The position numbers and the translations under genes are program-made. A stretch of 64,000 nt of DNA from Flavihumibacter fluvii (GTDB lineage: Bacteria; Bacteroidota; Bacteroidia; Chitinophagales; Chitinophagaceae): the NCBI RefSeq assembly GCF_018595675.2, contig NZ_CP092333.1, positions 2,442,001-2,506,000 of the forward strand. The letters are read 5' to 3'. Shown in pieces: positions 1-64,000 of this stretch; position 1 is the stretch's first letter, and each line of letters opens with the position of its first letter. The notes under the pieces were generated by a model, which worked only from the letters and a program-made list of their open reading frames with translations, was not told the DNA's origin and searched no databases.

Positions 1-1181
1 AGGAAGAGGGCATTGATAGCATCCAGCGACCAGTATAAGGGGGAAACCTTCGCCAGTTGTTGCAACCCGACCGGCAGGATTTCCACAGGTACCCAGATGC
101 CGCCAATAGCGGAAAGGATTACGATGGAAATGGCGCCAAACGGCAGGGCCTGGTTGGGTGTTTGGAAAAGTGCCCCAATGCAAACCCCGTAAGCGGTGGC
201 TGTCATGGCGATCACCATGGCCGTCAGCAGCACACTTACCGGTGCATGGCCCAAATACAAGGCGGGCAATCCCAACCGGGGGAGGATGACCAGTCCAGCA
301 CCTATCATGAGGTAAAACTGGGCGATGCCCAGTAATATGTAAAAGGATAATTTGCCAAAGAGGATCGAAAAATAGGATCCCGGGATCAGCCTGATCCGCA
401 TCAGGCTCCCCTCCTCCCTTTCCCTGATCGTATTCCCGGCAATGGGAATGATGATGAAAAACAGGCCGAAAATCGCCCAGGCAGGCACATTGTGCTGCAC
501 TGAATTGGTATTGAGGTTCACTTTGGTCTCTTTATCGGCCATAAATTCCTTAATGGTGACCGCCTGCATTTTCTGTTGCAGGTCAAATTCAGGTCCAGCA
601 ACTGAATCGCTCCCCTTCATGCGATCAGACAACCGGCCCATGATCATTTCAGCCTGCACCTTGGTGAGTTGTTTGTCGAGCGCTGCCTGTAAAGACATTT
701 TCATGGCCTGCTTGGTCACCGGGTCAAAATAGAGTTCAAGGGTTGCAGTCCGGGTTTCCCTTTGCGGCAGTTTGCCGCTGATGCCCATCCGGCCAGCCAT
801 ATCATTGGCCACCTGGTTTGCACTGTTCACCACTTCGGCAGTAATGCCCGGCGGGACGATAATAGCGATCTTGTATTCACCCGACTGCACCAATTTACGG
901 GCCCGGTCGGCATCAACCGGCAGGCCTTCCACAGTTTTCACCAGCCTGAACTGGGGAATGGCCGACAAACCTTCTTCCATCTTTCCTGCCAGCCGGCCAC
1001 TGTCATTATCTACCCAAAGGATATCGAATGTAATATCCTGGTATTCCCGGAAGGGTGCATCCTGGATCAATGCCATGATAACAGTGAGGGCCAGCGGCAT
1101 CAGGAATAGCAGGGCCACACCTGTAAGGTCTTTCCGGAAAAGCCGGAACTCATTGATCAGGGTGGCTATTACTTTTCGCAT
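1..1181 (-). CDS. ABC-2 type transporter permease, C-terminal part beyond the window
   Basis: Reading leftwards from the ATG at 1179-1181 the frame stays open to base 1, giving about 393 residues. The protein starts MRKVIATLINEFRLF, has one membrane segment near residues 20-40, a long extracytoplasmic stretch, and then several membrane segments from about residue 225 on. This is the layout of ABC-2/NatB-type permeases with a large periplasmic loop, and the last visible part (LYWSLDAINALFL) resembles the end region of that family. Its start lies one base after the stop of the ATPase gene, so the two are translationally linked and surely form one exporter. Position in the pigment operon suggests export or membrane placement of a lipid or pigment intermediate; this is inference. 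The C-terminus is not visible. Confidence 0.85.
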   Translation of the reverse strand, partial: MRKVIATLINEFRLFRKDLTGVALLFLMPLALTVIMALIQDAPFREYQDITFDILWVDNDSGRLAGKMEEGLSAIPQFRLVKTVEGLPVDADRARKLVQSGEYKIAIIVPPGITAEVVNSANQVANDMAGRMGISGKLPQRETRTATLELYFDPVTKQAMKMSLQAALDKQLTKVQAEMIMGRLSDRMKGSDSVAGPEFDLQQKMQAVTIKEFMADKETKVNLNTNSVQHNVPAWAIFGLFFIIIPIAGNTIREREEGSLMRIRLIPGSYFSILFGKLSFYILLGIAQFYLMIGAGLVILPRLGLPALYLGHAPVSVLLTAMVIAMTATAYGVCIGALFQTPNQALPFGAISIVILSAIGGIWVPVEILPVGLQQLAKVSPLYWSLDAINALF

Positions 1182-1182
1182 A

Positions 1183-1917
1183 TCAGTCTCTTACAGAATA
1201 TCCGGTGAGGTTTAAAAAGACCTGTTCCAGGCTGGCCGCACCATGGAGATGCATCAGTTCACCCGGCCGACCCTTTACTACCAGTTTACCATGGTCGATA
1301 ATGGCTACCACATCGCAAAGCTGCTGGGCTTCTTCCAGTAAATGCGAAGTGTACATGATCGAGTGCCCATGCTGGTGGTATTCCTTCAGGAACTTCAAAA
1401 TCATATTGCGGCTTTGCACATCCACGCCGGCCGTGGGCTCATCCAATATCAGCAATTGCGGATCATGCAGCAATGACGCGATGATATTGGCCCTTCTTTT
1501 CATACCGCCCGAAAAATGGCGGATGGCCTTGCCCGCACTTTTTTCCAGGCCGAAAAGGTGCAGGTAAAAAGCAATTTTTTCCCTGATCACGCTGTTTTTC
1601 AGTCCATATAATTTGCCGATATATTCGAGGTTTTCCGTTACCGTCAGGGTCGGATACAAGGCAATGGATTGTGGTACTACACCGATTGCTTTTTTAATAG
1701 CTTCCGCATCCTTGTTAATATCCATTCCCATCACTTCCACCTGGCCTTCATCCGCTTTCACCAATCCGCAGATGATAGAAATGGTTGTCGTTTTGCCGGC
1801 ACCGTTAGGTCCAAGTAAACCGGCAATGATATTATCCTCAAAATCGATGGACAACCCGCTGAGCGATGGCTCTGCGGCCTGGCGGTAAGTTTTGTGTAAA
1901 TGGCGGATGGATAACAT
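1183..1917 (-). CDS. ABC transporter ATP-binding protein
   Basis: A 244-residue nucleotide-binding domain with Walker A GPNGAGKTTT (about residues 35-44), Q-loop region GVVPQSIALYPTLT, signature FSGGMKRRANI, Walker B LLILDEPTAGVD and the switch His in TSHLLEEAQ. It is of the one-domain type that pairs with ABC-2 permeases (NatA/CcmA-like subfamily), and the permease follows directly. It sits 18 bases after the BtrH-like gene in the same operon. Expected to power export across the inner membrane; the substrate is not shown by sequence. Confidence 0.93.
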   Translation of the reverse strand: MLSIRHLHKTYRQAAEPSLSGLSIDFEDNIIAGLLGPNGAGKTTTISIICGLVKADEGQVEVMGMDINKDAEAIKKAIGVVPQSIALYPTLTVTENLEYIGKLYGLKNSVIREKIAFYLHLFGLEKSAGKAIRHFSGGMKRRANIIASLLHDPQLLILDEPTAGVDVQSRNMILKFLKEYHQHGHSIMYTSHLLEEAQQLCDVVAIIDHGKLVVKGRPGELMHLHGAASLEQVFLNLTGYSVRD

Positions 1918-1935
1918 GGGTGCTATGTCGTAAAC

Positions 1936-2937
1936 TTATAGCAGTTTTTTTAACCGGGTGAAAAAGTCTTTCTCCCGCACCGATAAAGCAATGAGCATAT
2001 CGCCCAGTTCAGTATAGGTGGATAGATTTCCCGAGCGGTCTTTCATTACCCGTGCTGCCGCAAAAGCAAAATTGCGCCACTCATCACCGATCTTCGTCAT
2101 GTCGGCAGACATCTGTGCGAAGGCCTGGTTTTTAGTGATCACTGCAGCTTCCTGCAAAAATGCTGCATACAGAAAACGAAAACCAGCACCGCCCGTGCCG
2201 ATCTCTTCCTGCATCCGGATGATATTACCGATGAACAATCCGGCTTTTCGTGCGCCCAGCTTTTCAGGGTATTTCCTGATACGTTTGCCCAGGTAGGCAA
2301 TGCCGCGGTATCCGAAAAACGGGGGTGGCGATTGCAACATGAAGAAGCAGGTCTTTTTCATGCCACTTAATATCGCCGGTGTAAGGTCTTTGTTTCCCAA
2401 TGTTTGCACCGGGTAATACATTTTACCATTAGGTGCCGGGAAGCCTTTTGCGAATCGTGCTTTTTCCAACTCATTACCCGGCAGCCGGGTAATATTTTCC
2501 ATAACCGGGTCAGAGATCAGGTAATCGTTTCCCTCTTTGCCATAGGCGATCAGGTTATGTGCGTTAAAATGGAAACGCCAGGCTTCGGGAAAATAACTGA
2601 GGTAGTAGACACTGCTCTGCATGCCGACCGGTTTGTTGGCGGCCAGCGCAGCATCTAAAGCGGCCATGCCTTTTTCCGGGGATGAAAAAGCTTCTACCTT
2701 CATTTTAACCCCCAGTTCCTTGCAGACCCTTTTGAAGATGTAGCCGGGCCAGATCCGGAAGGTGGTGCCGGGAACACCATTCACTTTTAAAAATGGCAGG
2801 TGACCGAAAAAAAGTCCGGCACCAATACCGAATGCCAGGGGTTCTGTAAGTGTAATGCCGGCATGCTGCAGCAGGCTAAGGGTGACCCCGCTTTCGCAGT
2901 GGGCAGATTGTTTATGGTGAAAATTTTCAATGATCAT
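1936..2937 (-). CDS. BtrH-like protein (BtrH N-terminal domain), candidate acyltransferase
   Basis: A 333-residue protein whose N-terminal half matches the BtrH_N family as I recognise it: SAHCESG near the start (Cys14), FNAHNLIAYG (His127) and DYLISDPV (Asp143), an order that fits a papain/C39-like Cys-His-Asp triad. The C-terminal half is helical and resembles the DUF4872 region often fused to it. BtrH of butirosin biosynthesis moves an acyl group from an acyl carrier protein to an amine. Here the gene sits among dialkylresorcinol genes and opposite an ACP-ketosynthase arm, so an acyl transfer from ACP onto the resorcinol hydroxyl, making the flexirubin ester, is a reasonable proposal (inference). 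No signal peptide; cytoplasmic. Confidence 0.75.
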   Translation of the reverse strand: MIIENFHHKQSAHCESGVTLSLLQHAGITLTEPLAFGIGAGLFFGHLPFLKVNGVPGTTFRIWPGYIFKRVCKELGVKMKVEAFSSPEKGMAALDAALAANKPVGMQSSVYYLSYFPEAWRFHFNAHNLIAYGKEGNDYLISDPVMENITRLPGNELEKARFAKGFPAPNGKMYYPVQTLGNKDLTPAILSGMKKTCFFMLQSPPPFFGYRGIAYLGKRIRKYPEKLGARKAGLFIGNIIRMQEEIGTGGAGFRFLYAAFLQEAAVITKNQAFAQMSADMTKIGDEWRNFAFAAARVMKDRSGNLSTYTELGDMLIALSVREKDFFTRLKKLL

Positions 2938-2955
2938 GGGGTAATGACCGGTGCC

Positions 2956-3369
2956 TTATGGCTGGCCGGGAATATGCTTCAGTTGGTCAACAGGTATATT
3001 GAACACCGAAGCATAGCGCTCTAATTGTTGTGCAGATAATTTTCTAAAGACCCGCATACGCAGGTGTCTTTTCACCCTGAACCGCCAATAGCCAACATAT
3101 TGCGCCAATGTAGGCAGGTCCATCAGGCTTTTTTCCATATAATAGGCAATCGGGCTCAGTTCGCCGGCGATCACTTGTTGGCGGGTTTGCTCGATCTTTT
3201 CATCAATACTTTCCCAGGCCTGGCTCATGGCGAGGTTCTCCGCATCCCAGCCGGTATACTTTGTCGTTTCATAGTTCCCGCTATTATCGGTCACATACAA
3301 TACTTTCACCAGGCTGTTATCCTGGCCATGTATGATCTTTTTGTCCTGCGGAACCTCGTCTTTATTCAT
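2956..3369 (-). CDS. Conserved hypothetical protein of the dialkylresorcinol/flexirubin operon
   Basis: 137 residues, no signal peptide or membrane segment, mixed charged sequence with a basic patch near the middle (WRFRVKRHLRMRVFRK). I do not recognise a named domain. It lies 3 bases after darB and 18 bases before the BtrH-like gene, so it is part of the operon and most likely needed for pigment formation or control. The second half (LSAQQLERYASVFNIPVDQL) looks like a small helical unit, possibly a binding adaptor. Function unknown. Confidence 0.7.
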   Translation of the reverse strand: MNKDEVPQDKKIIHGQDNSLVKVLYVTDNSGNYETTKYTGWDAENLAMSQAWESIDEKIEQTRQQVIAGELSPIAYYMEKSLMDLPTLAQYVGYWRFRVKRHLRMRVFRKLSAQQLERYASVFNIPVDQLKHIPGQP

Positions 3370-3372
3370 AGC

Positions 3373-4509
3373 CTAAACTACTGTAAAATGTGCGTATATA
3401 TAAGTGAACCTTGCACTTTCCGGAATCATCACCAGTAATGTATCGCCTTTCTTCAATTTACCACCGTTGAACATTTCTTCCAGCATCAGGAATGGAGAGA
3501 CGCTACCCACATTACCCACCCGCACCAGGTTGGTGAACCATTTTTCAGGCGGTACGCGCAACCCGATTTTTTCCTGCTCTTTCAAAATGATATCGCGGAA
3601 AAATTCCGATGACAGATGTGGCAGGTACCAGGTGAGTTTATCTACCGTGAGGTGGTGTTTGTCAAATACTTCTTTCATAAACTGGCCGCCCTTGGGAACA
3701 ATATTCACCCCCAGCAGGCGGGTATCCTGTTTGAAAGAAAAAATACTTTTGTGGCCCCACTCTTCCGGTGTGAATTCCGGGAAGCCGGTAAGGCTGCCAT
3801 CCGGACTGCGTATAGCCCCTGAATACATACAGGAGGGCAACTCGTTAGCGTACGATTTGATATCGATGAAATCAATCCGAAGGGAGTTGCCGTTTTTATT
3901 GGGTTCATTCTGTAATAAAGCTGCCCCTGCGCCATCACTCAGCATCCATCGCATGAAATCCTTTTCAAAAGCGATCATAGGGTTGGCCTCAAGTTCTTTC
4001 AGCTTTTCCGCTTCCGCATCAAATTTATCGTGGCGCAACCAGGTTGATACTTTCTCTGAAGCAAAAGCAACCGCATTATTGATATCGCCGTGCTTCACGG
4101 AAAGCCAGGCGTATTTCATGGCCTGGAACCCCGATGCACAGGAACTGCTGATGGAAGAAATTTCAATGGGAGGACAGCCAAGCTCTCCATGCACCATGGC
4201 TGTATGGCTGGGCAATAATTGTTCCGGCGACATGGTGCCTCCGGTCAGTAGCTGGATATCGCTTTTCGTGAAATCTGCATCCAATAAACCCTCAATGGCT
4301 TTGGCTGCCAGCTGGGCATTGGTATGGGTGCTTTTACCTTCCTTATCTATGGCGTAATAGCGTGATGTAATCTTATTATTTCCCAGGATTTTCAACCTTG
4401 CACGGGACGGCCTCCCATCAACCATACCAAGGTATAGTTCTATATCATCATTGCTAACCGGATCATTGGGTAAAAACTTCGACAGCCTGTTTACGAACAC
4501 CTCTCCCAT
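3373..4509 (-). CDS. darB: StlD/DarB-family beta-ketoacyl synthase III (dialkylresorcinol synthesis)
   Basis: A 378-residue FabH-like thiolase-fold enzyme. The catalytic triad is visible: Cys124 in SSSCASGFQ, His298 in WYLPHLSSE and Asn333 in VGNVGSVS. The N-terminus (FVNRLSKFLPNDPVSN) and long insertions are typical of the StlD/DarB branch rather than of primary-metabolism FabH. DarB condenses two beta-ketoacyl chains with the partner enzyme to a 1,3-cyclohexanedione that is aromatised to a 2,5-dialkylresorcinol. The partner gene darA lies 44 bases upstream on the same strand, which settles the assignment. In Bacteroidota these enzymes supply the alcohol part of flexirubin pigments. Confidence 0.88.
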   Translation of the reverse strand: MGEVFVNRLSKFLPNDPVSNDDIELYLGMVDGRPSRARLKILGNNKITSRYYAIDKEGKSTHTNAQLAAKAIEGLLDADFTKSDIQLLTGGTMSPEQLLPSHTAMVHGELGCPPIEISSISSSCASGFQAMKYAWLSVKHGDINNAVAFASEKVSTWLRHDKFDAEAEKLKELEANPMIAFEKDFMRWMLSDGAGAALLQNEPNKNGNSLRIDFIDIKSYANELPSCMYSGAIRSPDGSLTGFPEFTPEEWGHKSIFSFKQDTRLLGVNIVPKGGQFMKEVFDKHHLTVDKLTWYLPHLSSEFFRDIILKEQEKIGLRVPPEKWFTNLVRVGNVGSVSPFLMLEEMFNGGKLKKGDTLLVMIPESARFTYIYAHFTVV

Positions 4510-4553
4510 AACTGTAACAAATTTGGATTCTTCTGCAATATTAAAAAGTCAAT

Positions 4554-5474
4554 TTAGATTACATCGCTTTCATAACGAATACCTTTAAAATAATTTATCT
4601 GCTCCCGGAAGGATTTCTTCCTGAAAATGCTGACCAGTTTTGCAGACAATCCGGAAATTGGCGATAACACAAAGATACCAGTCAGTAATAATCTTTTAAA
4701 GAGTTTTACACGGGGAAGCCTTTCTGCATCTCCAGGCCCGCCTTTCTCCCTGATATAGGTAGCGAATTTCCTGAAATTGGTAATGCCTCTTTTTTCAAGG
4801 ACGATAAGGGTTGGCTTCAGGTGTACTGCACCTGCTGCCAATAATTTTTCCTGCAGCTGGTTAGTTTGCCCTGATACCATTGCATTTGCAATGATTGGAC
4901 CAAACCTGGATGCGGCTTCAATGTCACGGGTCTGTACGCCTGCTTCAGGCAACCAGCGGCCGGCCTCTTTCTGGCCTTTAAATGCCCATCGTATTACAGT
5001 AAACAATGAGATGAGGTTGTGGTTTGTATCAGCCAGCACAATATTACCAATATGCCTGGCCCCCAGCTGTTGCAGGTGGGCTTTGACTTTTTCCTGGGCA
5101 TTCAACCACATATTCCGGGAGCCAACTACTGTGATGACTGGTTTACCGGAAAGAATTTTTGCGGCATCACTCTTCAGGAAACTGGTTGTAGGAATAGAAG
5201 GGGATAAATACCAGGGCTGGTAACCAAGGATAACCAGGTCGTAGGGTTTATCAGGAATCGTGATCGGTTTCAATTCAACCGGGATTTCTTTAACGCATTC
5301 GGGCATGGCATCAAAAAACTGGTCGCTGGTCCATGGAAAAGGAAAATCCTTTACTGGTTTATATTCAATTGTTGTAATATCAGTTTCTCCTTTAACAGAA
5401 GAAAACATGTTCTTCAGGATTTCCCCCAGCTGTCCGCTTTGCGAATAATAGATAACAAGGATATTCAATGCCAT
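4554..5474 (-). CDS. darA: Dialkylresorcinol condensing enzyme DarA (flavodoxin-like N-terminus)
   Basis: 306 residues. It begins with a flavodoxin-like beta strand and loop, LNILVIYYSQSGQL, followed by an alternating alpha/beta domain (DLVILGYQPWYLSP, PVITVVGSRNMW, GNIVLADTNHN), and ends with a less ordered region after about residue 225. This arrangement is what Bacteroidota proteins annotated as dialkylresorcinol condensing enzyme show. First gene of the leftward arm, with darB next, and divergent from the ACP gene. Known for the family: DarA and DarB suffice to make the resorcinol core from acyl precursors. Exact reaction share between DarA and DarB cannot be read from sequence. Confidence 0.82.
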   Translation of the reverse strand: MALNILVIYYSQSGQLGEILKNMFSSVKGETDITTIEYKPVKDFPFPWTSDQFFDAMPECVKEIPVELKPITIPDKPYDLVILGYQPWYLSPSIPTTSFLKSDAAKILSGKPVITVVGSRNMWLNAQEKVKAHLQQLGARHIGNIVLADTNHNLISLFTVIRWAFKGQKEAGRWLPEAGVQTRDIEAASRFGPIIANAMVSGQTNQLQEKLLAAGAVHLKPTLIVLEKRGITNFRKFATYIREKGGPGDAERLPRVKLFKRLLLTGIFVLSPISGLSAKLVSIFRKKSFREQINYFKGIRYESDVI

Positions 5475-5569
5475 GGTTCAAGATATAACGGATGAAGTTA
5501 AATAATTCCATGGTTTCACCCATTCATTACAATTTTTTTTGCGGTAAGGTACCTAATCTTAATTATGGC

Positions 5570-5577
5570 TATTTTTG
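5570..5577 (+). promoter_or_regulatory. Bacteroidota -7 promoter element upstream of the ACP gene
   Basis: TATTTTTG fits the consensus TAnnTTTG exactly and lies 24 bases before the ACP start codon. A T-run ending in TTTG at 5538-5541 lies further upstream than the usual spacing (28 instead of about 20 bases), so only the -7 element is convincing. Confidence 0.45.
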
Positions 5578-5601
5578 ATCACCATAAATAAACTGCCTTG
5601 C

Positions 5602-5859
5602 ATGGATAATTTTAAACGAGAGTTGAAACTTGCGATCATCGAATCACTGAACTTGCAGGGAATGTTACCCGAAGAAATTGATGATAAAGCCCCGCTGTTT
5701 GGAGAAGGGCTTGGGTTAGACAGTATTGATTCCCTTGAAATGATTGTATTACTGGAACGTAATTATGGTATAAAAATAGAAGATCCCCGCGAAGGACGTC
5801 GGGTATTTGAATCCATAGATGTGATGGCCGACTATATACAGGCTAACAGAAAAAAATAA
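5602..5859 (+). CDS. Acyl carrier protein of the pigment locus
   Basis: 85 residues from the ATG at 5602. The phosphopantetheine attachment site is in GLDSIDSLEM, with the modified Ser after Asp (GLDSIDS); the rest is the small four-helix ACP fold with many acidic residues. An upstream in-frame TTG exists at 5575 but overlaps the promoter element, so the ATG is preferred. It is followed after 3 bases by a ketosynthase and then a ketosynthase-like chain-length partner, so this ACP most likely carries the growing polyene or fatty chain of a type II synthase. Confidence 0.88.
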   Translation: MDNFKRELKLAIIESLNLQGMLPEEIDDKAPLFGEGLGLDSIDSLEMIVLLERNYGIKIEDPREGRRVFESIDVMADYIQANRKK

Positions 5860-5862
5860 GTC

Positions 5863-7071
5863 ATGCGCACTGTGTATGTGACTGGTGTGGGGATAGTATC
5901 CGCTATTGGAATTGGGGTTGCTGCTAACTGGTCTGCATTGAATGCTATGACTACCGGCATTTCTTATTCGAAGCACCTCAACAGCGTATTGAAAAATATG
6001 CTGCCTGCTGCGGAAGTAGCAGCGACTACCGCGGAATTAGCAGGGATTTATGGCGATACCGGCAATTTGTTTCCCAACCGGGTAAACATCATGGCCGCAA
6101 TTGCGTTGCGGGAAGCCATCAAAAATAACCTGGTAGCAGCAACAGCCGGTCAGTTTGGATTTATCAACGCCAGCTCGGTTGGGGGAATGGGTGATGTGGA
6201 AGATATTTATGATGCGTTGGTTGACCCGGACAACCATGATGAAAAAATTATACCACTAGGTGAAACGATGGATTGTGGCTTTGGGACCCAGGAACTTGCA
6301 CGGCATTTTAACCTCACTAATTTTATCGGGACCATCAGCACAGCCTGTTCATCATCGGCAAATGCACTGATCTTTGGTGCACGCCTCATCAGGAATGGCC
6401 TGCTGGAGGGTGTTGTTTGCGGCGGGGCAGATACACTCACAAGATTTACCTTAAATGGATTTAACAGCCTTAAGAATATCGACAAAAATCATTGCCGTCC
6501 ATTTGATGCCAACCGGAATGGCTTAAATCTTGGGGAGGGCGCAGCTTACCTCGTGCTTGAATCTGATGAAATGCTGCAGAAAACCGGAAGTAAACCCCTT
6601 GCCATCTTCAGCGGATGCTGCAATTATAATGAAGCTTTTCACCCTACCGCACCATCCCCTGAAGGCGAAGGCGCCTACCAGGCCATGAAAGGTGCCTTAG
6701 ATTTAGCCGGATTGTCGCCGGAGGATATTTCTTATATCAATGCACATGGTACAGCCACCCTTAATAATGACCTGGCGGAAGCTTTTGCGTTTCACCGGCT
6801 ATTTGGTGATCAGTTGCCTGTATTCAGCTCAACAAAATGTTATACCGGCCATACACTTGCCGCAGCAGGCGCCATTGAAGCGGTGTTTTCTGTGTTAAGT
6901 TTAAAACACCAGGAATTGTATCCGGTATTGAATTTTGATACGCCAATGCCTGAATTAAACCTCGTACCCCTGACAACTGTGGAGCGAAATATTCCCGTAA
7001 AACATATCTTGAGCAATTCATTTGGTTTTGGCGGAAACAATGCCAGCCTCTTATTCAGCAGGTATGATTAA
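5863..7071 (+). CDS. Beta-ketoacyl-ACP synthase (FabF-type, KS-alpha) of the pigment locus
   Basis: 402 residues, thiolase fold of the FabB/FabF class. The catalytic Cys162 (ISTACSSSANA), His295 (INAHGTAT) and His330 (CYTGHTLAAAGA) are all present, as is the C-terminal glycine-rich NSFGFGGNNA. It starts 3 bases after the ACP stop, and its last 8 bases overlap the next gene, which encodes a similar protein without the active Cys. Such KS-alpha/KS-beta pairs occur in type II polyketide and aryl polyene synthases. It should elongate the chain on the neighbouring ACP. Confidence 0.88.
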   Translation: MRTVYVTGVGIVSAIGIGVAANWSALNAMTTGISYSKHLNSVLKNMLPAAEVAATTAELAGIYGDTGNLFPNRVNIMAAIALREAIKNNLVAATAGQFGFINASSVGGMGDVEDIYDALVDPDNHDEKIIPLGETMDCGFGTQELARHFNLTNFIGTISTACSSSANALIFGARLIRNGLLEGVVCGGADTLTRFTLNGFNSLKNIDKNHCRPFDANRNGLNLGEGAAYLVLESDEMLQKTGSKPLAIFSGCCNYNEAFHPTAPSPEGEGAYQAMKGALDLAGLSPEDISYINAHGTATLNNDLAEAFAFHRLFGDQLPVFSSTKCYTGHTLAAAGAIEAVFSVLSLKHQELYPVLNFDTPMPELNLVPLTTVERNIPVKHILSNSFGFGGNNASLLFSRYD

Positions 7072-8131
7072 GCCGGTGTACATACGAGCGGCCCGGGCCA
7101 TCTGCGCCCAGGAAACATTTCCGCAAAATGAACTGCCTGACCAGCTGGCAGATGCCACGAATAATACCCTGTTTTACAAGCACCCGGAATACAGTAAATA
7201 TTTCACGATCATGCAGCTACGGCGCATGAGCAGGATAACCCGGACAGGGCTGGTGGCAGCTATTGAATGCCTGGCAGATGCTGGTATTAAAAAACCGGAA
7301 GCCATTATTACCGGAACAGGAAAGGGCAGCATCACGGATACTGAAAAATTCATCCGCAATATCCAGGAGTTTAAGGAAGGCACTTTAAATCCGACACCGT
7401 TTATTCAGTCCACTTATAATTCATTAAACGGACTGATCAGCCTGCACCACGATACCAGTTGCTACAATACCACATTTGTACACCGGGGGCATTCGCTTGA
7501 ACTCGCACTTACAGACGCGATGTTACTATTCAATGAAGGGAGCATAGAAAATGCGCTGGTAGGTTCATTTGAAGAAATTTCACCGGAGCATTTTATCATC
7601 AAGCAGAAACTGGGGTATTGGAAAAAGGAACCGGTTTCCTGCAAGGAATTACTGGCTGTTGAAACGCCGGGAAGCATTGCCGGGGAAGGCACATTCTTTT
7701 TTGTTTTACAAAAAGGGCCGGAAGGAGCCATGGCGAAACTACATGCAATGCGCTTATTGTTTGAGCCAACGGAAGAAATACTCACAGAAGCCATAAAACA
7801 GCTGCTGGAAGACCATCAGCTCAGTTCCGGAGATATCGACCTTGTATTTTTAGGTGACAATGGTGATATAAGGCATAAAGGAAATTATATGGCTGTTGCA
7901 GGAATGTTTTCGAATGAAGTGCATGTGCAAGGGTTCAAACAGGCTTGCGGGGAATTTGATACAGCGGCCGGGTTTGCCCTTTGGCTGGCGGTCCTGGCAG
8001 CAAAAAACCAGCGGATCTATGAAGGTTTAACCATCAGGCAAGGGAATCGGCCTTCCTATAAAAATATCCTGATTTACAACAATTACAATGGTCAGCAGCA
8101 TTCCATTTACCTGGTGCAGCAGGCGCATTAA
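7064..8131 (+). CDS. Ketosynthase-like protein lacking the catalytic Cys (chain-length-factor type, KS-beta)
   Basis: 355 residues from the ATG at 7064, which overlaps the stop region of the KS-alpha gene by 8 bases. The thiolase-like layout is kept (ATNNTLFYKHPEYSKYFTIM, AAIECLADAGI, ALVGSFEEISPEH, AGEGTFFFVL), but where KS-alpha has TACSSSANAL this protein has FVHRGHSLELAL, so the nucleophile is missing, and the two active His motifs are not recognisable. This is the pattern of chain-length factors, which form a heterodimer with KS-alpha. Known for the fold; role in this locus inferred. An upstream in-frame ATG at 7022 would add 14 residues but lies inside KS-alpha. Confidence 0.78.
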   Translation: MIKPVYIRAARAICAQETFPQNELPDQLADATNNTLFYKHPEYSKYFTIMQLRRMSRITRTGLVAAIECLADAGIKKPEAIITGTGKGSITDTEKFIRNIQEFKEGTLNPTPFIQSTYNSLNGLISLHHDTSCYNTTFVHRGHSLELALTDAMLLFNEGSIENALVGSFEEISPEHFIIKQKLGYWKKEPVSCKELLAVETPGSIAGEGTFFFVLQKGPEGAMAKLHAMRLLFEPTEEILTEAIKQLLEDHQLSSGDIDLVFLGDNGDIRHKGNYMAVAGMFSNEVHVQGFKQACGEFDTAAGFALWLAVLAAKNQRIYEGLTIRQGNRPSYKNILIYNNYNGQQHSIYLVQQAH

Positions 8132-8162
8132 AAAAGCCGCAAATAAATTGCGGCCTTTTTAT
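8131..8162. terminator. Two-way intrinsic terminator between the KS-beta gene and rplL
   Basis: A perfect 7-base stem GCCGCAA/TTGCGGC (8136-8142 and 8148-8154) with loop ATAAA is flanked by A5 on the left and a T-run on the right, so it can stop transcription from both convergent units. Confidence 0.85.
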
Positions 8163-8178
8163 TCAGTCAAAACTGGGA

Positions 8179-8550
8179 TTAGTTGATTTCAACATCAGCA
8201 CCAGCTTCTTTCAGCTTGTTAGCGATATCATCAGCTTCTCCTTTAGAAATACCTTCTTTGATTGCTTTAGGAGCGCCGTCAACCAGTTCTTTAGCTTCTT
8301 TCAGTCCAAGGCCAGTAAGGTCTTTAACGATTTTCACTACGTTCAGTTTAGAAGCACCACCGCTTTTCAGGATTACATTGAAAGCAGTTTTCTCTTCTAC
8401 AACCGCTGCGCCAGCGCCTTCGGCTGCTACTACTACTGCAGCTGCAGCAGGTTCGATACCATACTCGGATTTCAGGAAATCAGCCAGTTCCTGTACTTCT
8501 TTTACAGTGAGGCTTACCAATTGTTCAGCTAATACTTTTACGTCTGCCAT
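8179..8550 (-). CDS. rplL: 50S ribosomal protein L7/L12 (bL12)
   Basis: 123 residues: N-terminal dimerisation segment ([23 protein letters not shown] is the recognisable start region), an Ala/Val/Gly-rich hinge around residues 33-52, and the conserved C-terminal domain with [24 protein letters not shown] and [11 protein letters not shown]. Typical length. It is the last gene of the rplKAJL group; the expected rpoB does not follow. Confidence 0.98.
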
Positions 8551-8599
8551 GGTTTAAAATTTTTACCGTCTTCACAGCCTGTTGCTCCGACGGCAGTTT

Positions 8600-8636
8600 T
8601 TAAAAAAATTCTAAAATACACCCCTTCAGGCAGGGG
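8600..8636 (-). promoter_or_regulatory. Weak hairpin with T-run between rplJ and rplL (possible attenuator)
   Basis: On the transcribed strand CCCCT and AGGGG (8632-8636 and 8621-8625) can pair around GCCTGA, and an interrupted T-run follows (to about 8600). The stem is short; it could lower read-through or be a processing site that sets the L12 to L10 ratio. Inference. Confidence 0.3.
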
Positions 8637-8656
8637 AATTATTTGTTGTGAAAAAT

Positions 8657-9259
8657 TTATTCAGCCGGGGCTGCAGGTGCTTCTGGTGCAGCAGGTGCCT
8701 CAGGTGCAGCGGGTGCTTCTGGTGCAGCAACTGGTGCGGCTTCAGCAACAACTTCTGCAACGACATCCACTTTCTTGCCTTTTTCCAGCAAAGCAGCGAT
8801 AACTCGCTGAGCAGGTGCCTGCAACAGTCCAATAACTTCACCAATGAGTTCATTCTTGGTTTTGATCTTGGTGAGTGCTTTCAGTTGGTCATCACCGATA
8901 TATACATCCCCGTTAATGAAAGCCGCCTTCAATACCGGACGCTCAGTTTTACTGGAGGTACGGAAAGAGGTGATGATCATTGCCGGATCTTTCGGGTTCT
9001 CGCTGAATAACAATGCGGTTACATTGTTCAGGGCCTCGTACACGCCACTGTATTTTTCAGCATCCAGTGATTCCAAAGCCTTTTTGATCAGGGTGTTCTT
9101 CGCTACTTTCATTTCCACCTGCTTATCAAAGCAATGGCCGCGAAGCTTTGTCACCTGGGCAACAGTAAGGCTTTCAGTATCGGTGATATAGAAATTATTA
9201 TATTGAGTGAACTTGCTTTTCAGCAGTTCAATCACTTCTTGTTTTTGATCTTTTGTCAT
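8657..9259 (-). CDS. rplJ: 50S ribosomal protein L10 (uL10) with Ala/Pro-rich tail
   Basis: 200 residues. The N-terminal rRNA-binding domain (VAQVTKLRGHCFDKQVEMKV, KNTLIKKALE) and the following alpha/beta domain are normal. The family is usually about 165-175 residues; the extra length is a C-terminal tail in which EAPAAP occurs three times in a row, encoded by an 18-base tandem repeat near 8660-8735. The L12-binding helix precedes this tail. Second last gene of the rplKAJL unit. Confidence 0.97.
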   Translation of the reverse strand: MTKDQKQEVIELLKSKFTQYNNFYITDTESLTVAQVTKLRGHCFDKQVEMKVAKNTLIKKALESLDAEKYSGVYEALNNVTALLFSENPKDPAMIITSFRTSSKTERPVLKAAFINGDVYIGDDQLKALTKIKTKNELIGEVIGLLQAPAQRVIAALLEKGKKVDVVAEVVAEAAPVAAPEAPAAPEAPAAPEAPAAPAE

Positions 9260-9304
9260 TCCGCAAAATTTATTTCTGCCTTATAAAGGAGAACGGTTTG
9301 TGAA

Positions 9305-9997
9305 TTAGTGGATGAATGTTTTGGTGTCAACGATGATACCCGGACTCATTGTGCTGGCCATGCTGACGCCTTTCAGGTAAGTACCTTTGGCAGTAGCTGG
9401 TTTCAGTTTAATGATGGCATTGATCAGCTCCTGGCTGTTCTCGGCAATTTTATCCGGACCAAAACTTACGCGACCGATGGAAGCGTGAACGATACCTGCT
9501 TTATCAACTTTGAAAGCAATTTTACCGCCTTTCACTTCATTAACTGCACCAGCTACGTCATTGGTAACAGTACCCGTCTTTGGGTTGGGCATCAGGTTAC
9601 GTGGACCAAGCACCTTACCCAGCTTACCGATTTTCGGCATCACTGAAGGGGTAGCGATGATCACATCAACATCGGTCCAGCCACTTTCAATCTTCTGGAT
9701 AAATTCATCCAGTCCAACGAAATCAGCACCGGCAGCTTTTGCAGCATCTTCTTTATCAGGCGTGCAAAGTACAAGTACCTTTTTGGTTTTACCTGTACCA
9801 TGGGGAAGGGTTACTGTACCGCGTACAGCCTGGTCGGCTTTCTTCGGATCAACACCCAAACGGATATGCAGGTCTACAGAAGCATCGAATTTTGCGATAT
9901 TCACTTCCTTCACGAGTGAAGAAGCTTCTTTCAGTGAATAAATTTTATTGGAATCAACCTTAGGGTTAACTGCTTTTCTTTTTTTAGTGATAGCCAT
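9305..9997 (-). CDS. rplA: 50S ribosomal protein L1 (uL1)
   Basis: 230 residues, normal length. Recognised by [39 protein letters not shown] and [19 protein letters not shown], the conserved blocks of the L1 stalk protein. It lies 26 bases after rplK. In many bacteria L1 represses its own operon by binding the rplK leader. Confidence 0.98.
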
Positions 9998-10023
9998 TGC
10001 TCAAAAGTTTTTGTGTTTCACAA

Positions 10024-10467
10024 TTAATTTTCCCATGGAGCAACACCATCAACAGTGATACCCATGCTACGTGCTGTACCGGCTACCATTTTCATGGCAC
10101 TTTCCACGGTGAAGCAGTTCAGGTCAGGCATTTTATCCTTCGCGATTGCTTCTACCTGGGCCCAGGTAACTTTTCCAACTTTTGCGCGGTTTGGCTCTTT
10201 TGAACCACTCTGCAGTTTAGCAGCTTCCAGTAATTGAACAGATGCGGGCGGTGTTTTAATGATGAAGTCGAATGACTTATCGGAGTACACTGTAATTAAT
10301 ACAGGCAGTACTTTTCCCATTTTGTCCTGGGTCCTGGCGTTGAATTGCTTACAGAACTCCATGATGTTCACACCCTTTGAACCGAGTGCTGGACCGATGG
10401 GGGGTGCAGGGTTGGCTTGTCCGCCTTTACACTGCAGCTTTACGAAACCGGAGATTTCTTTTGCCAT
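10024..10467 (-). CDS. rplK: 50S ribosomal protein L11 (uL11)
   Basis: 147 residues from the ATG at 10465-10467 ([12 protein letters not shown]), the usual length; an upstream in-frame ATG would add a 15-residue leader unlike the family. Conserved [20 protein letters not shown] and [11 protein letters not shown] are present. First gene of its transcription unit, with its own promoter and a leader of about 110 bases after the nusG terminator. Confidence 0.98.
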
Positions 10468-10580
10468 TGTAATATGTTTTTTTGGTGATAGCGCCTCTCC
10501 AAAAACCATCATAAGTCATTGACTTACAAAGTTTAGGGATTGGCTCCCAAATCCAATTCGAAAAAAGAACTAATGATTGG
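10468..10580 (-). promoter_or_regulatory. rplK mRNA leader with palindromes (candidate ribosomal-protein control site)
   Basis: The predicted transcript start near 10579 leaves a leader of roughly 110 bases. It contains the near-perfect palindrome TAAGTCA-A-TGACTTA (10512-10526), an outer pairing TTTTTGG/CCAAAAA around the sequence just before the start codon region, and ATTGG/CCAAT upstream. In other bacteria the L11 operon leader is bound by L1. The hairpins are seen; their role is inferred. Confidence 0.35.
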
Positions 10581-10585
10581 GGACG

Positions 10586-10616
10586 CAAAGTTAAGGAAAT
10601 CAGGCAATCTGGCAAA
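10586..10616 (-). promoter_or_regulatory. Promoter of rplKAJL
   Basis: On the minus strand TTTG (10613-10616), 19 bases, then TAACTTTG (10586-10593): a full match to the Bacteroidota promoter form. It lies between the nusG terminator and rplK. Confidence 0.7.
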
Positions 10617-10617
10617 T

Positions 10618-10643
10618 AAAAAAGCCACCAAATTGGTGGCTTT
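10618..10643 (-). terminator. Intrinsic terminator after nusG
   Basis: A perfect 11-base stem AAAGCCACCAA/TTGGTGGCTTT (10621-10631, 10633-10643) ends in a T6 run on the minus strand, 19 bases after the nusG stop. It separates secE-nusG from rplKAJL. Confidence 0.85.
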
Positions 10644-10661
10644 CCTTTTATTATATACTAT

Positions 10662-11228
10662 TCAGGAGAGTTTCTCAACCTGCATATAGTTCAGTTCTAC
10701 CGGGGTTGACCTTCCGAAGATTTTCACGGTCACTTTCAGTTTTTTCTTCTCGTCGTTTACTTCTTCAATGATTCCATTGAAATCGTTGAATGGACCTTCT
10801 ATGATCTTGATGGTTTCACCAACGATAAACGGTTCACTCATGCTCATGCCGCCGGCTTCGCTCATCTCGTCCATTTTGCCCAGCATTTTATTCACTTCAG
10901 CTTTACGCAGGGCAATAGGATTTTCTTTTCCCAGGAAATGGATCACATTGCTGGTATTCTTGATGGTGTCGCGCAGGTCATCAACCAGTTTGCCTTCTAC
11001 GATCTCGATCATTACATAACCGGGATAGTAGTTACGTTCGCGCATCACTTTTTTACCATTCTGCACTTTATACACTTTCTCCACCGGAAGGAATACCTGC
11101 TTAACAACCTCGCTCCAGCCACCACGGCTAATTTCCTTATCCAGGTATTCTTTGACCTTACGTTCCTTGCCACTCACCACCCGCAGCACATACCATTTGG
11201 TCTCTTGTTGGTTAACGATTTCTTCCAT
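10662..11228 (-). CDS. nusG: Transcription termination/antitermination protein NusG
   Basis: 188 residues from the ATG at 11226-11228 (MEEIVNQQETKWYVLRVVSG). The NGN domain (KWYVLRVVSGKERKVKEYL, PGYVMIEI) is followed by a KOW domain (VGETIKIIEGPFNDFNGIIEE). Longer upstream starts would run into secE. The start overlaps the secE stop by one base (TAATG), so the two are co-translated. NusG binds RNA polymerase and links it to the ribosome and Rho. Confidence 0.97.
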   Translation of the reverse strand: MEEIVNQQETKWYVLRVVSGKERKVKEYLDKEISRGGWSEVVKQVFLPVEKVYKVQNGKKVMRERNYYPGYVMIEIVEGKLVDDLRDTIKNTSNVIHFLGKENPIALRKAEVNKMLGKMDEMSEAGGMSMSEPFIVGETIKIIEGPFNDFNGIIEEVNDEKKKLKVTVKIFGRSTPVELNYMQVEKLS

Positions 11229-11422
11229 TATGCAAAAAATGAATAGATGAGTTTCAGTAAAGAATTTGATGCAAAGTCCATCAGCCATACGATCAGGGTG
11301 ATCAGCAGCGTGGCTACCAATACGATCATGGTAGACTGTTGCAACTGTACCCATGAAGGCCAGGTTACTTTCTCAACCAGTTCTTTATAAGACTCGCTGA
11401 AGTATGTAGTTATTTTATTCAT
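11228..11422 (-). CDS. secE: Preprotein translocase subunit SecE
   Basis: 64 residues with the short amphipathic region (YKELVEKVTWPSWVQLQQST) and one membrane helix (MIVLVATLLITLIVWLMDF), the form of minimal SecE. Between tRNA-Trp and nusG as usual in bacteria. Part of the SecYEG channel in the inner membrane. Confidence 0.95.
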   Translation of the reverse strand: MNKITTYFSESYKELVEKVTWPSWVQLQQSTMIVLVATLLITLIVWLMDFASNSLLKLIYSFFA

Positions 11423-11432
11423 AATGATTCAC

Positions 11433-11506
11433 TGGCACGGGCAACAGGATTCGAACCCGTATCAAAGGTTTTGGAGACCTCTATTCTACCATTGAACTAT
11501 GCCCGT
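11433..11506 (-). tRNA. trnW: tRNA-Trp (anticodon CCA)
   Basis: Reading the minus strand from 11506: acceptor ACGGGCA pairs with TGCCCGT, anticodon stem GAGGT/ACCTT-type arm holds the loop with CCA, and GGTTCGAATCC forms the T arm. The 3' CCA is encoded (discriminator G then CCA), unlike the other tRNA genes here. Confidence 0.96.
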
Positions 11507-11519
11507 AAAATTAAAGTCA

Positions 11520-11578
11520 AAAGTAAAAATTTAAAAGTAAAGTGGCGCAAACCACTTTTACTTCCAAATTTTTACTTT
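11520..11578 (-). repeat. Long nested inverted repeat between tuf and tRNA-Trp
   Basis: Outer arms 11520-11532 and 11566-11578 are perfectly complementary over 13 bases (AAAGTAAAAATTT type), inner arms 11535-11545 and 11552-11563 pair with one bulge around CGCAAA. In the transcript this makes a hairpin of about 25 pairs directly after tuf. It lacks a clean T-run, so processing or attenuation is more likely than full termination. Confidence 0.6.
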
Positions 11579-11594
11579 CTATATTACTGAAAAA

Positions 11595-12782
11595 TTATTT
11601 CAGGATCTCAGTCACCTGACCGGCACCTACGGTACGGCCACCTTCGCGGATCGCGAATTTCAGACCTTTTTCCATAGCGATCGGTTGGATCAGGGTAACT
11701 TTCAGGTTGGTGTTATCACCAGGCATCACCATTTCAGTTCCTTCAGCCAAAGTACACTCTCCGGTTACATCCGTTGTACGGAAGTAGAACTGGGGACGGT
11801 ATTTGTTAAAGAACGGCGTGTGACGGCCACCTTCTTCCTTGCTAAGTACGTATACTTCACCACGGAATTCAGTGTGCGGGGTAATAGAACCTGGCTTACA
11901 GATAACCATACCACGACGGATCTGGGATTTTTCAATACCGCGGAGGAGCAGACCGGCGTTATCACCAGCTTCACCTTCATCCAACAGTTTTTTGAACATC
12001 TCAACACCAGTAACGGTAGAAGTCATAGCGGTTGGCATCAGACCTACGATCTCAACACCTTCACCCACTTTGATACGGCCACGCTCAATACGACCAGTAG
12101 CAACAGTACCACGACCTGTGATAGAGAAAACGTCTTCAACAGACATCAGGAACGGAAGATCAACCGGACGCGGAGGAAGTGGGATATAGCTATCTACAGC
12201 ATCCATCAGCTCGTCGATTTTCTTCACCCATTTTTCTTCACCAGCCAGTGCGCCGGTTGCAGAACCCTGGATGATTGGGGTATTGTCACCGTCGAATCCA
12301 TAAGAACTCAACAGGTCACGGATTTCCATTTCAACCAGCTCAAGCAATTCTGGATCGTCTACCAGGTCAACTTTATTCATGAAAACAACGATCTGAGGTA
12401 CACCTACCTGGCGGGCCAGCAGGATGTGCTCTTTCGTTTGCGGCATTGGACCATCGGTAGCAGCCACCACCAGGATCGCGCCGTCCATCTGAGCAGCACC
12501 GGTAATCATGTTCTTCACATAGTCAGCGTGACCAGGACAGTCAACGTGAGCATAGTGACGGTTAGCTGTCTGATATTCAACGTGTGCAGTATTAATAGTG
12601 ATACCACGCTCTTTTTCTTCGGGCGCACCATCAATTTCATCATACTTCTTTGCTGTAGCTAATCCTTTAGCTGCAAGGATAGAAGTAATAGCTGCTGTCA
12701 AGGTGGTTTTACCATGATCAACGTGGCCAATAGTACCTACGTTAACGTGGGGCTTTTCCCTCTTAAAGGTCTCTTTTGCCAT
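11595..12782 (-). CDS. tuf: Elongation factor Tu
   Basis: 395 residues from the ATG at 12780-12782 ([19 protein letters not shown]). G-domain motifs [25 protein letters not shown] and the SA-like GSATGALAG region are intact, as are domains 2 and 3 to the conserved C-terminus [14 protein letters not shown]. Delivers aminoacyl-tRNA to the ribosome. It follows four tRNA genes and precedes tRNA-Trp, secE and nusG. It has a candidate promoter of its own at 12852-12859. Confidence 0.99.
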
Positions 12783-12851
12783 TTTATTTGTTTTTAAGTT
12801 GTCTTTTAAAAATTGGAAGTCCCGAAGGCCTTCATATAATTTATGTGCCTG

Positions 12852-12859
12852 CAAAGATA
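12852..12859 (-). promoter_or_regulatory. Candidate tuf promoter (-7 element)
   Basis: TATCTTTG on the minus strand fits TAnnTTTG and would give a leader of about 60 bases before the tuf ATG. No clear -33 element is visible. It would let tuf be expressed independently of the tRNA genes. Confidence 0.45.
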
Positions 12860-12974
12860 CAGAATAGCTGCTGCATCCCCTGCCCGACGCATATTATCCT
12901 TTCAATGATCTGAACCAACAGTACTAATGCTCTTTTGGTTATAGAGGATATACTACTTGTATACGGCTCTTTCG

Positions 12975-13046
<72 letters not shown>

Positions 13047-13083
13047 GTAACAACGGTTTGTTGTGGTCGCAAACTGAAACCTG

Positions 13084-13156
13084 AGCGGAAGACGAGTCTC
13101 GAACTCGCAACCTATAGCTTGGAAGGCTATCGCTCTACCAATTGAGCTACTTCCGC
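13084..13156 (-). tRNA. trnG: tRNA-Gly (anticodon UCC)
   Basis: Minus strand from 13156: acceptor GCGGAAG/CTTCCGC, anticodon stem ATAGC/GCTAT around CTTCCAA (TCC), T arm CGAGTTCGAGACTCG. CCA not encoded. It lies 37 bases upstream of tRNA-Thr(GGU). Confidence 0.96.
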
Positions 13157-13160
13157 TTTT

Positions 13161-13188
13161 ACCTGCCGTAGCCTTGGCCCAGGCAGGT
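13161..13188. repeat. Inverted repeat between tRNA-Tyr and tRNA-Gly
   Basis: ACCTGCC (13161-13167) and GGCAGGT (13182-13188) pair around a centre that itself holds GCC/GGC. A second, weaker pair CTGCCA/TGGCAG follows at 13198-13221. The 172-base spacer around it has no gene; hairpins here may guide processing of the long tRNA precursor. Confidence 0.5.
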
Positions 13189-13328
13189 ATTCCATTCCTG
13201 CCAGTACTCTCGCTTTGGCAGTTAACACATTTTTCCCCTTGGGGATTGTAAAGAACTTTTTATCTATTCAACTGAACAGCTATTCAATCGAAACTGCCTG
13301 CTTTCACCAAAGGCTTCTGCAGGCGCTG

Positions 13329-13411
13329 TGGGCAGGAGAGGATTCGAACCTCTGAAGTCGAAAGACAGCGGATTTACAGTCCGCCCCATTTGGCCGCTCT
13401 GGAACCTGCCC
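13329..13411 (-). tRNA. trnY: tRNA-Tyr (anticodon GUA)
   Basis: Class II tRNA with a long variable arm. Minus strand from 13411: acceptor GGGCAGG/CCTGCCC, anticodon stem GCGGA/TCCGC around CTGTAAA (GTA), T arm GAGGTTCGAATCCTC, discriminator A. CCA not encoded. Confidence 0.96.
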
Positions 13412-13420
13412 GATTCCGGG

Positions 13421-13493
13421 AGCCACTTGTCGGAATCGAACCAACGACCTACTGATTACAAATCAGTTGCTCTACCAGCTGAGCTAAAGTGGC
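13421..13493 (-). tRNA. trnT: tRNA-Thr (anticodon UGU)
   Basis: Minus strand from 13493: acceptor GCCACTT/AAGTGGC, D arm GCTCAGCTGGTAGAGC, anticodon stem ACTGA/TCAGT around TTTGTAA (TGT), T arm TTGGTTCGATTCCGA. First tRNA of the operon that continues into tuf; only 9 bases separate it from tRNA-Tyr. Confidence 0.96.
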
Positions 13494-13538
13494 GCTTAAA
13501 ATAAATAAAAGAACAACCCCGTTTTTGATTCGGGATGG

Positions 13539-13567
13539 CAAAGGTAAAAGAATTTGATAAATACAAA
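13539..13567 (-). promoter_or_regulatory. Promoter of the tRNA-tuf operon
   Basis: Minus strand TTTG (13564-13567), 17 bases, TACCTTTG (13539-13546). The spacing is slightly short but both elements match. It lies about 45 bases upstream of tRNA-Thr(UGU) and after the hpf terminator. Confidence 0.6.
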
Positions 13568-13641
13568 AATTTTGAAAACCTTTTTTTTAAAAAAACAAGG
13601 GAATCCACATCCAGCAAGCATTCTGGCCGGCCAAAAGGGGC

Positions 13642-13686
13642 AAAAAAAAAGGTGCCCGTCAGTTTTATCCTGAAAGACACCTTTTT
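13642..13686 (-). terminator. Intrinsic terminator after hpf
   Basis: Stem AAAAAGGTG/CACCTTTTT with an inner TCAG/CTGA pair, followed on the minus strand by a T9 run, 16 bases after the hpf stop. Confidence 0.8.
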
Positions 13687-13701
13687 AAGGTCTTTATCCG
13701 G

Positions 13702-14004
13702 CTATCCGGCGAATTGCTTTTGTTTTTTCCGTTTGATCTGATTTACCAGTGAATCCAATGCACTGTCAAAAGACTCTTCAAATGATTTTGAACTGGCTTT
13801 AACAAAGAAATCATGCCTGGGTACATGCACTCTGATCTCGGCTACTTTGTCTTTAATGTTATGTACTACATTGTCTAGTTTCAAAAAAACATCCACTTTA
13901 ATGATCCGTTCATGGAATGTTCCCAGTTTACTTAGTTTGTTGGTAACATACTCCACGAGTTTTACATCTGCATCAAAGTGTACAGTTTGAATGTTAACGT
14001 TCAT
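13702..14004 (-). CDS. hpf: Ribosome hibernation-promoting factor (HPF/RaiA family, short form)
   Basis: 100 residues from the ATG at 14002-14004 (MNVNIQTVHFDADVKLVEYV); a start nine codons earlier is less likely. The fold of the short HPF/YfiA type is recognisable: VTNKLSKLGTFHERIIKVDVFL, AEIRVHVPRHDFFVKA and a C-terminal basic stretch. Such proteins bind the 30S subunit and stabilise inactive ribosomes in stationary phase. Between the xerC-like gene and the tRNA-tuf operon, a neighbourhood I know from other Bacteroidota. Confidence 0.88.
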   Translation of the reverse strand: MNVNIQTVHFDADVKLVEYVTNKLSKLGTFHERIIKVDVFLKLDNVVHNIKDKVAEIRVHVPRHDFFVKASSKSFEESFDSALDSLVNQIKRKKQKQFAG

Positions 14005-14178
14005 AGCAATCACGTTTTTACGAGTGAACAATAAATAAAGAACTTTCTGAGTATTAAAACCTCATAGGTTATTGACTGTCTCGCTATGAAGTTAATATAA
14101 TGAAACCCATTTTCCAAACATGAAGGCCTTATTTTTATTATTTCACAACTCATTCACATACAACAAATTATATGCATT

Positions 14179-15087
14179 TTAACCTTTGGGGTGGGCCTTC
14201 TTATGCACTTCCTTTAATTTTCCAATGGTGGTATGGGTATAGACCTGTGTGGCAGCCAGGCTTGCATGCCCCAGCAACTCCTTTACCGCGTTCAGGTCGG
14301 CCCCGTTATTGAGCAGGTGTGTAGCGAAACTATGCCGCAGGATATGCGGACTCCGCTTCTGTAAAGTTGTTATCCCGCCCAGGTATTCCTTAACCATGCG
14401 GTAAACGTATTGGGCATATAAGGGCTTTCCTTTTTCCGTGAGTAATAGATGCTCCTTATCATAAGACGTCCATTGGCTGGACTTAAGTGCCTCATACCTG
14501 CTGATCTCTTCCAATAATCCGGCCTGCAGCGGAACAATCCTTTCCTTATTCCCCTTCCCCAGCACTTTGATGCTTCGGGTATACACGTTAACCTGGCCCT
14601 GCTTCAGGGAAACCAGTTCACTTAACCGCATTCCGGTCTGGTAAAACAACCGCAGGACCAGGGCCGTGGTCATCCCCTTCCATCCATCACCAAAAGTTTC
14701 CGTGGAAAACAATTGTTCTGCCTGCCGCTCCTCAACATATACCGGTAGTTTTTTACCCATTTTAGGCGCAACGAGGTTATTCACCGGTGAAACGGTCACA
14801 ATTCCTTTCTTCAGTAAATATTTGTAAAATGACCGCAGGGAAGATAATTTCCTGCTGATCGTACGGGATGAAACGGCCGTCCTGCCTTCCCGTTGCTCTG
14901 ATAGCCAGCTCCTGACCATGCCAGTTCCAGCCGCTTCAATGGCGGGCACTTCATACTCCCTTGCCAGGTACTCCCTGAATTGCAGCAGGTCATCCTGGTA
15001 GGCCCGCACAGTATGCGCAGAATACCGCTTCTCTAAACGGAGATAGTCTAAAAAATCTTTCAGCCTGCTGTCTTCAGGTAGGTGCAT
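14179..15087 (-). CDS. Tyrosine recombinase, XerC/XerD type
   Basis: 302 residues. N-terminal SAM-like core-binding domain (LKDFLDYLRLEKRYSAHTV) and C-terminal catalytic domain with Arg154 (TGMRLSELV), His248 and Arg251 (HILRHSF), His274 (LLGHASL) and nucleophile Tyr283 (TQVYTH). The length and clean fit to Xer proteins, and the conserved location between rpsU and hpf, point to a housekeeping chromosome-dimer recombinase rather than an integrase of a mobile element. Whether it is the C or D partner cannot be told here. Confidence 0.88.
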   Translation of the reverse strand: MHLPEDSRLKDFLDYLRLEKRYSAHTVRAYQDDLLQFREYLAREYEVPAIEAAGTGMVRSWLSEQREGRTAVSSRTISRKLSSLRSFYKYLLKKGIVTVSPVNNLVAPKMGKKLPVYVEERQAEQLFSTETFGDGWKGMTTALVLRLFYQTGMRLSELVSLKQGQVNVYTRSIKVLGKGNKERIVPLQAGLLEEISRYEALKSSQWTSYDKEHLLLTEKGKPLYAQYVYRMVKEYLGGITTLQKRSPHILRHSFATHLLNNGADLNAVKELLGHASLAATQVYTHTTIGKLKEVHKKAHPKG

Positions 15088-15089
15088 AC

Positions 15090-15129
15090 AAAAAAGGATA
15101 GCAGCAAAGCTAGTGCTTTGGAGCTATCC
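15090..15129 (-). terminator. Intrinsic terminator between rpsU and the Xer gene
   Basis: Outer stem GGATAGC/GCTATCC (15096-15102, 15123-15129) and inner AAAGC/GCTTT around TAGT; on the minus strand a T6 run follows at 15090-15095, just before the Xer start codon. Most rpsU transcripts should end here. Confidence 0.8.
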
Positions 15130-15155
15130 CATCATACTATATTCAACAGTAACTG

Positions 15156-15353
15156 TTAGGATTCAATCTTTCCGCTGGCGATCTGCTGCTTGTAGACCGC
15201 TTTCAAAACCTGGGCACGACGTTTAATAGACGGCTTGGTAAAGGATTGACGCTCTCTCAGTTGCAACAACACTTTCGCTTTCTCAAATTTCTTCTTGTAC
15301 TTCTTGAGCGCCTTGTCGATATTTTCGCAGTCTTTAGAATCGATGATCAGCAT
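15156..15353 (-). CDS. rpsU: 30S ribosomal protein S21 (bS21)
   Basis: 65 residues from the ATG at 15351-15353 (MLIIDSKDCENIDKALKKY); longer in-frame starts would overlap the promoter. Small, very basic, with the helical KKYKKKFEKAKVLLQLRERQ typical of bS21. Unlike almost all genes here it has a strong Shine-Dalgarno sequence, which fits the known autoregulation of bS21 in Bacteroidota, where bS21 helps hide the anti-Shine-Dalgarno end of 16S rRNA. Confidence 0.96.
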   Translation of the reverse strand: MLIIDSKDCENIDKALKKYKKKFEKAKVLLQLRERQSFTKPSIKRRAQVLKAVYKQQIASGKIES

Positions 15354-15361
15354 GGTAATAT

Positions 15362-15370
15362 ACCTCCTTT
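15362..15370 (-). promoter_or_regulatory. Strong Shine-Dalgarno sequence of rpsU
   Basis: AAAGGAGGT on the minus strand, 8 bases before the ATG: near-complete complement to the anti-Shine-Dalgarno sequence. Bacteroidota genes usually lack this. Known for the phylum: ribosomes without bS21 expose the anti-Shine-Dalgarno sequence and translate rpsU. Confidence 0.9.
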
Positions 15371-15387
15371 GGTAATTTTTTGGACGG

Positions 15388-15418
15388 CAAAGATAGGAAA
15401 GTATAGATTTCTTCCAAA
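15388..15418 (-). promoter_or_regulatory. Promoter of rpsU
   Basis: Minus strand TTTG (15415-15418), 19 bases, TATCTTTG (15388-15395), a full match to the Bacteroidota promoter form, with a leader of about 30 bases. Confidence 0.7.
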
Positions 15419-15458
15419 TCATTTTTTAGCAGATTTCCTTTTCTGTTATATTGCAGGG

Positions 15459-16052
15459 ATGTTTACAGGCATTATTGAAGACCAGGGCATTATCCAGCAA
15501 ATAGAAACAAGGGGTTCTAACAGGACCTTTTGGGTTAAGTCACAGATTTCCAATGAATTATCTATAGATCAAAGCCTTGCCCACAACGGTGTTTGCCTCA
15601 CTGTCGAATCGGTCGCTGGCGGGTGCCATTCCGTTACGGCCATTGCAGAAACCCTGCAGAAAACCAACCTCGGCCTGTGGCAGGTGAATGATACCATCAA
15701 CCTTGAAAGGTGTATTACAATGAACGGCCGGATTGACGGTCATTTCGTTCAGGGCCATGTGGATTGCACAGCAGAATGTATTGCCCGGACAGACCGTTCC
15801 GGCTCATGGGAGTTCAGGTTCCGGATCCCGGAACAGTTTGCTGGCTTAATCATCGAAAAAGGATCGATTGCTATCAATGGCATCAGCCTGACCATATTTA
15901 ATGTAGGCAACAATGAATTTTCAGTAGCGATCATCCCCTACACCTTCACCCACACCACAATGAATACGATTGATGTGGCTTCGATAGTTAATATTGAGTT
16001 CGATATGGTGGGCAAATACATCACCAGGAATTACCAACTCCAGAAACTTTAA
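15459..16052 (+). CDS. ribE: Riboflavin synthase, alpha subunit
   Basis: 197 residues from the ATG at 15459 (MFTGIIEDQGIIQQIE), the typical start. Two lumazine-binding repeats are visible: the first with NGVCLTVESV and GHFVQGHVDCTA, the second with GSIAINGISLTI. Converts two 6,7-dimethyl-8-ribityllumazine molecules into riboflavin. Divergent from rpsU and 11 bases before the YfhO-like gene, with which it may be co-transcribed. No FMN riboswitch is seen in the short upstream region. Confidence 0.95.
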   Translation: MFTGIIEDQGIIQQIETRGSNRTFWVKSQISNELSIDQSLAHNGVCLTVESVAGGCHSVTAIAETLQKTNLGLWQVNDTINLERCITMNGRIDGHFVQGHVDCTAECIARTDRSGSWEFRFRIPEQFAGLIIEKGSIAINGISLTIFNVGNNEFSVAIIPYTFTHTTMNTIDVASIVNIEFDMVGKYITRNYQLQKL

Positions 16053-16063
16053 ATCCAGCAAGG

Positions 16064-18118
16064 ATGGTAAATTCCGAATTTTTTGAAAAGACGAGGGTTT
16101 ACTTGCTGTTGCTGATCATCCTGCTGGTTGCCTATTTTCCTGTTTCGAGCTTCCTGTTTGCCCTGAAGAATGATGCACTGACCGATAATTTTCCCCCTAA
16201 ATTTTTCTTTAGCGAGGCCCTTCACGCCGGCCAGTTTCCATGGTGGAATCCTTATATCAATTTTGGGCTCCCTGCCTATGCTGATATCGGCTTTGCTTTC
16301 TGGAACCCGATTACCTGGTGCTTTGGTTTCATCGGGTATAATTTCTACACCTTATCCATTGAATTGCTATTATATATCTGGCTGGGCACCATCTTCACCT
16401 ATGACCTGCTGAAGTATTTTGGCCACGATAAAATCACCTGCCTGTGCATCGCGGTCATGTTTGGCTGCAGCGGTTTCTTTGTTGGAAGCCTGCAATTCAT
16501 CAACTTTATTACCGGCGCCGCATTTATTCCTTTATGCCTGAAACTATACCTCAAATGGCAGGCTGGTTTCAATTTCAAAACAAGTGTCCAATGTGCGCTG
16601 GCCTTTTATTTCCTGATTGCCTGTGGCCATCCGGCCATGCCTATTGGCATGCTGTATTTCATCCTTTTGATTAACCTGTTGCGGGAACTGATCAATTACA
16701 GGAGCTGCACTTTTCGGTCCATAGGGCTTCTATTGGCAAGGAACGGCCTGCTGATGCTGCTTATAGCTGTAATCGTTTGGCCAATACTGTACAGCACTTT
16801 TGAAATCATTCCACTCATCACCCGCAGGGATATGGTTAACCAGGCGCATTTTGCGGGAACCGGTTTTACTGTTCCTTCCTACCTGTCTTTTATCCTTCCG
16901 TTCACCACTACCAGTACCGGTGAATTCTGGGGAAACAGCGGCCTGATGCGAAATGGGTACTTCTCGTTGCTGGGTATTGGATTGCTGGCATATGCATTAT
17001 GGAAGAGCAAGACGGAATCACAGAAAATATTTCTCTGGGTAGGGCTCATCTTCCTGGGATTTAGTGCAGGCGGCCCATTTAAGGAATTCCTGTATTCCCG
17101 GCTACCCCTGTTTCAATTTATCCGGACGAATGGCGAATACCGGGTTTTTTCCATCCTCTCATTTTTAATAGTGGCCTCGTTTCCGCTGAATAAATTGATC
17201 CTTCAAACAGATCATGCCGGATTCAGGGGCGTTATAAAAAAAATCCTTTTTATTTCATTGCCGTTGCTGGTTGCTGCCATCCTTTTCTTTTTCCGGTCTG
17301 GTTGGGAGATGCCCGCTACAACTGGTTCCCTTGACTTTAGCTCCAAAATAAAATGGCTGCTGGACAACATTCCCTTCGCCCTGAGAGTCACGATCAGTAT
17401 GGCAGTTATCGTTTTTTTAGGGAGCCTTGCACTTTTCCTGTACAGGAGGATGCCACTCCCCTTTCTGGTCCTGTCACTGGTAATAGTTGATATGGCCATC
17501 CAATGCTGGTTGAACCTGCCGTATTCCGGCATCCAGGCCAAATCTCCGGGGTCAATGCAGGCCCTGATCAGCAAGGTTCCAGCCGGAATTCCAATTCCAA
17601 CCCTGGCTCCCCTTTCGCTAAATACCAGGCCGGAAGTCAATAATATCATTGGGTGCTGGTCTTATTATTCAAAACAACCCGGGACTCCTGAATATTGTGA
17701 TTATCCCACTGTATTCTCCAGTACCCATCACTATTTTAATTCGGAATATTTTCTTCACCCGACGGACCGGCCTTATGTTTACCTTGAAAAATCGGGACAA
17801 CCCGTTAAGACCCTGGCATTCAGGAATTCAGCCATGGCTTATGGGACAGATAATACTGCGCCGGACCTGCTGGTTCTATTACAAAACGGGCATCCCAACT
17901 GGGCAGCATATGCAGACGGTAAAAAAATAAACATAGTTCCTTACCAGGAGGCATTTATGGCGGTGGAATTGCCTGCCGGTAAACACCGGGTGGAATTTGT
18001 TTTTTCACCCTTCAAATTAAGGCTGGTCCTGGAAGCCTGGGGCATACTGTTGTTAATACTGGCAATAGCTTACCGGTACAGCAATAAAATCAGATTTTCT
18101 TCCCTTTCATTGCCTTAG
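16064..18118 (+). CDS. YfhO-like polytopic membrane protein
   Basis: 684 residues with about a dozen membrane segments from residue 10 to 490, then a soluble region and one last membrane helix near the C-terminus. The N-terminal pattern ([26 protein letters not shown]) and the C-terminal soluble part ([32 protein letters not shown]) match YfhO-family proteins, which resemble GT-C glycosyltransferases and are linked to sugar modification of wall or surface polymers. Its final 29 bases overlap the convergent hscA gene. Substrate unknown. Confidence 0.75.
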
Positions 18119-19946
18119 CAATAGCCAGGTCCATTACCCTTTCCGCATATGGCCTTGAAAGTTCATTCAGCGCTTCAATCCGGGCTTGGATTTCATCCTT
18201 GGTGCCGGTAGCAATGGATTGATTCAGTTGGTCAATGGCATTGGTTGTTGCAGCAATTTCTGCTTCCTCCAGGTATTCCCTGTTCTTATTTATGAAGGCT
18301 ACAGTGGTATCGATCATCTGACTGGCTTCGGTTTGTGCTTCAACCAGCGACCGGATGGCAATATCCTCCTTTGCATGGACAATTGATTCCATCAGCATGG
18401 ATTCCACTTCTTCATCCGTTAATCCATATTGCGGTTTAACTTCAATTGCCTGCTCAACTCCGCTTCTCAGTTCTTTTGCTTTAACAACCAGGATTCCGTC
18501 TGCATTGATTAAAAAGGTTAATTCAACCTTTGGTAAACCTGCCGGCATGGAAGGAATTCCGGTGAGGTTGAAAGCAGCCAGTTTCCGGTTATCTTTTACA
18601 AGATCCCTTTCGCCCTGGTAAACTGATATTTTTATTCCAGATTGCCCATCCTTCTGGGTTGTATATTGCCTCGCTATCCTGGTAGGGATCTTTGAATTCC
18701 TGGGGATTAAAACATCCATCAGTCCACCCATAGTTTCAATACCAAGTGAGAGCGGTGTAATATCCAGCAGCAGGAAATCTTTATTGTTACCGGCCAGGAT
18801 CTCGGCCTGAACTGCAGCACCGAGCGCAACCACCTCATCGGGATTCAAAGATGCATGCAGTGGTTTTCCAAAAAACCTGGCTACTTCTTTTTTCACCAGG
18901 TTAACCCGGGTGGAACCACCCACCATCACCACGTCATCAATGTCGGCTGTGGTTAAACCCGCATCTTTTAAGGCCCGTTCAGAGGCTTCCAGGGTTTTTT
19001 TCACCAGGGGGTCAATTAATTTTTCAAATTCTGATGTTGTAATCTGTAGCTGGTATTTGCCTACATGATCAATGAATACGTCTTTTTGCCCAAGGTGCCT
19101 TTTTGCCTCTTCCGCTTTGAGCCGTAATTGCTGGAGCAACATTTTGTCCTGCTCAACCTGTGTTGCATCAATGCCATGTTCCCTGATCCATTTCATGACA
19201 ATGGCATGGTCGAAATCATCACCACCGAGGTAAGTATCCCCATTTGTGGACATCACTTCAAAAATTCCATTGCTGATGCGCAAAATGGAAATATCAAATG
19301 TTCCGCCCCCCAGGTCATATACCGCAATTGTTTTTTCGTCTTCTTTGTGAATGCCTAACCCATAGGCTAAACTAGCAGCAGTTGGTTCATTTATGATCCG
19401 TAAAACATCCAGTCCGGCCAGTTTCCCGGCATCCCTGGTCGCCTGGCGCTGGGCATCATTAAAATATGCCGGAACGGTGATAACAGCTTTGGATACAGGA
19501 GTTTTCAAAATATGTTCAGCCCTTGTTTTGAGTTCTTTCAATATAAAGGCTGACAACTCAATGGGGGAATAGAATTTATCACCCACCTGCACTTTCACCA
19601 GGCTGTCGGAATTATCATCAATTACTTTATAGGTGAAAAAGGAAGCGTTTTTCCTGATATCATCATACGACTTCCCCATTAGTCTTTTAGCAGAAAAAAT
19701 GGTATTTGCCGGATCATTTACCAGGTAATTGCGGGCAGTTTCACCAACGCTGACTGCGCCATCTTCCCCAAAATGTATGATAGAAGGTACAAGGGATGAA
19801 CTATTGTGTTCTTTTAAAGCAACAGGTTTTTTGCTTTCAGGATGGATGATCGCCACCAGGCTATTGGTAGTGCCAAGGTCTATCCCCACGATCATCTCTT
19901 CCTGCTGCAAACTACCCGTAGCAATATTAATACCGATCTTTGCCAT
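18090..19946 (-). CDS. hscA: Hsp70 chaperone, HscA type (Fe-S cluster assembly)
   Basis: 618 residues. The ATPase domain has [46 protein letters not shown] and [12 protein letters not shown]; the substrate domain follows after [13 protein letters not shown]. The N-terminal lead [14 protein letters not shown] before the first motif and the moderate sequence distance from DnaK speak for HscA, which helps transfer clusters from the IscU scaffold. No hscB, iscU or fdx is nearby, so this rests on sequence character alone; a DnaK paralogue is the alternative. Confidence 0.8.
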
Positions 19947-19971
19947 AATGAAAATACTGTTTTATACCTGG

Positions 19972-19979
19972 CAAAGATA
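19972..19979 (-). promoter_or_regulatory. Candidate hscA promoter (-7 element)
   Basis: TATCTTTG on the minus strand, 25 bases before the hscA start, between hscA and the end of porU2. No -33 element is clear. Confidence 0.4.
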
Positions 19980-19983
19980 GCCC

Positions 19984-22900
19984 TTACCGCATGAGATACA
20001 TCTTTCCATATCCATGGTTAAAAAATTTATCAGTATTATCGTTGTCTGACTTGAATTTTTCCATTTTCTTGCCGTTTAGTGAGGTGATCACCCGGTAGAG
20101 GTATACACCGTTACCCAAACGCTGGCCAAACTGATCAGTCCCATCCCATTTATATTCAGTAATATTCCTGCCGATCCTTAATGGTCCCAGTTCATCACCT
20201 GTGATCTCCCGGACAATCTTTCCGGTTACCGTAAGGATCTGAATTTTGAAATTTGTGGGCACCTGGCTTCCGGTTATCGTGAATACAAAGGCAGTGGAAG
20301 TAGTAAATGGATTTGGATAATTCAGCAAATTAGAGATCATCGGTTTATTGATGACCAGGAAATTGATATTGTAATCAATTTTACCAGCTGCATTATCGCT
20401 GGCGTCCTTTCCGGTAACCGTGAGTTCATAGTTATCGATGCCGTCTTCGCGGTAGGTCTTCAGGAAAGATGGTGTGAAATCGATGGTTGCCGTATTATCT
20501 GCAGTACTGGTAGCGGGCGTAAACCTTACTGTATCATTATCATACCGGTAAGACCTGATGCTGCCATCGGGGAATTTCACCTTTACCTTCATTAATGACG
20601 TGTCTTTTAATAATAAGAATTTAGACTCATCTTTCAGCTTAATCTGGATCATTGGCCTGGCAGAAACAATATCACCACTTAAAATATGCGTGCCATCAAA
20701 GGTGACATCGAGCAATGGGTTCAGTTTATCATAACGAACATACAAACTCCGGTAAAGGAAATTATTGAAATGATATTGTTCAGGCTGGTCGTTATTGGGG
20801 TTGAATTCAACGAATACCATATTGCTGCCCGGAAATTTCTGCGTATCGATCGGATACCTGAATATGACGGTATCCCCGCTGATCAATGGTTTCAGCAAGC
20901 CGCTTGGCAGCACATGCGGAACATTGTTCCTGTCCGTCAATACTACCTTAACACTGATACTGTCAAATGAAAATTTACTTACATTCTTAAATGCTATACC
21001 AAAGTTGACGACCTCCCCGAATTCTACTGTATCGCGCGATGTAAAGAACAGGTTTGGCGCCAGGGCACCTTCAGGCACAGGGTCATATATGAGTTTCCAG
21101 TAATCGAGCTGAAACGGTGTAAAGTGCACGGAATCGGCATTACGCATTTCCAGTGAAAGCTTTGGGTATTGGCTGGCATCAATAGAAGAAATGTCCACAT
21201 CCTGCTCGGTTAAGGCCAATTCCCGGATAAAGCTTTTGTTATTGTTAATGTCGGTTCCGAAGAGAGAAACTGATACATGATCGGTCGGTGTATTATCCAG
21301 TTGCCGGCCTTTCCAATGCAGCTCTTTCCAGGCTTTTGCCGGTCCGAATTGCGGAGAATTAATGAACCCTACCGACTGGGGTGAAACACATTCAACCGCC
21401 GTTGAAATACGGTCATAGATGCCATCAGAAATTTTCTGTTGCGGCGCAAACAGGTTATCCCCTTTCTTATATACTAAACTCCAGCATTTGGGTGCTGTCA
21501 ATTGGTCAATATCGCTAAGTCCAACCTGCAACAGTTTATGGTAAAGGGAATTTTTTGAGCCATATAATGCCGTATCACCCTGCCAGGTTGTGGAAAATGA
21601 ATTTGGAACATTATAATCAATAGACCGTACGATGACAAAATAACCTTTTGGAATAGAATCCATGAAGTCCATGATCTTCTTCCTGCCGGCTGCAGTCATA
21701 TATGAAAACTCAAAATTCCAGTGGGTGGATGCTTTACAATTTGCACTTCCGCTTCCATACCTGAACAGGTTTTTATTGAATTCATCCACATTTTTCCAGG
21801 GTTCGAAGGTCAGGGGATCGATGATATTAAACAGCAATGAACGGCCTACGCAGGCACTTCGAATATTTTCGTTATCATTTATGAAAACAGCGAAGTCACC
21901 GTCCTGTGTGCCAGATGTGGGATACATGGCTTGTTTAATGGTAACATTATTTATTTTATCATTAAAGGTCCAGGTCCTGTTATCTTTCAGGGCAAGGCCT
22001 TTTGCTTCAGAATTCAGGTGCTGGAAATAATGGGACTGGTTAAATCCATCTGAAGATTTACTCCTGAATTGGAATGAGGCCCCACTCCACAGGTAATTTT
22101 CGCCCTGTGGCGGTACAAGGGCGGTGCGCCAGTAATACACCACACTATCAAGGAAAACGGTTTGGGGGTCAAATTCCAGGATTCCGCCAGTTGAGCTAAG
22201 TGTAAGCTCTTTCTTTAGGGATGAATTAAAGAGTGTGGTGGTATCCAGTTCGAGTTTATACTGGTTAAGCGTGCTAAATGGATTAGCCGTTGAAGCAAAG
22301 AGCTTTTGTGCAGGATCTGTTACGATCGCATAGTTATAAGGGTAAACCGGTGTTATCCCGTCTTCATAAATAAAGAAGGTTTTAGTAAATGAGTTATTCA
22401 TTTCATCTACTTCACTAATGAGCCCATTACCATCAATAGTTACACTTATCTTATTGGCGCCTTTATCTGTTAATGCGTTGATGGGAACTTCCAGTTCAAC
22501 TGAATCAGCATAAAACACAGCCGGCCGCTTCTCATTAAACAGGGTCTCGATTTTTCCATTCGGCAATATCCTGTTAATGGTGAGCAGGACCGAATCATTT
22601 GTGGCCATACCCAGGTTATAATATTTTACTTTCACCTTGAAGATGCGGTCCGCAACTGAAACAAGGGAAGGCGAAATATTGATCAGTGATTCTTCAATAT
22701 CGTAATCAGGGTTTTTCGCTGGATTTACGACCAAAGCAGGGTCACCGTGCAGGTTGATCTGTTCGGCATGGCTTCTCGCGAGGAAATCCAAAGGACCATA
22801 AGCCTGAAGCATATCAGCCAGTGCATCAATATTTAATTTTCCCAAAGTTGCCCCATAATCTGAATTCCCCATCCTGTTATAAAATGCTTCCAGGTAGGAA

Positions 22901-25116
22901 GCCAGGTACTGCATTACACCATAATGTGAACTGGCCAGAAATGCAATACTTCCTCGCTGGTCGGCCAGCGTGAATTTTTCCGAAAGCGTTGACAGATCCG
23001 CAAATCGGGTGAGGCTATACCTGAAAAGGTCACCCGCATAGCAACCCATAACGGAAAAAACCGGGTATTTGCCCTGGTTGGTGTATTCATTGGGGTCTTC
23101 AATATTAAATTCGAGTGTACTTGCAGAAGAGTGCCCGAAATACGTGAGCATTTTCAATCCATTGTTAATTCCGGCGGCAAGTTTTTGGGTGCCGGTCTGG
23201 TCTTGCTGGTTACCCACAGATTTACATAAAACAGTAACATTACTGCCTGATAAGGTATCCTCAATGAGGGTTTTATATTCTGTGATATAATTACACAACT
23301 GGCTGGCCAATAACGCGTCTGTTGCACCTGTGATATGGATCATATCCTTCATCCACAATTTTCCTTCAACGGTATTTGGAGATGTCTGCTGAGCCGACTC
23401 ATACTGTTTTACTTTATCAAGATACCGTTCAATCTCAATTGCATTGATCACCGATAACCTGCCAATAGGAATGGTGGCAACGGCACTGGATGATGATGAT
23501 GAAACCAGCATATTATCTGATCCGGGATAGCCATAGGTCGGCACAAGATTAAGTTCCTCCAGCCTTGCCTGTTCCGAAAAAGTAGAGAGAGCCGCATTAC
23601 TCAGGAATTTATAATCCAGGTAATGAACGCCTTTTCCAATAAGGAATACCTGGCTGACAGGTGTGCTAAATGTAGACCTTGCAAATCTCAGGAAATTCTT
23701 CACTGACAAAGGATGCCCTTTGATGCCAAATGCGAACTGATCGGCCAGTTCATTGATATCATAGATTCTGCTGGTATAGGCGCCACCTGCAACGCTGCTG
23801 CGGTAGCTTCGGTAAGCTTCAACCGGATTGGCACCGCCGGTTCCATTATACAACTTCGGATTTGAAATGATCAGGTAGTTTCCCTGTAAAGCGGTATTGG
23901 AGAAATTGGTAAACGTTTTCGGTGTCAGGCTGGTAACAGGAACCGCCATACCAGGCTTCTGGCTTACAAGTACCATTTTACGTGTCGAAGACGCGCCTCT
24001 CAGGGCAAACCTCACCAGGCCAGCCTTTGCTGTATTTCCGATATACCTTTCCTGGGTTTCCGTATCATACAAGACCGGTGATGTACCTGCAGTGTTGAAA
24101 TTTTTTATTTCAAGGTAGTAGCCTGCGGGGTTGGATGGAAGGTCAAAATAAAACTGGCTGGTATTATTGAAATCAAATTCACAGGGGAAACTCAATTCAT
24201 AAAAGGATAATACAAACTGGTCAGTATAATTTTCGGTGGGTGTTGGTGGTGGTTGCACGTTTAAAAAATCCACGGTTGCTTTTCCGGAAGAAAGCAGGCT
24301 TACCGGGAATTTAACAGACATAACGAGATCAGAAAAATAATTCATGGCAGTATCTGCCATAACATTGCTATTGAGTGATACCCTAACCCTTCTGGTCCTA
24401 ACCGTTTTACCAAAAGCGCCAAAGCTTAATGTTGCATCAGGTCCTCCTGCATATGCTTTAAGTTCATTCAGCACTTCGCTCCTGGTAGAACGTTGCGCGA
24501 TATTCGTACTGCTCCAGAATTCACCCCGGTCATAGGAAGACGAATAAACGTACTGTTCGAGGTCGGCTGCATATCCCGGGTTCTGCAATTGCCTGAAGTA
24601 TTTGCCTGCTTTATGTATAAAATAAGGTTCTGCTGGCAAGGAATTGCCTGCAATATCATTGTCAATAGTGGTATATCGTTTATTGGGAAGTGCAGGTTCA
24701 ACAGTCAGGAAATAAACGGCTGTATCTGAGTGCAGGTTATACTTTGTAACATGTTGTTCCTTAGCCAAGCGATACAGAGGCCGGTCTGGCTCCCCGTCAT
24801 TTGCCTTACCAAGAAATTCTATAAAACCTCCGGCCGGAAGTACTCCTGATGCCACAGAAGTGTATAATGGAACTTCCTGACCATTACGGTAGAGCCTGAA
24901 CTGCTCCACGGGGGTAGAACCCAATCCAGCCTGGTCTAATGTGGATTTTGGAATCTGGTACAGGCTATCCTTCCCAACCTTGAATTTGTAGTAGGTGTAA
25001 TTATAGTTGATCCATTCATTATTGAATTGCTGCGCGGTGACTGATACACCAGCACTGAGCAGGCACAATAATGAAATAAATAGTTTCCAGAATTTCATGC
25101 TACGGTAATTTCGCAT
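19984..25116 (-). CDS. porU2: PorU2-like C25-family cysteine peptidase (putative type IX secretion sortase)
   Basis: 1710 residues, 1704 if the second Met (25098) is used, which then begins directly with a signal peptide (MKFWKLFISLLCLLSAGVSVTA). The central domain has the gingipain (C25) catalytic residues His662 in LTYFGHSSA and Cys692 in VMGCYAGD. After it come CARDB-like beta domains and a C-terminal FlgD-like Ig domain (LLNYPNPFTTSTAFVF). This large form matches proteins named PorU2 in Bacteroidota, thought to act like PorU, which cuts the C-terminal signal of type IX cargo and links it to lipid A. It follows a PorV/PorQ-family gene by 3 bases. The sortase role is inferred. Confidence 0.82.
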   Translation of the reverse strand: MRNYRSMKFWKLFISLLCLLSAGVSVTAQQFNNEWINYNYTYYKFKVGKDSLYQIPKSTLDQAGLGSTPVEQFRLYRNGQEVPLYTSVASGVLPAGGFIEFLGKANDGEPDRPLYRLAKEQHVTKYNLHSDTAVYFLTVEPALPNKRYTTIDNDIAGNSLPAEPYFIHKAGKYFRQLQNPGYAADLEQYVYSSSYDRGEFWSSTNIAQRSTRSEVLNELKAYAGGPDATLSFGAFGKTVRTRRVRVSLNSNVMADTAMNYFSDLVMSVKFPVSLLSSGKATVDFLNVQPPPTPTENYTDQFVLSFYELSFPCEFDFNNTSQFYFDLPSNPAGYYLEIKNFNTAGTSPVLYDTETQERYIGNTAKAGLVRFALRGASSTRKMVLVSQKPGMAVPVTSLTPKTFTNFSNTALQGNYLIISNPKLYNGTGGANPVEAYRSYRSSVAGGAYTSRIYDINELADQFAFGIKGHPLSVKNFLRFARSTFSTPVSQVFLIGKGVHYLDYKFLSNAALSTFSEQARLEELNLVPTYGYPGSDNMLVSSSSSSAVATIPIGRLSVINAIEIERYLDKVKQYESAQQTSPNTVEGKLWMKDMIHITGATDALLASQLCNYITEYKTLIEDTLSGSNVTVLCKSVGNQQDQTGTQKLAAGINNGLKMLTYFGHSSASTLEFNIEDPNEYTNQGKYPVFSVMGCYAGDLFRYSLTRFADLSTLSEKFTLADQRGSIAFLASSHYGVMQYLASYLEAFYNRMGNSDYGATLGKLNIDALADMLQAYGPLDFLARSHAEQINLHGDPALVVNPAKNPDYDIEESLINISPSLVSVADRIFKVKVKYYNLGMATNDSVLLTINRILPNGKIETLFNEKRPAVFYADSVELEVPINALTDKGANKISVTIDGNGLISEVDEMNNSFTKTFFIYEDGITPVYPYNYAIVTDPAQKLFASTANPFSTLNQYKLELDTTTLFNSSLKKELTLSSTGGILEFDPQTVFLDSVVYYWRTALVPPQGENYLWSGASFQFRSKSSDGFNQSHYFQHLNSEAKGLALKDNRTWTFNDKINNVTIKQAMYPTSGTQDGDFAVFINDNENIRSACVGRSLLFNIIDPLTFEPWKNVDEFNKNLFRYGSGSANCKASTHWNFEFSYMTAAGRKKIMDFMDSIPKGYFVIVRSIDYNVPNSFSTTWQGDTALYGSKNSLYHKLLQVGLSDIDQLTAPKCWSLVYKKGDNLFAPQQKISDGIYDRISTAVECVSPQSVGFINSPQFGPAKAWKELHWKGRQLDNTPTDHVSVSLFGTDINNNKSFIRELALTEQDVDISSIDASQYPKLSLEMRNADSVHFTPFQLDYWKLIYDPVPEGALAPNLFFTSRDTVEFGEVVNFGIAFKNVSKFSFDSISVKVVLTDRNNVPHVLPSGLLKPLISGDTVIFRYPIDTQKFPGSNMVFVEFNPNNDQPEQYHFNNFLYRSLYVRYDKLNPLLDVTFDGTHILSGDIVSARPMIQIKLKDESKFLLLKDTSLMKVKVKFPDGSIRSYRYDNDTVRFTPATSTADNTATIDFTPSFLKTYREDGIDNYELTVTGKDASDNAAGKIDYNINFLVINKPMISNLLNYPNPFTTSTAFVFTITGSQVPTNFKIQILTVTGKIVREITGDELGPLRIGRNITEYKWDGTDQFGQRLGNGVYLYRVITSLNGKKMEKFKSDNDNTDKFFNHGYGKMYLMR

Positions 25117-25119
25117 ACA

Positions 25120-26241
25120 TTACAATGCTTGCTTTTTTTTATTTTTTTTCACCAGGTCTAATTTCAAGGAAAACACATGGGTGTACAATGGATTAGACTG
25201 GTTAGCCAGGTTGGTAAAGGCATAGTCAATGGTCACATTCTGCAGTTTGAAACCTGCACCAATTGCCGGCTGGTAGATCCATATCTTGCGGGTATACGTG
25301 CTATCTTCGTCTTCAAGGGCTTTCTGGAAATTATTGATACCCGCACGAACAAAAAATACATTTTTCACAGAGGCTTCCAGCCCGATTTTTGGATCAATAC
25401 TTACGGCACTCGAACTTATAACGGTATTTCTCCGGCCATCAAAAGTGAAATCAAGATTCGCTTCCGCCAGCAGGTTCACCGCCTTGCTGATCCGGAAATT
25501 ATAGGCACCCCCTGCGATCAGTTTTGGCGCGGTTAATTCTGTTGATTTTACGGGTATGTCGTTTTGGGTGACATAAAACACTTCCCGCATCTTGTCATTG
25601 ATACTGTATGACCAGGCGTTGAATGTGGTGGTTACGTCGCGGGCTACCAGTCCGAGTCGGAGTCGTTTGTTGATGTATTGAACGCCGGCATCAAATCCAA
25701 ATCCCCATGCCGTTGCAAAATCACCTGCTTTGCGGTGAATTACTTTTGCATTAAATCCAAGGCTCAGCTGTTTACCTTCTCCCTTCATTTTTAATTGCTG
25801 GGCATAGGAAAAGAGGAAGCCATAATCTGCAGAGGAAAAGGTAGTAATATTATCGAAGTTGATGCTCCCGTCTGGTTCAACCAGGAATACCGTGTTTGGA
25901 ATATCATCTACTGCAAAACGAAGAATTGATAATCCGATGGTTCTTTTTCCATCGTTGAGGGGGATCGCCACATTGGCATAATCATATTTGCCTATGCCAG
26001 CAAAATACTCGGCATGCATAATGTTTACCTGGGCCTGGTCCTTCACTTTTACCAGTCCGGCCGGGTTCCAATAACCTGCTGTTCCATCTGCCACTGAAGC
26101 CACCTGGGCTGATCCCATCGAAAGTCCACGCGCACCAGCCCCTATATTCAGGAATTCATTGGAATATTTGCGGAATTGCGCCATTCCGGGGGAAGGCAAA
26201 ATGAAAAATAACACAACACACCACTTCAACATTCTATTCAT
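25120..26241 (-). CDS. PorV/PorQ-family outer-membrane protein
   Basis: 373 residues with a signal peptide (MNRMLKWCVVLFFILPSPGMAQ) and then the family start FLNIGAGARGLSMGSAQVA and GTAGYWNPAGLV, followed by alternating beta strands of a FadL-like barrel. PorV shuttles type IX cargo to the attachment complex and PorU binds it, so its place directly upstream of a PorU2-like gene suggests that the two work as a pair at the outer membrane. It may be the dedicated partner rather than the general PorV. Confidence 0.85.
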   Translation of the reverse strand: MNRMLKWCVVLFFILPSPGMAQFRKYSNEFLNIGAGARGLSMGSAQVASVADGTAGYWNPAGLVKVKDQAQVNIMHAEYFAGIGKYDYANVAIPLNDGKRTIGLSILRFAVDDIPNTVFLVEPDGSINFDNITTFSSADYGFLFSYAQQLKMKGEGKQLSLGFNAKVIHRKAGDFATAWGFGFDAGVQYINKRLRLGLVARDVTTTFNAWSYSINDKMREVFYVTQNDIPVKSTELTAPKLIAGGAYNFRISKAVNLLAEANLDFTFDGRRNTVISSSAVSIDPKIGLEASVKNVFFVRAGINNFQKALEDEDSTYTRKIWIYQPAIGAGFKLQNVTIDYAFTNLANQSNPLYTHVFSLKLDLVKKNKKKQAL

Positions 26242-26334
26242 TTAGTCGACTTTCAGGATAAGCAAATTAATGGTAATGAACACTAACGCCGGTCACGGCC
26301 CGATATTGCCCGCAAAGGGTGCGCATTTATGCCT

Positions 26335-26342
26335 TAGTTTTG
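26335..26342 (+). promoter_or_regulatory. Candidate tyrS promoter (-7 element) overlapping a palindrome
   Basis: TAGTTTTG fits TAnnTTTG and predicts a leader of about 15 bases. A 17-base palindrome TGCTGCAA-A-TTGCAGCA (26341-26357) starts on its last two bases and covers the expected transcript start. Confidence 0.45.
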
Positions 26343-26363
26343 CTGCAAATTGCAGCATTTTTT

Positions 26364-27647
26364 ATGAATTTAATCGAAGAATTACGTTGGAGAGGCATGT
26401 TGCAGGATATCATGCCGGGAACAGAGGAACAGTTGAACAAGGAAATGACTTCAGCCTATATTGGCTTTGATCCTACCGCAGACAGCTTGCATATTGGCAG
26501 CCTGGTCCCCATTTTATTACTGGTCCATCTCCAGAAAGCCGGTCACAAACCTTTCGCACTGGTTGGTGGAGCCACCGGGATGGTAGGCGATCCCTCCTTT
26601 AAATCTGAAGAACGAAAAATGCTTGATGAAGCAACCCTGCAGCATAATTTAGCGGGAATCAGCGCCCAATTAAGCCGTTTCCTGAATTTTGATCCCACAC
26701 TGCCCAATGCTGCCGAGATGGTCAATAATTACGATTGGTTCAAAAATATCAGCTTCCTGGATTTTATCCGGGATACCGGGAAACATATTACGGTAAATTA
26801 TATGATGTCGAAAGACAGTGTAAGAAAGCGGATTGAAGGCGACAGCGGCATCAGTTTTACCGAATTCACTTACCAGCTCATCCAGGGATATGATTTTTAC
26901 TGGTTGTACACCCATAAAAACTGCAAACTGCAGATGGGCGGCAGCGACCAATGGGGCAATATTACCACCGGTACCGAAATGATCCGGCGAATGGCGGGTG
27001 GTGAAGCTTATGCCTTTACCTGTCCATTACTCACCAAATCGGATGGCGGGAAATTCGGCAAAACCGAAAAAGGCAATGTGTGGCTGGATCCTGCAAAGAC
27101 CTCACCCTACCAGTTCTACCAGTTTTGGCTGAACGCTTCCGATGAGGATGCCATCAAATGGATCAGGATCTTCACTTTTTTACCAAAGCAGGAAATTGAA
27201 GAATTGGTCAATGTACACCAGGCTGCCCCCCATACCCGCGCCCTGCAAAAGAAACTGGCCGAAGAAATCACCAGCCTGGTGCATGGCCGCGAGGAATATG
27301 AGTTTGCGGTAAAAGCTTCAGAAATTCTTTTCGGGAATGCCACTACGGAATTATTGCAGAGCCTGAGCGAAACGCAGCTGTTGCAAGCCCTGGATGGTGT
27401 GCCAACTCACGATTATGCCCGTAAACTGGTAGATGAAGGCGCAGATATTGTGAGCTTCCTGGCAGAGACGGCTATATTTCCTAGTAAAGGTGAGGCCCGC
27501 AAAATGGTATTGAGCGGCGGTATCAGCATCAATAAAAATAAAATTGAAGGCATCGATGCCAAACTTGGCGCAGGTCTTTTACTAAAGGACCGCTACCTGC
27601 TGGTGCAAAAAGGGAAAAAACAATATTTCCTGGTCAGGATGGTTTGA
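26364..27647 (+). CDS. tyrS: Tyrosine--tRNA ligase
   Basis: 427 residues from the ATG at 26364 ([19 protein letters not shown]); the frame is open 45 bases further but that part covers the promoter. Class I signature as LHIGSL, tyrosine-specific [16 protein letters not shown], and the KMSKS-type loop as [10 protein letters not shown]-terminal S4-like RNA-binding domain ([22 protein letters not shown]). Length typical of TyrS. Charges tRNA-Tyr in the cytoplasm. Confidence 0.97.
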
Positions 27648-27687
27648 TCAGCAAATGGTTAGTACTTTGGGGCTACAACCAACTTGT

Positions 27688-28848
27688 ATGAAATTTCTGC
27701 TTGCTTTATGCATATGTTGTATCAGCGCCCTGCCTGGTTATACCCAGCGCGATATCCAGCGAAAATTCCAGACACAGTTTATAGAATCGCCCGACAATTC
27801 GGTGATCGAATTACCCGCCGGGCATTTTGAACTCAGTGCATCCTTATGGCTCGATGGAAAAAAAGGGGTGACCATTCGCGGAAAAGGAATGGACGAGACC
27901 TTCCTGAATTTTTCCGGACAACAATCCGGGGCCGAAGGCATTAAGGTGACCAATGGCAGCAATATAACCATTGAAGGATTGACTGTCCAGAACACGCGTG
28001 GTGATGGTATCAAAACCCAGTTAGTGGATACGGTTATTTTCCGGAAAGTGAAAGCCGAGTGGACTAGCGGTGCAAATGAAAAGAATGGTGGCTATGGCTT
28101 ATACCCGGTGCAATGCACGCAGGTACTGATTGATAGTTGTGTAGCCAAAGGCGCGAGTGATGCCGGCATTTATGTTGGGCAATCAAAATATATAATCGTA
28201 AGGAATTCACTTGCCATTGAAAATGTGGCGGGCATAGAAATAGAGAACTCCATGTATGCTGAAGTATATGATAATGAAGCCACCAATAATACCGGTGGCA
28301 TCCTGATATTTGACCTGCCGGACCTGATTGTGAAAAAAGGCGGCTTCACCAAAGTATACAGGAATAATGTACACCACAATAACCACCTGAATTTTGCCCC
28401 AAAAGGAAATATCGTAGGTAAAGTACCCCAGGGTACAGGCATCATGGTGCTTGCTACCAATCATGTTGATATCTTCCAGAACAAGATCATTAATAATATC
28501 ACTACCGGCACAGCCATCATCAGTTATTTCATCACTGAAAATCCGATCAAGGACAGCACCTATTATCCTTACCCGGCCAATATCAATATTTACGAAAACC
28601 ATTACGCCAGGGAACATACCAAGGCAACCGGCAAAGGCCGGATGGGAAAGCTCTACCGGTTTAAGTTACGTTTTGGGAAAAACGTACCACATATTGTTTA
28701 TGATGGCATACTTGATGAAACACAACCCGGCGGCAATAATATCTGTATCCGCAATAATGAGAATGCCAGTTTTGCCAATTTAGATGCGGGGAATAATTTC
28801 AGGAATGTTTCGCGTGATATGAAGGCATTTGAATGTAGGAAGCAGTAA
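27688..28848 (+). CDS. Exported parallel beta-helix repeat protein
   Basis: 386 residues from the ATG at 27688, with a signal peptide (MKFLLALCICCISALPGYTQ). Right-handed beta-helix repeats are seen across the chain (GVTIRGKGMDETFLNF, ITIEGLTVQNTRGDGI, IIVRNSLAIENVAGIEI, AEVYDNEATNNTGGILIF). This matches the TIGR03805 type of beta-helix proteins, known to occur as a two-gene pair with the TIGR03806 family; the cytochrome next door fits that partner. Resembles pectate-lyase/NosD-like folds but no enzyme residues can be assigned. Its stop codon lies in a heptad repeat. Confidence 0.8.
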   Translation: MKFLLALCICCISALPGYTQRDIQRKFQTQFIESPDNSVIELPAGHFELSASLWLDGKKGVTIRGKGMDETFLNFSGQQSGAEGIKVTNGSNITIEGLTVQNTRGDGIKTQLVDTVIFRKVKAEWTSGANEKNGGYGLYPVQCTQVLIDSCVAKGASDAGIYVGQSKYIIVRNSLAIENVAGIEIENSMYAEVYDNEATNNTGGILIFDLPDLIVKKGGFTKVYRNNVHHNNHLNFAPKGNIVGKVPQGTGIMVLATNHVDIFQNKIINNITTGTAIISYFITENPIKDSTYYPYPANINIYENHYAREHTKATGKGRMGKLYRFKLRFGKNVPHIVYDGILDETQPGGNNICIRNNENASFANLDAGNNFRNVSRDMKAFECRKQ

Positions 28849-28873
28849 GCAGTGAGCAGTAAGCAGTGAGCAG
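28841..28873. repeat. Seven-base tandem repeat AGCAGTR, four and a half units
   Basis: AGCAGTA, AGCAGTG, AGCAGTA, AGCAGTG, AGCAG in a row. It begins inside the last codons of the beta-helix gene and provides its TAA stop, and fills the gap to the cytochrome gene. Confidence 0.85.
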
Positions 28874-28878
28874 AATAT

Positions 28879-29937
28879 ATGGTTATGAAAAAGTTTGCAT
28901 ATTTTTTGGGGATTATGGTGGTGATTTTTATCTCCGGTGCATTCACGGGAAAGGAAAAGAAAACCTTTGTAAGAAAAGACCAATTGTCTGATTATGGATT
29001 TTTTACAGGTAAACTGGCTGACCTGAAACCGGCAGATAATGTTTTTCCTTACCAGCTAAATAGTGCTTTGTTTAGTAACTATGCCGAGAAAGCAAGGTTC
29101 ATCACCATGCCTCCAGGTCAATCGGCCATCTATAATCCGGATAGTGTTTTTGACATGCCCGTGGGTACTGTACTGATCAAGAACTTTTATTACCCCAACG
29201 ATTTCAGGGATGCAAAAAAAGGCCGCAGGATTTTAGAAACAAGGTTACTGGTGCATGAAGCTGAAGGCTGGACGGCCCTGCCTTATATCTGGAATGATGA
29301 ACAAACGGATGCCTATTATGATGTCGCAGGGGATGCCAAATCTATCCAGTATATAGACAGCAAAGGGAAAAAAGTATCGACCACTTACCTGGTCCCTAAT
29401 AAAAACCAATGCAAAGGTTGCCATGCTGTTGGAGACCGCATCATACCGATTGGACCTGCGGCCAGGCACCTGAATACAAGCATCGCCCTCGCAAATGGAA
29501 AAACCCCTCAACTTTCCTACTGGAAGGAACATGGCCTGTTAAACGAATTGCCCGGCGACCAGGTGCCTGCAAACAGTGATTATACCGACCCTTCAACCGG
29601 GGATCTCAACCAGCGGGCCCGGGCCTACCTCGATATCAACTGCGGCCACTGCCATAGTGCTAAAGGTGCTGCCAATACATCAGGGCTTTACCTCGATATC
29701 CATAACAACAACCCAACTGCCTTAGGCATCATGAAATCTCCGGTTGCGGCGGGACGCGGCTCAGGAAACCTGGATTTTGATATCGTACCCGGACATGCCG
29801 ATAAGTCAATCCTGATTTACCGGATGAATACAACGGACCCCGGCATTGCCATGCCTGAAATAGGCCGGGAACAAATACATGCTGAAGGCCTGGCACTGCT
29901 CCGTGAATGGATCAACAAAATGAAACCAGCTCCTTAA
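28879..29937 (+). CDS. Exported diheme cytochrome c of the SO_2930 / TIGR03806 type
   Basis: 352 residues (350 if the Met at 28885 is used). Signal sequence KKFAYFLGIMVVIFISGAF, then LSDYGFFTGKLADLKPADNVFPYQLNSALFSNYAEK, a typical start of this family. Two CxxCH heme c sites: Cys178-His182 (CKGCH) and Cys255-His259 (CGHCH). The partner beta-helix gene lies directly upstream, as known for the family pair. Presumed periplasmic or surface electron-transfer protein; the substrate is unknown. The ends of this gene and the convergent aminotransferase overlap by 4 bases. Confidence 0.82.
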   Translation: MVMKKFAYFLGIMVVIFISGAFTGKEKKTFVRKDQLSDYGFFTGKLADLKPADNVFPYQLNSALFSNYAEKARFITMPPGQSAIYNPDSVFDMPVGTVLIKNFYYPNDFRDAKKGRRILETRLLVHEAEGWTALPYIWNDEQTDAYYDVAGDAKSIQYIDSKGKKVSTTYLVPNKNQCKGCHAVGDRIIPIGPAARHLNTSIALANGKTPQLSYWKEHGLLNELPGDQVPANSDYTDPSTGDLNQRARAYLDINCGHCHSAKGAANTSGLYLDIHNNNPTALGIMKSPVAAGRGSGNLDFDIVPGHADKSILIYRMNTTDPGIAMPEIGREQIHAEGLALLREWINKMKPAP

Positions 29938-31250
29938 AACTTTTTTGTGGCAAAATCCCTGATGGCGTCCACCAGTATATCCAGCTGTTGCGTGGTAATA
30001 TACACATGAGGCGTGATCCTTACCCCTTTTATATTCTCCCATTCAATGGCTACAGTATGTATCCTGTATTTCGACAGGAGGTGCTCTTCCAGTGCTGCAG
30101 GTTTCCGGTCTTTTACCGACACTAGCCCTATGGCACAACCGAAACCATGCTTCATGGAAGTACCCAGCTGTACACCAGGAATATCTTTCACTTTGTTCAT
30201 CCAATAGTTCTTCAGGTAGAGTAATCTTTGTTCTTTTCTTTCCGCTCCGATCATCTGGTGAAATTCAATGGCCTTGCCAATGGCCTGTTCAATAAAGAAC
30301 GGTCTTGTACCCAGGTTTTCAAATTTCCTGATGTCTGCACTGTGCGGATCGCCCGCAGCGAACAATGGATATAGATTCGCGATTTTATCTTTTTTTACAT
30401 ACAAAAAACCACTTCCGATGCAGGCGCTCAGCCATTTGTGGAGGCTGGTCCCGAAATAATCGGCACCCAACTCAGGAATAGTAAATTGAAAATGCGCAAA
30501 ACTGTGGGCGCCATCCACCAGCACTTCAATACCCCGCGCATGGGCAGCATCAGCAATAGTCCGTACTGGCAGTATCTGGCCATTCCAGTTAATGATATGC
30601 GTAATATGTACAACCTTCGTCTTGGCCGTAAACGCATTTTTAAATTGTGCAGCCAGGTAATTATTATCTTCTGATGGCAGGTCAAGATTCACCCAAACCA
30701 GTTTAATACCATCGCGCTGCTCCCTTTGTTTCCAGGCATTGATCATATTAGGATAATCCTGCTTACTTAAAACCACTTCATCACCTGCTTTCAAAGGCAA
30801 CCCGAAAATTACTGTTTCCAGCGCCTCAGAAGCATTTCGATGAATGGCGATTTCATCGGGCAGGCAACCGGCCAGTGTGGCCAGGTTTTTCCTTAATGGC
30901 TCCCGGCCCTGGTCCAGGATACGCCACATATAATAACTGGGGCCTTCATTGCTTAGGTCATGGTATCGCTTCATGGCATCCTGAACTACTTTGGGCGATG
31001 GACTTACTCCCCCATTGTTGAGGTTGATCAGGGTTGGGGATACGGTATAAGCTTGCTGGATGGCATACCAGAAATCTTCTTCCCCTGCCAGCTGGCCGGG
31101 CGAAGAATTGGAAAACCGTTGCAGGTTCCTTTCTAGTTCACGGCTCCATACCGGCTGTGTGAATGCCGCCAAAACAGATCCCAGGCCTATTTTACCCATA
31201 CCGGTTAAGAAACTTCGTCTGCCAGAGCTAACCATAGTGAAGATTTTCAT
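29934..31250 (-). CDS. Tat-exported class V aminotransferase-fold PLP enzyme (isopenicillin-N-epimerase-like)
   Basis: 438 residues; a start at 31235 (MVSSGRRSFLTG) is also likely. The twin-arginine motif SGRRSFLTGMG is followed by a hydrophobic stretch, so it is sent folded with its cofactor to the periplasm. The PLP-binding Lys is in GTSLHKWLSA, with the class V pattern VLVDGAHSFAHF before it. The overall form (LINLNNGGVSPSPKVVQDA) is that of isopenicillin N epimerase/cysteine-desulfurase-like proteins common in Bacteroidota. Substrate not known. Confidence 0.83.
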   Translation of the reverse strand: MKIFTMVSSGRRSFLTGMGKIGLGSVLAAFTQPVWSRELERNLQRFSNSSPGQLAGEEDFWYAIQQAYTVSPTLINLNNGGVSPSPKVVQDAMKRYHDLSNEGPSYYMWRILDQGREPLRKNLATLAGCLPDEIAIHRNASEALETVIFGLPLKAGDEVVLSKQDYPNMINAWKQREQRDGIKLVWVNLDLPSEDNNYLAAQFKNAFTAKTKVVHITHIINWNGQILPVRTIADAAHARGIEVLVDGAHSFAHFQFTIPELGADYFGTSLHKWLSACIGSGFLYVKKDKIANLYPLFAAGDPHSADIRKFENLGTRPFFIEQAIGKAIEFHQMIGAERKEQRLLYLKNYWMNKVKDIPGVQLGTSMKHGFGCAIGLVSVKDRKPAALEEHLLSKYRIHTVAIEWENIKGVRITPHVYITTQQLDILVDAIRDFATKKF

Positions 31251-31305
31251 TAAATCTAATATGTATTTGGGTAATCTATGGTTGATTTCGTTTTTTGCAG
31301 AATTT

Positions 31306-31337
31306 TTTGGCAGTGAAGGCCTTGCCCATTATTTTTG
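31306..31337 (+). promoter_or_regulatory. Promoter of tRNA-Gln
   Basis: TTTG (31306-31309), 20 bases, TATTTTTG (31330-31337): full Bacteroidota promoter, 22 bases before the tRNA. Confidence 0.72.
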
Positions 31338-31358
31338 CACTCCCATTAGGGAAAGGAT

Positions 31359-31429
31359 TGGCCTATAGTATAATGGTAGTACGACAGATTTTGGTTCTGT
31401 TTGTCTAGGTTCGAATCCTGGTAGGCCAA
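31359..31429 (+). tRNA. trnQ: tRNA-Gln (anticodon UUG)
   Basis: Acceptor TGGCCTA pairs with TAGGCCA, anticodon stem ACAGA/TCTGT around TTTTGGT (TTG), T arm CTAGGTTCGAATCCTGG, discriminator A. The U1-A72 pair is typical for tRNA-Gln. CCA not encoded. Single-gene unit with its own promoter and terminator. Confidence 0.95.
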
Positions 31430-31438
31430 CAAAAATTG

Positions 31439-31474
31439 AAAGCTGTGATCTTCAAAAGATTGCAGCTTTTTTTT
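31439..31474 (+). terminator. Intrinsic terminator of tRNA-Gln
   Basis: A 14-pair stem (31439-31452 with 31456-31469, two G-T pairs) around CAA is followed by a T-run to 31474. Confidence 0.88.
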
Positions 31475-31738
31475 ATGCGGTGCTATTTCTTTTTTCCCCT
31501 TCCACGACTCACCCCTGGATCCATTTTTCCTTCCTGGACCTGCTGTAAAAACCTGTAAACCGGGTACTGATTTACTGGTTATCCTGGTATTATTTCGGCA
31601 TCATTATTATACCATCCTCCGGTCATCCTCCGGTCTTTTTAAGGTTTACTTCCGTAAATAACGGAAGATTACCCTAGAATAACCTAATAATAACCTGAGA
31701 ATAATACTTGCATAATATAGAGATTATGCTTACCTTAT
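31475..31738. other. Noncoding A/T-rich stretch with short repeats
   Basis: No gene is seen. It holds a tandem duplication of the 11-base unit CATCCTCCGGT (31613-31634), a hairpin CTTCCGT/ACGGAAG around AAATA (31649-31667), and several spaced copies of CCTAATAA/CCTGAGAATAA-like sequence just before the next gene. Its length and structure would suit a regulated upstream region, but no promoter with the full consensus is visible. Confidence 0.5.
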
Positions 31739-32104
31739 ATGCCAAATACTTATGATATGGCTATAAACAGGGACCTGAATAGTTTCCTGGCGAACTATTC
31801 CGGAAAAATCGGTGGCATGCTGGTGTTGAAAAAATATGCTTCGGGTTCTGTACTCAGTAAAATACCGGATATGTCCAGGCGTAAACTGAGTCCAAAGCAA
31901 CTGGAAGCCAATGAACTGATGGGTGATGCCAACCACTATGCAAAATTCATTATCGCAGATCCGAAGCGGAAAGCTGCTGCCGCGAAAAAACTGGGCGTTC
32001 ACATGAACCGGGTTTACCACAGGCTGGTGGCTGATTTCATTTCAAAAGGCGGGGACCGGTCCAAACTGCTCACATTTGACGGGAAGCCGCCGAAAAAAAA
32101 GTGA
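31739..32104 (+). CDS. Hypothetical protein, basic, 121 residues
   Basis: No signal peptide or membrane segment; I do not recognise a domain. The chain is basic at the end (GKPPKKK) and has a helical run KKLGVHMNRVYHRLVADFI that could be a DNA- or RNA-binding helix. It starts at an ATG after a 264-base noncoding stretch and ends 12 bases before the MmcQ/YjbR gene, so it may be the first gene of a three-gene unit. Function unknown. Confidence 0.6.
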   Translation: MPNTYDMAINRDLNSFLANYSGKIGGMLVLKKYASGSVLSKIPDMSRRKLSPKQLEANELMGDANHYAKFIIADPKRKAAAAKKLGVHMNRVYHRLVADFISKGGDRSKLLTFDGKPPKKK

Positions 32105-32116
32105 AAATTATACCCC

Positions 32117-32449
32117 ATGCACATCGAAGCCTTCCAGGAATTCTGTCTCTCACTGCCGGAGGTAACCGAAGAATTCCCTTTTGGACCGGATACCCTTGTG
32201 TATAAGGTCCGCGGAAAAATGTTCGCCCTGACCAACCTGAACGCATTCGAAAGCATTAACCTGAAATGCGATCCCGAAGAAGCTATTGAATTGCGGGAAA
32301 GGTATCCTGCTGTTACGCCGGGTTACCATATGAATAAGAAACACTGGAATACTGTGGCCCTTGACAACACCATAAAAGATTCCCTGCTGTATTCCTGGAT
32401 CCGGGCATCCTATGACCTCGTGCTATCTGGCATGCCTAAACGTAAATAA
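32117..32449 (+). CDS. MmcQ/YjbR family protein
   Basis: 110 residues. Start MHIEAFQEFCLSLPEVTEEFPFG and the later CDPEEAIELRERYPAVTPGYHMNKKHWNTV are characteristic of the MmcQ/YjbR family, a small double-wing fold often called DNA-binding though its function is not settled. Its stop is directly followed by the start of the EcsC-like gene (TAAATG), so the two are translated together. Confidence 0.88.
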   Translation: MHIEAFQEFCLSLPEVTEEFPFGPDTLVYKVRGKMFALTNLNAFESINLKCDPEEAIELRERYPAVTPGYHMNKKHWNTVALDNTIKDSLLYSWIRASYDLVLSGMPKRK

Positions 32450-33169
32450 ATGACCGCATATGAACTGATCGCCCGGGGTGAATTGGCCAACTGGCAGAAG
32501 AAAATGCAAAGAAGACCATCTTTGCTGAATAGCCTGTCCAAAAAAGTCCAGACCAAAATCAATACCTGGATCCCTGAAAAAATTCACCATGCCATTACTG
32601 TCGCTATCAGGCAAATGGTGAAGGGTGTCATATTCGGGGCAGCCTATACCACCTCCAGGGACTTACCAACCGGCAACCTGCAAAAACGTGAGGAAGCCAT
32701 TCAGAAAAAAATAGACCTGTACCGCCATACAGCGGCGATTGAAGGCGGTATAACCGGTGCCGGTGGGATATTGCTTGGACTGACCGATTTCCCGTTACTG
32801 ATCGGGATAAAACTTAAACTACTTTTTGATATCGCTGCTTTATACGGCATTGATGTAAATGACTATAAAGAACGGGTGTATATCCTGCATATTTTTGAAC
32901 TGGCCTTTTCAAGCGACGAGCACAGGAAAAAGATCTACCTGAAAATGACCAACTGGGATGAAAAGAAAAAATACATGCCTGATGATATGGCGCAATTTGA
33001 CTGGAGAAATTTCCAGCAGGAATACCGTGATTATATCGACCTGGCCAAAATGGCGCAACTTTTACCATTGATCGGCGCACCTGTTGGCATCATTGCCAAC
33101 TACCGGCTCATGAACAAACTTGGGAAAACAGCCATCAATGCTTACCGGATGAGGATCCTGCTTCCCTGA
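32450..33169 (+). CDS. EcsC family protein
   Basis: 239 residues. The central stretch EGGITGAGGILLGLTDFPLLIGIKLKLLFDIAALYG with glycine-rich hydrophobic helices and the following HIFELAFSSDEHRKKI are typical of EcsC-family proteins, which are membrane-associated and of unknown activity. It begins right at the stop of the MmcQ/YjbR gene. It converges on rfbD, 5 bases away. Confidence 0.8.
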   Translation: MTAYELIARGELANWQKKMQRRPSLLNSLSKKVQTKINTWIPEKIHHAITVAIRQMVKGVIFGAAYTTSRDLPTGNLQKREEAIQKKIDLYRHTAAIEGGITGAGGILLGLTDFPLLIGIKLKLLFDIAALYGIDVNDYKERVYILHIFELAFSSDEHRKKIYLKMTNWDEKKKYMPDDMAQFDWRNFQQEYRDYIDLAKMAQLLPLIGAPVGIIANYRLMNKLGKTAINAYRMRILLP

Positions 33170-33174
33170 TCAAC

Positions 33175-34062
33175 TCAACCTGCCAGGTATTGCTGCATCT
33201 GCAGTAAACAGGCCTGCAAACTATCTTTCCAGGGAATGAGCTGCACATGGAATACCGCGCTGATTTTATTTGTATTGAGTACACTATAAGCCGGACGTTT
33301 TGCCGGGGTCGGGTAAGCTGAACCTGGGATTGGATGCACTTCACAGGGGCTTTTAATCATGTCGCGGATGGCCACAGCAAAATCATACCAGCTGATCATC
33401 CCGCTATTGGAATAATGAAATGTTCCACCCATGTCTTTCGTGGTTGGATCCGCATCTAAAAAGGCGATAATATCTGCAATTGCCTTCGCGAGATCTGCTG
33501 CGTAGGTGGGTGATCCGAACTGGTCATTGACCACATTCAGTTCCTTTTTTTCCGCCATTAAGCGGATCATTGTTTTCACAAAATTATTCCCATAAACTGA
33601 ATAGACCCAGGAGGTGCGAATGATGATTGCATCAGGAAGGTAGGATAAAGCCAGTTGCTCGCCCCTTAACTTCGACCGGCCGTAAACACCCAAAGGATGT
33701 ACTGTAGCCGTTTCTTCAATAGGTGTGGTTGCCGTACCATCAAATACATAATCAGTGGAAATATGTACCAGCCTGCAATGGTATGCGGCACAGGCTTTAG
33801 CAAGGAATCCTACAGCATCACCGTTGACCAGCATGGCTTTTTCAGGTTCGGTTTCAGCCTTATCAACCGCAGTATAAGCAGCACAATTGATACAATAATG
33901 TGGCTGGTGTTTTTTGAACCAGGCTTTTACAAGTCCTTCTTCATGAACCGGTAATTCTTTACTATCTGTAAAAAGGAATTCAAATTGTCCATATAGTGCG
34001 GACAGTTGCCGCAACTCACTTCCAAGCTGGCCATTTGCACCGGTAACAAGAATTTTTTTCAT
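33175..34062 (-). CDS. rfbD: dTDP-4-dehydrorhamnose reductase
   Basis: 295 residues from the ATG at 34060-34062 (MKKILVTGANGQLGSEL), where the Rossmann fold begins; the frame is open 12 codons further. GANGQLG binds NADPH; the SDR catalytic Tyr-x3-Lys is in YGRSKLRGE with HISTDYVFDGT before it. Last step to dTDP-L-rhamnose. It follows rfbC by 4 bases as last gene of the operon. Confidence 0.95.
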   Translation of the reverse strand: MKKILVTGANGQLGSELRQLSALYGQFEFLFTDSKELPVHEEGLVKAWFKKHQPHYCINCAAYTAVDKAETEPEKAMLVNGDAVGFLAKACAAYHCRLVHISTDYVFDGTATTPIEETATVHPLGVYGRSKLRGEQLALSYLPDAIIIRTSWVYSVYGNNFVKTMIRLMAEKKELNVVNDQFGSPTYAADLAKAIADIIAFLDADPTTKDMGGTFHYSNSGMISWYDFAVAIRDMIKSPCEVHPIPGSAYPTPAKRPAYSVLNTNKISAVFHVQLIPWKDSLQACLLQMQQYLAG

Positions 34063-34066
34063 CTGG

Positions 34067-34621
34067 TTAGATACTGAATGAGTGTTGGCCTTCTTCAAAA
34101 AGCGGATATAGTTTATCCTTATCAGAAAGGATCATCTGGTGTTCAGGCACCATCCAGTCGATCTGCAGGGAAGGGTCATTAAAGCGAACTCCGCCTTCAC
34201 TTTCCTTATTGTACAAGACGTCACATTTATACAACACCTCAGCAGTTTCAGAAAGTACTGAATACCCATGGGCAAAACCTTTAGGAACCAGCAACTGGAG
34301 TTTATTCGCGGCGGTCAGTTGGATGCTGTACACCTGTCCAAACGTTGGCGAACCTTTCCTGCAATCGACCACCACATCCAGGATCGACCCTTCTATGGCC
34401 CTGATCAATTTGGTTTGCGCGTAGGGATCATGTTGGAAATGCAGTCCGCGAACAACACCGAATGTAGACCGGGCCTGGTTATCCTGCACAAATTGGTAGT
34501 TGATGCCGGCAGCTCTAAAAGTGGCGACATTATACGATTCAAAAAAATAGCCCCGATCATCGCCAAACACACGCGGTTCATAAATCAATAAGCCTGGAAA
34601 TCCGGTTTCTATAAATGCCAT
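34067..34621 (-). CDS. rfbC: dTDP-4-dehydrorhamnose 3,5-epimerase
   Basis: 184 residues of the RmlC cupin family: FGDDRGYFFESYN, FVQDNQARSTFGVVRGLHFQ (catalytic His in RGLHFQ), VVDCRKGSPTFG and PKGFAHGYSVLS. Usual length. Two bases after rfbB and four before rfbD. It produces the 3,5-epimer that RfbD reduces. Confidence 0.96.
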   Translation of the reverse strand: MAFIETGFPGLLIYEPRVFGDDRGYFFESYNVATFRAAGINYQFVQDNQARSTFGVVRGLHFQHDPYAQTKLIRAIEGSILDVVVDCRKGSPTFGQVYSIQLTAANKLQLLVPKGFAHGYSVLSETAEVLYKCDVLYNKESEGGVRFNDPSLQIDWMVPEHQMILSDKDKLYPLFEEGQHSFSI

Positions 34622-34623
34622 AA

Positions 34624-35688
34624 TTATCGTTGGTCGTATAATGCTTCGTAATATTTTTTATAATCACCACTGGTAACATGGTTGATCCATTCCTCATTGG
34701 CCAGGTACCAATCCACGGTTTTTTCCAGGCCCTCCTCAAACTGCAGCGAGGGGGTCCAGCCCAATTCCCTGTTGAGGCGGGTGGCATCGATTGCATAGCG
34801 AAGGTCATGACCCGGGCGATCAGTAACATAGGTAATCAAACTTGCCGATTCGCCAGGCTGGCGATTCAGTTTTTTATCCATGATTGTACACAACAGGTGT
34901 ACCAGGTCAATATTTTTCCATTCATTAAACCCACCCACATTGTATTTTTCGCCATCCTTACCCTGGTGGTAAATAACATCAATGGCCCGGGCATGGTCGT
35001 TTACCCATAACCAGTCCCGGACATTCTCACCCTTGCCATAAACAGGCAGTGGTTTTTTGTTCTTGATATTATTAATCATCAGCGGGATGAGTTTTTCCGG
35101 AAAATGATGTGACCCATAATTGTTGGAGCAGTTGCTCATGACAACCGGCAAATGATAAGTATGGAAATAAGCCATCACAAAATGATCGGATGAAGCTTTT
35201 GAAGCCGAATAGGGAGAACGGGGATCATAGGCGGTCTGCTCTGTAAAAAAGCCGGTTTCACCCAATGATCCATACACTTCATCGGTAGAAACATGGTAAA
35301 ACCTTTTGCCGGCGAACTTACCGTTCCAGGATTTCCTGGCCACATTCAAAAGGTTAACGGTCCCCAGGACATTCGTTCTAACAAATTGCAAAGGATCAAG
35401 AATGCTGCGGTCAACATGACTTTCTGCTGCAAGGTGAATAACCCCGTCAAATCCATACAGATCAAAAAGCTGTTGCATCCTGGCCTCATCCGTAATATCG
35501 CCCTTTTCGAAGATGTAATTTGGCGCGGACTGAACATCTACCAGGTTTTCCAGGTTGCCGGCATAGGTTAAGGCATCGAGGTTCACAATCCTGTAACCGG
35601 GATATTTATTTACAAATAGCCGCACGACATGCGAACCAATGAAACCGGCGCCACCGGTGATCAATATTGTTTTTGAAAAATCACTCAT
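34624..35688 (-). CDS. rfbB: dTDP-glucose 4,6-dehydratase
   Basis: 354 residues from the ATG at 35686-35688, which overlaps the preceding stop by one base (TAATG). NAD-binding GGAGFIGSH, LAAESHVDRSI, STDEVYGSLGE and the catalytic YSASKASSDHFV. First specific step from dTDP-glucose to dTDP-rhamnose. The thymidylyltransferase RmlA that makes its substrate is not in the window. Confidence 0.96.
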   Translation of the reverse strand: MSDFSKTILITGGAGFIGSHVVRLFVNKYPGYRIVNLDALTYAGNLENLVDVQSAPNYIFEKGDITDEARMQQLFDLYGFDGVIHLAAESHVDRSILDPLQFVRTNVLGTVNLLNVARKSWNGKFAGKRFYHVSTDEVYGSLGETGFFTEQTAYDPRSPYSASKASSDHFVMAYFHTYHLPVVMSNCSNNYGSHHFPEKLIPLMINNIKNKKPLPVYGKGENVRDWLWVNDHARAIDVIYHQGKDGEKYNVGGFNEWKNIDLVHLLCTIMDKKLNRQPGESASLITYVTDRPGHDLRYAIDATRLNRELGWTPSLQFEEGLEKTVDWYLANEEWINHVTSGDYKKYYEALYDQR

Positions 35689-36974
35689 TATAAACTCCAA
35701 TAAACCCTTGATGAAATTTTGCCTTTATAAATTCCTTTCAGGTCAACCACCACACCATGGTCCCTGGTGATGCCGGCAAAGTAAGCATCGTCCAATTTGC
35801 AGTATGGTGCATGCGGTACAGTAATAATGACTGCATCATAATCCTTACCCGCATTACGGGTTAACTGCAGGCCATATTCCTCTTTCACTTCCGCATGTTC
35901 AGCATAAGGGTCTTCCACATCAACGTGGATGTTAAAGGCCAGCAGTTCTTCAACAGTATCTACAATTTTTGAGTTGCGTATATCACTTACGTTTTCCTTA
36001 AAGGTTACACCTTTTACCAGGACCCGTGGGTTATCAGAATTCCTTAATACATATTTAATGATCTTCCTGGCGAGGTATTTTGCCATATCATCGTTGATAT
36101 AGCGGCTGGCAGCGATTACCCTTGACTGGTAGCCCAATGAAGCTGCCTTATGTGTAAGGTAATACGGGTCAACACCAATACAATGGCCACCAACCAATCC
36201 AGGTTGAAACTTCAGGAAATTCCATTTCGTCCCTGCTGCTTCGATCACATCATAGGTATTGATACCCATGCGATCGAAAATCAGCGATAGTTCATTCATC
36301 AGGGCAATATTCATATCGCGCTGCGTATTCTCTACAATTTTACTTGCTTCTGCCACTTTGATGGAAGGTGCACGGTGTACGCCGGCGTCAACAACCAATT
36401 CATAGGTTTTAGCTATTTCCTCAGCGGCTTCTGCATCACTCCCGGAAGCAACTTTAACAACAGTCCTTAAGGTATTTTTTTTATCACCCGGATTAATCCT
36501 CTCCGGTGAATAGCCCAGTTTAAAATCATTGCCCAGTTTCAGTCCCGATACTTTTTCAAGGATGGGCAGGCAATCTTCCTCTGTACAACCCGGATAGGTA
36601 GTTGATTCATATACCACGTAATCACCTTGCTTCAACACCTTGCCAACAGTGGTAGATGAGCCTACAAGGGGTTTCAGGTCCGGTACATTATATTTATCAA
36701 CGGGGGTTGGAACAGCCACGATATAAAATTTTGCTGTACGCAACACTTCCAGGTCATCGGTAAATATAATATCACGGTCTTTGAATTCATCTGCAGACAC
36801 TTCTTTACTTGGATCGACGGCATTTCGCATCATTTCCACCCTGCGGGTGTTGATATCGAAACCAATCACCGATAATTTCTTCGCAAACTCAAGCGCAAGT
36901 GGTAAACCCACATACCCAAGGCCGATAACGGCCAGTTTTTCTTTTTTTTCAGTAAGGTCCTGGTAAATTTTCAT
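35688..36974 (-). CDS. UDP-sugar 6-dehydrogenase of the TviB/WbpA type
   Basis: 428 residues. Rossmann motif VIGLGYVGLPLALEFA, STTYPGCTEEDC (typical of TviB-like UDP-N-acetylhexosamine dehydrogenases), and catalytic Cys in LVGGHCIGVDPYYL. This subfamily oxidises UDP-GlcNAc or UDP-GalNAc to the uronic acid, unlike the UDP-glucose dehydrogenase two genes upstream. One-base overlaps on both sides show a tightly coupled operon. Product likely enters a surface polysaccharide. Confidence 0.86.
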   Translation of the reverse strand: MKIYQDLTEKKEKLAVIGLGYVGLPLALEFAKKLSVIGFDINTRRVEMMRNAVDPSKEVSADEFKDRDIIFTDDLEVLRTAKFYIVAVPTPVDKYNVPDLKPLVGSSTTVGKVLKQGDYVVYESTTYPGCTEEDCLPILEKVSGLKLGNDFKLGYSPERINPGDKKNTLRTVVKVASGSDAEAAEEIAKTYELVVDAGVHRAPSIKVAEASKIVENTQRDMNIALMNELSLIFDRMGINTYDVIEAAGTKWNFLKFQPGLVGGHCIGVDPYYLTHKAASLGYQSRVIAASRYINDDMAKYLARKIIKYVLRNSDNPRVLVKGVTFKENVSDIRNSKIVDTVEELLAFNIHVDVEDPYAEHAEVKEEYGLQLTRNAGKDYDAVIITVPHAPYCKLDDAYFAGITRDHGVVVDLKGIYKGKISSRVYWSL

Positions 36975-37957
36975 TAGTGTAAGCTTTTAAATTCCTTAGG
37001 TTGTTTATAGAGTTCTTCTTTGGGTAAGGATTTAAAATATTCATAGGTGATCTTCACACCTTCTGCCCTGCCGACTTTAGGTTCCCAGCCAAGCAGGTTT
37101 TTAGCCCTTGTAATATCTGGTTTCCTTTGCTTTGGGTCATCTGTTGGCAAAGGTTTATAGATTATTTTCTGGGTGGTTCCCGTGAGTTTGATAATTTCTT
37201 CAGCGAATTCCTTCAGGGTAATTTCATCGGGGTTACCAATATTGACAGGTTGCGTGTAATCACTTAACAATAACCGGTAGATACCCTCTACCAGGTCATC
37301 TACATAGCAAAATGAACGGGTTTGAGAACCATCCCCAAAAACCGTGAGGTCTTCGCCCCGTAAAGCCTGGCCAATAAAAGCAGGCAATGCCCGGCCATCG
37401 TTCAACCGCATCCGCGGACCATAGGTATTAAAGATACGGATGATACGTGTTTCCAACTGGTGGAAGGTATGGTATGCCATAGTGATCGACTCCATGAACC
37501 TTTTTGATTCATCATACACACCACGGGGGCCTACCGGGTTTACATTTCCCCAGTAATCTTCAGTTTGGGGATGAACCAATGGATCACCATATACTTCAGA
37601 AGTTGAGGCCACCAGCATCCTTGCATTCTTGGCTTTGGCCAATCCCAGGCAATTATGGGTGCCTAATGCACCCACTTTAAGCGTTTGGATAGGTATTTTC
37701 AGGTAATCGATCGGACTGGCAGGAGAGGCAAAATGCAGGATATAATCCAATTCCCCGGGAACATGGATGAATTTGGTCACATCATGGTGGTAGAATTCAA
37801 ATTGTTCCAGTTTGAACAGGTGTTCGATATTCCGTAGGTCACCCGTGATCAGGTTATCCATCCCAATTACCTGGAATCCCTCCTTAATGAAACGATCGCA
37901 CAAATGTGATCCCAGAAAACCTGCGGCACCCGTGATCAAAACTCTTTTTGCAGCCAT
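36974..37957 (-). CDS. UDP-glucuronate decarboxylase (UDP-xylose synthase)
   Basis: 327 residues, extended [45 protein letters not shown] and [18 protein letters not shown] and the [12 protein letters not shown] stretch are hallmarks of UXS proteins. Decarboxylates UDP-glucuronate, the product of the neighbouring Ugd, to UDP-xylose. It overlaps the next gene by one base and lies 3 bases after ugd. Confidence 0.92.
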
Positions 37958-37960
37958 GAA

Positions 37961-39283
37961 TTAATTATTATTTGGTATTACTGGTTTACGGCCAATACTT
38001 TCATAATGAAAGCCCAGGTTAGCAATTGCATTTATATCAAACAGGTTTCTGCCATCAAATATTGTTTTAGCTTTCAGCAGCGTGACAATTTTAAGGAAAT
38101 CAGGTGTCCTGAATTCGTTCCATTCGGTGGCAATAATGAGGGCATCGGCATCTTGCAAGGCATCGTACTGGTTGTCTGAAAACCTGATCTTTTCACCGTA
38201 CACCTGTTGGACATTCTTCATCGCTTCAGGGTCAAATGCGGTTACAGTGGCACCTGCGGCGAGCAATTCGTCGATCAGGTAAAGCGCCGGGGCTTCCCGT
38301 ATATCATCCGTATTGGGCTTAAAAGCCAGGCCCCATAAGGCAAAGTGCCGGCCTTGTAAATTACCCTTGTAATAGCTTTTAATTTTTGTAAAGAGGTGTG
38401 ATTTCTGCCTTTCATTCACATTCATCACGGCAGCAAGGATCTGGAATTCATAATCAGCTTCACTGGATGATTTGGCCAGGGCCTGGACATCTTTCGGAAA
38501 ACAACTGCCACCATAACCGATGCCGGGAAATAAAAACCTTTTGCCAATCCTGTCATCGCTGCCAATACCCAGCCGCACCATATCCACGTCAGCATTCAGC
38601 CGCTCACATAATTGTGCGATCTCATTCATGAAAGAGATCTTTGTGGCCAGGAATGAATTGGCTGCATATTTGGTCAGTTCTGCTGAACGTTCATCCATAT
38701 AAATGACCGGGTTACCGGAACGAACGAACGGGGAATACAGTTCGCCCATCAGTTTGCGGCCCCGTTGTGAGTCTGTCCCGATTACCACCCTGTCGGGTTT
38801 CATGAAATCCTCTACAGCTACACCTTCACGCAAAAATTCCGGATTGGATACCACGTCAAATTCGCCGGAATAATTTTTTGCAACGGCCTGGCGAACCTTT
38901 TCTGCAGTACCCACTGGGACTGTACTTTTATCTACGAGGACCTTGTAATCGGTCATCAGTTTTCCGATGTCTTCGGCAACACCCAATACATATTTTAAAT
39001 CTGCTGAGCCATCCTCCCCGGGAGGTGTGGGTAAAGCAAGGAAAATGATTTGGGCTTCCTTAATTCCATCAGCCAGGTTGGTTGTAAATTTCAACCGGCC
39101 TTCTTTTAAATTCCTGAGGAAAAGCTTCTCTAATCCGGGTTCATAAATGGTAATTTCACCACTGGTCAGCATATCAACTTTACGGCGATCAATGTCAACA
39201 CAGATCACATCATTTCCTGTTTCAGCAAAACAGGTTCCGGTAACAAGTCCAACATACCCGGTTCCAACTACAGCAATTTTCAT
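37961..39283 (-). CDS. ugd: UDP-glucose 6-dehydrogenase
   Basis: 440 residues. NAD-binding GTGYVGLVTGTCFAETG, VDKSTVPVGTAEKV, SNPEFLREGVAVEDFMKPDRVV, catalytic Cys in GIGYGGSCFPKDV, and C-terminal LWGLAFKPNTDDIREAP. The classic Ugd blocks, distinct from the TviB-type enzyme downstream. Makes UDP-glucuronate, the substrate of the following decarboxylase. Confidence 0.96.
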   Translation of the reverse strand: MKIAVVGTGYVGLVTGTCFAETGNDVICVDIDRRKVDMLTSGEITIYEPGLEKLFLRNLKEGRLKFTTNLADGIKEAQIIFLALPTPPGEDGSADLKYVLGVAEDIGKLMTDYKVLVDKSTVPVGTAEKVRQAVAKNYSGEFDVVSNPEFLREGVAVEDFMKPDRVVIGTDSQRGRKLMGELYSPFVRSGNPVIYMDERSAELTKYAANSFLATKISFMNEIAQLCERLNADVDMVRLGIGSDDRIGKRFLFPGIGYGGSCFPKDVQALAKSSSEADYEFQILAAVMNVNERQKSHLFTKIKSYYKGNLQGRHFALWGLAFKPNTDDIREAPALYLIDELLAAGATVTAFDPEAMKNVQQVYGEKIRFSDNQYDALQDADALIIATEWNEFRTPDFLKIVTLLKAKTIFDGRNLFDINAIANLGFHYESIGRKPVIPNNN

Positions 39284-39309
39284 GAGTTCTAGAAATTTGA
39301 TAAGGTGTA

Positions 39310-40437
39310 TTATTTGATAAATTCAAGCACTTTGGAACAGATATACGTCAATTGTTCCTGGCTTAGCTCAGTATGCATAGGCAATGAAATCACCCGCTTT
39401 GTCAACCAGTCAGTAACGGGCAAAATATAGTCCGCTGCACCCGAAGCCGCAAACATTTTCTGGCGGTGCGCAGGCACAGGATAATAAATCATGGAAGGCA
39501 CCTGTTGTTCAGCCAGGAAAGCATTCAGCGCATCGCGGTCAACGCCCTCCAGTTGCAGCGTGTACTGGTGAAAAACATGTTTGTTGTTTGGTGCCCTGAA
39601 TGGAACCGTGATCTTTGGCTGGCCGGCAAAAGCCTGGTCATAAAAATCAGCAGCTTTCCTTCGTGCATCTATATATTGGTCAAGCCTGGGCAATTTTATA
39701 TTCAGGACCGCAGCCTGGATGCTATCGAGGCGGCTGTTGCAGCCTACAATATCATGGTAGTACCGAACGCTCTGGCCATGGTTGGCAATCTTCCTGATCT
39801 TGTCAGCCAGGGCGTCATCATTCGTACAAATTGCACCGCCATCACCATAACAACCCAGGTTTTTAGACGGGAAAAATGAGGTGCAGCCAATGGTGCCGAT
39901 CGTACCGGTTTTTTGTTTATGGCCATCACTAAAATAAAAGTCACTGCCAATGGCCTGGGCATTATCTTCAATAACAGCCAGCCTGTATTTGTCTGCTATT
40001 GCCATGATCGCTTCCATATCAGCGGCCTGGCCGTATAAGTGCACGGGAACAATGGCCTTTGTTTTTGGCGTTATCGCTCTTTCAATAGCTGCCGGATCTA
40101 TGCAAAATGTCTTTGGATCGACATCAACAAAAACCGGTTTCAGTTTAAGTAAAGCCACCACTTCTGTTGTGGCTATATACGTAAAGGAAGGCGTGATCAC
40201 CTCGTCACCCGGTTGCAGGTCAAGGGACATCATAGCGATCTGGAGGGCATCTGTACCATTGGCACAGGGGATCACGTGTTTTGCGGAAAGGTACCCTGCT
40301 AAAGCAGCACTGAAATCCTGTACGGCCTTACCATTGATGAAGGAAGCGGTATCAATCACTTCATGGATCGCAGCATCAACTTCCTGCTTAATATGCTGGT
40401 ACTGCTGCTTCAGGTCTACCATTTGAATGGGCTGCAT
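39310..40437 (-). CDS. DegT/DnrJ/EryC1/StrS-family sugar aminotransferase
   Basis: 375 residues from the ATG at 40435-40437 (MQPIQMVDLKQQYQHIK); the frame continues upstream through the promoter, so a longer start is unlikely. PLP-binding Lys in CTSFFPSKNLGCYGDGG; IEDNAQAIGS carries the Asp that holds the ring nitrogen. Members transfer an amino group to keto-sugar nucleotides such as UDP-4-keto or 3-keto sugars. First gene of the seven-gene sugar operon. The exact substrate is not readable. Confidence 0.9.
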   Translation of the reverse strand: MQPIQMVDLKQQYQHIKQEVDAAIHEVIDTASFINGKAVQDFSAALAGYLSAKHVIPCANGTDALQIAMMSLDLQPGDEVITPSFTYIATTEVVALLKLKPVFVDVDPKTFCIDPAAIERAITPKTKAIVPVHLYGQAADMEAIMAIADKYRLAVIEDNAQAIGSDFYFSDGHKQKTGTIGTIGCTSFFPSKNLGCYGDGGAICTNDDALADKIRKIANHGQSVRYYHDIVGCNSRLDSIQAAVLNIKLPRLDQYIDARRKAADFYDQAFAGQPKITVPFRAPNNKHVFHQYTLQLEGVDRDALNAFLAEQQVPSMIYYPVPAHRQKMFAASGAADYILPVTDWLTKRVISLPMHTELSQEQLTYICSKVLEFIK

Positions 40438-40464
40438 AATTCTTCGCTTCTTTTTAAATGCGCA

Positions 40465-40472
40465 CAAAAATA
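40465..40472 (-). promoter_or_regulatory. Candidate promoter of the nucleotide-sugar operon
   Basis: TATTTTTG on the minus strand, 28 bases before the aminotransferase ATG; no -33 element is obvious. Confidence 0.45.
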
Positions 40473-40503
40473 GCAAAATATAGGTAGGGTGAAAGTTTGA
40501 ATT

Positions 40504-40511
40504 TAGTTTTG
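40504..40511 (+). promoter_or_regulatory. Candidate waaA promoter
   Basis: TAGTTTTG fits TAnnTTTG and lies 23 bases before the GTG start of waaA. Together with the element at 40465-40472 it makes a divergent promoter region. Confidence 0.45.
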
Positions 40512-40534
40512 TAGTCCATAAACAACCTGCTGAC

Positions 40535-41803
40535 GTGAGTCTATTACTATATAATCTCTTTCTTTTCATCTATCAAATAGCCCTGCAACTGGCCGCTTTT
40601 TTTAATCCCAAAGCCCGTTTATGGGTTAGTGGCAGGAAGAACTGGGCGGAATCGCTCAAATCCGCCATGGGTGACAAGAAAACCCCGCTGGTATGGATGC
40701 ATTGTGCTTCCCTGGGTGAGTTTGAACAGGGGCGCCCTTTACTGGAATTCATCCGCAGTCATTACCCCAATTACCGGATCCTGGTCAGTTTTTTTTCACC
40801 TTCCGGGTATGAGATCAGGAAAAACTATGCCGGTGCCGATATAGTCTGCTATTTACCCCTCGATGGAGCTAAGACGGCTAAAAAGTTTATAGACCTGGTA
40901 CAACCCGACCTGGTTTTATGGGTCCGTTACGAGTTTTGGTACCATTACTTAAGCCAGCTGAGAGCCAGGAACATCCCCGTGTTGCTGATTTCCGGTTTAT
41001 TCAGGGGTACTGAACCCTTCTTTCGCTGGTATGGCAAATTACACCGGTATATGATCCGTTGCTTTACTATGGCATTTGTACAAAACAGCGATTCAGCTGA
41101 TCAACTGGCAAAAATTGGCTATACTACGGTTATCGTCAGTGGCGACACCCGCTACGACAGGGTCTCCGCTATCGCAGCACAGTTTGAACCGCTACCAGCC
41201 ATCGAAAAATTCGTCACCGGGCACCTGGTACTTGTGGCCGGAAGCACCTGGCCGGAAGATGAAGAAGAACTAGATCATTTTGCCAACACCCATCCGGATA
41301 TCCGGTTTATTATTGCACCCCACGAAATTGGCGAAGCACACCTGAAGGAAATTGAAAATCTTTTTAAATCCAATATCCGCTATTCAAAATGGGTGAATAC
41401 AGAACCGGCCAACCATGACCTGGCAAATCCGCCAAACGTGCTGATCATCGATAATATCGGCATGTTATCCAGGCTGTACCATTATGCCACGATCGCCTAC
41501 ATTGGTGGTGGTTTTGGGGAGGACGGCCTGCATAATATCCTGGAAGCTGCGGTATATGGGGTTCCTGTGGTTCACGGTCCTGTGTATGGGAAATTCCCGG
41601 AGGCGATAGCACTCATTGAGGAAGGCGGTTCCTTTGCGGTGGATAATGCCCTGATGCTGGAAGAAGAATGCACCGGGTTATTTAAGAAGGGGGAAACCTA
41701 TCAAAAGGCTGCCGCAGCAGCTGCGGCTTTTGTACAAAAGAGAAAAGGGGCTACTGCAACCATCACCCGTTATATTCAGGCGAATCGTCTTCTGACGATT
41801 TGA
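40535..41803 (+). CDS. waaA: 3-deoxy-D-manno-octulosonic acid (Kdo) transferase
   Basis: 422 residues from a GTG start at 40535, chosen because the first residues form the usual membrane anchor (LLLYNLFLFIYQIALQLAAFF) and the promoter lies just upstream. GT-B fold with WMHCASLGEFEQGRPLLE (conserved Glu for catalysis), RYEFWYHYL, AGSTWPEDEE, FIIAPHEIGEAH and YIGGGFGEDGLHNILEAA. Adds Kdo to lipid A at the inner membrane. Divergent from the sugar operon, all in line with envelope polysaccharide synthesis. Confidence 0.93.
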   Translation: MSLLLYNLFLFIYQIALQLAAFFNPKARLWVSGRKNWAESLKSAMGDKKTPLVWMHCASLGEFEQGRPLLEFIRSHYPNYRILVSFFSPSGYEIRKNYAGADIVCYLPLDGAKTAKKFIDLVQPDLVLWVRYEFWYHYLSQLRARNIPVLLISGLFRGTEPFFRWYGKLHRYMIRCFTMAFVQNSDSADQLAKIGYTTVIVSGDTRYDRVSAIAAQFEPLPAIEKFVTGHLVLVAGSTWPEDEEELDHFANTHPDIRFIIAPHEIGEAHLKEIENLFKSNIRYSKWVNTEPANHDLANPPNVLIIDNIGMLSRLYHYATIAYIGGGFGEDGLHNILEAAVYGVPVVHGPVYGKFPEAIALIEEGGSFAVDNALMLEEECTGLFKKGETYQKAAAAAAAFVQKRKGATATITRYIQANRLLTI

Positions 41804-42525
41804 CAAAAGTGGCGGACCACATCTTTTGATTCATCCCAGGCCAGCTTTAACTTCAGCTCCCTTTCCATCCAGAATTCAGCTTCCTGCAAAATATTAAAGG
41901 AATTAATGGTCTTGATGCTTCTTTCATACATCACTTCATCCCCCCTGAATAATTCGTTCACAAATACGAAGCGGTCATTCACGCCGATCGCTTTCTTCAG
42001 GTCGCGTACAGGCTCACGGGTAAGCGTATCCCCCAATTCAATGGCAGATTGTTTCAATTTTTCATTCAGGGATGCGCCAACCTGGGTATTGATCACCTCA
42101 TTGATCTCCCTGATGTCTTTTTGGTGCGCCAGCGTGGGAATCTGTTGCATCAGGTTATGGAGCCAATCCGTTTGGGGCCTGGCAATTTCAGGCTCAGCCT
42201 GCTGAACTGGTTCTTGCTGCTGCACCGGTTCAAGGGGGGCTTTTTCTTCAGGTACTGAAAGGTCGGCTTTTACAGGAAGTGGCTCAGCGGGAAGGGATGA
42301 TGCTGTCTGGCGGTTGGAATGAGGCATTACAACCGCAACTTTTGTACTGGCACTGCGATTGGAAAAAGGCTGGAATTGCGAGGACAACTCAGCTTCGAGC
42401 AACTGAACCGTAAGCAGGAGTGATGGGGCATCAGCCTGCTGATTTAGTTGTTCCTGCAACTTATTAATCAGTGCTTTTACTCTTTCCATACGATATGGTA
42501 CTTTTGGGTTAGTATTGGATTTCAT
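41776..42525 (-). CDS. Conserved hypothetical protein with Pro/Glu/Gln-rich middle
   Basis: 249 residues, no signal peptide or membrane helix. An N-terminal helical part (MERVKALINKLQEQLNQQAD), a low-complexity linker of about residues 85-115 rich in P, E, Q and V, and a conserved-looking C-terminal helical part (DLKKAIGVNDRFVFVNELFRGDEVMYERSIKTIN) of a kind I have seen in Bacteroidota proteins without known function. The last 28 bases overlap the end of the convergent waaA gene. Divergent from tdk. Confidence 0.72.
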   Translation of the reverse strand: MKSNTNPKVPYRMERVKALINKLQEQLNQQADAPSLLLTVQLLEAELSSQFQPFSNRSASTKVAVVMPHSNRQTASSLPAEPLPVKADLSVPEEKAPLEPVQQQEPVQQAEPEIARPQTDWLHNLMQQIPTLAHQKDIREINEVINTQVGASLNEKLKQSAIELGDTLTREPVRDLKKAIGVNDRFVFVNELFRGDEVMYERSIKTINSFNILQEAEFWMERELKLKLAWDESKDVVRHFCQIVRRRFA

Positions 42526-42580
42526 AAAGTTATAATAAAAACCAACGAAAAAACGGTTTCTCTCAGACTACCAATTATTT

Positions 42581-43162
42581 ATGTTTATAGAACCAAATCT
42601 TAGTGGCGGCCGTAGGGGTTGGATAGAGGTTATTTGCGGTTCGATGTTTTCAGGTAAAACCGAGGAATTGATCCGGCGCCTGAAAAGGGCAAAAATCGCT
42701 AACCTAAAAGTGGAAATATTTAAGCCTTCAGTAGATACACGCTACGACGACCAAAATATTGTGTCCCACGACGAAAAAGCCATTTTATCTACGCCGGTGG
42801 ACAATTCACAGACCATTTTGCTGATGGCCAGTGACGTTGACGTGGTTGGCATTGATGAAGCCCAGTTTTTTGATGACCAGCTGCCTGCAGTTTGTGAAGA
42901 ACTCGCCAAACAGGGCATCAGGGTCATTGTAGCCGGACTGGATATGGACTACCTCGGCAAACCGTTTGGACAAATGCCCTTTTTGCTGGCCAAGGCAGAT
43001 TATATCACCAAGTTGCATGCCATTTGCGTAAAATGTGGAAATATTGCCAGTTATAGTTTTCGTAAAGCTTTGCTGGAAGGCCAGGTCTTACTGGGTGAAA
43101 CAGATGCTTATGAACCCAGGTGCAGGACCTGCTATCATGAAAAAGAACAGTCATTAATTTAA
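42581..43162 (+). CDS. tdk: Thymidine kinase
   Basis: 193 residues of the type II (bacterial/human TK1) family. P-loop [26 protein letters not shown] (catalytic Glu region), [16 protein letters not shown], and a zinc site built by CVKCG and CRTCYHE. Phosphorylates thymidine for salvage. The upstream gene is divergent; ccmB begins four bases after the stop. Confidence 0.96.
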
Positions 43163-43166
43163 TGCC

Positions 43167-43817
43167 TTGAAATACATCCTCGCTTTATTTAAAAAAGACC
43201 TTCTGCTGGAATTCCGCCAGCAGTATACGTTTTATGGAATAGTATTATATGTGGCCAGTACTATTTTCGTCTTATACCTGGCCATGGGGCAACCGGAAGA
43301 CCAGGTTTGGAACGGCCTTTTCTGGATGATCCAGTTATTTGTTTGTGTGAATGCCGTAGCAAAATCTTTCCTGCAGGAAAGCCGGGGCAGGTTATTATAT
43401 TTTTATTCGATTGCCGGGGCGCGGGACTTTATCCTGTCCAAATTACTCTTTAATGCACTTTTGATGGCCCTGCTGAGCGTGGTCAGCTGGCTCCTCTTCA
43501 GTGTCTTATTAGGAAATCCGGTACAGAATGGCTGGCGATTTATGGGAGTTGCTGTATTTGGAGGACTGGGCCTCAGCCTCGTTTTTACCTTTTTATCGGC
43601 CATTGCTGCCAGGGCCCAGCAAAATGCCGCCCTAATGGCCATCCTGGGTTTCCCGCTGATCATTCCACAGTTATTACTGATGATGAAACTCGCCAATACA
43701 GCATTCAGTTCTGTAATCCAGGAGAGCCTGGCACAAATTGTACTATTATTGGCAGGCCTCGACCTGATGGTTGTAGCACTCGCCGTCATTTTATTCCCCT
43801 TCCTCTGGAAAGACTGA
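43167..43817 (+). CDS. ccmB: Heme exporter protein B
   Basis: 216 residues from a TTG start at 43167 (next to the tdk stop). About six membrane helices; KKDLLLEFRQQYTFYGIVLYVAST at the start and FLQESRGRLLYFYSIAGA match CcmB. With CcmC and CcmD it forms the membrane part of the heme delivery system for cytochrome c maturation (system I). The ATPase CcmA is not in the window. The diheme cytochrome at 28879 would be a client of such a system. Confidence 0.88.
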   Translation: MKYILALFKKDLLLEFRQQYTFYGIVLYVASTIFVLYLAMGQPEDQVWNGLFWMIQLFVCVNAVAKSFLQESRGRLLYFYSIAGARDFILSKLLFNALLMALLSVVSWLLFSVLLGNPVQNGWRFMGVAVFGGLGLSLVFTFLSAIAARAQQNAALMAILGFPLIIPQLLLMMKLANTAFSSVIQESLAQIVLLLAGLDLMVVALAVILFPFLWKD

Positions 43818-43834
43818 AACCAACCCAAAAACCC

Positions 43835-43842
43835 TAATTTTG
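43835..43842 (+). promoter_or_regulatory. Candidate promoter between ccmB and ccmC
   Basis: TAATTTTG fits TAnnTTTG, 26 bases before the ccmC ATG; no -33 element seen. It may give extra expression of ccmC-ccmD. Confidence 0.35.
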
Positions 43843-43860
43843 CCCCACTTATTTCAACCT

Positions 43861-44529
43861 ATGCGACTTACCTGGTGGAAAATACTTTGTATCGTTTTGT
43901 TATTGATTGTATCCACCGCGGGTTTCCTCGGGGGTGTTCCGGCAAAACCCATTTTAAATGAGACCATCCGAAACCTGTATTTCCATGTGGCAATGTGGTT
44001 TGGCATGATGATCTTTTTTTCTGTTTCCGTAGTTAATTCCGTCAAATACCTGCGAACCGGGAATATGAAGTATGATGGTTATTCTGTCGAATATGCCAAT
44101 ACCGGGATTCTCTTCGGCCTGCTTGGACTGGTTACCGGGATGATTTGGGCAAAATACACCTGGGGTAAAGCCTGGAGTAATGATCCCAAGCAAATTGGGG
44201 CAGCCATAGCGATACTGATTTATTTCGCTTACCTGGTACTGCGCAATTCCATGATTGACATGGATAAAAGGGCTCGTATCAGTGCTGTCTACAACATATT
44301 TGCTTTTGCGATGTTATTTCCGACCATCTGGATCATTCCCCGACTGGTGGAAAGCCTGCATCCGGGTGGTATGGGTAACCCGGCCCTGAATTATAATGAT
44401 ATTGATGCGAGGATGCGAATGCTTTTTTATCCTGCTGCTGTTCCCGGTTGGACCCTATTGGGTGTTTGGATAACCACCCTCAGGATACGGCTCAAAATTC
44501 TTGAAGAACAAAAAATGAATAATGCGTAA
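43861..44529 (+). CDS. ccmC: Cytochrome c biogenesis heme protein CcmC
   Basis: 222 residues from the ATG at 43861 (MRLTWWKILCIVLLLIVS); a TTG seven codons upstream lies in the promoter element. Six membrane helices and the family's tryptophan-rich heme loop as GMIWAKYTWGKAWSNDPKQ, with His in RNLYFHVAMWF and near ESLHPGGMGNP. It presents heme to CcmE. Its end overlaps ccmD by 8 bases. Confidence 0.92.
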   Translation: MRLTWWKILCIVLLLIVSTAGFLGGVPAKPILNETIRNLYFHVAMWFGMMIFFSVSVVNSVKYLRTGNMKYDGYSVEYANTGILFGLLGLVTGMIWAKYTWGKAWSNDPKQIGAAIAILIYFAYLVLRNSMIDMDKRARISAVYNIFAFAMLFPTIWIIPRLVESLHPGGMGNPALNYNDIDARMRMLFYPAAVPGWTLLGVWITTLRIRLKILEEQKMNNA

Positions 44530-44749
44530 AACTATTGCTGCATCAGGCCTGGTGTGCCTATTCCTATTAGTAAGTGTATCTGTTTGGGCGCAGGAAACAA
44601 TGCCCGATGAACCAGTTCAAATGGCGGATGGAATGCACTCCAGCGGGAAGATCTATGTGGTCGTTGCAGTAGTTATCACCATACTTGCCGGCCTTTTCGC
44701 CTATCTCATTAACCTCGATAAAAAAATCAGCAGGTTAGAGAAAAAATAA
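44522..44749 (+). CDS. ccmD: CcmD-like small membrane protein
   Basis: 75 residues: a signal-like start ([23 protein letters not shown]) and a single C-terminal membrane helix ([20 protein letters not shown]) followed by a charged tail KKISRLEKK. The size and place right after ccmC fit CcmD, which helps release the CcmE-heme complex. The leader peptide is unusual for CcmD of Proteobacteria but fits Bacteroidota forms. Confidence 0.78.
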
Positions 44750-44801
44750 GTTCCGCGATTGCTTAAACACATATAAAAAAAACCTTTCAAAAACGCACAA
44801 C

Positions 44802-46220
44802 ATGTCTGGACATCAAGAGTACAGCTTCTTTGGAGCAGTAGAACAGAGCTTTGACAAGGCAGCTAAGTTTACGAATTGGGATCCGGGAATCCTTGAACAA
44901 ATTAAACAGTGTAATTCTGTTTACCGGATGCACTTCCCGGTCAAGATCGGCGATAAAATTGAGGTGATAAAGGCTTACCGTGTACAACACTCCCACCACA
45001 AAACACCCTGTAAAGGAGGTATCCGTTTCTCTACATCGGTGAACCTCGATGAGGTAATGGCCCTGGCCGCACTGATGACTTATAAATGCGCTATTGTGAA
45101 TGTTCCCTTCGGCGGCGCAAAAGGTGGAATTTCTATCGATCCCAAAAAATACACACCGTACGAGCTGGAGAAAATTACCCGCCGTTACACACATGAGTTG
45201 ATTAAGAAGAATTTTATCGGACCAGGCACAGACGTTCCTGCCCCTGATTATGGAACCGGCGAACGCGAGATGGCCTGGATCCTGGATACTTACATGAGTA
45301 TGAAGCCCGGTGAAATCGATGCACTGGGCTGCGTAACCGGCAAGCCAGTTACCCAAGGTGGCGTCAGGGGCCGCAGGGAGGCAACCGGACTAGGTGTATT
45401 TTATGGTATCCGTGAGGTGTGTAATATGCCTGAAGTGATGCAGAAATTAGGCCTTACACTGGGCGTCACCAACAAAACAGTTGTTGTCCAGGGATTGGGA
45501 AATGTGGGTTACCACGCGGCAAAATATTTCCGGGAAGGCGGTTCAAAAGTGATCGCTATTGCAGAATTTGAAGGTGCCATTATGAATGCAGCCGGTTTAA
45601 ACGAAGAAGAAGTATTCCAGCATCGCAAGAAAACCGGGTCCATCCTGAATTTTCCGGGTGCAACCAACCTGGCTTCCTCTAATGATGCCCTGGAACTGGA
45701 ATGTGATATCCTGATACCTGCGGCATTGGAAAACGTAGTAAATGGAGATAATGCACCAAATGTAAAAGCAAAGATTATTGGCGAAGCGGCAAATGGTCCA
45801 TTGACACCGGAAGCAGATGAGATTTTGGCTGCCAAGGGTGTTGTTGTCGTGCCTGATATGTACCTGAATGCAGGTGGTGTAACGGTATCTTATTTCGAAT
45901 GGTTAAAAAACCTTAGCCATGTTCGTTATGGCCGCCTGGAAAAACGCTTCACAGAAAACCAGAATAAAGACATTATCAACCAGATCGAAGGACTGACCGG
46001 TAAAAAAGTGGATGATGTGGCAAAAGAAAAAATTGAACACGGTGCTGATGAGGTTGACCTGGTCTATTCCGGCCTGGAGGAAACCATGATCAATGCAACA
46101 CGTGAAATCATGGACTGCTGGTTGAAAAATCCGTCCATTCCGGATATGCGCACAGCGGCTTATGTTGTGGCGATCAATAAAGTAGCGACCAGCTATGCAG
46201 AATTAGGGATATTCCCATAA
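44802..46220 (+). CDS. gdhA: Glutamate dehydrogenase (Glu/Leu/Phe/Val dehydrogenase family)
   Basis: 472 residues. Substrate-binding [19 protein letters not shown] and the catalytic Lys in [28 protein letters not shown], and the NAD(P)-binding [15 protein letters not shown]. Longer than the common 410-450-residue form by a C-terminal extension (residues about 400-472). Interconverts glutamate and 2-oxoglutarate plus ammonia. It is a single-gene unit; an inverted heptad repeat follows the stop. Confidence 0.92.
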
Positions 46221-46225
46221 GAGGA

Positions 46226-46290
46226 AAAAGTGAATAGTGAATAGTGAATGGTGAACGGTGAACAGGGTGAATACGCTACTGTTCACCGTT
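46226..46290. repeat. Seven-base repeat array AATAGTG/AACGGTG with inverted copies forming a 12-base hairpin
   Basis: Six units from 46226 to 46267 (AAAAGTG, AATAGTG, AATAGTG, AATGGTG, AACGGTG, AACAGGG). AACGGTGAACAG (46254-46265) pairs perfectly with CTGTTCACCGTT (46279-46290). It lies between two convergent genes and reaches into the stop codon of the HsdR-N gene. It may also act as a terminator for both. Confidence 0.85.
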
Positions 46291-46739
46291 TATTCCTCAC
46301 CTTCCCGCCAGGCGGGTAGTTCCAACAGTGCTTCAAGCCTTCCGTTCTTTTTCTCAAAAAACCAGCTGCTCCTGCCATTGGTTACCACCAGGTATCGAAC
46401 CGGGATGGCCATATTATATCGAAGTACCTGGTGTACCACTGCGTCGCTGATGGTTACATCCATCGATTTACATTCCACCATCATCCAGGGTTTATGCTGT
46501 TGATTATACACAAGGATATCAAACCGCTTGCTCAGCTCGCCCAATTGCATTTCTTTTTCAACAGCAATCAGTGAGGCGGGATAATTCATTTCCTGAAAAA
46601 GGTATTGCAGGAAGTTCTGCCTTACCCATTCCTCAGGTGTAAAAGCTACCCAACGTTTACGCGCTTCATCAAAAATCTGGTGCTTGCCATCCATTTCGCG
46701 CATCCGGAAAGGATAATCAGGAAATACCAGGTTTATCAT
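46290..46739 (-). CDS. Solitary HsdR N-terminal-domain protein
   Basis: 149 residues. The nuclease-like core of type I restriction R subunits is recognised: RFDILVYNQQHKPWMMVECKS carries the D-x-n-(E)-x-K pattern, preceded by VRQNFLQYLFQEMNYPASLIAVEKEM. There is no helicase domain and no methylase or specificity gene nearby, so it is not a restriction system. Such stand-alone proteins occur in many Bacteroidota; their role is unknown. Confidence 0.82.
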   Translation of the reverse strand: MINLVFPDYPFRMREMDGKHQIFDEARKRWVAFTPEEWVRQNFLQYLFQEMNYPASLIAVEKEMQLGELSKRFDILVYNQQHKPWMMVECKSMDVTISDAVVHQVLRYNMAIPVRYLVVTNGRSSWFFEKKNGRLEALLELPAWREGEE

Positions 46740-46817
46740 GTGCCAAAGCTATGCTTCGCAAACCGGATGGCAAATACCCTGGCTGCTGAATATTAAAATT
46801 GAATCGTAAATTGTCTA

Positions 46818-47588
46818 ATGAAAACCAAAGCAGAAATAGTAGAAAACTGGTTGCCGAGGTATACTGGGCAACCACTGGAAGATTTTGGTAAATATATTTT
46901 GCTGACCAATTTCAGCAACTACGTAGAATGGTTTGCAAAATGGCATAAGGTTGGGGTAATAGGTGCCGATAAACCCATGCAATGCGCCACAGCAAATGAT
47001 ATTACCATCATTAACTTCGGCATGGGCAGCCCGACCGCAGCAACAGTGATGGACCTTTTATCTGCCATTGAACCCAAAGCAGTCTTGTTCCTGGGCAAAT
47101 GCGGCGGGCTAAAAAAACGAAATACAGTTGGCGACCTGATCCTTCCAATTGCGGCTATACGCGGAGAGGGAACATCAAATGATTACTTTCCCCCTGAAGT
47201 GCCCGCATTACCTGCATTTGCCTTGCAAAAAGCCGTATCAACCACCATCCGTGACATGGGCGTTGACTACTGGACCGGTACCGTGTACACCACTAACCGA
47301 CGTGTTTGGGAACATGATGAAGAGTTCAAGGAATACCTGAAAATAATAAGGGCATACGCTATAGATATGGAAACTGCAACCATTTTTTCGGTTGGCTTTT
47401 ATAATAAAATCCCAACCGGCGCCCTGCTGCTTGTGAGCGATTCCCCCATGGTACCTGAAGGTGTAAAAACTGAAGAAAGTGACAAAAAGGTAACTTCCGA
47501 ATTTGTAGAAAGACATATCCGAATTGGCGTTGATTCGTTGAAACAACTGATCAACGATGGACTAACGGTTAAGCACCTTCGCTTTTAA
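46818..47588 (+). CDS. amn: AMP nucleosidase
   Basis: 256 residues of the nucleoside phosphorylase fold: ITIINFGMGSPTAATVMDLL, LFLGKCGGLKK, GEGTSNDYFPPEVPALP and YAIDMETATIFSVGF (catalytic region). This short form is the AMP nucleosidase of Bacteroidota, which splits AMP to adenine and ribose 5-phosphate. The larger N-terminal domain of the E. coli enzyme is absent. The ABC ATPase gene starts 10 bases later. Confidence 0.9.
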   Translation: MKTKAEIVENWLPRYTGQPLEDFGKYILLTNFSNYVEWFAKWHKVGVIGADKPMQCATANDITIINFGMGSPTAATVMDLLSAIEPKAVLFLGKCGGLKKRNTVGDLILPIAAIRGEGTSNDYFPPEVPALPAFALQKAVSTTIRDMGVDYWTGTVYTTNRRVWEHDEEFKEYLKIIRAYAIDMETATIFSVGFYNKIPTGALLLVSDSPMVPEGVKTEESDKKVTSEFVERHIRIGVDSLKQLINDGLTVKHLRF

Positions 47589-47598
47589 ACAGCGCGCC

Positions 47599-49320
47599 TT
47601 GGCACATCCCCTTTTATCAATCGAAAACCTTACGGTTGGATTTGGCACGGTTGCCAGCCCGAACCGTGCGATTGAAGGTATAACGTTAACGGTTAACCGT
47701 GGTGAAATTGTTGCAATTGTTGGCGAATCCGGCTCTGGAAAATCGGTCACTTCCCTATCAATACTGCAACTGCTCCCTGAAAAAAACACCCATTACCTTT
47801 CAGGAAAATTACAATTCAGTGCGAATGGTGAATCATTGGTGGACCTTCTGACACTATCTAATGCCGAACTCAGGAAATTCAGGGGCGCTGCAGTATCGAT
47901 GATTTTCCAGGAACCCATGACTTCGCTCAACCCGGTATTCACCTGTGGTGAACAAGTGATGGAAGCCATTCGCGTCCATAAAAAATGCACTTCTGCGGAG
48001 GCCAGGTTCCAGGCGCTGGAATTATTCCGGAAAGTAATGCTGCCAGCTCCTGAAGCCATCATGAAACGATATCCGCATGAGATCAGCGGCGGGCAAAAAC
48101 AACGGGTAATGATTGCCATGGCCATCAGTTGTGCCCCTGCCCTGCTGATCGCTGATGAGCCAACCACCGCTTTGGATGTAACCGTACAAAAAAACATTCT
48201 CGACCTCCTGGCTGATTTGCAGGCGCAAACGAATATGGGCCTGATCTTTATCACCCACGACCTGGGCGTGGTGCAGGATATTGCCCATAAGGTGGTTGTG
48301 ATGTTTCAGGGCAAAATTGTGGAGCAAAATTCTGCAAAGGAAATATTCCGGAACCCGGCGCATCCCTACACAAAAGCATTACTGGCTTGCCGACCTATCA
48401 TTCACCCTAAAGGCAGGAGGCTACCGGTTGTAAGCGATTTCTGGCAACCCGGTGAAAGTGACCAGCCAAATTTCCAGCCGTTGGTAAAATCCTCGCCGGC
48501 AGTTCAGTTGCCTGCGGGAAAAGAGCTCCTGAAAATAGAGCAATTAAGCGTTTGGTTTCCTACACAAAAAAACATACTTGGAAAAGCTAAGGGTTTTACC
48601 AAAGCGGTTGACGACCTGAGTTTTTCTGTATTTGAAGGAGAAACACTAGGAATTGTTGGCGAATCAGGCTGTGGCAAAACAACACTGGGAAGGGCATTGC
48701 TACGATTAATTCCCGCTACAGCCGGACGTGTCTGGTATAAAGAACGTGACCTTTTATCCCTTTCCAAAAGAGAATTGCAAGCCATACGCAAAAATATCCA
48801 GATCGTTTTCCAGGATCCTTATGGATCGCTAAATCCCCGGATTACTGTTGGTGAAGCCATCCGGGAAGCCATGGAAGTGCATGGAATCGGCCATTCCAAA
48901 AAAGCACGGAAAGATAAAGTGCTGGAATTACTGGAAAAAGTACACCTGAGCCCCAACCATTTTGACCGGTATCCACATGCATTCAGCGGTGGCCAAAGGC
49001 AGAGGATCGGCATCGCGAGGGCACTGGCCCTGGATCCCGGATTTATCGTTTTTGACGAAAGTGTTAGTGCGCTCGATGTAAGTATACAGGCCCAGGTCCT
49101 GAACCTGATCAATGACCTGAAGGCAGAATTTGGCTTTACCGCGCTTTTTATTTCCCACGATCTCGGTGTTGTGCGCTATATCAGCGACAGGATCCTGGTC
49201 ATGAAATCAGGGCATATTGAAGAAATTGGCACAGCAGAAGCCGTATTTAATGCCCCGCAATCGATCTATACACGGAATCTCCTGGATGCTATCCCCGGAA
49301 ACAGTTCGCTTTCCATATGA
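47599..49320 (+). CDS. Double ATP-binding subunit of a peptide/nickel-type ABC transporter (DppD-DppF fused)
   Basis: 573 residues from a TTG start at 47599 close after amn. Two complete ATPase domains: Walker A GESGSGKSVTS and GESGCGKTTLG, signatures ISGGQKQRVMIA and FSGGQRQRIGIARA, Walker B LLIADEPTTALDV and FIVFDESVSALDV. Each is of the oligopeptide (Opp/Dpp) class, with the C-terminal oligopeptide motif HPYTKALLACRP. Resembles GsiA/YejF. Permease and binding-protein genes are not in the window. Possible substrate: small peptides, by homology. Confidence 0.9.
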   Translation: MAHPLLSIENLTVGFGTVASPNRAIEGITLTVNRGEIVAIVGESGSGKSVTSLSILQLLPEKNTHYLSGKLQFSANGESLVDLLTLSNAELRKFRGAAVSMIFQEPMTSLNPVFTCGEQVMEAIRVHKKCTSAEARFQALELFRKVMLPAPEAIMKRYPHEISGGQKQRVMIAMAISCAPALLIADEPTTALDVTVQKNILDLLADLQAQTNMGLIFITHDLGVVQDIAHKVVVMFQGKIVEQNSAKEIFRNPAHPYTKALLACRPIIHPKGRRLPVVSDFWQPGESDQPNFQPLVKSSPAVQLPAGKELLKIEQLSVWFPTQKNILGKAKGFTKAVDDLSFSVFEGETLGIVGESGCGKTTLGRALLRLIPATAGRVWYKERDLLSLSKRELQAIRKNIQIVFQDPYGSLNPRITVGEAIREAMEVHGIGHSKKARKDKVLELLEKVHLSPNHFDRYPHAFSGGQRQRIGIARALALDPGFIVFDESVSALDVSIQAQVLNLINDLKAEFGFTALFISHDLGVVRYISDRILVMKSGHIEEIGTAEAVFNAPQSIYTRNLLDAIPGNSSLSI

Positions 49321-49331
49321 ATAAAATGCCT

Positions 49332-49463
49332 TACCTTCGCAGCCGTTTAACATCATGCCGTAACATGATTACAAACCCGGTGCTGTAAGACCGGGCTGTA
49401 TAGACACCCCAATTTTACCTTTTTACTGGTTTGTGTCGTGTGGCTGATGGTTGTAAAAAACCA
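49332..49463 (+). promoter_or_regulatory. queA leader with three short hairpins
   Basis: A TACCTTCG element (49332-49339, one mismatch to TAnnTTTG) is followed by three hairpins: ATCATG/CATGAT around CCGTAA (49352-49369), CCCGGT/ACCGGG around GCTGTAAG (49376-49395), TGGTT/AACCA around GTAAAA (49448-49463). All loops carry GTAA. The last ends 8 bases before the start codon. I recognise no known riboswitch. Confidence 0.4.
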
Positions 49464-49471
49464 CATAATAC

Positions 49472-50521
49472 ATGAAGCTATCACAGTTTAAGTTCGATCT
49501 CCCCCTCAACCTTATTGCCCAGCACCCTGCGAAAAAAAGAGAAGACAGCCGTATGATGGTTGTTAATCGGAAAACAGGCAATATAGAGAACAAGAATTTC
49601 CGCGATATTCTTGATTACTTTGATGATAAGGATGTTTTCGTAGTGAATAATACCAAAGTTTTCCCTGCACGTATGTATGGCCGTAAGGAAAAGACAGGTG
49701 CAAAAATTGAAGTATTCCTGTTGCGGGAACTTAATAAACCAAACCGTTTGTGGGATGTAATTGTAGACCCGGCCCGTAAGATAAGGGTAGGCAATAAATT
49801 ATATTTTGGGGAGAATGATGAACTGGTGGCAGAAGTAATAGATAACACCACCAGCCGTGGCCGTACTATCCGCTTCCTTTGGGAAGGCACCGATGAAGAG
49901 TTTCGCCAGATGCTGGAATTCCTGGGGGAAACGCCGCTTCCAAAATACATCAAACGCAAACCCGATGAAGAAGATAAAGAGCGTTACCAAACTGTTTATG
50001 CAAAACATGAAGGCGCGGTAGCTGCACCAACAGCCGGATTGCATTTCAGCCGTGAACTGATCAAACGCCTTGAAATTAAGGGGATCCGCTTTGCGGAAGT
50101 TACCCTGCACACCGGGCTCGGCACTTTCCGCCCCATTGAAGTGGAAGACCTGAGTAAACATAAAATGGATGCCGAATATTACCAGATCCTGGATACGGCC
50201 TGCCAGATCGTCAACAAAGCCAAAACAACCGGGCACCGCATCTGTTCTATCGGAACAACAACCATGCGCGCAGTTGAGTCTTCGTTTACTGCCGAAAAAT
50301 TATTGAAACCATCTGAAGGCTGGACCAACCATTTCATCCATCCGCCATACCAGTTTTCAATTGCAGATGCGCTGGTTACCAATTTTCATTTACCAAAAAC
50401 CAGTTTACTCATTATGACCTGCGCATTTGCCGGTTATGACCTGGCTATGGAAGCATACAAAAAAGCAATAAAGGATAAATACCGTTTCTTCAGCTATGGT
50501 GATGCCATGCTGGTAATTTAA
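49472..50521 (+). CDS. queA: S-adenosylmethionine:tRNA ribosyltransferase-isomerase
   Basis: 349 residues with the QueA blocks [62 protein letters not shown] and [22 protein letters not shown]. Uses SAM to build epoxyqueuosine on tRNA in the queuosine pathway. Usual length. An extended leader precedes it and a strong hairpin terminator follows. Confidence 0.96.
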
Positions 50522-50552
50522 CGAAGGATTATTCTTCCGGTAATTTAAGCAG

Positions 50553-50606
50553 TCCCGACTTTAGAGGTTTATTCACATAAACTTCTATAGCCGGGATTCA
50601 TTTTTT
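50553..50606 (+). terminator. Terminator after queA
   Basis: A 19-base stem with two mismatches (50553-50571 with 50578-50596) around TTCACA is followed by TTCAT6. Confidence 0.75.
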
Positions 50607-50630
50607 AATCCATTAGTACTATTTTGTAGT

Positions 50631-51569
50631 ATGAAAAAGTTCCTCTTTTTTACACTCCTTTACATGTTATCCAAACACCAGGCCGATGCCCAGGAAATCA
50701 TTCCCCTTTATGCTGCTGATGCGATACCTAACAGTAAGCCATCAACGCTTGTGGAAAAGACTGAAAAAGCGGGAAACGGTCATATGATCACTTCCAATGT
50801 AACCCAACCAACCCTGACTGTTTATTTACCACCGGCCGATAAAGCCAATGGAACAGCCGTGATTATTTGTCCCGGCGGCGGATATTTTATACTCGCTGCC
50901 GAACATGAAGGAAGCGATGTGGCGAAAAAATTTAATGAGTGGGGCGTTACAGCATTTGTTTTAAAATATCGCCTGCCATCTGCGGAGACCATGGGGGATC
51001 CAACTATTGGCCCGCTGCAGGATGCACAACGGGCGATTCAATTTGTTCGGGAGAAAGCCAAGCTCTGGCAACTTGAATCCAGGCAAATCGGGATTATGGG
51101 ATTCAGTGCGGGTGGTCACCTGGCCGCGAGTGCTGCCGTTCACTTCGACCAAAGCTTTATCCCAAATCCATTGAAAACATCCCTTCGCCCGGATTTCGTA
51201 ATTCTTGCATATCCGGTCATTAGCTTTAACGATGAAATTGGCCACAAAGGCAGCCGCGAGAAACTTTTAGGCAAGGAACCCGATCCGGCTAAATTAAAAT
51301 ATTTCAGCCTGGAGACCCAGGTCACCAAAAAGACACCGCCGGTATTTTTAATGCATGCCAAAGATGACAAGGGGGTGAAAGTGGATAATACACTCCAGTT
51401 TGCTGAAGCCCTGGAAAAAAATAAGGTAAAGCATGATATATACCTTTACGAAAAAGGCGGGCACGGATTCGGGCTCAAAAATCCAACCAGTGATGTCGAT
51501 TGGATGAAATACGTAAAGGAATGGATGTTTGGAATGGACCTCATCCTCAAACGGACTTCTAAGTTTTAG
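50631..51569 (+). CDS. Exported alpha/beta-hydrolase esterase (acetyl-xylan-esterase-like)
   Basis: 312 residues with a signal peptide ending in a cleavage site near QADAQ (residue 20). Serine nucleophile in GIMGFSAGGHLA, oxyanion loop VIICPGGGYFIL, Asp in LMHAKDDKGV and His in KGGHGFGL. This is the BD-FAE/acetyl-xylan esterase type of esterase common in polysaccharide-degrading Bacteroidota. Single gene; a palindrome follows. Substrate likely acyl groups on plant or surface sugars (inference). Confidence 0.85.
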   Translation: MKKFLFFTLLYMLSKHQADAQEIIPLYAADAIPNSKPSTLVEKTEKAGNGHMITSNVTQPTLTVYLPPADKANGTAVIICPGGGYFILAAEHEGSDVAKKFNEWGVTAFVLKYRLPSAETMGDPTIGPLQDAQRAIQFVREKAKLWQLESRQIGIMGFSAGGHLAASAAVHFDQSFIPNPLKTSLRPDFVILAYPVISFNDEIGHKGSREKLLGKEPDPAKLKYFSLETQVTKKTPPVFLMHAKDDKGVKVDNTLQFAEALEKNKVKHDIYLYEKGGHGFGLKNPTSDVDWMKYVKEWMFGMDLILKRTSKF

Positions 51570-51578
51570 GTAATAGGT

Positions 51579-51603
51579 GTCTGACATCTTTAAGATGTCA
51601 GAC
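51579..51603. repeat. Perfect 25-base palindrome between two convergent genes
   Basis: GTCTGACATCTT and AAGATGTCAGAC flank a central T. On neither strand is it followed directly by a T-run, so it is not a standard intrinsic terminator. Possibly a dispersed repeat or a protein site. Confidence 0.7.
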
Positions 51604-51609
51604 AAAAAA

Positions 51610-52929
51610 TTACAAATCGAACAACCCTTTATTCAGCAACTGAAGAGTCTCCGTCTTGTAGGCAGAGGGAATCAGCAGCGAAACATTGTGACGGCTGCCT
51701 CCATAACTCACCATTCTGACGGGAACGGGTTTCAGGCAGTCGAAAAGGCGGCTAAGAATATCTTTTGTTTGGGCAATATCATTTCCAACGATTGAGACGA
51801 TGGTTTGATCACTGTCTACTTCCACTGTTCCGAAGGGTTCTAACTCTTTAATGATCAAAGGCAGGAAGGCGGCACTATCTATTGTAACGGAGACTGCCAC
51901 CTCCGAAGTAGTGATCATATCGATAGGTGTCCGATACTTTTCAAATACTTCAAAAATCTTGCGCAGGAATCCATATGCCAATAACATCCGGCTGCTTTTA
52001 ATATTAATAGCGATAATACCGTCTTTTGCGGCAACAGCTTTTACGCCAACGGAGCCTGCTTCCTGGGTAATTACAGTTCCGGCGGCCTCAGGCTGCATGG
52101 TATTGAGTAGTTTAACAGGGACTTTTTCCTGTTGCGCCGGCCAGATACAGGTTGGGTGCAGGATCTTGGCCCCAAAATAGGCAAGCTCGGCAGCCTCTTC
52201 AAAACTAAGTTGTTCAATGGGAACAGTTTTGTTCACTACACGTGGATCATTATTGTGCATACCATCTATATCTGTCCAGATTTCACATACGGAACAATTG
52301 GCAGCAGCAGCTATCAGCGAGGCTGTATAATCGCTTCCACCCCGCTTCAGGTTATCCACTTCACCACGGATATTCCTGCATATGTATCCCTGGGTAATAA
52401 AAAGGTCAATTCCAGGATGAGCTGCCAGCACAGGCAATAGCTTCTGGCGGATCACTGCAACCTGTGGTTCGTCATTAGCATCAATGCTCATAAACTCCAG
52501 CGCAGGCAGCAAAGCATGTTTAATTCCCTGCTCTTCCAGGTAAACAGAAAATAATTTTGTACTCATCAGTTCGCCCTGAGCAAGGATATCCTTATTCAAC
52601 GCTTCATTAAAAGAAATTTTAGTAATGATATTCAGGAATTCAAAATGTTCAGCAAGTATTGCATTTGCTTTTGCACAAGTGGCTTCCTGATGCAGCAGTG
52701 ATTGAACGAATTCATGGTAATGGGATTCCAGTTTATCGATGATTTGTTTGGCATTTTCCTTCTCGCCTTTCGATAAGGCATCGCCTATAGACACTAATGT
52801 ATTTGTTGTACCACTTAATGCACTTAACACTACAATTTTAGGTTCCGTGTCATTTGTGATCAACTGTGCCACCTGGTGCATCCGTTCTGGTTTTCCAACG
52901 GATGTACCCCCGAACTTCATTACTTTCAT
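51610..52929 (-). CDS. lysC: Aspartate kinase
   Basis: 439 residues: MKVMKFGGTSVGKPERM, SALSGTTNTL, SFNEALNKDILAQGELMSTKL, NLKRGGSDYTASLIAAA and EIWTDIDGMHNNDPR, then two ACT domains (AAKDGIIAINIKSSRML, TIVSIVGNDI). The monofunctional form with no homoserine dehydrogenase domain. First step of the lysine, threonine and methionine route; the ACT domains point to feedback control by amino acids. Confidence 0.96.
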   Translation of the reverse strand: MKVMKFGGTSVGKPERMHQVAQLITNDTEPKIVVLSALSGTTNTLVSIGDALSKGEKENAKQIIDKLESHYHEFVQSLLHQEATCAKANAILAEHFEFLNIITKISFNEALNKDILAQGELMSTKLFSVYLEEQGIKHALLPALEFMSIDANDEPQVAVIRQKLLPVLAAHPGIDLFITQGYICRNIRGEVDNLKRGGSDYTASLIAAAANCSVCEIWTDIDGMHNNDPRVVNKTVPIEQLSFEEAAELAYFGAKILHPTCIWPAQQEKVPVKLLNTMQPEAAGTVITQEAGSVGVKAVAAKDGIIAINIKSSRMLLAYGFLRKIFEVFEKYRTPIDMITTSEVAVSVTIDSAAFLPLIIKELEPFGTVEVDSDQTIVSIVGNDIAQTKDILSRLFDCLKPVPVRMVSYGGSRHNVSLLIPSAYKTETLQLLNKGLFDL

Positions 52930-52971
52930 CGCTGCTGTATAATTTTTATTTTTTGAATTTGCGGAGCGAAT

Positions 52972-54060
52972 TTACGGCTTTAAAAAGGGAATTGAGAATC
53001 GATCACCCAGTAATTTCAGGTCATCTACTACCGCGCTCAATAACGGGATCCCGTTCAAACGGCGATCCTGCTCCAATTCCACCTCTGGTTCACCCGGCAC
53101 AATTACCCGATCAACCCCCTCGACAGTCCTGGCCGACTTAAACCTCCTGATCCATTGGTCCATGTGCAACTTAAAATCAGCTGCCGGCCTGAAGGCATCA
53201 ATGCGCATGGCGCCGAAAAAATGGCCGATCCCTTTGCCCGGCATCCCCGTTGGCATTGGCACATAGGCAGGAAAAGGTGGTACCCATGGACCATAGTTCG
53301 CTCCACTTAATACGGCAGAAAATATATCTACGATGGCGCCTAATGCATAGCCTTTATGGCTGCCGTGCTCCCGGTCGCCGCCGAGCGGCAATAATGCTCC
53401 CCCATTTTTAAGGGCATGGGCATCTGTCGTTGAATTACCTTGTGCATCCTGTATCCAACCCGAAGGGGCTGCTTCCTTTTTACGTTGAAGGATCTCCAGT
53501 TTGCCATTCGCCGCAGTGGTTGTGGCCATATCTGCCACAAAAGGAGCTTCGGTTCCAGCTGGCACGGCCACACAAATCGGATTCGTTCCCAATAACCTTT
53601 CCACCGAAAATGTGGGGGCTACAAGGGCGCTGGCGTTGGTCATGCTGATTCCGATCATATCATATTGCAAGGCCATCATGGCATGCGATGCGGCAATTCC
53701 ATAATGGTTGCTGTTTTGTACGCTTACCCAACCGGTGCCTACATTTTTTGCCTTATCAATGGCCACCTGCATCGCATATGGCGCCACCACAAGTCCGAGA
53801 CCGGCATCACCATCCAACACAGCAGTTGATGGCGTTTCATGAATTATTTTCATTTCTGGCGTAGCATTTACCCTGGTGGCTTCCCATAACCGGACATAGC
53901 CGCTCAACCGGGCAATACCATGTGAATCAATCCCACGCAAGTCTGCACTGAGTAAAACCCTGGTAGCTGTAGTGGCATCTTGTTCAGAACAGCCGATTTT
54001 TCTAAAAATAGCTTCTGTAAATGCGGATAACTGACTGAGGGAATAATTTGATGAAGACAT
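52972..54060 (-). CDS. Ldh-family (malate/L-lactate/ureidoglycolate type) oxidoreductase
   Basis: 362 residues of the NAD(P)-dependent LDH2/MDG2 fold: LRGIDSHGIARLSGYV (catalytic His in DSHG), VQNSNHYGIAASHAM, TNPICVAVPAG, HKGYALGAIVDIFS and GIGHFFGAM. Members reduce 2-keto acids such as pyruvate, oxaloacetate or 2,3-diketogulonate, so the substrate stays open. It follows ssb behind a terminator and precedes lysC on the same strand. Confidence 0.9.
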   Translation of the reverse strand: MSSSNYSLSQLSAFTEAIFRKIGCSEQDATTATRVLLSADLRGIDSHGIARLSGYVRLWEATRVNATPEMKIIHETPSTAVLDGDAGLGLVVAPYAMQVAIDKAKNVGTGWVSVQNSNHYGIAASHAMMALQYDMIGISMTNASALVAPTFSVERLLGTNPICVAVPAGTEAPFVADMATTTAANGKLEILQRKKEAAPSGWIQDAQGNSTTDAHALKNGGALLPLGGDREHGSHKGYALGAIVDIFSAVLSGANYGPWVPPFPAYVPMPTGMPGKGIGHFFGAMRIDAFRPAADFKLHMDQWIRRFKSARTVEGVDRVIVPGEPEVELEQDRRLNGIPLLSAVVDDLKLLGDRFSIPFLKP

Positions 54061-54074
54061 AATGAAATATAGTC

Positions 54075-54105
54075 AGAAAAATAGGGCTGTCCGAAGACAG
54101 CCCCC
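54075..54105 (-). terminator. Intrinsic terminator of ssb
   Basis: Stem GGGCTGTC/GACAGCCC (8 pairs) that on the minus strand closes on a C(TTCG)G tetraloop, followed by TATTTTTCT. A very stable form. Confidence 0.88.
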
Positions 54106-54116
54106 AAAACAATGAT

Positions 54117-54548
54117 TTAGAATGGCAGGTCGTCGCCCGCATCCATGACCTGAACCGGGGCTTGCTGGGTATTTCCACTGAAATTGCCAGCAGGCGCGGC
54201 GTTATTATAGCCTGATCCACCTGAATTTTCGGTTTTCGTACCCAATAACTGCACAGATTGCACCCTTAAGGATAAAGAAGCACCGTTTGTACCATCATTT
54301 TTTGCATATGTCCGCACTTCGGGAGTCCCTTCTACATATACCTGGGTGCCTTTTTTCAGGTAGGGTGCTACCGCAGTACGATCAGACCAATAGGCGCAAT
54401 CCACCCAAATGGTCTTATCCTGCTGGTTGCCCTGGGCATCTTTATACCTTTCGGTATGCGCCACCGTAAAATTCATCACTGTCCGTCCATTCACGTTGTT
54501 GGTCACGCAATCCCTGCCGAGATTGCCGATTACCTGAAGCTTGATCAT
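54117..54548 (-). CDS. ssb: Single-stranded DNA-binding protein
   Basis: 143 residues: OB fold with MIKLQVIGNLGRDCVTN, MNFTVAHTERYKDAQG, WVDCAYWSDRTAVAPYLKKGTQVYVEG, a Gly/Asn/Gln-rich linker and the acidic C-terminal tip DAGDDLPF that binds partner proteins. Divergent from mnmA. The OB fold and tip are complete, so it is functional. Confidence 0.96.
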   Translation of the reverse strand: MIKLQVIGNLGRDCVTNNVNGRTVMNFTVAHTERYKDAQGNQQDKTIWVDCAYWSDRTAVAPYLKKGTQVYVEGTPEVRTYAKNDGTNGASLSLRVQSVQLLGTKTENSGGSGYNNAAPAGNFSGNTQQAPVQVMDAGDDLPF

Positions 54549-54634
54549 AACTTTAAAATTTAGCTACGTAATTAAATTATTGTCTGGCAAGTTACATCTA
54601 CAATTGTGCTGCAAAAACCGTTCTTTAACCCTTG

Positions 54635-54665
54635 TTGATAACTTTTCCTAACCTTCGTATCTTTG
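54635..54665 (+). promoter_or_regulatory. Promoter of mnmA
   Basis: TTG (54635-54637), 20 bases, TATCTTTG (54658-54665), 18 bases before the ATG: full match to the Bacteroidota form. Confidence 0.72.
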
Positions 54666-54683
54666 CCCACTTAATTTGATACA

Positions 54684-55790
54684 ATGAGCCGTAAAGGGAA
54701 AGTGCTGGTTGCGATGAGCGGGGGTATTGACAGTACCGTTACCGCCCTTATGCTGAACGCGGAAGGATATGAAGTTGTGGGCATTACCATGAAAACCTGG
54801 GATTATGCCAGTTCGGGAACCAGTAAAAAGGAAACCGGCTGCTGTAACCTCGAGTCATTCAATGATGCCCGGATGGCAGCCGTTCACCATGGTTTCCCCC
54901 ATTTTGTACTGGATATCCGGGAAGAATTCGGCGATTTCGTGATCGATAATTTTGTAGATGAATACCTTGCAGGCCGCACCCCCAATCCCTGTGTGATGTG
55001 TAATACCCATATCAAATGGCGGGCCCTGCTGAAACGTGCCGATGCGCTGGATTGCGAATTCATTGCCACGGGGCATTATGGCATTATCAACCAACATACC
55101 AATGGCCGCCACTTTATCAGTAAAGGAGTGGATGAAACAAAGGACCAGAGTTATGTTCTTTGGGGGCTTCAACAAGACCTTTTAAGCCGTACTATGCTGC
55201 CCTTGGGCAAATTCCGTAAAACGGAGATCCGCCAGATGGCCCATGATTTCGGCTATCCCGAACTGGCTAAAAAAGCGGAGAGCTATGAAATCTGCTTTGT
55301 ACCCGATAACGATTACCGGGGATTCCTGAAAAAGAAAGTGAATGGCCTTGAAGAAAGGGTAATGGGTGGCACTTTTATAGACAAACACGGTAAAATCCTG
55401 GGGCAGCATAAAGGGTACCCTTTTTATACTATCGGGCAGCGCAAAGGCCTCGACATCGCTTTAGGCCGGCCGGTATTTGTGACCGGTATAGACCCTGATA
55501 CCAATACTGTAGTCCTGGGCGATGAAGAAGACCTTAACCGCTCCGAAATGGTCGTAAGCAAGATCAATTGGCTTAAATACGACGGTATCACCGAAGGCAT
55601 GGAAGCCACCACCAAAATCAGGTACAAGGACAAGGGTAGTTTATCGGCTTTACGCCCCCATGACAATGGTATTTCCGTGCATTTTTTTGAGGAAGTGAAA
55701 GGTATTGCGCCCGGACAAAGTGCTGTTTTTTATGAAGGAAATGATGTGATTGGCGGCGGCATAATCCAACGCAATAATTCAGCCTATTAA
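54684..55790 (+). CDS. mnmA: tRNA 2-thiouridylase MnmA
   Basis: 368 residues. PP-loop AMSGGIDSTVTALML, catalytic Cys in TPNPCVMCNTHIKW and the second Cys in YEICFVPDNDYRGF, plus HYGIINQH and YTIGQRKGLDIALG. Forms s2U at position 34 of tRNAs for Lys, Glu and Gln using sulfur relay and ATP; tRNA-Gln(UUG) in this window is a likely substrate. A lipoprotein gene starts 13 bases later. Confidence 0.96.
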   Translation: MSRKGKVLVAMSGGIDSTVTALMLNAEGYEVVGITMKTWDYASSGTSKKETGCCNLESFNDARMAAVHHGFPHFVLDIREEFGDFVIDNFVDEYLAGRTPNPCVMCNTHIKWRALLKRADALDCEFIATGHYGIINQHTNGRHFISKGVDETKDQSYVLWGLQQDLLSRTMLPLGKFRKTEIRQMAHDFGYPELAKKAESYEICFVPDNDYRGFLKKKVNGLEERVMGGTFIDKHGKILGQHKGYPFYTIGQRKGLDIALGRPVFVTGIDPDTNTVVLGDEEDLNRSEMVVSKINWLKYDGITEGMEATTKIRYKDKGSLSALRPHDNGISVHFFEEVKGIAPGQSAVFYEGNDVIGGGIIQRNNSAY

Positions 55791-55803
55791 TCGTTACATC
55801 GCT

Positions 55804-56595
55804 ATGCAAAAATCGATCGGGTTCTGCCTTATTTTATTGGGATGGATAGGTTTTAGTTCCTGTGGGAAAGAATCAGTGACACTCGAAGATGGCACACTCG
55901 AATCGTATGTCAATTTGCAACCAGGGAAATATATCATTTACCAACTCGATTCCCTGGTTAAAGTACCTTTTAATGATACCGCCTTTACTACAAGAAGTTA
56001 CCAGGCAAAAGACCTTGTAGACACCCTTATCACAGATAACCTGGGAAGGCCATCATGGCGTGTTTTCCGTTACCTGCGTCCCCTTGGAAGTAATGACGAA
56101 TCAGCATGGGAACCCAGTGATACGTATTACATTACGCCAACAAGGTCTGACCTTGAAGTGGTGGAAAATAATCTCAGGTTCCAGAAATTGGTATACCCTA
56201 TTAAGGAGAGCATCTATTGGTTTGGTAACAAGCACATCAATACCACCCCAGGGGGACCGCTTGATTTCCTGGATACATGGGAATACAATTATACAGAGAT
56301 CGGTGGATCATTCGCCCCCTTTGATGTCCCGGTGGACAGCACGATAACGATTTTACAGACAGATCAGGGTTCAGGGTTTGCTGATGATTACAATCCGCTG
56401 GACCCCGACCAGCCAGGTTACCGCATTTATAGCATTGAAGTATATGCGAAAAACATAGGGCTGATTTACAAACACCTCCTCCATTTTAACTATAAGGCCA
56501 GGACATTAAATGGATCGAATAATCCTGTTCCGCCATATCCGGATGGTAATAAAGATGGTGGTGCAATTACACTTAGAATGATCAGTCATAACTAA
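55804..56595 (+). CDS. Hypothetical lipoprotein
   Basis: 263 residues. N-terminal leader with a lipobox before Cys20 (IGFSSCGKES), so the mature protein is lipid-anchored. The rest is mainly beta with many aromatic residues (QPGKYIIYQLDSLVKV, YLRPLGSNDESAWEPS, YKHLLHFNYKARTL). I do not recognise a domain. It follows mnmA by 13 bases and may be expressed from that promoter, though no functional link is clear. Confidence 0.75.
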   Translation: MQKSIGFCLILLGWIGFSSCGKESVTLEDGTLESYVNLQPGKYIIYQLDSLVKVPFNDTAFTTRSYQAKDLVDTLITDNLGRPSWRVFRYLRPLGSNDESAWEPSDTYYITPTRSDLEVVENNLRFQKLVYPIKESIYWFGNKHINTTPGGPLDFLDTWEYNYTEIGGSFAPFDVPVDSTITILQTDQGSGFADDYNPLDPDQPGYRIYSIEVYAKNIGLIYKHLLHFNYKARTLNGSNNPVPPYPDGNKDGGAITLRMISHN

Positions 56596-56646
56596 GGAGG
56601 CGCTAATACCACAAATAGCTACTTTTCCTTAATCTGAAAAGCTGCA

Positions 56647-57813
56647 TCAGGATTTTTTCAGCAAGGCCACAAACATGGTATCCGCATGATCTTCAGCCCC
56701 ATTTATAACCGATTGCCGGATCAATTGGAGGGAATTATTTTTCAATAGAAAGTCTACGTTCTCTTCATTCTCCTGGCTAAAAACGGAACAGGTGATGTAC
56801 AAAAAATAACCGCCGGGTAAAAGTTTTTTTAATGCATTACCAGCGATTTTTCTTTGCAGCAAACTGAAAGCCGGAATAGCAGCAGGATCGAAAATGGTGA
56901 GTTGTTCCGGGGTTCGCGACCAGGTGCCGCTGCCGCTGCAGGGCACATCTGCAATAATGAAGTCCTGTTGTGGTATGGACGCTTCCTGCTCAGAAAGATC
57001 AACAGCAAACCGATGGTAATTTTTTATACCTGCATAACGGAACCGCTCTGATAAGTTATGAAGGATAGTAGTACGTTTATCTGTTACGGTTAATGACGCC
57101 TTTGGAAAAGTATCCATTGCCATGATACTTTTTCCGCCACTTGCAGCGCAGGCATCCCATATCCTGAATGGATCCTTCTTCGTGATAGCTGGGGGAATTA
57201 ATGAGAACAACTCGCCTACCCTTTGCGAACTAAGGTCCTGAATCACTACCTGCTTATTTACCACAAAATGTTCTTCGACTTTAAAACCATTAGGTAACCT
57301 TATAGAATTGTCACCAATCAGTTTATATTCTAACCATTTCGTCTCCAGTACATTGATTACGGCATTTTTATGACCGGGTCTTATCCTGATAAATAAATCT
57401 GGCTGGCGCAGATGGGATAATGAAAACGCTTTGATATTGATGCCTTCACTAAGTTCATTTGTCCAGGGGAATATCGCCAGTTCATGCCCGGCAAAACCCG
57501 CGAGCAGGCATTTTTCCTGCAAAGGCAGGCCTGCTTTCTCATTCCAGTCCGGTTTAAGTGCCGCCAGTAAAGGATTAGGCGCATCTGAGCATAAAAAAAG
57601 TCCGGTCAGCATGCGCTGTTCGTCAGGCCATTGAAGCAGTGTATGTCCCATCCTGAACAGGCAATAACAGAGTTGGAGAATCTGTTTACGATCACGCGAC
57701 CCATGCTTTTTATGCGTGCTAAAATATGCCTTGGAAAACTGCGCAAAAGGCATTTCCCCACTATAGGATTTACCCAGTTGAAGGGCAGTCTGAACATGTG
57801 CGGCGGCAAACAT
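56647..57813 (-). CDS. RsmB/NOP-family RNA (cytosine-5) methyltransferase
   Basis: 388 residues. SAM-binding region WDACAASGGKSIMAMD, motif IV cysteine in IADVPCSGSGTWSRTPE and the catalytic motif VI cysteine in LYITCSVFSQENEEN, both needed in Sun/Fmu-type m5C enzymes. The N-terminal part resembles the NusB-like region of RsmB but is diverged, so a 16S rRNA target is only likely. It starts 6 bases after odhB on the same strand. Confidence 0.88.
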   Translation of the reverse strand: MFAAAHVQTALQLGKSYSGEMPFAQFSKAYFSTHKKHGSRDRKQILQLCYCLFRMGHTLLQWPDEQRMLTGLFLCSDAPNPLLAALKPDWNEKAGLPLQEKCLLAGFAGHELAIFPWTNELSEGINIKAFSLSHLRQPDLFIRIRPGHKNAVINVLETKWLEYKLIGDNSIRLPNGFKVEEHFVVNKQVVIQDLSSQRVGELFSLIPPAITKKDPFRIWDACAASGGKSIMAMDTFPKASLTVTDKRTTILHNLSERFRYAGIKNYHRFAVDLSEQEASIPQQDFIIADVPCSGSGTWSRTPEQLTIFDPAAIPAFSLLQRKIAGNALKKLLPGGYFLYITCSVFSQENEENVDFLLKNNSLQLIRQSVINGAEDHADTMFVALLKKS

Positions 57814-57819
57814 GGCAGG

Positions 57820-59358
57820 TTACACTTCCAGTAAGGTCTTCACCGGATCTTTACCAAAGAGCAATAATTCAGGGGTTTCAAGCAATTCCTTAACACGTAC
57901 TAAAAAGCTGACCGATTCACGGCCATCGATAATGCGGTGGTCATAACTCAATGCCAGGTACATCATTTGTTTGATCACGACCTGGCCATTTACGGCCATG
58001 GGACGTTCCTGTATTTTGTGCATGCCTAAAATAGCAGACTGAGGAATATTGATAATGGGAGTACTCATCAGGGAACCAAACACACCACCATTTGTAATGG
58101 TGAAAGTTCCGCCCTGCATTTCTTCCATGGAGAGTTTATTGTCGCGTGCCTTCCCAGCCAATTCAGCAACTTTCTTTTCAATACCGGCCATACTTAAACT
58201 TTCTGCATTACGGATCACGGGCACCACCAATCCTTTTGGTGCTGAAACAGCAATGGAAATATCACAATAATCGTGGTAGATGATGGAATCACCATCTATG
58301 TAGGCATTCACAGCTGGCCAATCCTGTAAACCATAACAAACAGCCTTGGTGAAAAAGCTCATGAAACCCAGGTTAACCCCATGGATCTCTTTGAACTTGT
58401 CTTTGTATTTAGACCTGATGGCCATGATTGGCCCCATATCTACTTCGTTAAAAGTAGTGAGCATGGCCGTAGTATTCTTGGCTTCCACCAGGCGACGTGA
58501 AACTGTCTTGCGCAGGTTACTCATCTTCTCGCGCTTTTCGTTACGTGTAAATAATTCAGCGCCTGGTCTGCGACCCGGGTTATTTAACGCATCGAGCACA
58601 TCACTTTTCATAATTTTCCCACCACTACCTGTTGCGGTAACTGATTTGGGATCGAGTTTTTTATCGGCAATGATAGCTGCTGCAACCGGACTCGCTTTCA
58701 AATCATTCGGTATAGCAGTAACCGGCGTATTTGCGGGTGCTGGTTTGGCACTGCTCACTGCTTCCTGCTTACTGCTTACCGCTACGGGAACCGGTACATC
58801 AGAATTAATCTTAGCTAACACAGCACCGATTTTCAACACCTCACCTTCTTTTGCTACAAGTGATAGTTGTCCGGCTATTTCAGCATTTAGTTCAAAAGTG
58901 GCTTTTTCACTTTCCAGTTCACATATCACTTCGTCTAACTGAACAAGGTCACCTTCTTTTTTTAACCATTTTACAAGGGTCACTTCAGTTATGGATTCGC
59001 CCACAACAGGCACTTTAATTTCGATGATTCCTTTTCCTGCGGCTTTTACAAGCGCAACCGGTTCTTCGAAAATAATGACCGGTTCAGATTTCACTTCCAC
59101 TGTGCTGTTTCCTGCTGGGGCAGCGGCTGTTTCGTCAATAGCAGCAACTATATCACCAATTTTTAAAGTATCTCCTTCCCCAGCCTTTGTGGTGAGCACA
59201 CCAGCTTGTTCGGCATTCAGTTCAAAAGTGGCTTTTTCACTTTCAAGTTCGGCAATCACTTCATCACGCTGGACATATGCCCCGTTTGGCTTTAACCATT
59301 TAATAAGGGTTACTTCTGTAATTGACTCACCAACTGTTGGGACTTTTATTTCAATCAT
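57820..59358 (-). CDS. odhB: 2-oxoglutarate dehydrogenase E2 (dihydrolipoyl succinyltransferase) with two lipoyl domains
   Basis: 512 residues. Two lipoyl domains: residues 1-80 with lipoyl-Lys42 and about 112-188 with Lys152, both in the motif [14 protein letters not shown]. Then a linker (about 190-215) that contains a heptad repeat, a peripheral-subunit-binding domain ([19 protein letters not shown]) and the catalytic domain ending with the active His in [12 protein letters not shown]. Most SucB proteins have one lipoyl domain. Forms the core of the complex with OdhA, whose gene lies 92 bases upstream. Confidence 0.94.
58749..58783 (-). repeat. Seven-base repeat array inside odhB
   Basis: On the coding strand AGCGGTA, AGCAGTA, AGCAGGA, AGCAGTG, AGCAGTG, five units of the same family as at 28841-28873. 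It encodes the linker [10 protein letters not shown] after the second lipoyl domain. Confidence 0.85.
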
Positions 59359-59450
59359 ACAAAAAAATTCAAATTGCTGTGTTTATTGCTATTTAGCGTC
59401 CATTTTTTATGAAGCCTTAGCGTAAGCTGTTATGTGAAATTACTTACTCT

Positions 59451-62192
59451 CTAAATACTAAATGCCGTATCAATGATCTCACTCTGTTCCTGCACATGCA
59501 CTTTCGCATAACCGGTAGCGGTAGATGCACTTGGCTGGCGGCTGATCACACCAAAATTGATAGTCCCAAGGTTCATTTTCAGGAACGAGGCAGCCCCCAT
59601 ATTCAATGGTTCTTCCTGCACCCAGAACCAGGTGGCTTTATTATACTTGCGGTATAATACATCCAGTTGTTTTTGAGGCAATGGATACAATTGTTCTACC
59701 CGAATAATTGCCACATCCTTCACCTGGTCCTTCTGCTGGCGGGCAGCCAGGTCAAAGTAAACCTTACCACTGCAGAACAATACTTTCTTTACGGAAGCTG
59801 CATCAGTTACAAATTTATCATCGATCACTTCCTTAAAATTGCCCGTGATGAATTCTTCCTTCAATGAAAATGTTTCAGGGAGTCGCAGATTCGCTTTTGG
59901 CGAAAAATTGATCATGGGCTTCCTGAATGGCCAGGCTAGCTGGCGCCGCAATGCATGGAAGAAATTCGCAGAAGTAGTAATATTCGTGATCACCATATTC
60001 TGTTCAGCACATAATTGTAAAAACCTTTCCAGCCGGGCAGAACTATGTTCTGGTCCCTGGCCTTCGTAACCATGGGGTAATAACATTACGACACCATTCA
60101 TGCGGTTCCATTTTTGTTCACCGGCAGCGATAAACTGGTCTATCATGGTTTGTGCACCATTACAGAAATCGCCGAACTGTGCTTCCCAAAGCACAAGTCC
60201 CGATGGATTTGCCATCGCATAACCATATTCAAATCCAAGGACACCGTATTCACTGAGCAAGGAGTTATAGATGCGGAATTTCCCGGTGGCGCCTTCAATA
60301 CGGCTTAGCCGGTTATAAGCTGCATCACTTTCTTCATCACGCAAAACAGCATGGCGATGACTGAATGTGCCACGCCGCACGTCCTGACCACTCATCCTTA
60401 CATCCTTGCCATCGAGCAGTAAACTGCCATAGGCCATCAGTTCCCCTGTAGCCCAGTCCAGCTTGTTTTCCTCATTAAAGATTTTCAGTTTATCCTGAAG
60501 GATCTTTTCAACTTTTCTCAATGGTTTAAAGTCTTCGGGCCATTGCATGATACTGTTGAATAATTTGTCAAAGTCGGCAGCAGAGATCGCAGTATCAGGT
60601 GATTGGTCGAAATCATTTTCAACGGAGCGCCTTAAACTCTTCCAGGCCAGCTCGGGTGGCTGATATTTATAAGGAAGAGGGTTCTGTTTGATTTCATCCA
60701 GCCTTTCCTGCAAATCGGCCCAGAATTTCTTTTCCATGTCCTGAGCCATTTGCCTGGCATCAGCTTCGCCATTTTCCAACAGGTAATGTGTATATACTTC
60801 TCGGGGATTCTGGTGTTTTTCAATGAGGCTATACAAATGGGGTTGGGTAAACTTCGGGTCATCGCCTTCATTATGGCCGTGGCGCCGATAGCATACCATA
60901 TCAATAAAAATATCAGAATTGAAAGCCTGCCGGTAGCGGGTAGCAATCTCCACACATTTTATGACTGCCTCAGCATCATCGCCGTTCACATGGAAAACGG
61001 GCGCCTGAACAGTTGCTGCAAGCGAAGTACAATAATCAGAACTCCGCGCATCATCAAAATCGGTGGTAAATCCAATCTGGTTATTGATAACAAAATGGAT
61101 TGTGCCACCAGTATAATAACCTTCTAGATTGCTCATCTGCAATACTTCGTACACAATACCCTGTCCAGCTATTGATGCATCACCATGTATCAGGATGGGC
61201 AGGATTTTATCGTATTCGCTGTCGTACATCACATCGGCCTTGGCGCGGGCAAACCCAACAACAACAGGGTCCACTGCTTCAAGGTGTGAAGGGTTCGGAC
61301 ATAGTTTCAGGTGAACGGTTTTACCTTCAGCTGTGGTGACATCACTACTATACCCCATATGGTATTTCACATCGCCGCTACCCATAGTTTGGTCCATCAC
61401 CTGGGTTCCTTCAAATTCACTGAAAATGTTTTCATAGGTCTTTCCCAGGATATTCGCCAGGATGTTCAACCTGCCGCGGTGCGCCATTCCTATCACTACT
61501 TCCTGCACTTCCAGTGCAGCGGCGGTATTAATGATGGCGTCGAGGGCGGCAATAGTGGTTTCGCCACCTTCCAGCGAAAATCTTTTTTGCCCGATGTATT
61601 TGGTATGCAGGAATTTTTCAAACATCACCCCCTGGTTCAATTTCTCCAGGATCCGTTTTTTCTTTTCGATGGGCAAGGGTGTGTCGAATTCCTTTTCCAT
61701 GGCATTTGTGAGGAAATCAACTTTAGCCTGGTTACTGATATATTTAAACTCAATACCTACATGGTTTGCATAAACCTTTTCTAATTTATCAAGGATACTC
61801 CGAAGTGTTGCAGGCCCCATCCCAAGCCTGGTTCCGGCATAAAATTGCTTGTCAAGGTCGTCCGAACTGAATCCATAAAACTCAAGGTCAATATTTGCAC
61901 CCCGGTCTTTGCGTGTGCGTATAGGGTTCGTCCGGGCCAGCAAATGACCTTTATTGCGATAGCCAAGGATCAGGCGGTATGCACTGATTTCCTTTTTTAT
62001 ATCAAGATCAGATGGTAATACAGGGGCTGAAACAGCCTGCCCATTGGTGCTGATATGCCCTACGGCGAAATCAAAACCTTCAAAAAACTTACGGTATTCC
62101 GGGTCCACGCTGGCAGGATCTTTCACGAAATCCTGATACAGAGCTTCTATGGCAGCCGGGGACGAGTTGGTGATGTACGAAAAATCCTTCAT
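59451..62192 (-). CDS. odhA: 2-oxoglutarate dehydrogenase E1 component
   Basis: 913 residues from the ATG at 62190-62192 (MKDFSYITNSSPAAIEALYQDFVKD: this is the family start); an upstream in-frame Met exists. E1 blocks: GMAHRGRLNILANILGK, HMGYSSDVTT, LCPNPSHLEAVDPVV, HGDASIAGQGIVYE, VDMVCYRRHGHNEGDDPKFTQP, and the later transketolase-like half with LVLWEAQFGDFCNGAQTMIDQ. Decarboxylates 2-oxoglutarate with ThDP and transfers succinyl to OdhB. Divergent from rpsT. Confidence 0.96.
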   Translation of the reverse strand: MKDFSYITNSSPAAIEALYQDFVKDPASVDPEYRKFFEGFDFAVGHISTNGQAVSAPVLPSDLDIKKEISAYRLILGYRNKGHLLARTNPIRTRKDRGANIDLEFYGFSSDDLDKQFYAGTRLGMGPATLRSILDKLEKVYANHVGIEFKYISNQAKVDFLTNAMEKEFDTPLPIEKKKRILEKLNQGVMFEKFLHTKYIGQKRFSLEGGETTIAALDAIINTAAALEVQEVVIGMAHRGRLNILANILGKTYENIFSEFEGTQVMDQTMGSGDVKYHMGYSSDVTTAEGKTVHLKLCPNPSHLEAVDPVVVGFARAKADVMYDSEYDKILPILIHGDASIAGQGIVYEVLQMSNLEGYYTGGTIHFVINNQIGFTTDFDDARSSDYCTSLAATVQAPVFHVNGDDAEAVIKCVEIATRYRQAFNSDIFIDMVCYRRHGHNEGDDPKFTQPHLYSLIEKHQNPREVYTHYLLENGEADARQMAQDMEKKFWADLQERLDEIKQNPLPYKYQPPELAWKSLRRSVENDFDQSPDTAISAADFDKLFNSIMQWPEDFKPLRKVEKILQDKLKIFNEENKLDWATGELMAYGSLLLDGKDVRMSGQDVRRGTFSHRHAVLRDEESDAAYNRLSRIEGATGKFRIYNSLLSEYGVLGFEYGYAMANPSGLVLWEAQFGDFCNGAQTMIDQFIAAGEQKWNRMNGVVMLLPHGYEGQGPEHSSARLERFLQLCAEQNMVITNITTSANFFHALRRQLAWPFRKPMINFSPKANLRLPETFSLKEEFITGNFKEVIDDKFVTDAASVKKVLFCSGKVYFDLAARQQKDQVKDVAIIRVEQLYPLPQKQLDVLYRKYNKATWFWVQEEPLNMGAASFLKMNLGTINFGVISRQPSASTATGYAKVHVQEQSEIIDTAFSI

Positions 62193-62287
62193 ATGGATGG
62201 TCTGAAAATGGGTATGCAAATATCGGGAAATAACGGAGAAATCCGGTTTAAGGTTTGTAGAAGACGGGCAGGAAAAAGAAAGTTTTT

Positions 62288-62319
62288 TTTGGATATTCAT
62301 CAACTAGGGCATACCTTTG
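62288..62319 (+). promoter_or_regulatory. Promoter of rpsT
   Basis: TTTG (62288-62291), 20 bases, TACCTTTG (62312-62319), 20 bases before the ATG: full match to the Bacteroidota form. Confidence 0.75.
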
Positions 62320-62338
62320 CCGTCCTAAATTTTGAAGA

Positions 62339-62599
62339 ATGGCAAATCATAAGGCTACCAAAAAAGATATGCGTCAGGCAGAAAAGCGCCGCGATAGAAA
62401 CCGTTATTACGGTAAAACTACCCGTAATGCTGTCCGTGACATCCGTGCCGTTGAAGATAAGAAAGCCGTAGATGAGAAAATGCCCGATGTTTTGTCAATG
62501 ATTGATAAACTGGCCAAACGTGGTATTATCCATAAGAATAAAGCAGCCAACCTGAAAAGCAAGCTCGCAAGGCGTGCCAATAAGTTAGCCACGGCTTAA
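62339..62599 (+). CDS. rpsT: 30S ribosomal protein S20 (bS20)
   Basis: 86 residues, very basic, [21 protein letters not shown] at the start and [22 protein letters not shown] at the end: the bS20 pattern. Short leader with no Shine-Dalgarno sequence, in contrast to rpsU. Single-gene unit with its own promoter and terminator. Confidence 0.96.
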
Positions 62600-62632
62600 T
62601 TAACTGATCCTCAACGCATTTGATCGAATATA

Positions 62633-62662
62633 GGGTCCTGTCTTTTGACAGGCCCCTTTTTT
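62633..62662 (+). terminator. Intrinsic terminator of rpsT
   Basis: Stem GGGTCCTGTC/GACAGGCCCC with one mismatch around TTTT, followed by T6. Confidence 0.85.
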
Positions 62663-62888
62663 GTTTGTACTAATCCCCGCAAAAAGAGGTCCCAAAAGGA
62701 CCAAATAGCCAACTCATCTTTCCTTACAAGAAGCAGACTTCAGGCAGGTATTCTAGTTATTGGTGCACTACCATAATGGCCCGTGACCTAATGGGGGAAA
62801 TCCAGGGTGGCGGCCCCGTTGAATCAGTACCTAACCAAAATCCGCTGTAACGGATTTTGAAATAAATTTGCACGTATAGATTGCTGCC
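62663..62888. other. Noncoding stretch before the YwqK-like gene
   Basis: No gene is seen. A hairpin AAAATCCG/CGGATTTT around CTGTAA (62837-62858) precedes the promoter element; the loop resembles the GCTGTAAG loop in the queA leader. Confidence 0.4.
62863..62870 (+). promoter_or_regulatory. Candidate promoter of the YwqK-like gene
   Basis: TAAATTTG fits TAnnTTTG, 19 bases before the ATG; no -33 element at the usual distance. Confidence 0.45.
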
Positions 62889-63608
62889 ATGAATATGCAC
62901 CAGTTAATTGGAACTGTCGCACTGGTCACTGTTTGGCCATACTACGCTGTTAATAGTATTGCTGAAACAATATCCGCCTGGAATGCCCGACGAACAGAAT
63001 TTCCCGCGCAAATGCCACCACTTAAAAATGGATTGCCGCATGGCGTTTTCCGGAGCTGGCATACAGAAGAACAGTTACATGATGAGGGAAATCTTCACCT
63101 TGGGATTCCTGACGGACAATGGAAAGGATGGTACAGCAACGGCCAGCCCAAATTCATCAGGCATTTTAGTGCCTATAAATATCACCTGATCAGGCAGGAG
63201 ATTAAGCGGGATACCAGGCATGTGGTCACCCCGCTGGCCCTTGAAGCAAAGGAAGACCCAACGGCATTTATAAAAGCTACAACACCATCAAACTCCTTTA
63301 AAGACCTGCCCGTGGGCAATGATCCGCAAGCTTTATATACTGCGCCATTTAAACATTGTCTTCCACATGGGCTTTACATGAATTTTTACTCCGATGGCCG
63401 GGTAAAAGATTCAGGATACTATAAAAATGGCCTAAGGGACGGTCATTGGGAAACCCGGCAGGATAATGGCATGACCAGGTCGGTTGGCGGTTACAGGCAT
63501 GGACATAAAGCAGGCACCTGGGCTACCTATGATTTCGAGGGCAAATTGAAATCACTGGCTACATATTCCAGGAAAGGTAAGCTAGTCAGCCAGAAAATGT
63601 ACGACTGA
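62889..63608 (+). CDS. YwqK/MORN-variant repeat protein
   Basis: 239 residues, with a hydrophobic N-terminal segment (LIGTVALVTVWPYYAV) that could be a signal or anchor. Repeats of the MORN-variant type: GLPHGVFRSWHTEEQLHDEG, GIPDGQWKGWYSNGQPKF, CLPHGLYMNFYSDGRVKDSG, GLRDGHWETRQDNGMTRSVG, GHKAGTWATYDFEGKL. Databases often name such proteins YwqK antitoxin, but no toxin gene is next to it. Likely a surface or envelope protein of unknown role. Confidence 0.75.
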   Translation: MNMHQLIGTVALVTVWPYYAVNSIAETISAWNARRTEFPAQMPPLKNGLPHGVFRSWHTEEQLHDEGNLHLGIPDGQWKGWYSNGQPKFIRHFSAYKYHLIRQEIKRDTRHVVTPLALEAKEDPTAFIKATTPSNSFKDLPVGNDPQALYTAPFKHCLPHGLYMNFYSDGRVKDSGYYKNGLRDGHWETRQDNGMTRSVGGYRHGHKAGTWATYDFEGKLKSLATYSRKGKLVSQKMYD

Positions 63609-63609
63609 C

Positions 63610-64000
63610 CTAATCGACCTTGTTGATATTGCCGCTGCCTTTAATGTTTGATTTAATGGATGGATTGCCTTTATAGGTGACATCACCGCTGCCTTTAACG
63701 GACACATCAAGTGTTTTACTGGCATTTACAGAAGCATTTCCACTTCCCTTAATATCTATGGAAGCGTCTTCAGTTTTGAGTTCTTCAGCAGATAGATTGC
63801 CGCTTCCGGCTGATTCCATGGAAACAACGCGGGTTTCGCCAGACAATTCAATATTACCGCTGCCATAACTTTCCGCCTTGATTTCGGGCGCCTGCACCCG
63901 GAGGGTGATATTGCCACTTCCCCTTGTTCCTATAATGAGGGCAGTACTGTCTGAAATAACGGACTCACTGGTAATATTACCCGATCCATTGGACCATACC
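63610..64000 (-). CDS. Head GIN domain protein (DUF2807), N-terminal part beyond the window
   Basis: The frame is open from the stop at 63610 to the right edge (about 129 residues seen). The chain is made of short beta-helix-like repeats with GSGN, GSGD or YGSGNIELSG at regular spacing, the mark of the GIN/DUF2807 family. In Bacteroidota these are usually secreted or lipid-anchored and lie near regulators; the signal region is outside the window. Convergent with the YwqK-like gene, 1 base away. Confidence 0.85.
   Translation of the reverse strand, partial: VWSNGSGNITSESVISDSTALIIGTRGSGNITLRVQAPEIKAESYGSGNIELSGETRVVSMESAGSGNLSAEELKTEDASIDIKGSGNASVNASKTLDVSVKGSGDVTYKGNPSIKSNIKGSGNINKVD

What the first reader, a model, noticed from the sequence alone, without database searches (positions are those of the whole stretch)
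1936..2937. BtrH-like Cys-His-Asp protein as the possible ester-forming acyltransferase of flexirubin synthesis
The protein shows Cys14, His127 and Asp143 in motifs that fit the BtrH_N fold, and BtrH moves an acyl group from an ACP to an acceptor. It is encoded between dialkylresorcinol genes and an exporter, opposite an ACP/ketosynthase arm. Flexirubins are esters of an ACP-made aryl polyene acid and a dialkylresorcinol, so an acyl transfer step is needed. That this protein does it is inference.
Basis: partly seen in the sequence, partly recalled or inferred. Interest (0 to 1): 0.75.

Follow-up and report, generated by a model that had tools for sequence, protein, structure and literature searches.

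The report
Likely ester-forming enzyme for flexirubin pigments
The gene encodes a cysteine acyltransferase of a known family that probably joins the two halves of the orange bacterial pigment flexirubin; the family already has a name, but I found no report that the step was tested.

Summary
Observation confirmed: window 1936-2937 (-) is a 333-aa BtrH_N + DUF4872 protein with Cys14, His127, Asp143, in a darA-darB-darG-darH-ABC operon facing an ACP/ketosynthase arm. NCBIfam already names the family "BtrH-related acyltransferase DarH"; I found no reported experiment. In 296 Bacteroidota genomes DarH and DarG sit in the same 23, all with DarB (24 have it). Two Bacteroidota polyene clusters without DAR genes (G118, G238) and E. 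coli CFT073's cluster have no DarH. A confident model (pLDDT 90.8) matches carrier-protein enzymes CtaG, AziU3 and CcbD over nearly its full length. The published candidate, "ligase-like" FlxW, is by gene order a C45-type acyltransferase; it is in G118 and G238 and is missing from G099, which keeps the dar operon and a reduced polyene cluster. Best reading: Cys14 takes the polyene from its ACP and hands it to a phenolic oxygen of the dialkylresorcinol. Relatives of known function make amides, so O-acylation would be new chemistry in a known fold. Against: no assay or mutant, and FlxW is in 50 of 53 DarH genomes searched. A darH deletion would decide.

The parts
1936..2937 (-). DarH, BtrH_N + DUF4872 protein, 333 aa; proposed polyenoyl-ACP : dialkylresorcinol O-acyltransferase
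2896..2898 (-). codon of Cys14, proposed nucleophile, at the N-terminus of helix 14-25
2557..2559 (-). codon of His127, first residue of strand 127-135
2509..2511 (-). codon of Asp143, just after strand 138-142; 16 residues after the His, as H128 and D144 of CtaG
2956..3369 (-). DarG, 137 aa, partner gene of darH; C-terminal part resembles an XRE helix-turn-helix, N-terminal 40 residues of low model confidence
3373..4509 (-). DarB, StlD/DarB-type ketosynthase
   Evidence: NF005293 528.6 bits over a cut-off of 450; NF053539 545 just under its 550
4554..5474 (-). DarA-like protein, 306 aa; no Pfam or NCBIfam match, 50% identical to the C. pinensis YS-16 protein in the same place
1183..1917 (-). 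ABC transporter ATPase, 18 bp after darH
3..1181 (-). ABC-2 permease, runs off the window's left end
5575..5859 (+). acyl carrier protein of the divergent arm
   Evidence: PF00550, NF006617
5863..7071 (+). ketosynthase of the divergent arm
   Evidence: PF00109/PF02801
7061..8131 (+). ketosynthase-like protein (the ORF can start at 7022); probably of chain-length-factor type, inferred
   Evidence: PF13723

Best explanation
DarH is the enzyme that makes the flexirubin ester. It is a papain-fold, carrier-protein-dependent acyltransferase working by a ping-pong mechanism: the finished aryl polyene is passed from its ACP to Cys14 as a thioester; His127, held by Asp143, then activates a phenolic OH of the dialkylresorcinol made by DarB/DarA, which attacks the thioester and leaves as flexirubin for export. 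Shown here: family, triad conservation, predicted fold, operon and co-occurrence. Taken from passages on relatives: transfer from a carrier protein (CcbD by ping-pong, CtaG, BtrH). Inferred: the donor (polyenoyl-ACP), the acceptor (the resorcinol oxygen) and that DarG is DarH's partner.
Against: No assay, mutant or pigment analysis. CtaG and CcbD (and BtrH, recalled) acylate amines, not phenols. FlxW is nearly as well correlated with DarH (50 of 53 DarH genomes) and is the published guess. Co-occurrence also fits a role beside or after ester formation. Whether G099 makes flexirubin is unknown. Residue distances in the model could not be measured, and no sequence search links DarH to a solved acyltransferase with significance. 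DAR-only producers outside Bacteroidota, which should lack DarH, could not be searched.
Confidence: 0.72

Rival explanations
1. FlxW, the C45-family (penicillin-acyltransferase-like) protein at the end of the flx cluster, makes the ester, as Schoner et al. proposed for a 'ligase-like' FlxW; DarH does something else.
For: Published proposal (PMC3992019, passage). The gene order in C. pinensis YS-16 puts an AAT-domain gene at letter W (the letter is inferred). The family is an acyltransferase/hydrolase one (PF03417; NF040521). Present in 50 of 53 DarH-bearing genomes searched.
Against: Present in 2 of 2 Bacteroidota polyene genomes without DarG and DarH (G118, G238), and not found in G099, G306 and G322, which have DarH; of these G306 also lacks DarB and may be incomplete. 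Not among the annotated genes of the E. coli CFT073 polyene cluster.
Confidence: 0.13
2. DarH hydrolyses or off-loads the polyene from its ACP, or acts in making the resorcinol's precursors, and the ester forms elsewhere.
For: A papain-fold cysteine enzyme could hydrolyse thioesters; the locus has its own ACP and ketosynthases.
Against: The polyene clusters of G118, G238 and E. coli do without DarH and carry a 4HBT-type thioesterase; darAB alone gave the resorcinol in a foreign host.
Confidence: 0.08
3. A lipid-type acyltransferase of the flx cluster (the LpxL-like gene at letter E, or the PF01553 domain fused to the MMPL exporter) makes the ester.
For: Both are O-acyltransferase families and sit in flexirubin clusters.
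Against: An LPLAT gene also occurs in the polyene clusters of E. coli, G118 and G238; in E. coli it is proposed to attach the polyene to a lipid anchor (PMC8253772, passages). The fused exporter is present in G238, which has no DarH, and no match was found in G099.
Confidence: 0.05
4. DarH is a C39-like peptidase, or has lost catalysis, and acts in export with the ABC transporter next to it.
Against: The full-length matches are carrier-protein enzymes; in 10 of 80 loci, some on short contigs, the darG-darH pair has no ABC ATPase match nearby.
Confidence: 0.02

Closest known systems
NCBIfam NF053550, BtrH-related acyltransferase DarH (equivalog)
   Same: The window protein is a member: 456.5 bits, cut-off 300, profile positions 1-325 of 325.
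   Different: No difference seen; I found no experiment behind the name in the listings.
CtaG of closthioamide biosynthesis (PDB 9quz and variants)
   Different: 11-12% identity; acceptor is a beta-alanine chain on a second carrier protein, not a phenol.
CcbD/LmbD of lincosamide biosynthesis (PDB 7yn1, 7yn2, 9dkr, 9dks)
   Different: Cys-His-Glu triad; makes an amide with an aminosugar.
BtrH of butirosin biosynthesis
   Same: The BtrH_N domain is named after it; ACP:aminoglycoside acyltransferase.
   Different: Acts on an aminoglycoside (an amine, recalled); its sequence was not at hand and not compared.
DarE (azo0290) of Azoarcus sp. BH72, 'BtrH-like peptidase'
   Same: A BtrH-like gene in a dar cluster of a strain that makes a predicted polyene-dialkylresorcinol ester, arcuflavin (PMC3949708, passages).
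   Different: Betaproteobacterial; named a peptidase there; sequence not compared.

Membership tests
BtrH-type (BtrH_N + DUF4872) acyltransferases | Both Pfam domains over cut-off and in order | tested here: met
   PF14399 154 bits (cut-off 29.7), PF16169 186.1 bits (28)
BtrH-type (BtrH_N + DUF4872) acyltransferases | Conserved Cys-His-Asp | tested here: met
   Invariant in 41 of 41 and 111 of 111 rows
BtrH-type (BtrH_N + DUF4872) acyltransferases | Papain-like fold with the three residues in the papain order | tested here: met
   Model pLDDT 90.8 and secondary-structure positions; CtaG, AziU3, CcbD matches
BtrH-type (BtrH_N + DUF4872) acyltransferases | The three residues within bonding distance | not tested
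BtrH-type (BtrH_N + DUF4872) acyltransferases | Acyl transfer from a carrier protein | not testable with these tools
   Needs an assay; an ACP is encoded in the locus
NCBIfam DarH (NF053550) | Score over the curated cut-off | tested here: met
   456.5 against 300
Flexirubin biosynthesis | darA and darB present | tested here: met
   DarB over the NF005293 cut-off; DarA by similarity and position only
Flexirubin biosynthesis | Aromatic ammonia-lyase, FlxY-type ligase and polyene genes in the same genome | tested here: met
   Second cluster at G000:C1 about 3.533-3.566 Mb; FlxY NF053551 623.1 against 520
Flexirubin biosynthesis | The pigment itself | not testable with these tools
   -
C45 / FlxW acyltransferases | AAT (PF03417) or C45_proenzyme domain | tested here: not met
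   DarH matches neither at E 0.01; the flx-cluster gene L034:9428-11086 matches both

The most novel reading that the evidence does not exclude
DarG and DarH together are a two-protein ester synthase: DarH is the first carrier-protein acyltransferase of the CtaG/CcbD/BtrH fold that acylates a phenolic oxygen, and DarG, whose C-terminal half resembles an XRE repressor domain, is not a regulator but its obligatory partner, docking through a conserved, flexible N-terminal segment.
Probability: 0.22. Interest if true: 0.7.

Novelty: new member of a known kind. Interest (0 to 1): 0.52.

Why it matters
Flexirubins have long been used as a chemotaxonomic marker of Bacteroidota, yet in the papers I could see the enzyme that joins their two halves is only guessed at, and the guess in print is a different gene (FlxW). 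The comparisons here rank DarH over FlxW and make the question a one-gene experiment. If right, a fold known for forming amides from carrier-bound acids also forms aryl esters, which would help in reading and engineering aryl polyene-resorcinol hybrids.

Tried and rejected
Sequence searches of the PDB with the protein or its profiles found no convincing relative: coiled-coil designs scored best (E down to 5.8e-07 on the C-terminal helices, taken as chance), AziU3 only at E about 0.5-1. The kinship to CtaG, AziU3 and CcbD therefore rests on fold, and I could not align the triads residue by residue.

A test on DAR-only producers of other phyla (Pseudomonas, Photorhabdus; known to me by recall and by mention in PMC9606717 passages) was not possible: the E. 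coli record could not serve as a centre, and the class of G322 held 9 genomes, of which 2 have DarH. Plasmid records gave 8 DarB-like hits; in the three looked at no DarA is annotated (the plasmid gene tables are incomplete) or found by a profile of 59 DarA proteins. They also gave 20 distant BtrH_N proteins, none in Bacteroidota.

The Fisher values ignore relatedness and are not used. DarB-like proteins of 616-645 aa in G182, G254 and G280 are below the DarB cut-off and were not counted as DAR genes. G238's DarB is over the cut-off (488.7 bits) but stands beside a TetR-type gene, and the DarA profile finds nothing in the stretches fetched from G238, so I treat G238 as DAR-less; a reader who counts it as a DAR genome has one DarB genome of 24 without DarH. 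DarA was never searched genome-wide. The exporter and FlxW absences in G099 hold at E 1e-25 and 1e-8.

Full report
What is there. The 333-aa ORF at 1936-2937 (-) carries BtrH_N and DUF4872 by Pfam and is DarH, "BtrH-related acyltransferase", by NCBIfam. It lies in a tight run darA (4554-5474), darB (3373-4509), darG (2956-3369), darH, ABC ATPase (1183-1917), ABC permease (3-1181), all on the - strand, facing ACP, ketosynthase and ketosynthase-like genes from 5575 on the + strand. The window is G000:C1:2442001-2506000 of a 5.0-Mb genome, and DarH is that genome's only BtrH_N match. The polyene half is encoded about 1.1 Mb away, at about 3.533-3.566 Mb, with an ammonia-lyase, an FlxY-type ligase (623.1 bits, cut-off 520), ketosynthases, an LpxL-like acyltransferase, a thioesterase, halogenase-like and methyltransferase genes, a glycosyltransferase, an MMPL exporter fused to an acyltransferase and a methyltransferase domain, and a C45-type protein. 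So the genome has the genes for both halves of a flexirubin.

What was known. Schoner et al. 2014 list a "BtrH-like peptidase" (darE) in the Azoarcus dar cluster and predict an ester bond in arcuflavin, a polyene-dialkylresorcinol hybrid (PMC3949708, passages). [quoted passage not shown] I read the cluster of C. pinensis YS-16 (not their strain) in order from L168 and L174 of G315. Counting 25 letters from the ammonia-lyase (A) to the ligase (Y) fits the roles given in that passage: B and V reductase types, C, I, N, O ketosynthase types, S dehydratase-like, P deacetylase, Q LolA, T glycosyltransferase, U exporter. Their phospholipid/glycerol acyltransferase among P to U would be the domain fused to the exporter. 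Letter D is assumed to be an ACP that my ORF listing missed, and F and L had no Pfam match. W then is an AAT-domain (C45-type) gene. That identification is inferred. Library searches listed no paper that by title or by the passages I read reports an experiment on the BtrH-like gene; I read passages, not whole papers.

Distribution. A draw of 296 Bacteroidota genomes was searched for four markers; the handles agree between the calls. DarH over cut-off: 23 (24 with any match). DarG over cut-off: 23, the same genomes. DarB over cut-off: 24, those 23 plus G238. Polyene exporter at E 1e-25: 24, of which 22 have DarH; the others are G118 and G238, and the DarH genome without it is G099. In genus g18 ten genomes have DarH and DarB and seven have neither, so the match is not one inherited event. 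In 80 named loci (best of 571) DarG lies next to DarH in 79, with a gap of at most 20 bp or an overlap in 71 (longest-ORF starts); DarB is within 10 kb in 61 and DarA in 59. Of the 19 genomes where DarB is not nearby, 17 have a full DarB elsewhere, one has a fragment below cut-off, and one, a 2.8-Mb assembly, has none. In the Flavobacterium and most other Flavobacteriaceae loci the dar operon sits inside the polyene cluster.

Separating the candidates. G118 and G238 have polyene clusters with ammonia-lyase, LPLAT, thioesterase, exporter and C45-type gene but no DarG or DarH in the genome and no DarA in the stretches fetched; G238 has the lone DarB mentioned above. E. coli CFT073's cluster shows neither BtrH nor C45 among its annotated genes (the rest of that genome was not searched). 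G099 has darA-B-G-H-ABC-ABC-ACP next to dehydratase-like, ketosynthase, reductase, ammonia-lyase, FlxY and AcpS genes; neither a C45-type gene nor the MMPL exporter was found in the genome at E 1e-8 and 1e-25, and no LPLAT or glycosyltransferase match in the 49.7 kb read around it, which also hold a second ACP/ketosynthase/PPTase group. C45-type genes are in 50 of 53 DarH genomes searched, not found in G099, G306 and G322. So FlxW goes with the polyene and DarH with the resorcinol, though in most genomes both are present. In E. coli the LPLAT and the glycosyltransferase/acyltransferase are proposed to attach the polyene to an anchor (PMC8253772, passages). Since darA+darB gave a free resorcinol in a foreign host and polyene clusters occur without DarH, the likeliest role for an acyltransferase that comes with the resorcinol genes is the join.

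Verdict. It remains an inference until a darH mutant or an assay is reported.

Noticed in passing
window 2956-3369: DarG, filed only as a flexirubin biosynthesis protein, looks in its C-terminal half like an XRE/lambda-repressor helix-turn-helix (weak match) and has a conserved but low-confidence N-terminus; in 296 genomes it occurs in exactly those that have DarH.
   Followed up: partly
L177:11053-16855 and L184 (G099): A compact flexirubin-like cluster without FlxW (C45), MMPL exporter, LPLAT or glycosyltransferase that keeps darA-B-G-H and the ABC transporter: a natural deletion experiment.
   Followed up: partly
L188 (G322) and L187 (G327): In a small class reached through a MAG titled Pseudomonadota, DarB-DarG-DarH-ABC-ABC-ACP stand beside a B12-binding radical SAM enzyme, and no DarA is found in the stretch; the product may not be an ordinary dialkylresorcinol.
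   Followed up: partly
L044, L045, L046 (G158, G269, G210): Divergent BtrH_N + DUF4872 proteins (28-29% identical to DarH) with the same Cys and His but no dar genes around them; role unknown.
   Followed up: no
L036 (G238), L181, L183: A lone DarB-type ketosynthase beside a TetR-type regulator, without DarA, on a Bacteroidota chromosome and on Bacteroidales plasmids.
   Followed up: partly
L037, L038, L039 (G280, G254, G182): Long DarB-like proteins (616-645 aa), each followed by an ORF of about 300 aa that looks alike by eye; an unexplained relative of the StlD/DarB group.
   Followed up: no
window 5575-8131 and L033:7657-9991: This genome carries two ketosynthase/ketosynthase-like sets, one beside darA and one in the polyene cluster; the F. 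johnsoniae cluster read here shows one.
   Followed up: no
L034:12595-16440: The polyene exporter is fused to an acyltransferase (PF01553) and a methyltransferase domain, also in C. pinensis and G238; in the DAR-less cluster of G118 the exporter is only 812 aa.
   Followed up: partly
literature, PMC3949708 Table 1: Gene names clash: in Azoarcus the BtrH-like gene is darE and darG/darH are prevent-host-death- and PilT-like genes, while NCBIfam uses DarG and DarH for the genes described here.
   Followed up: yes
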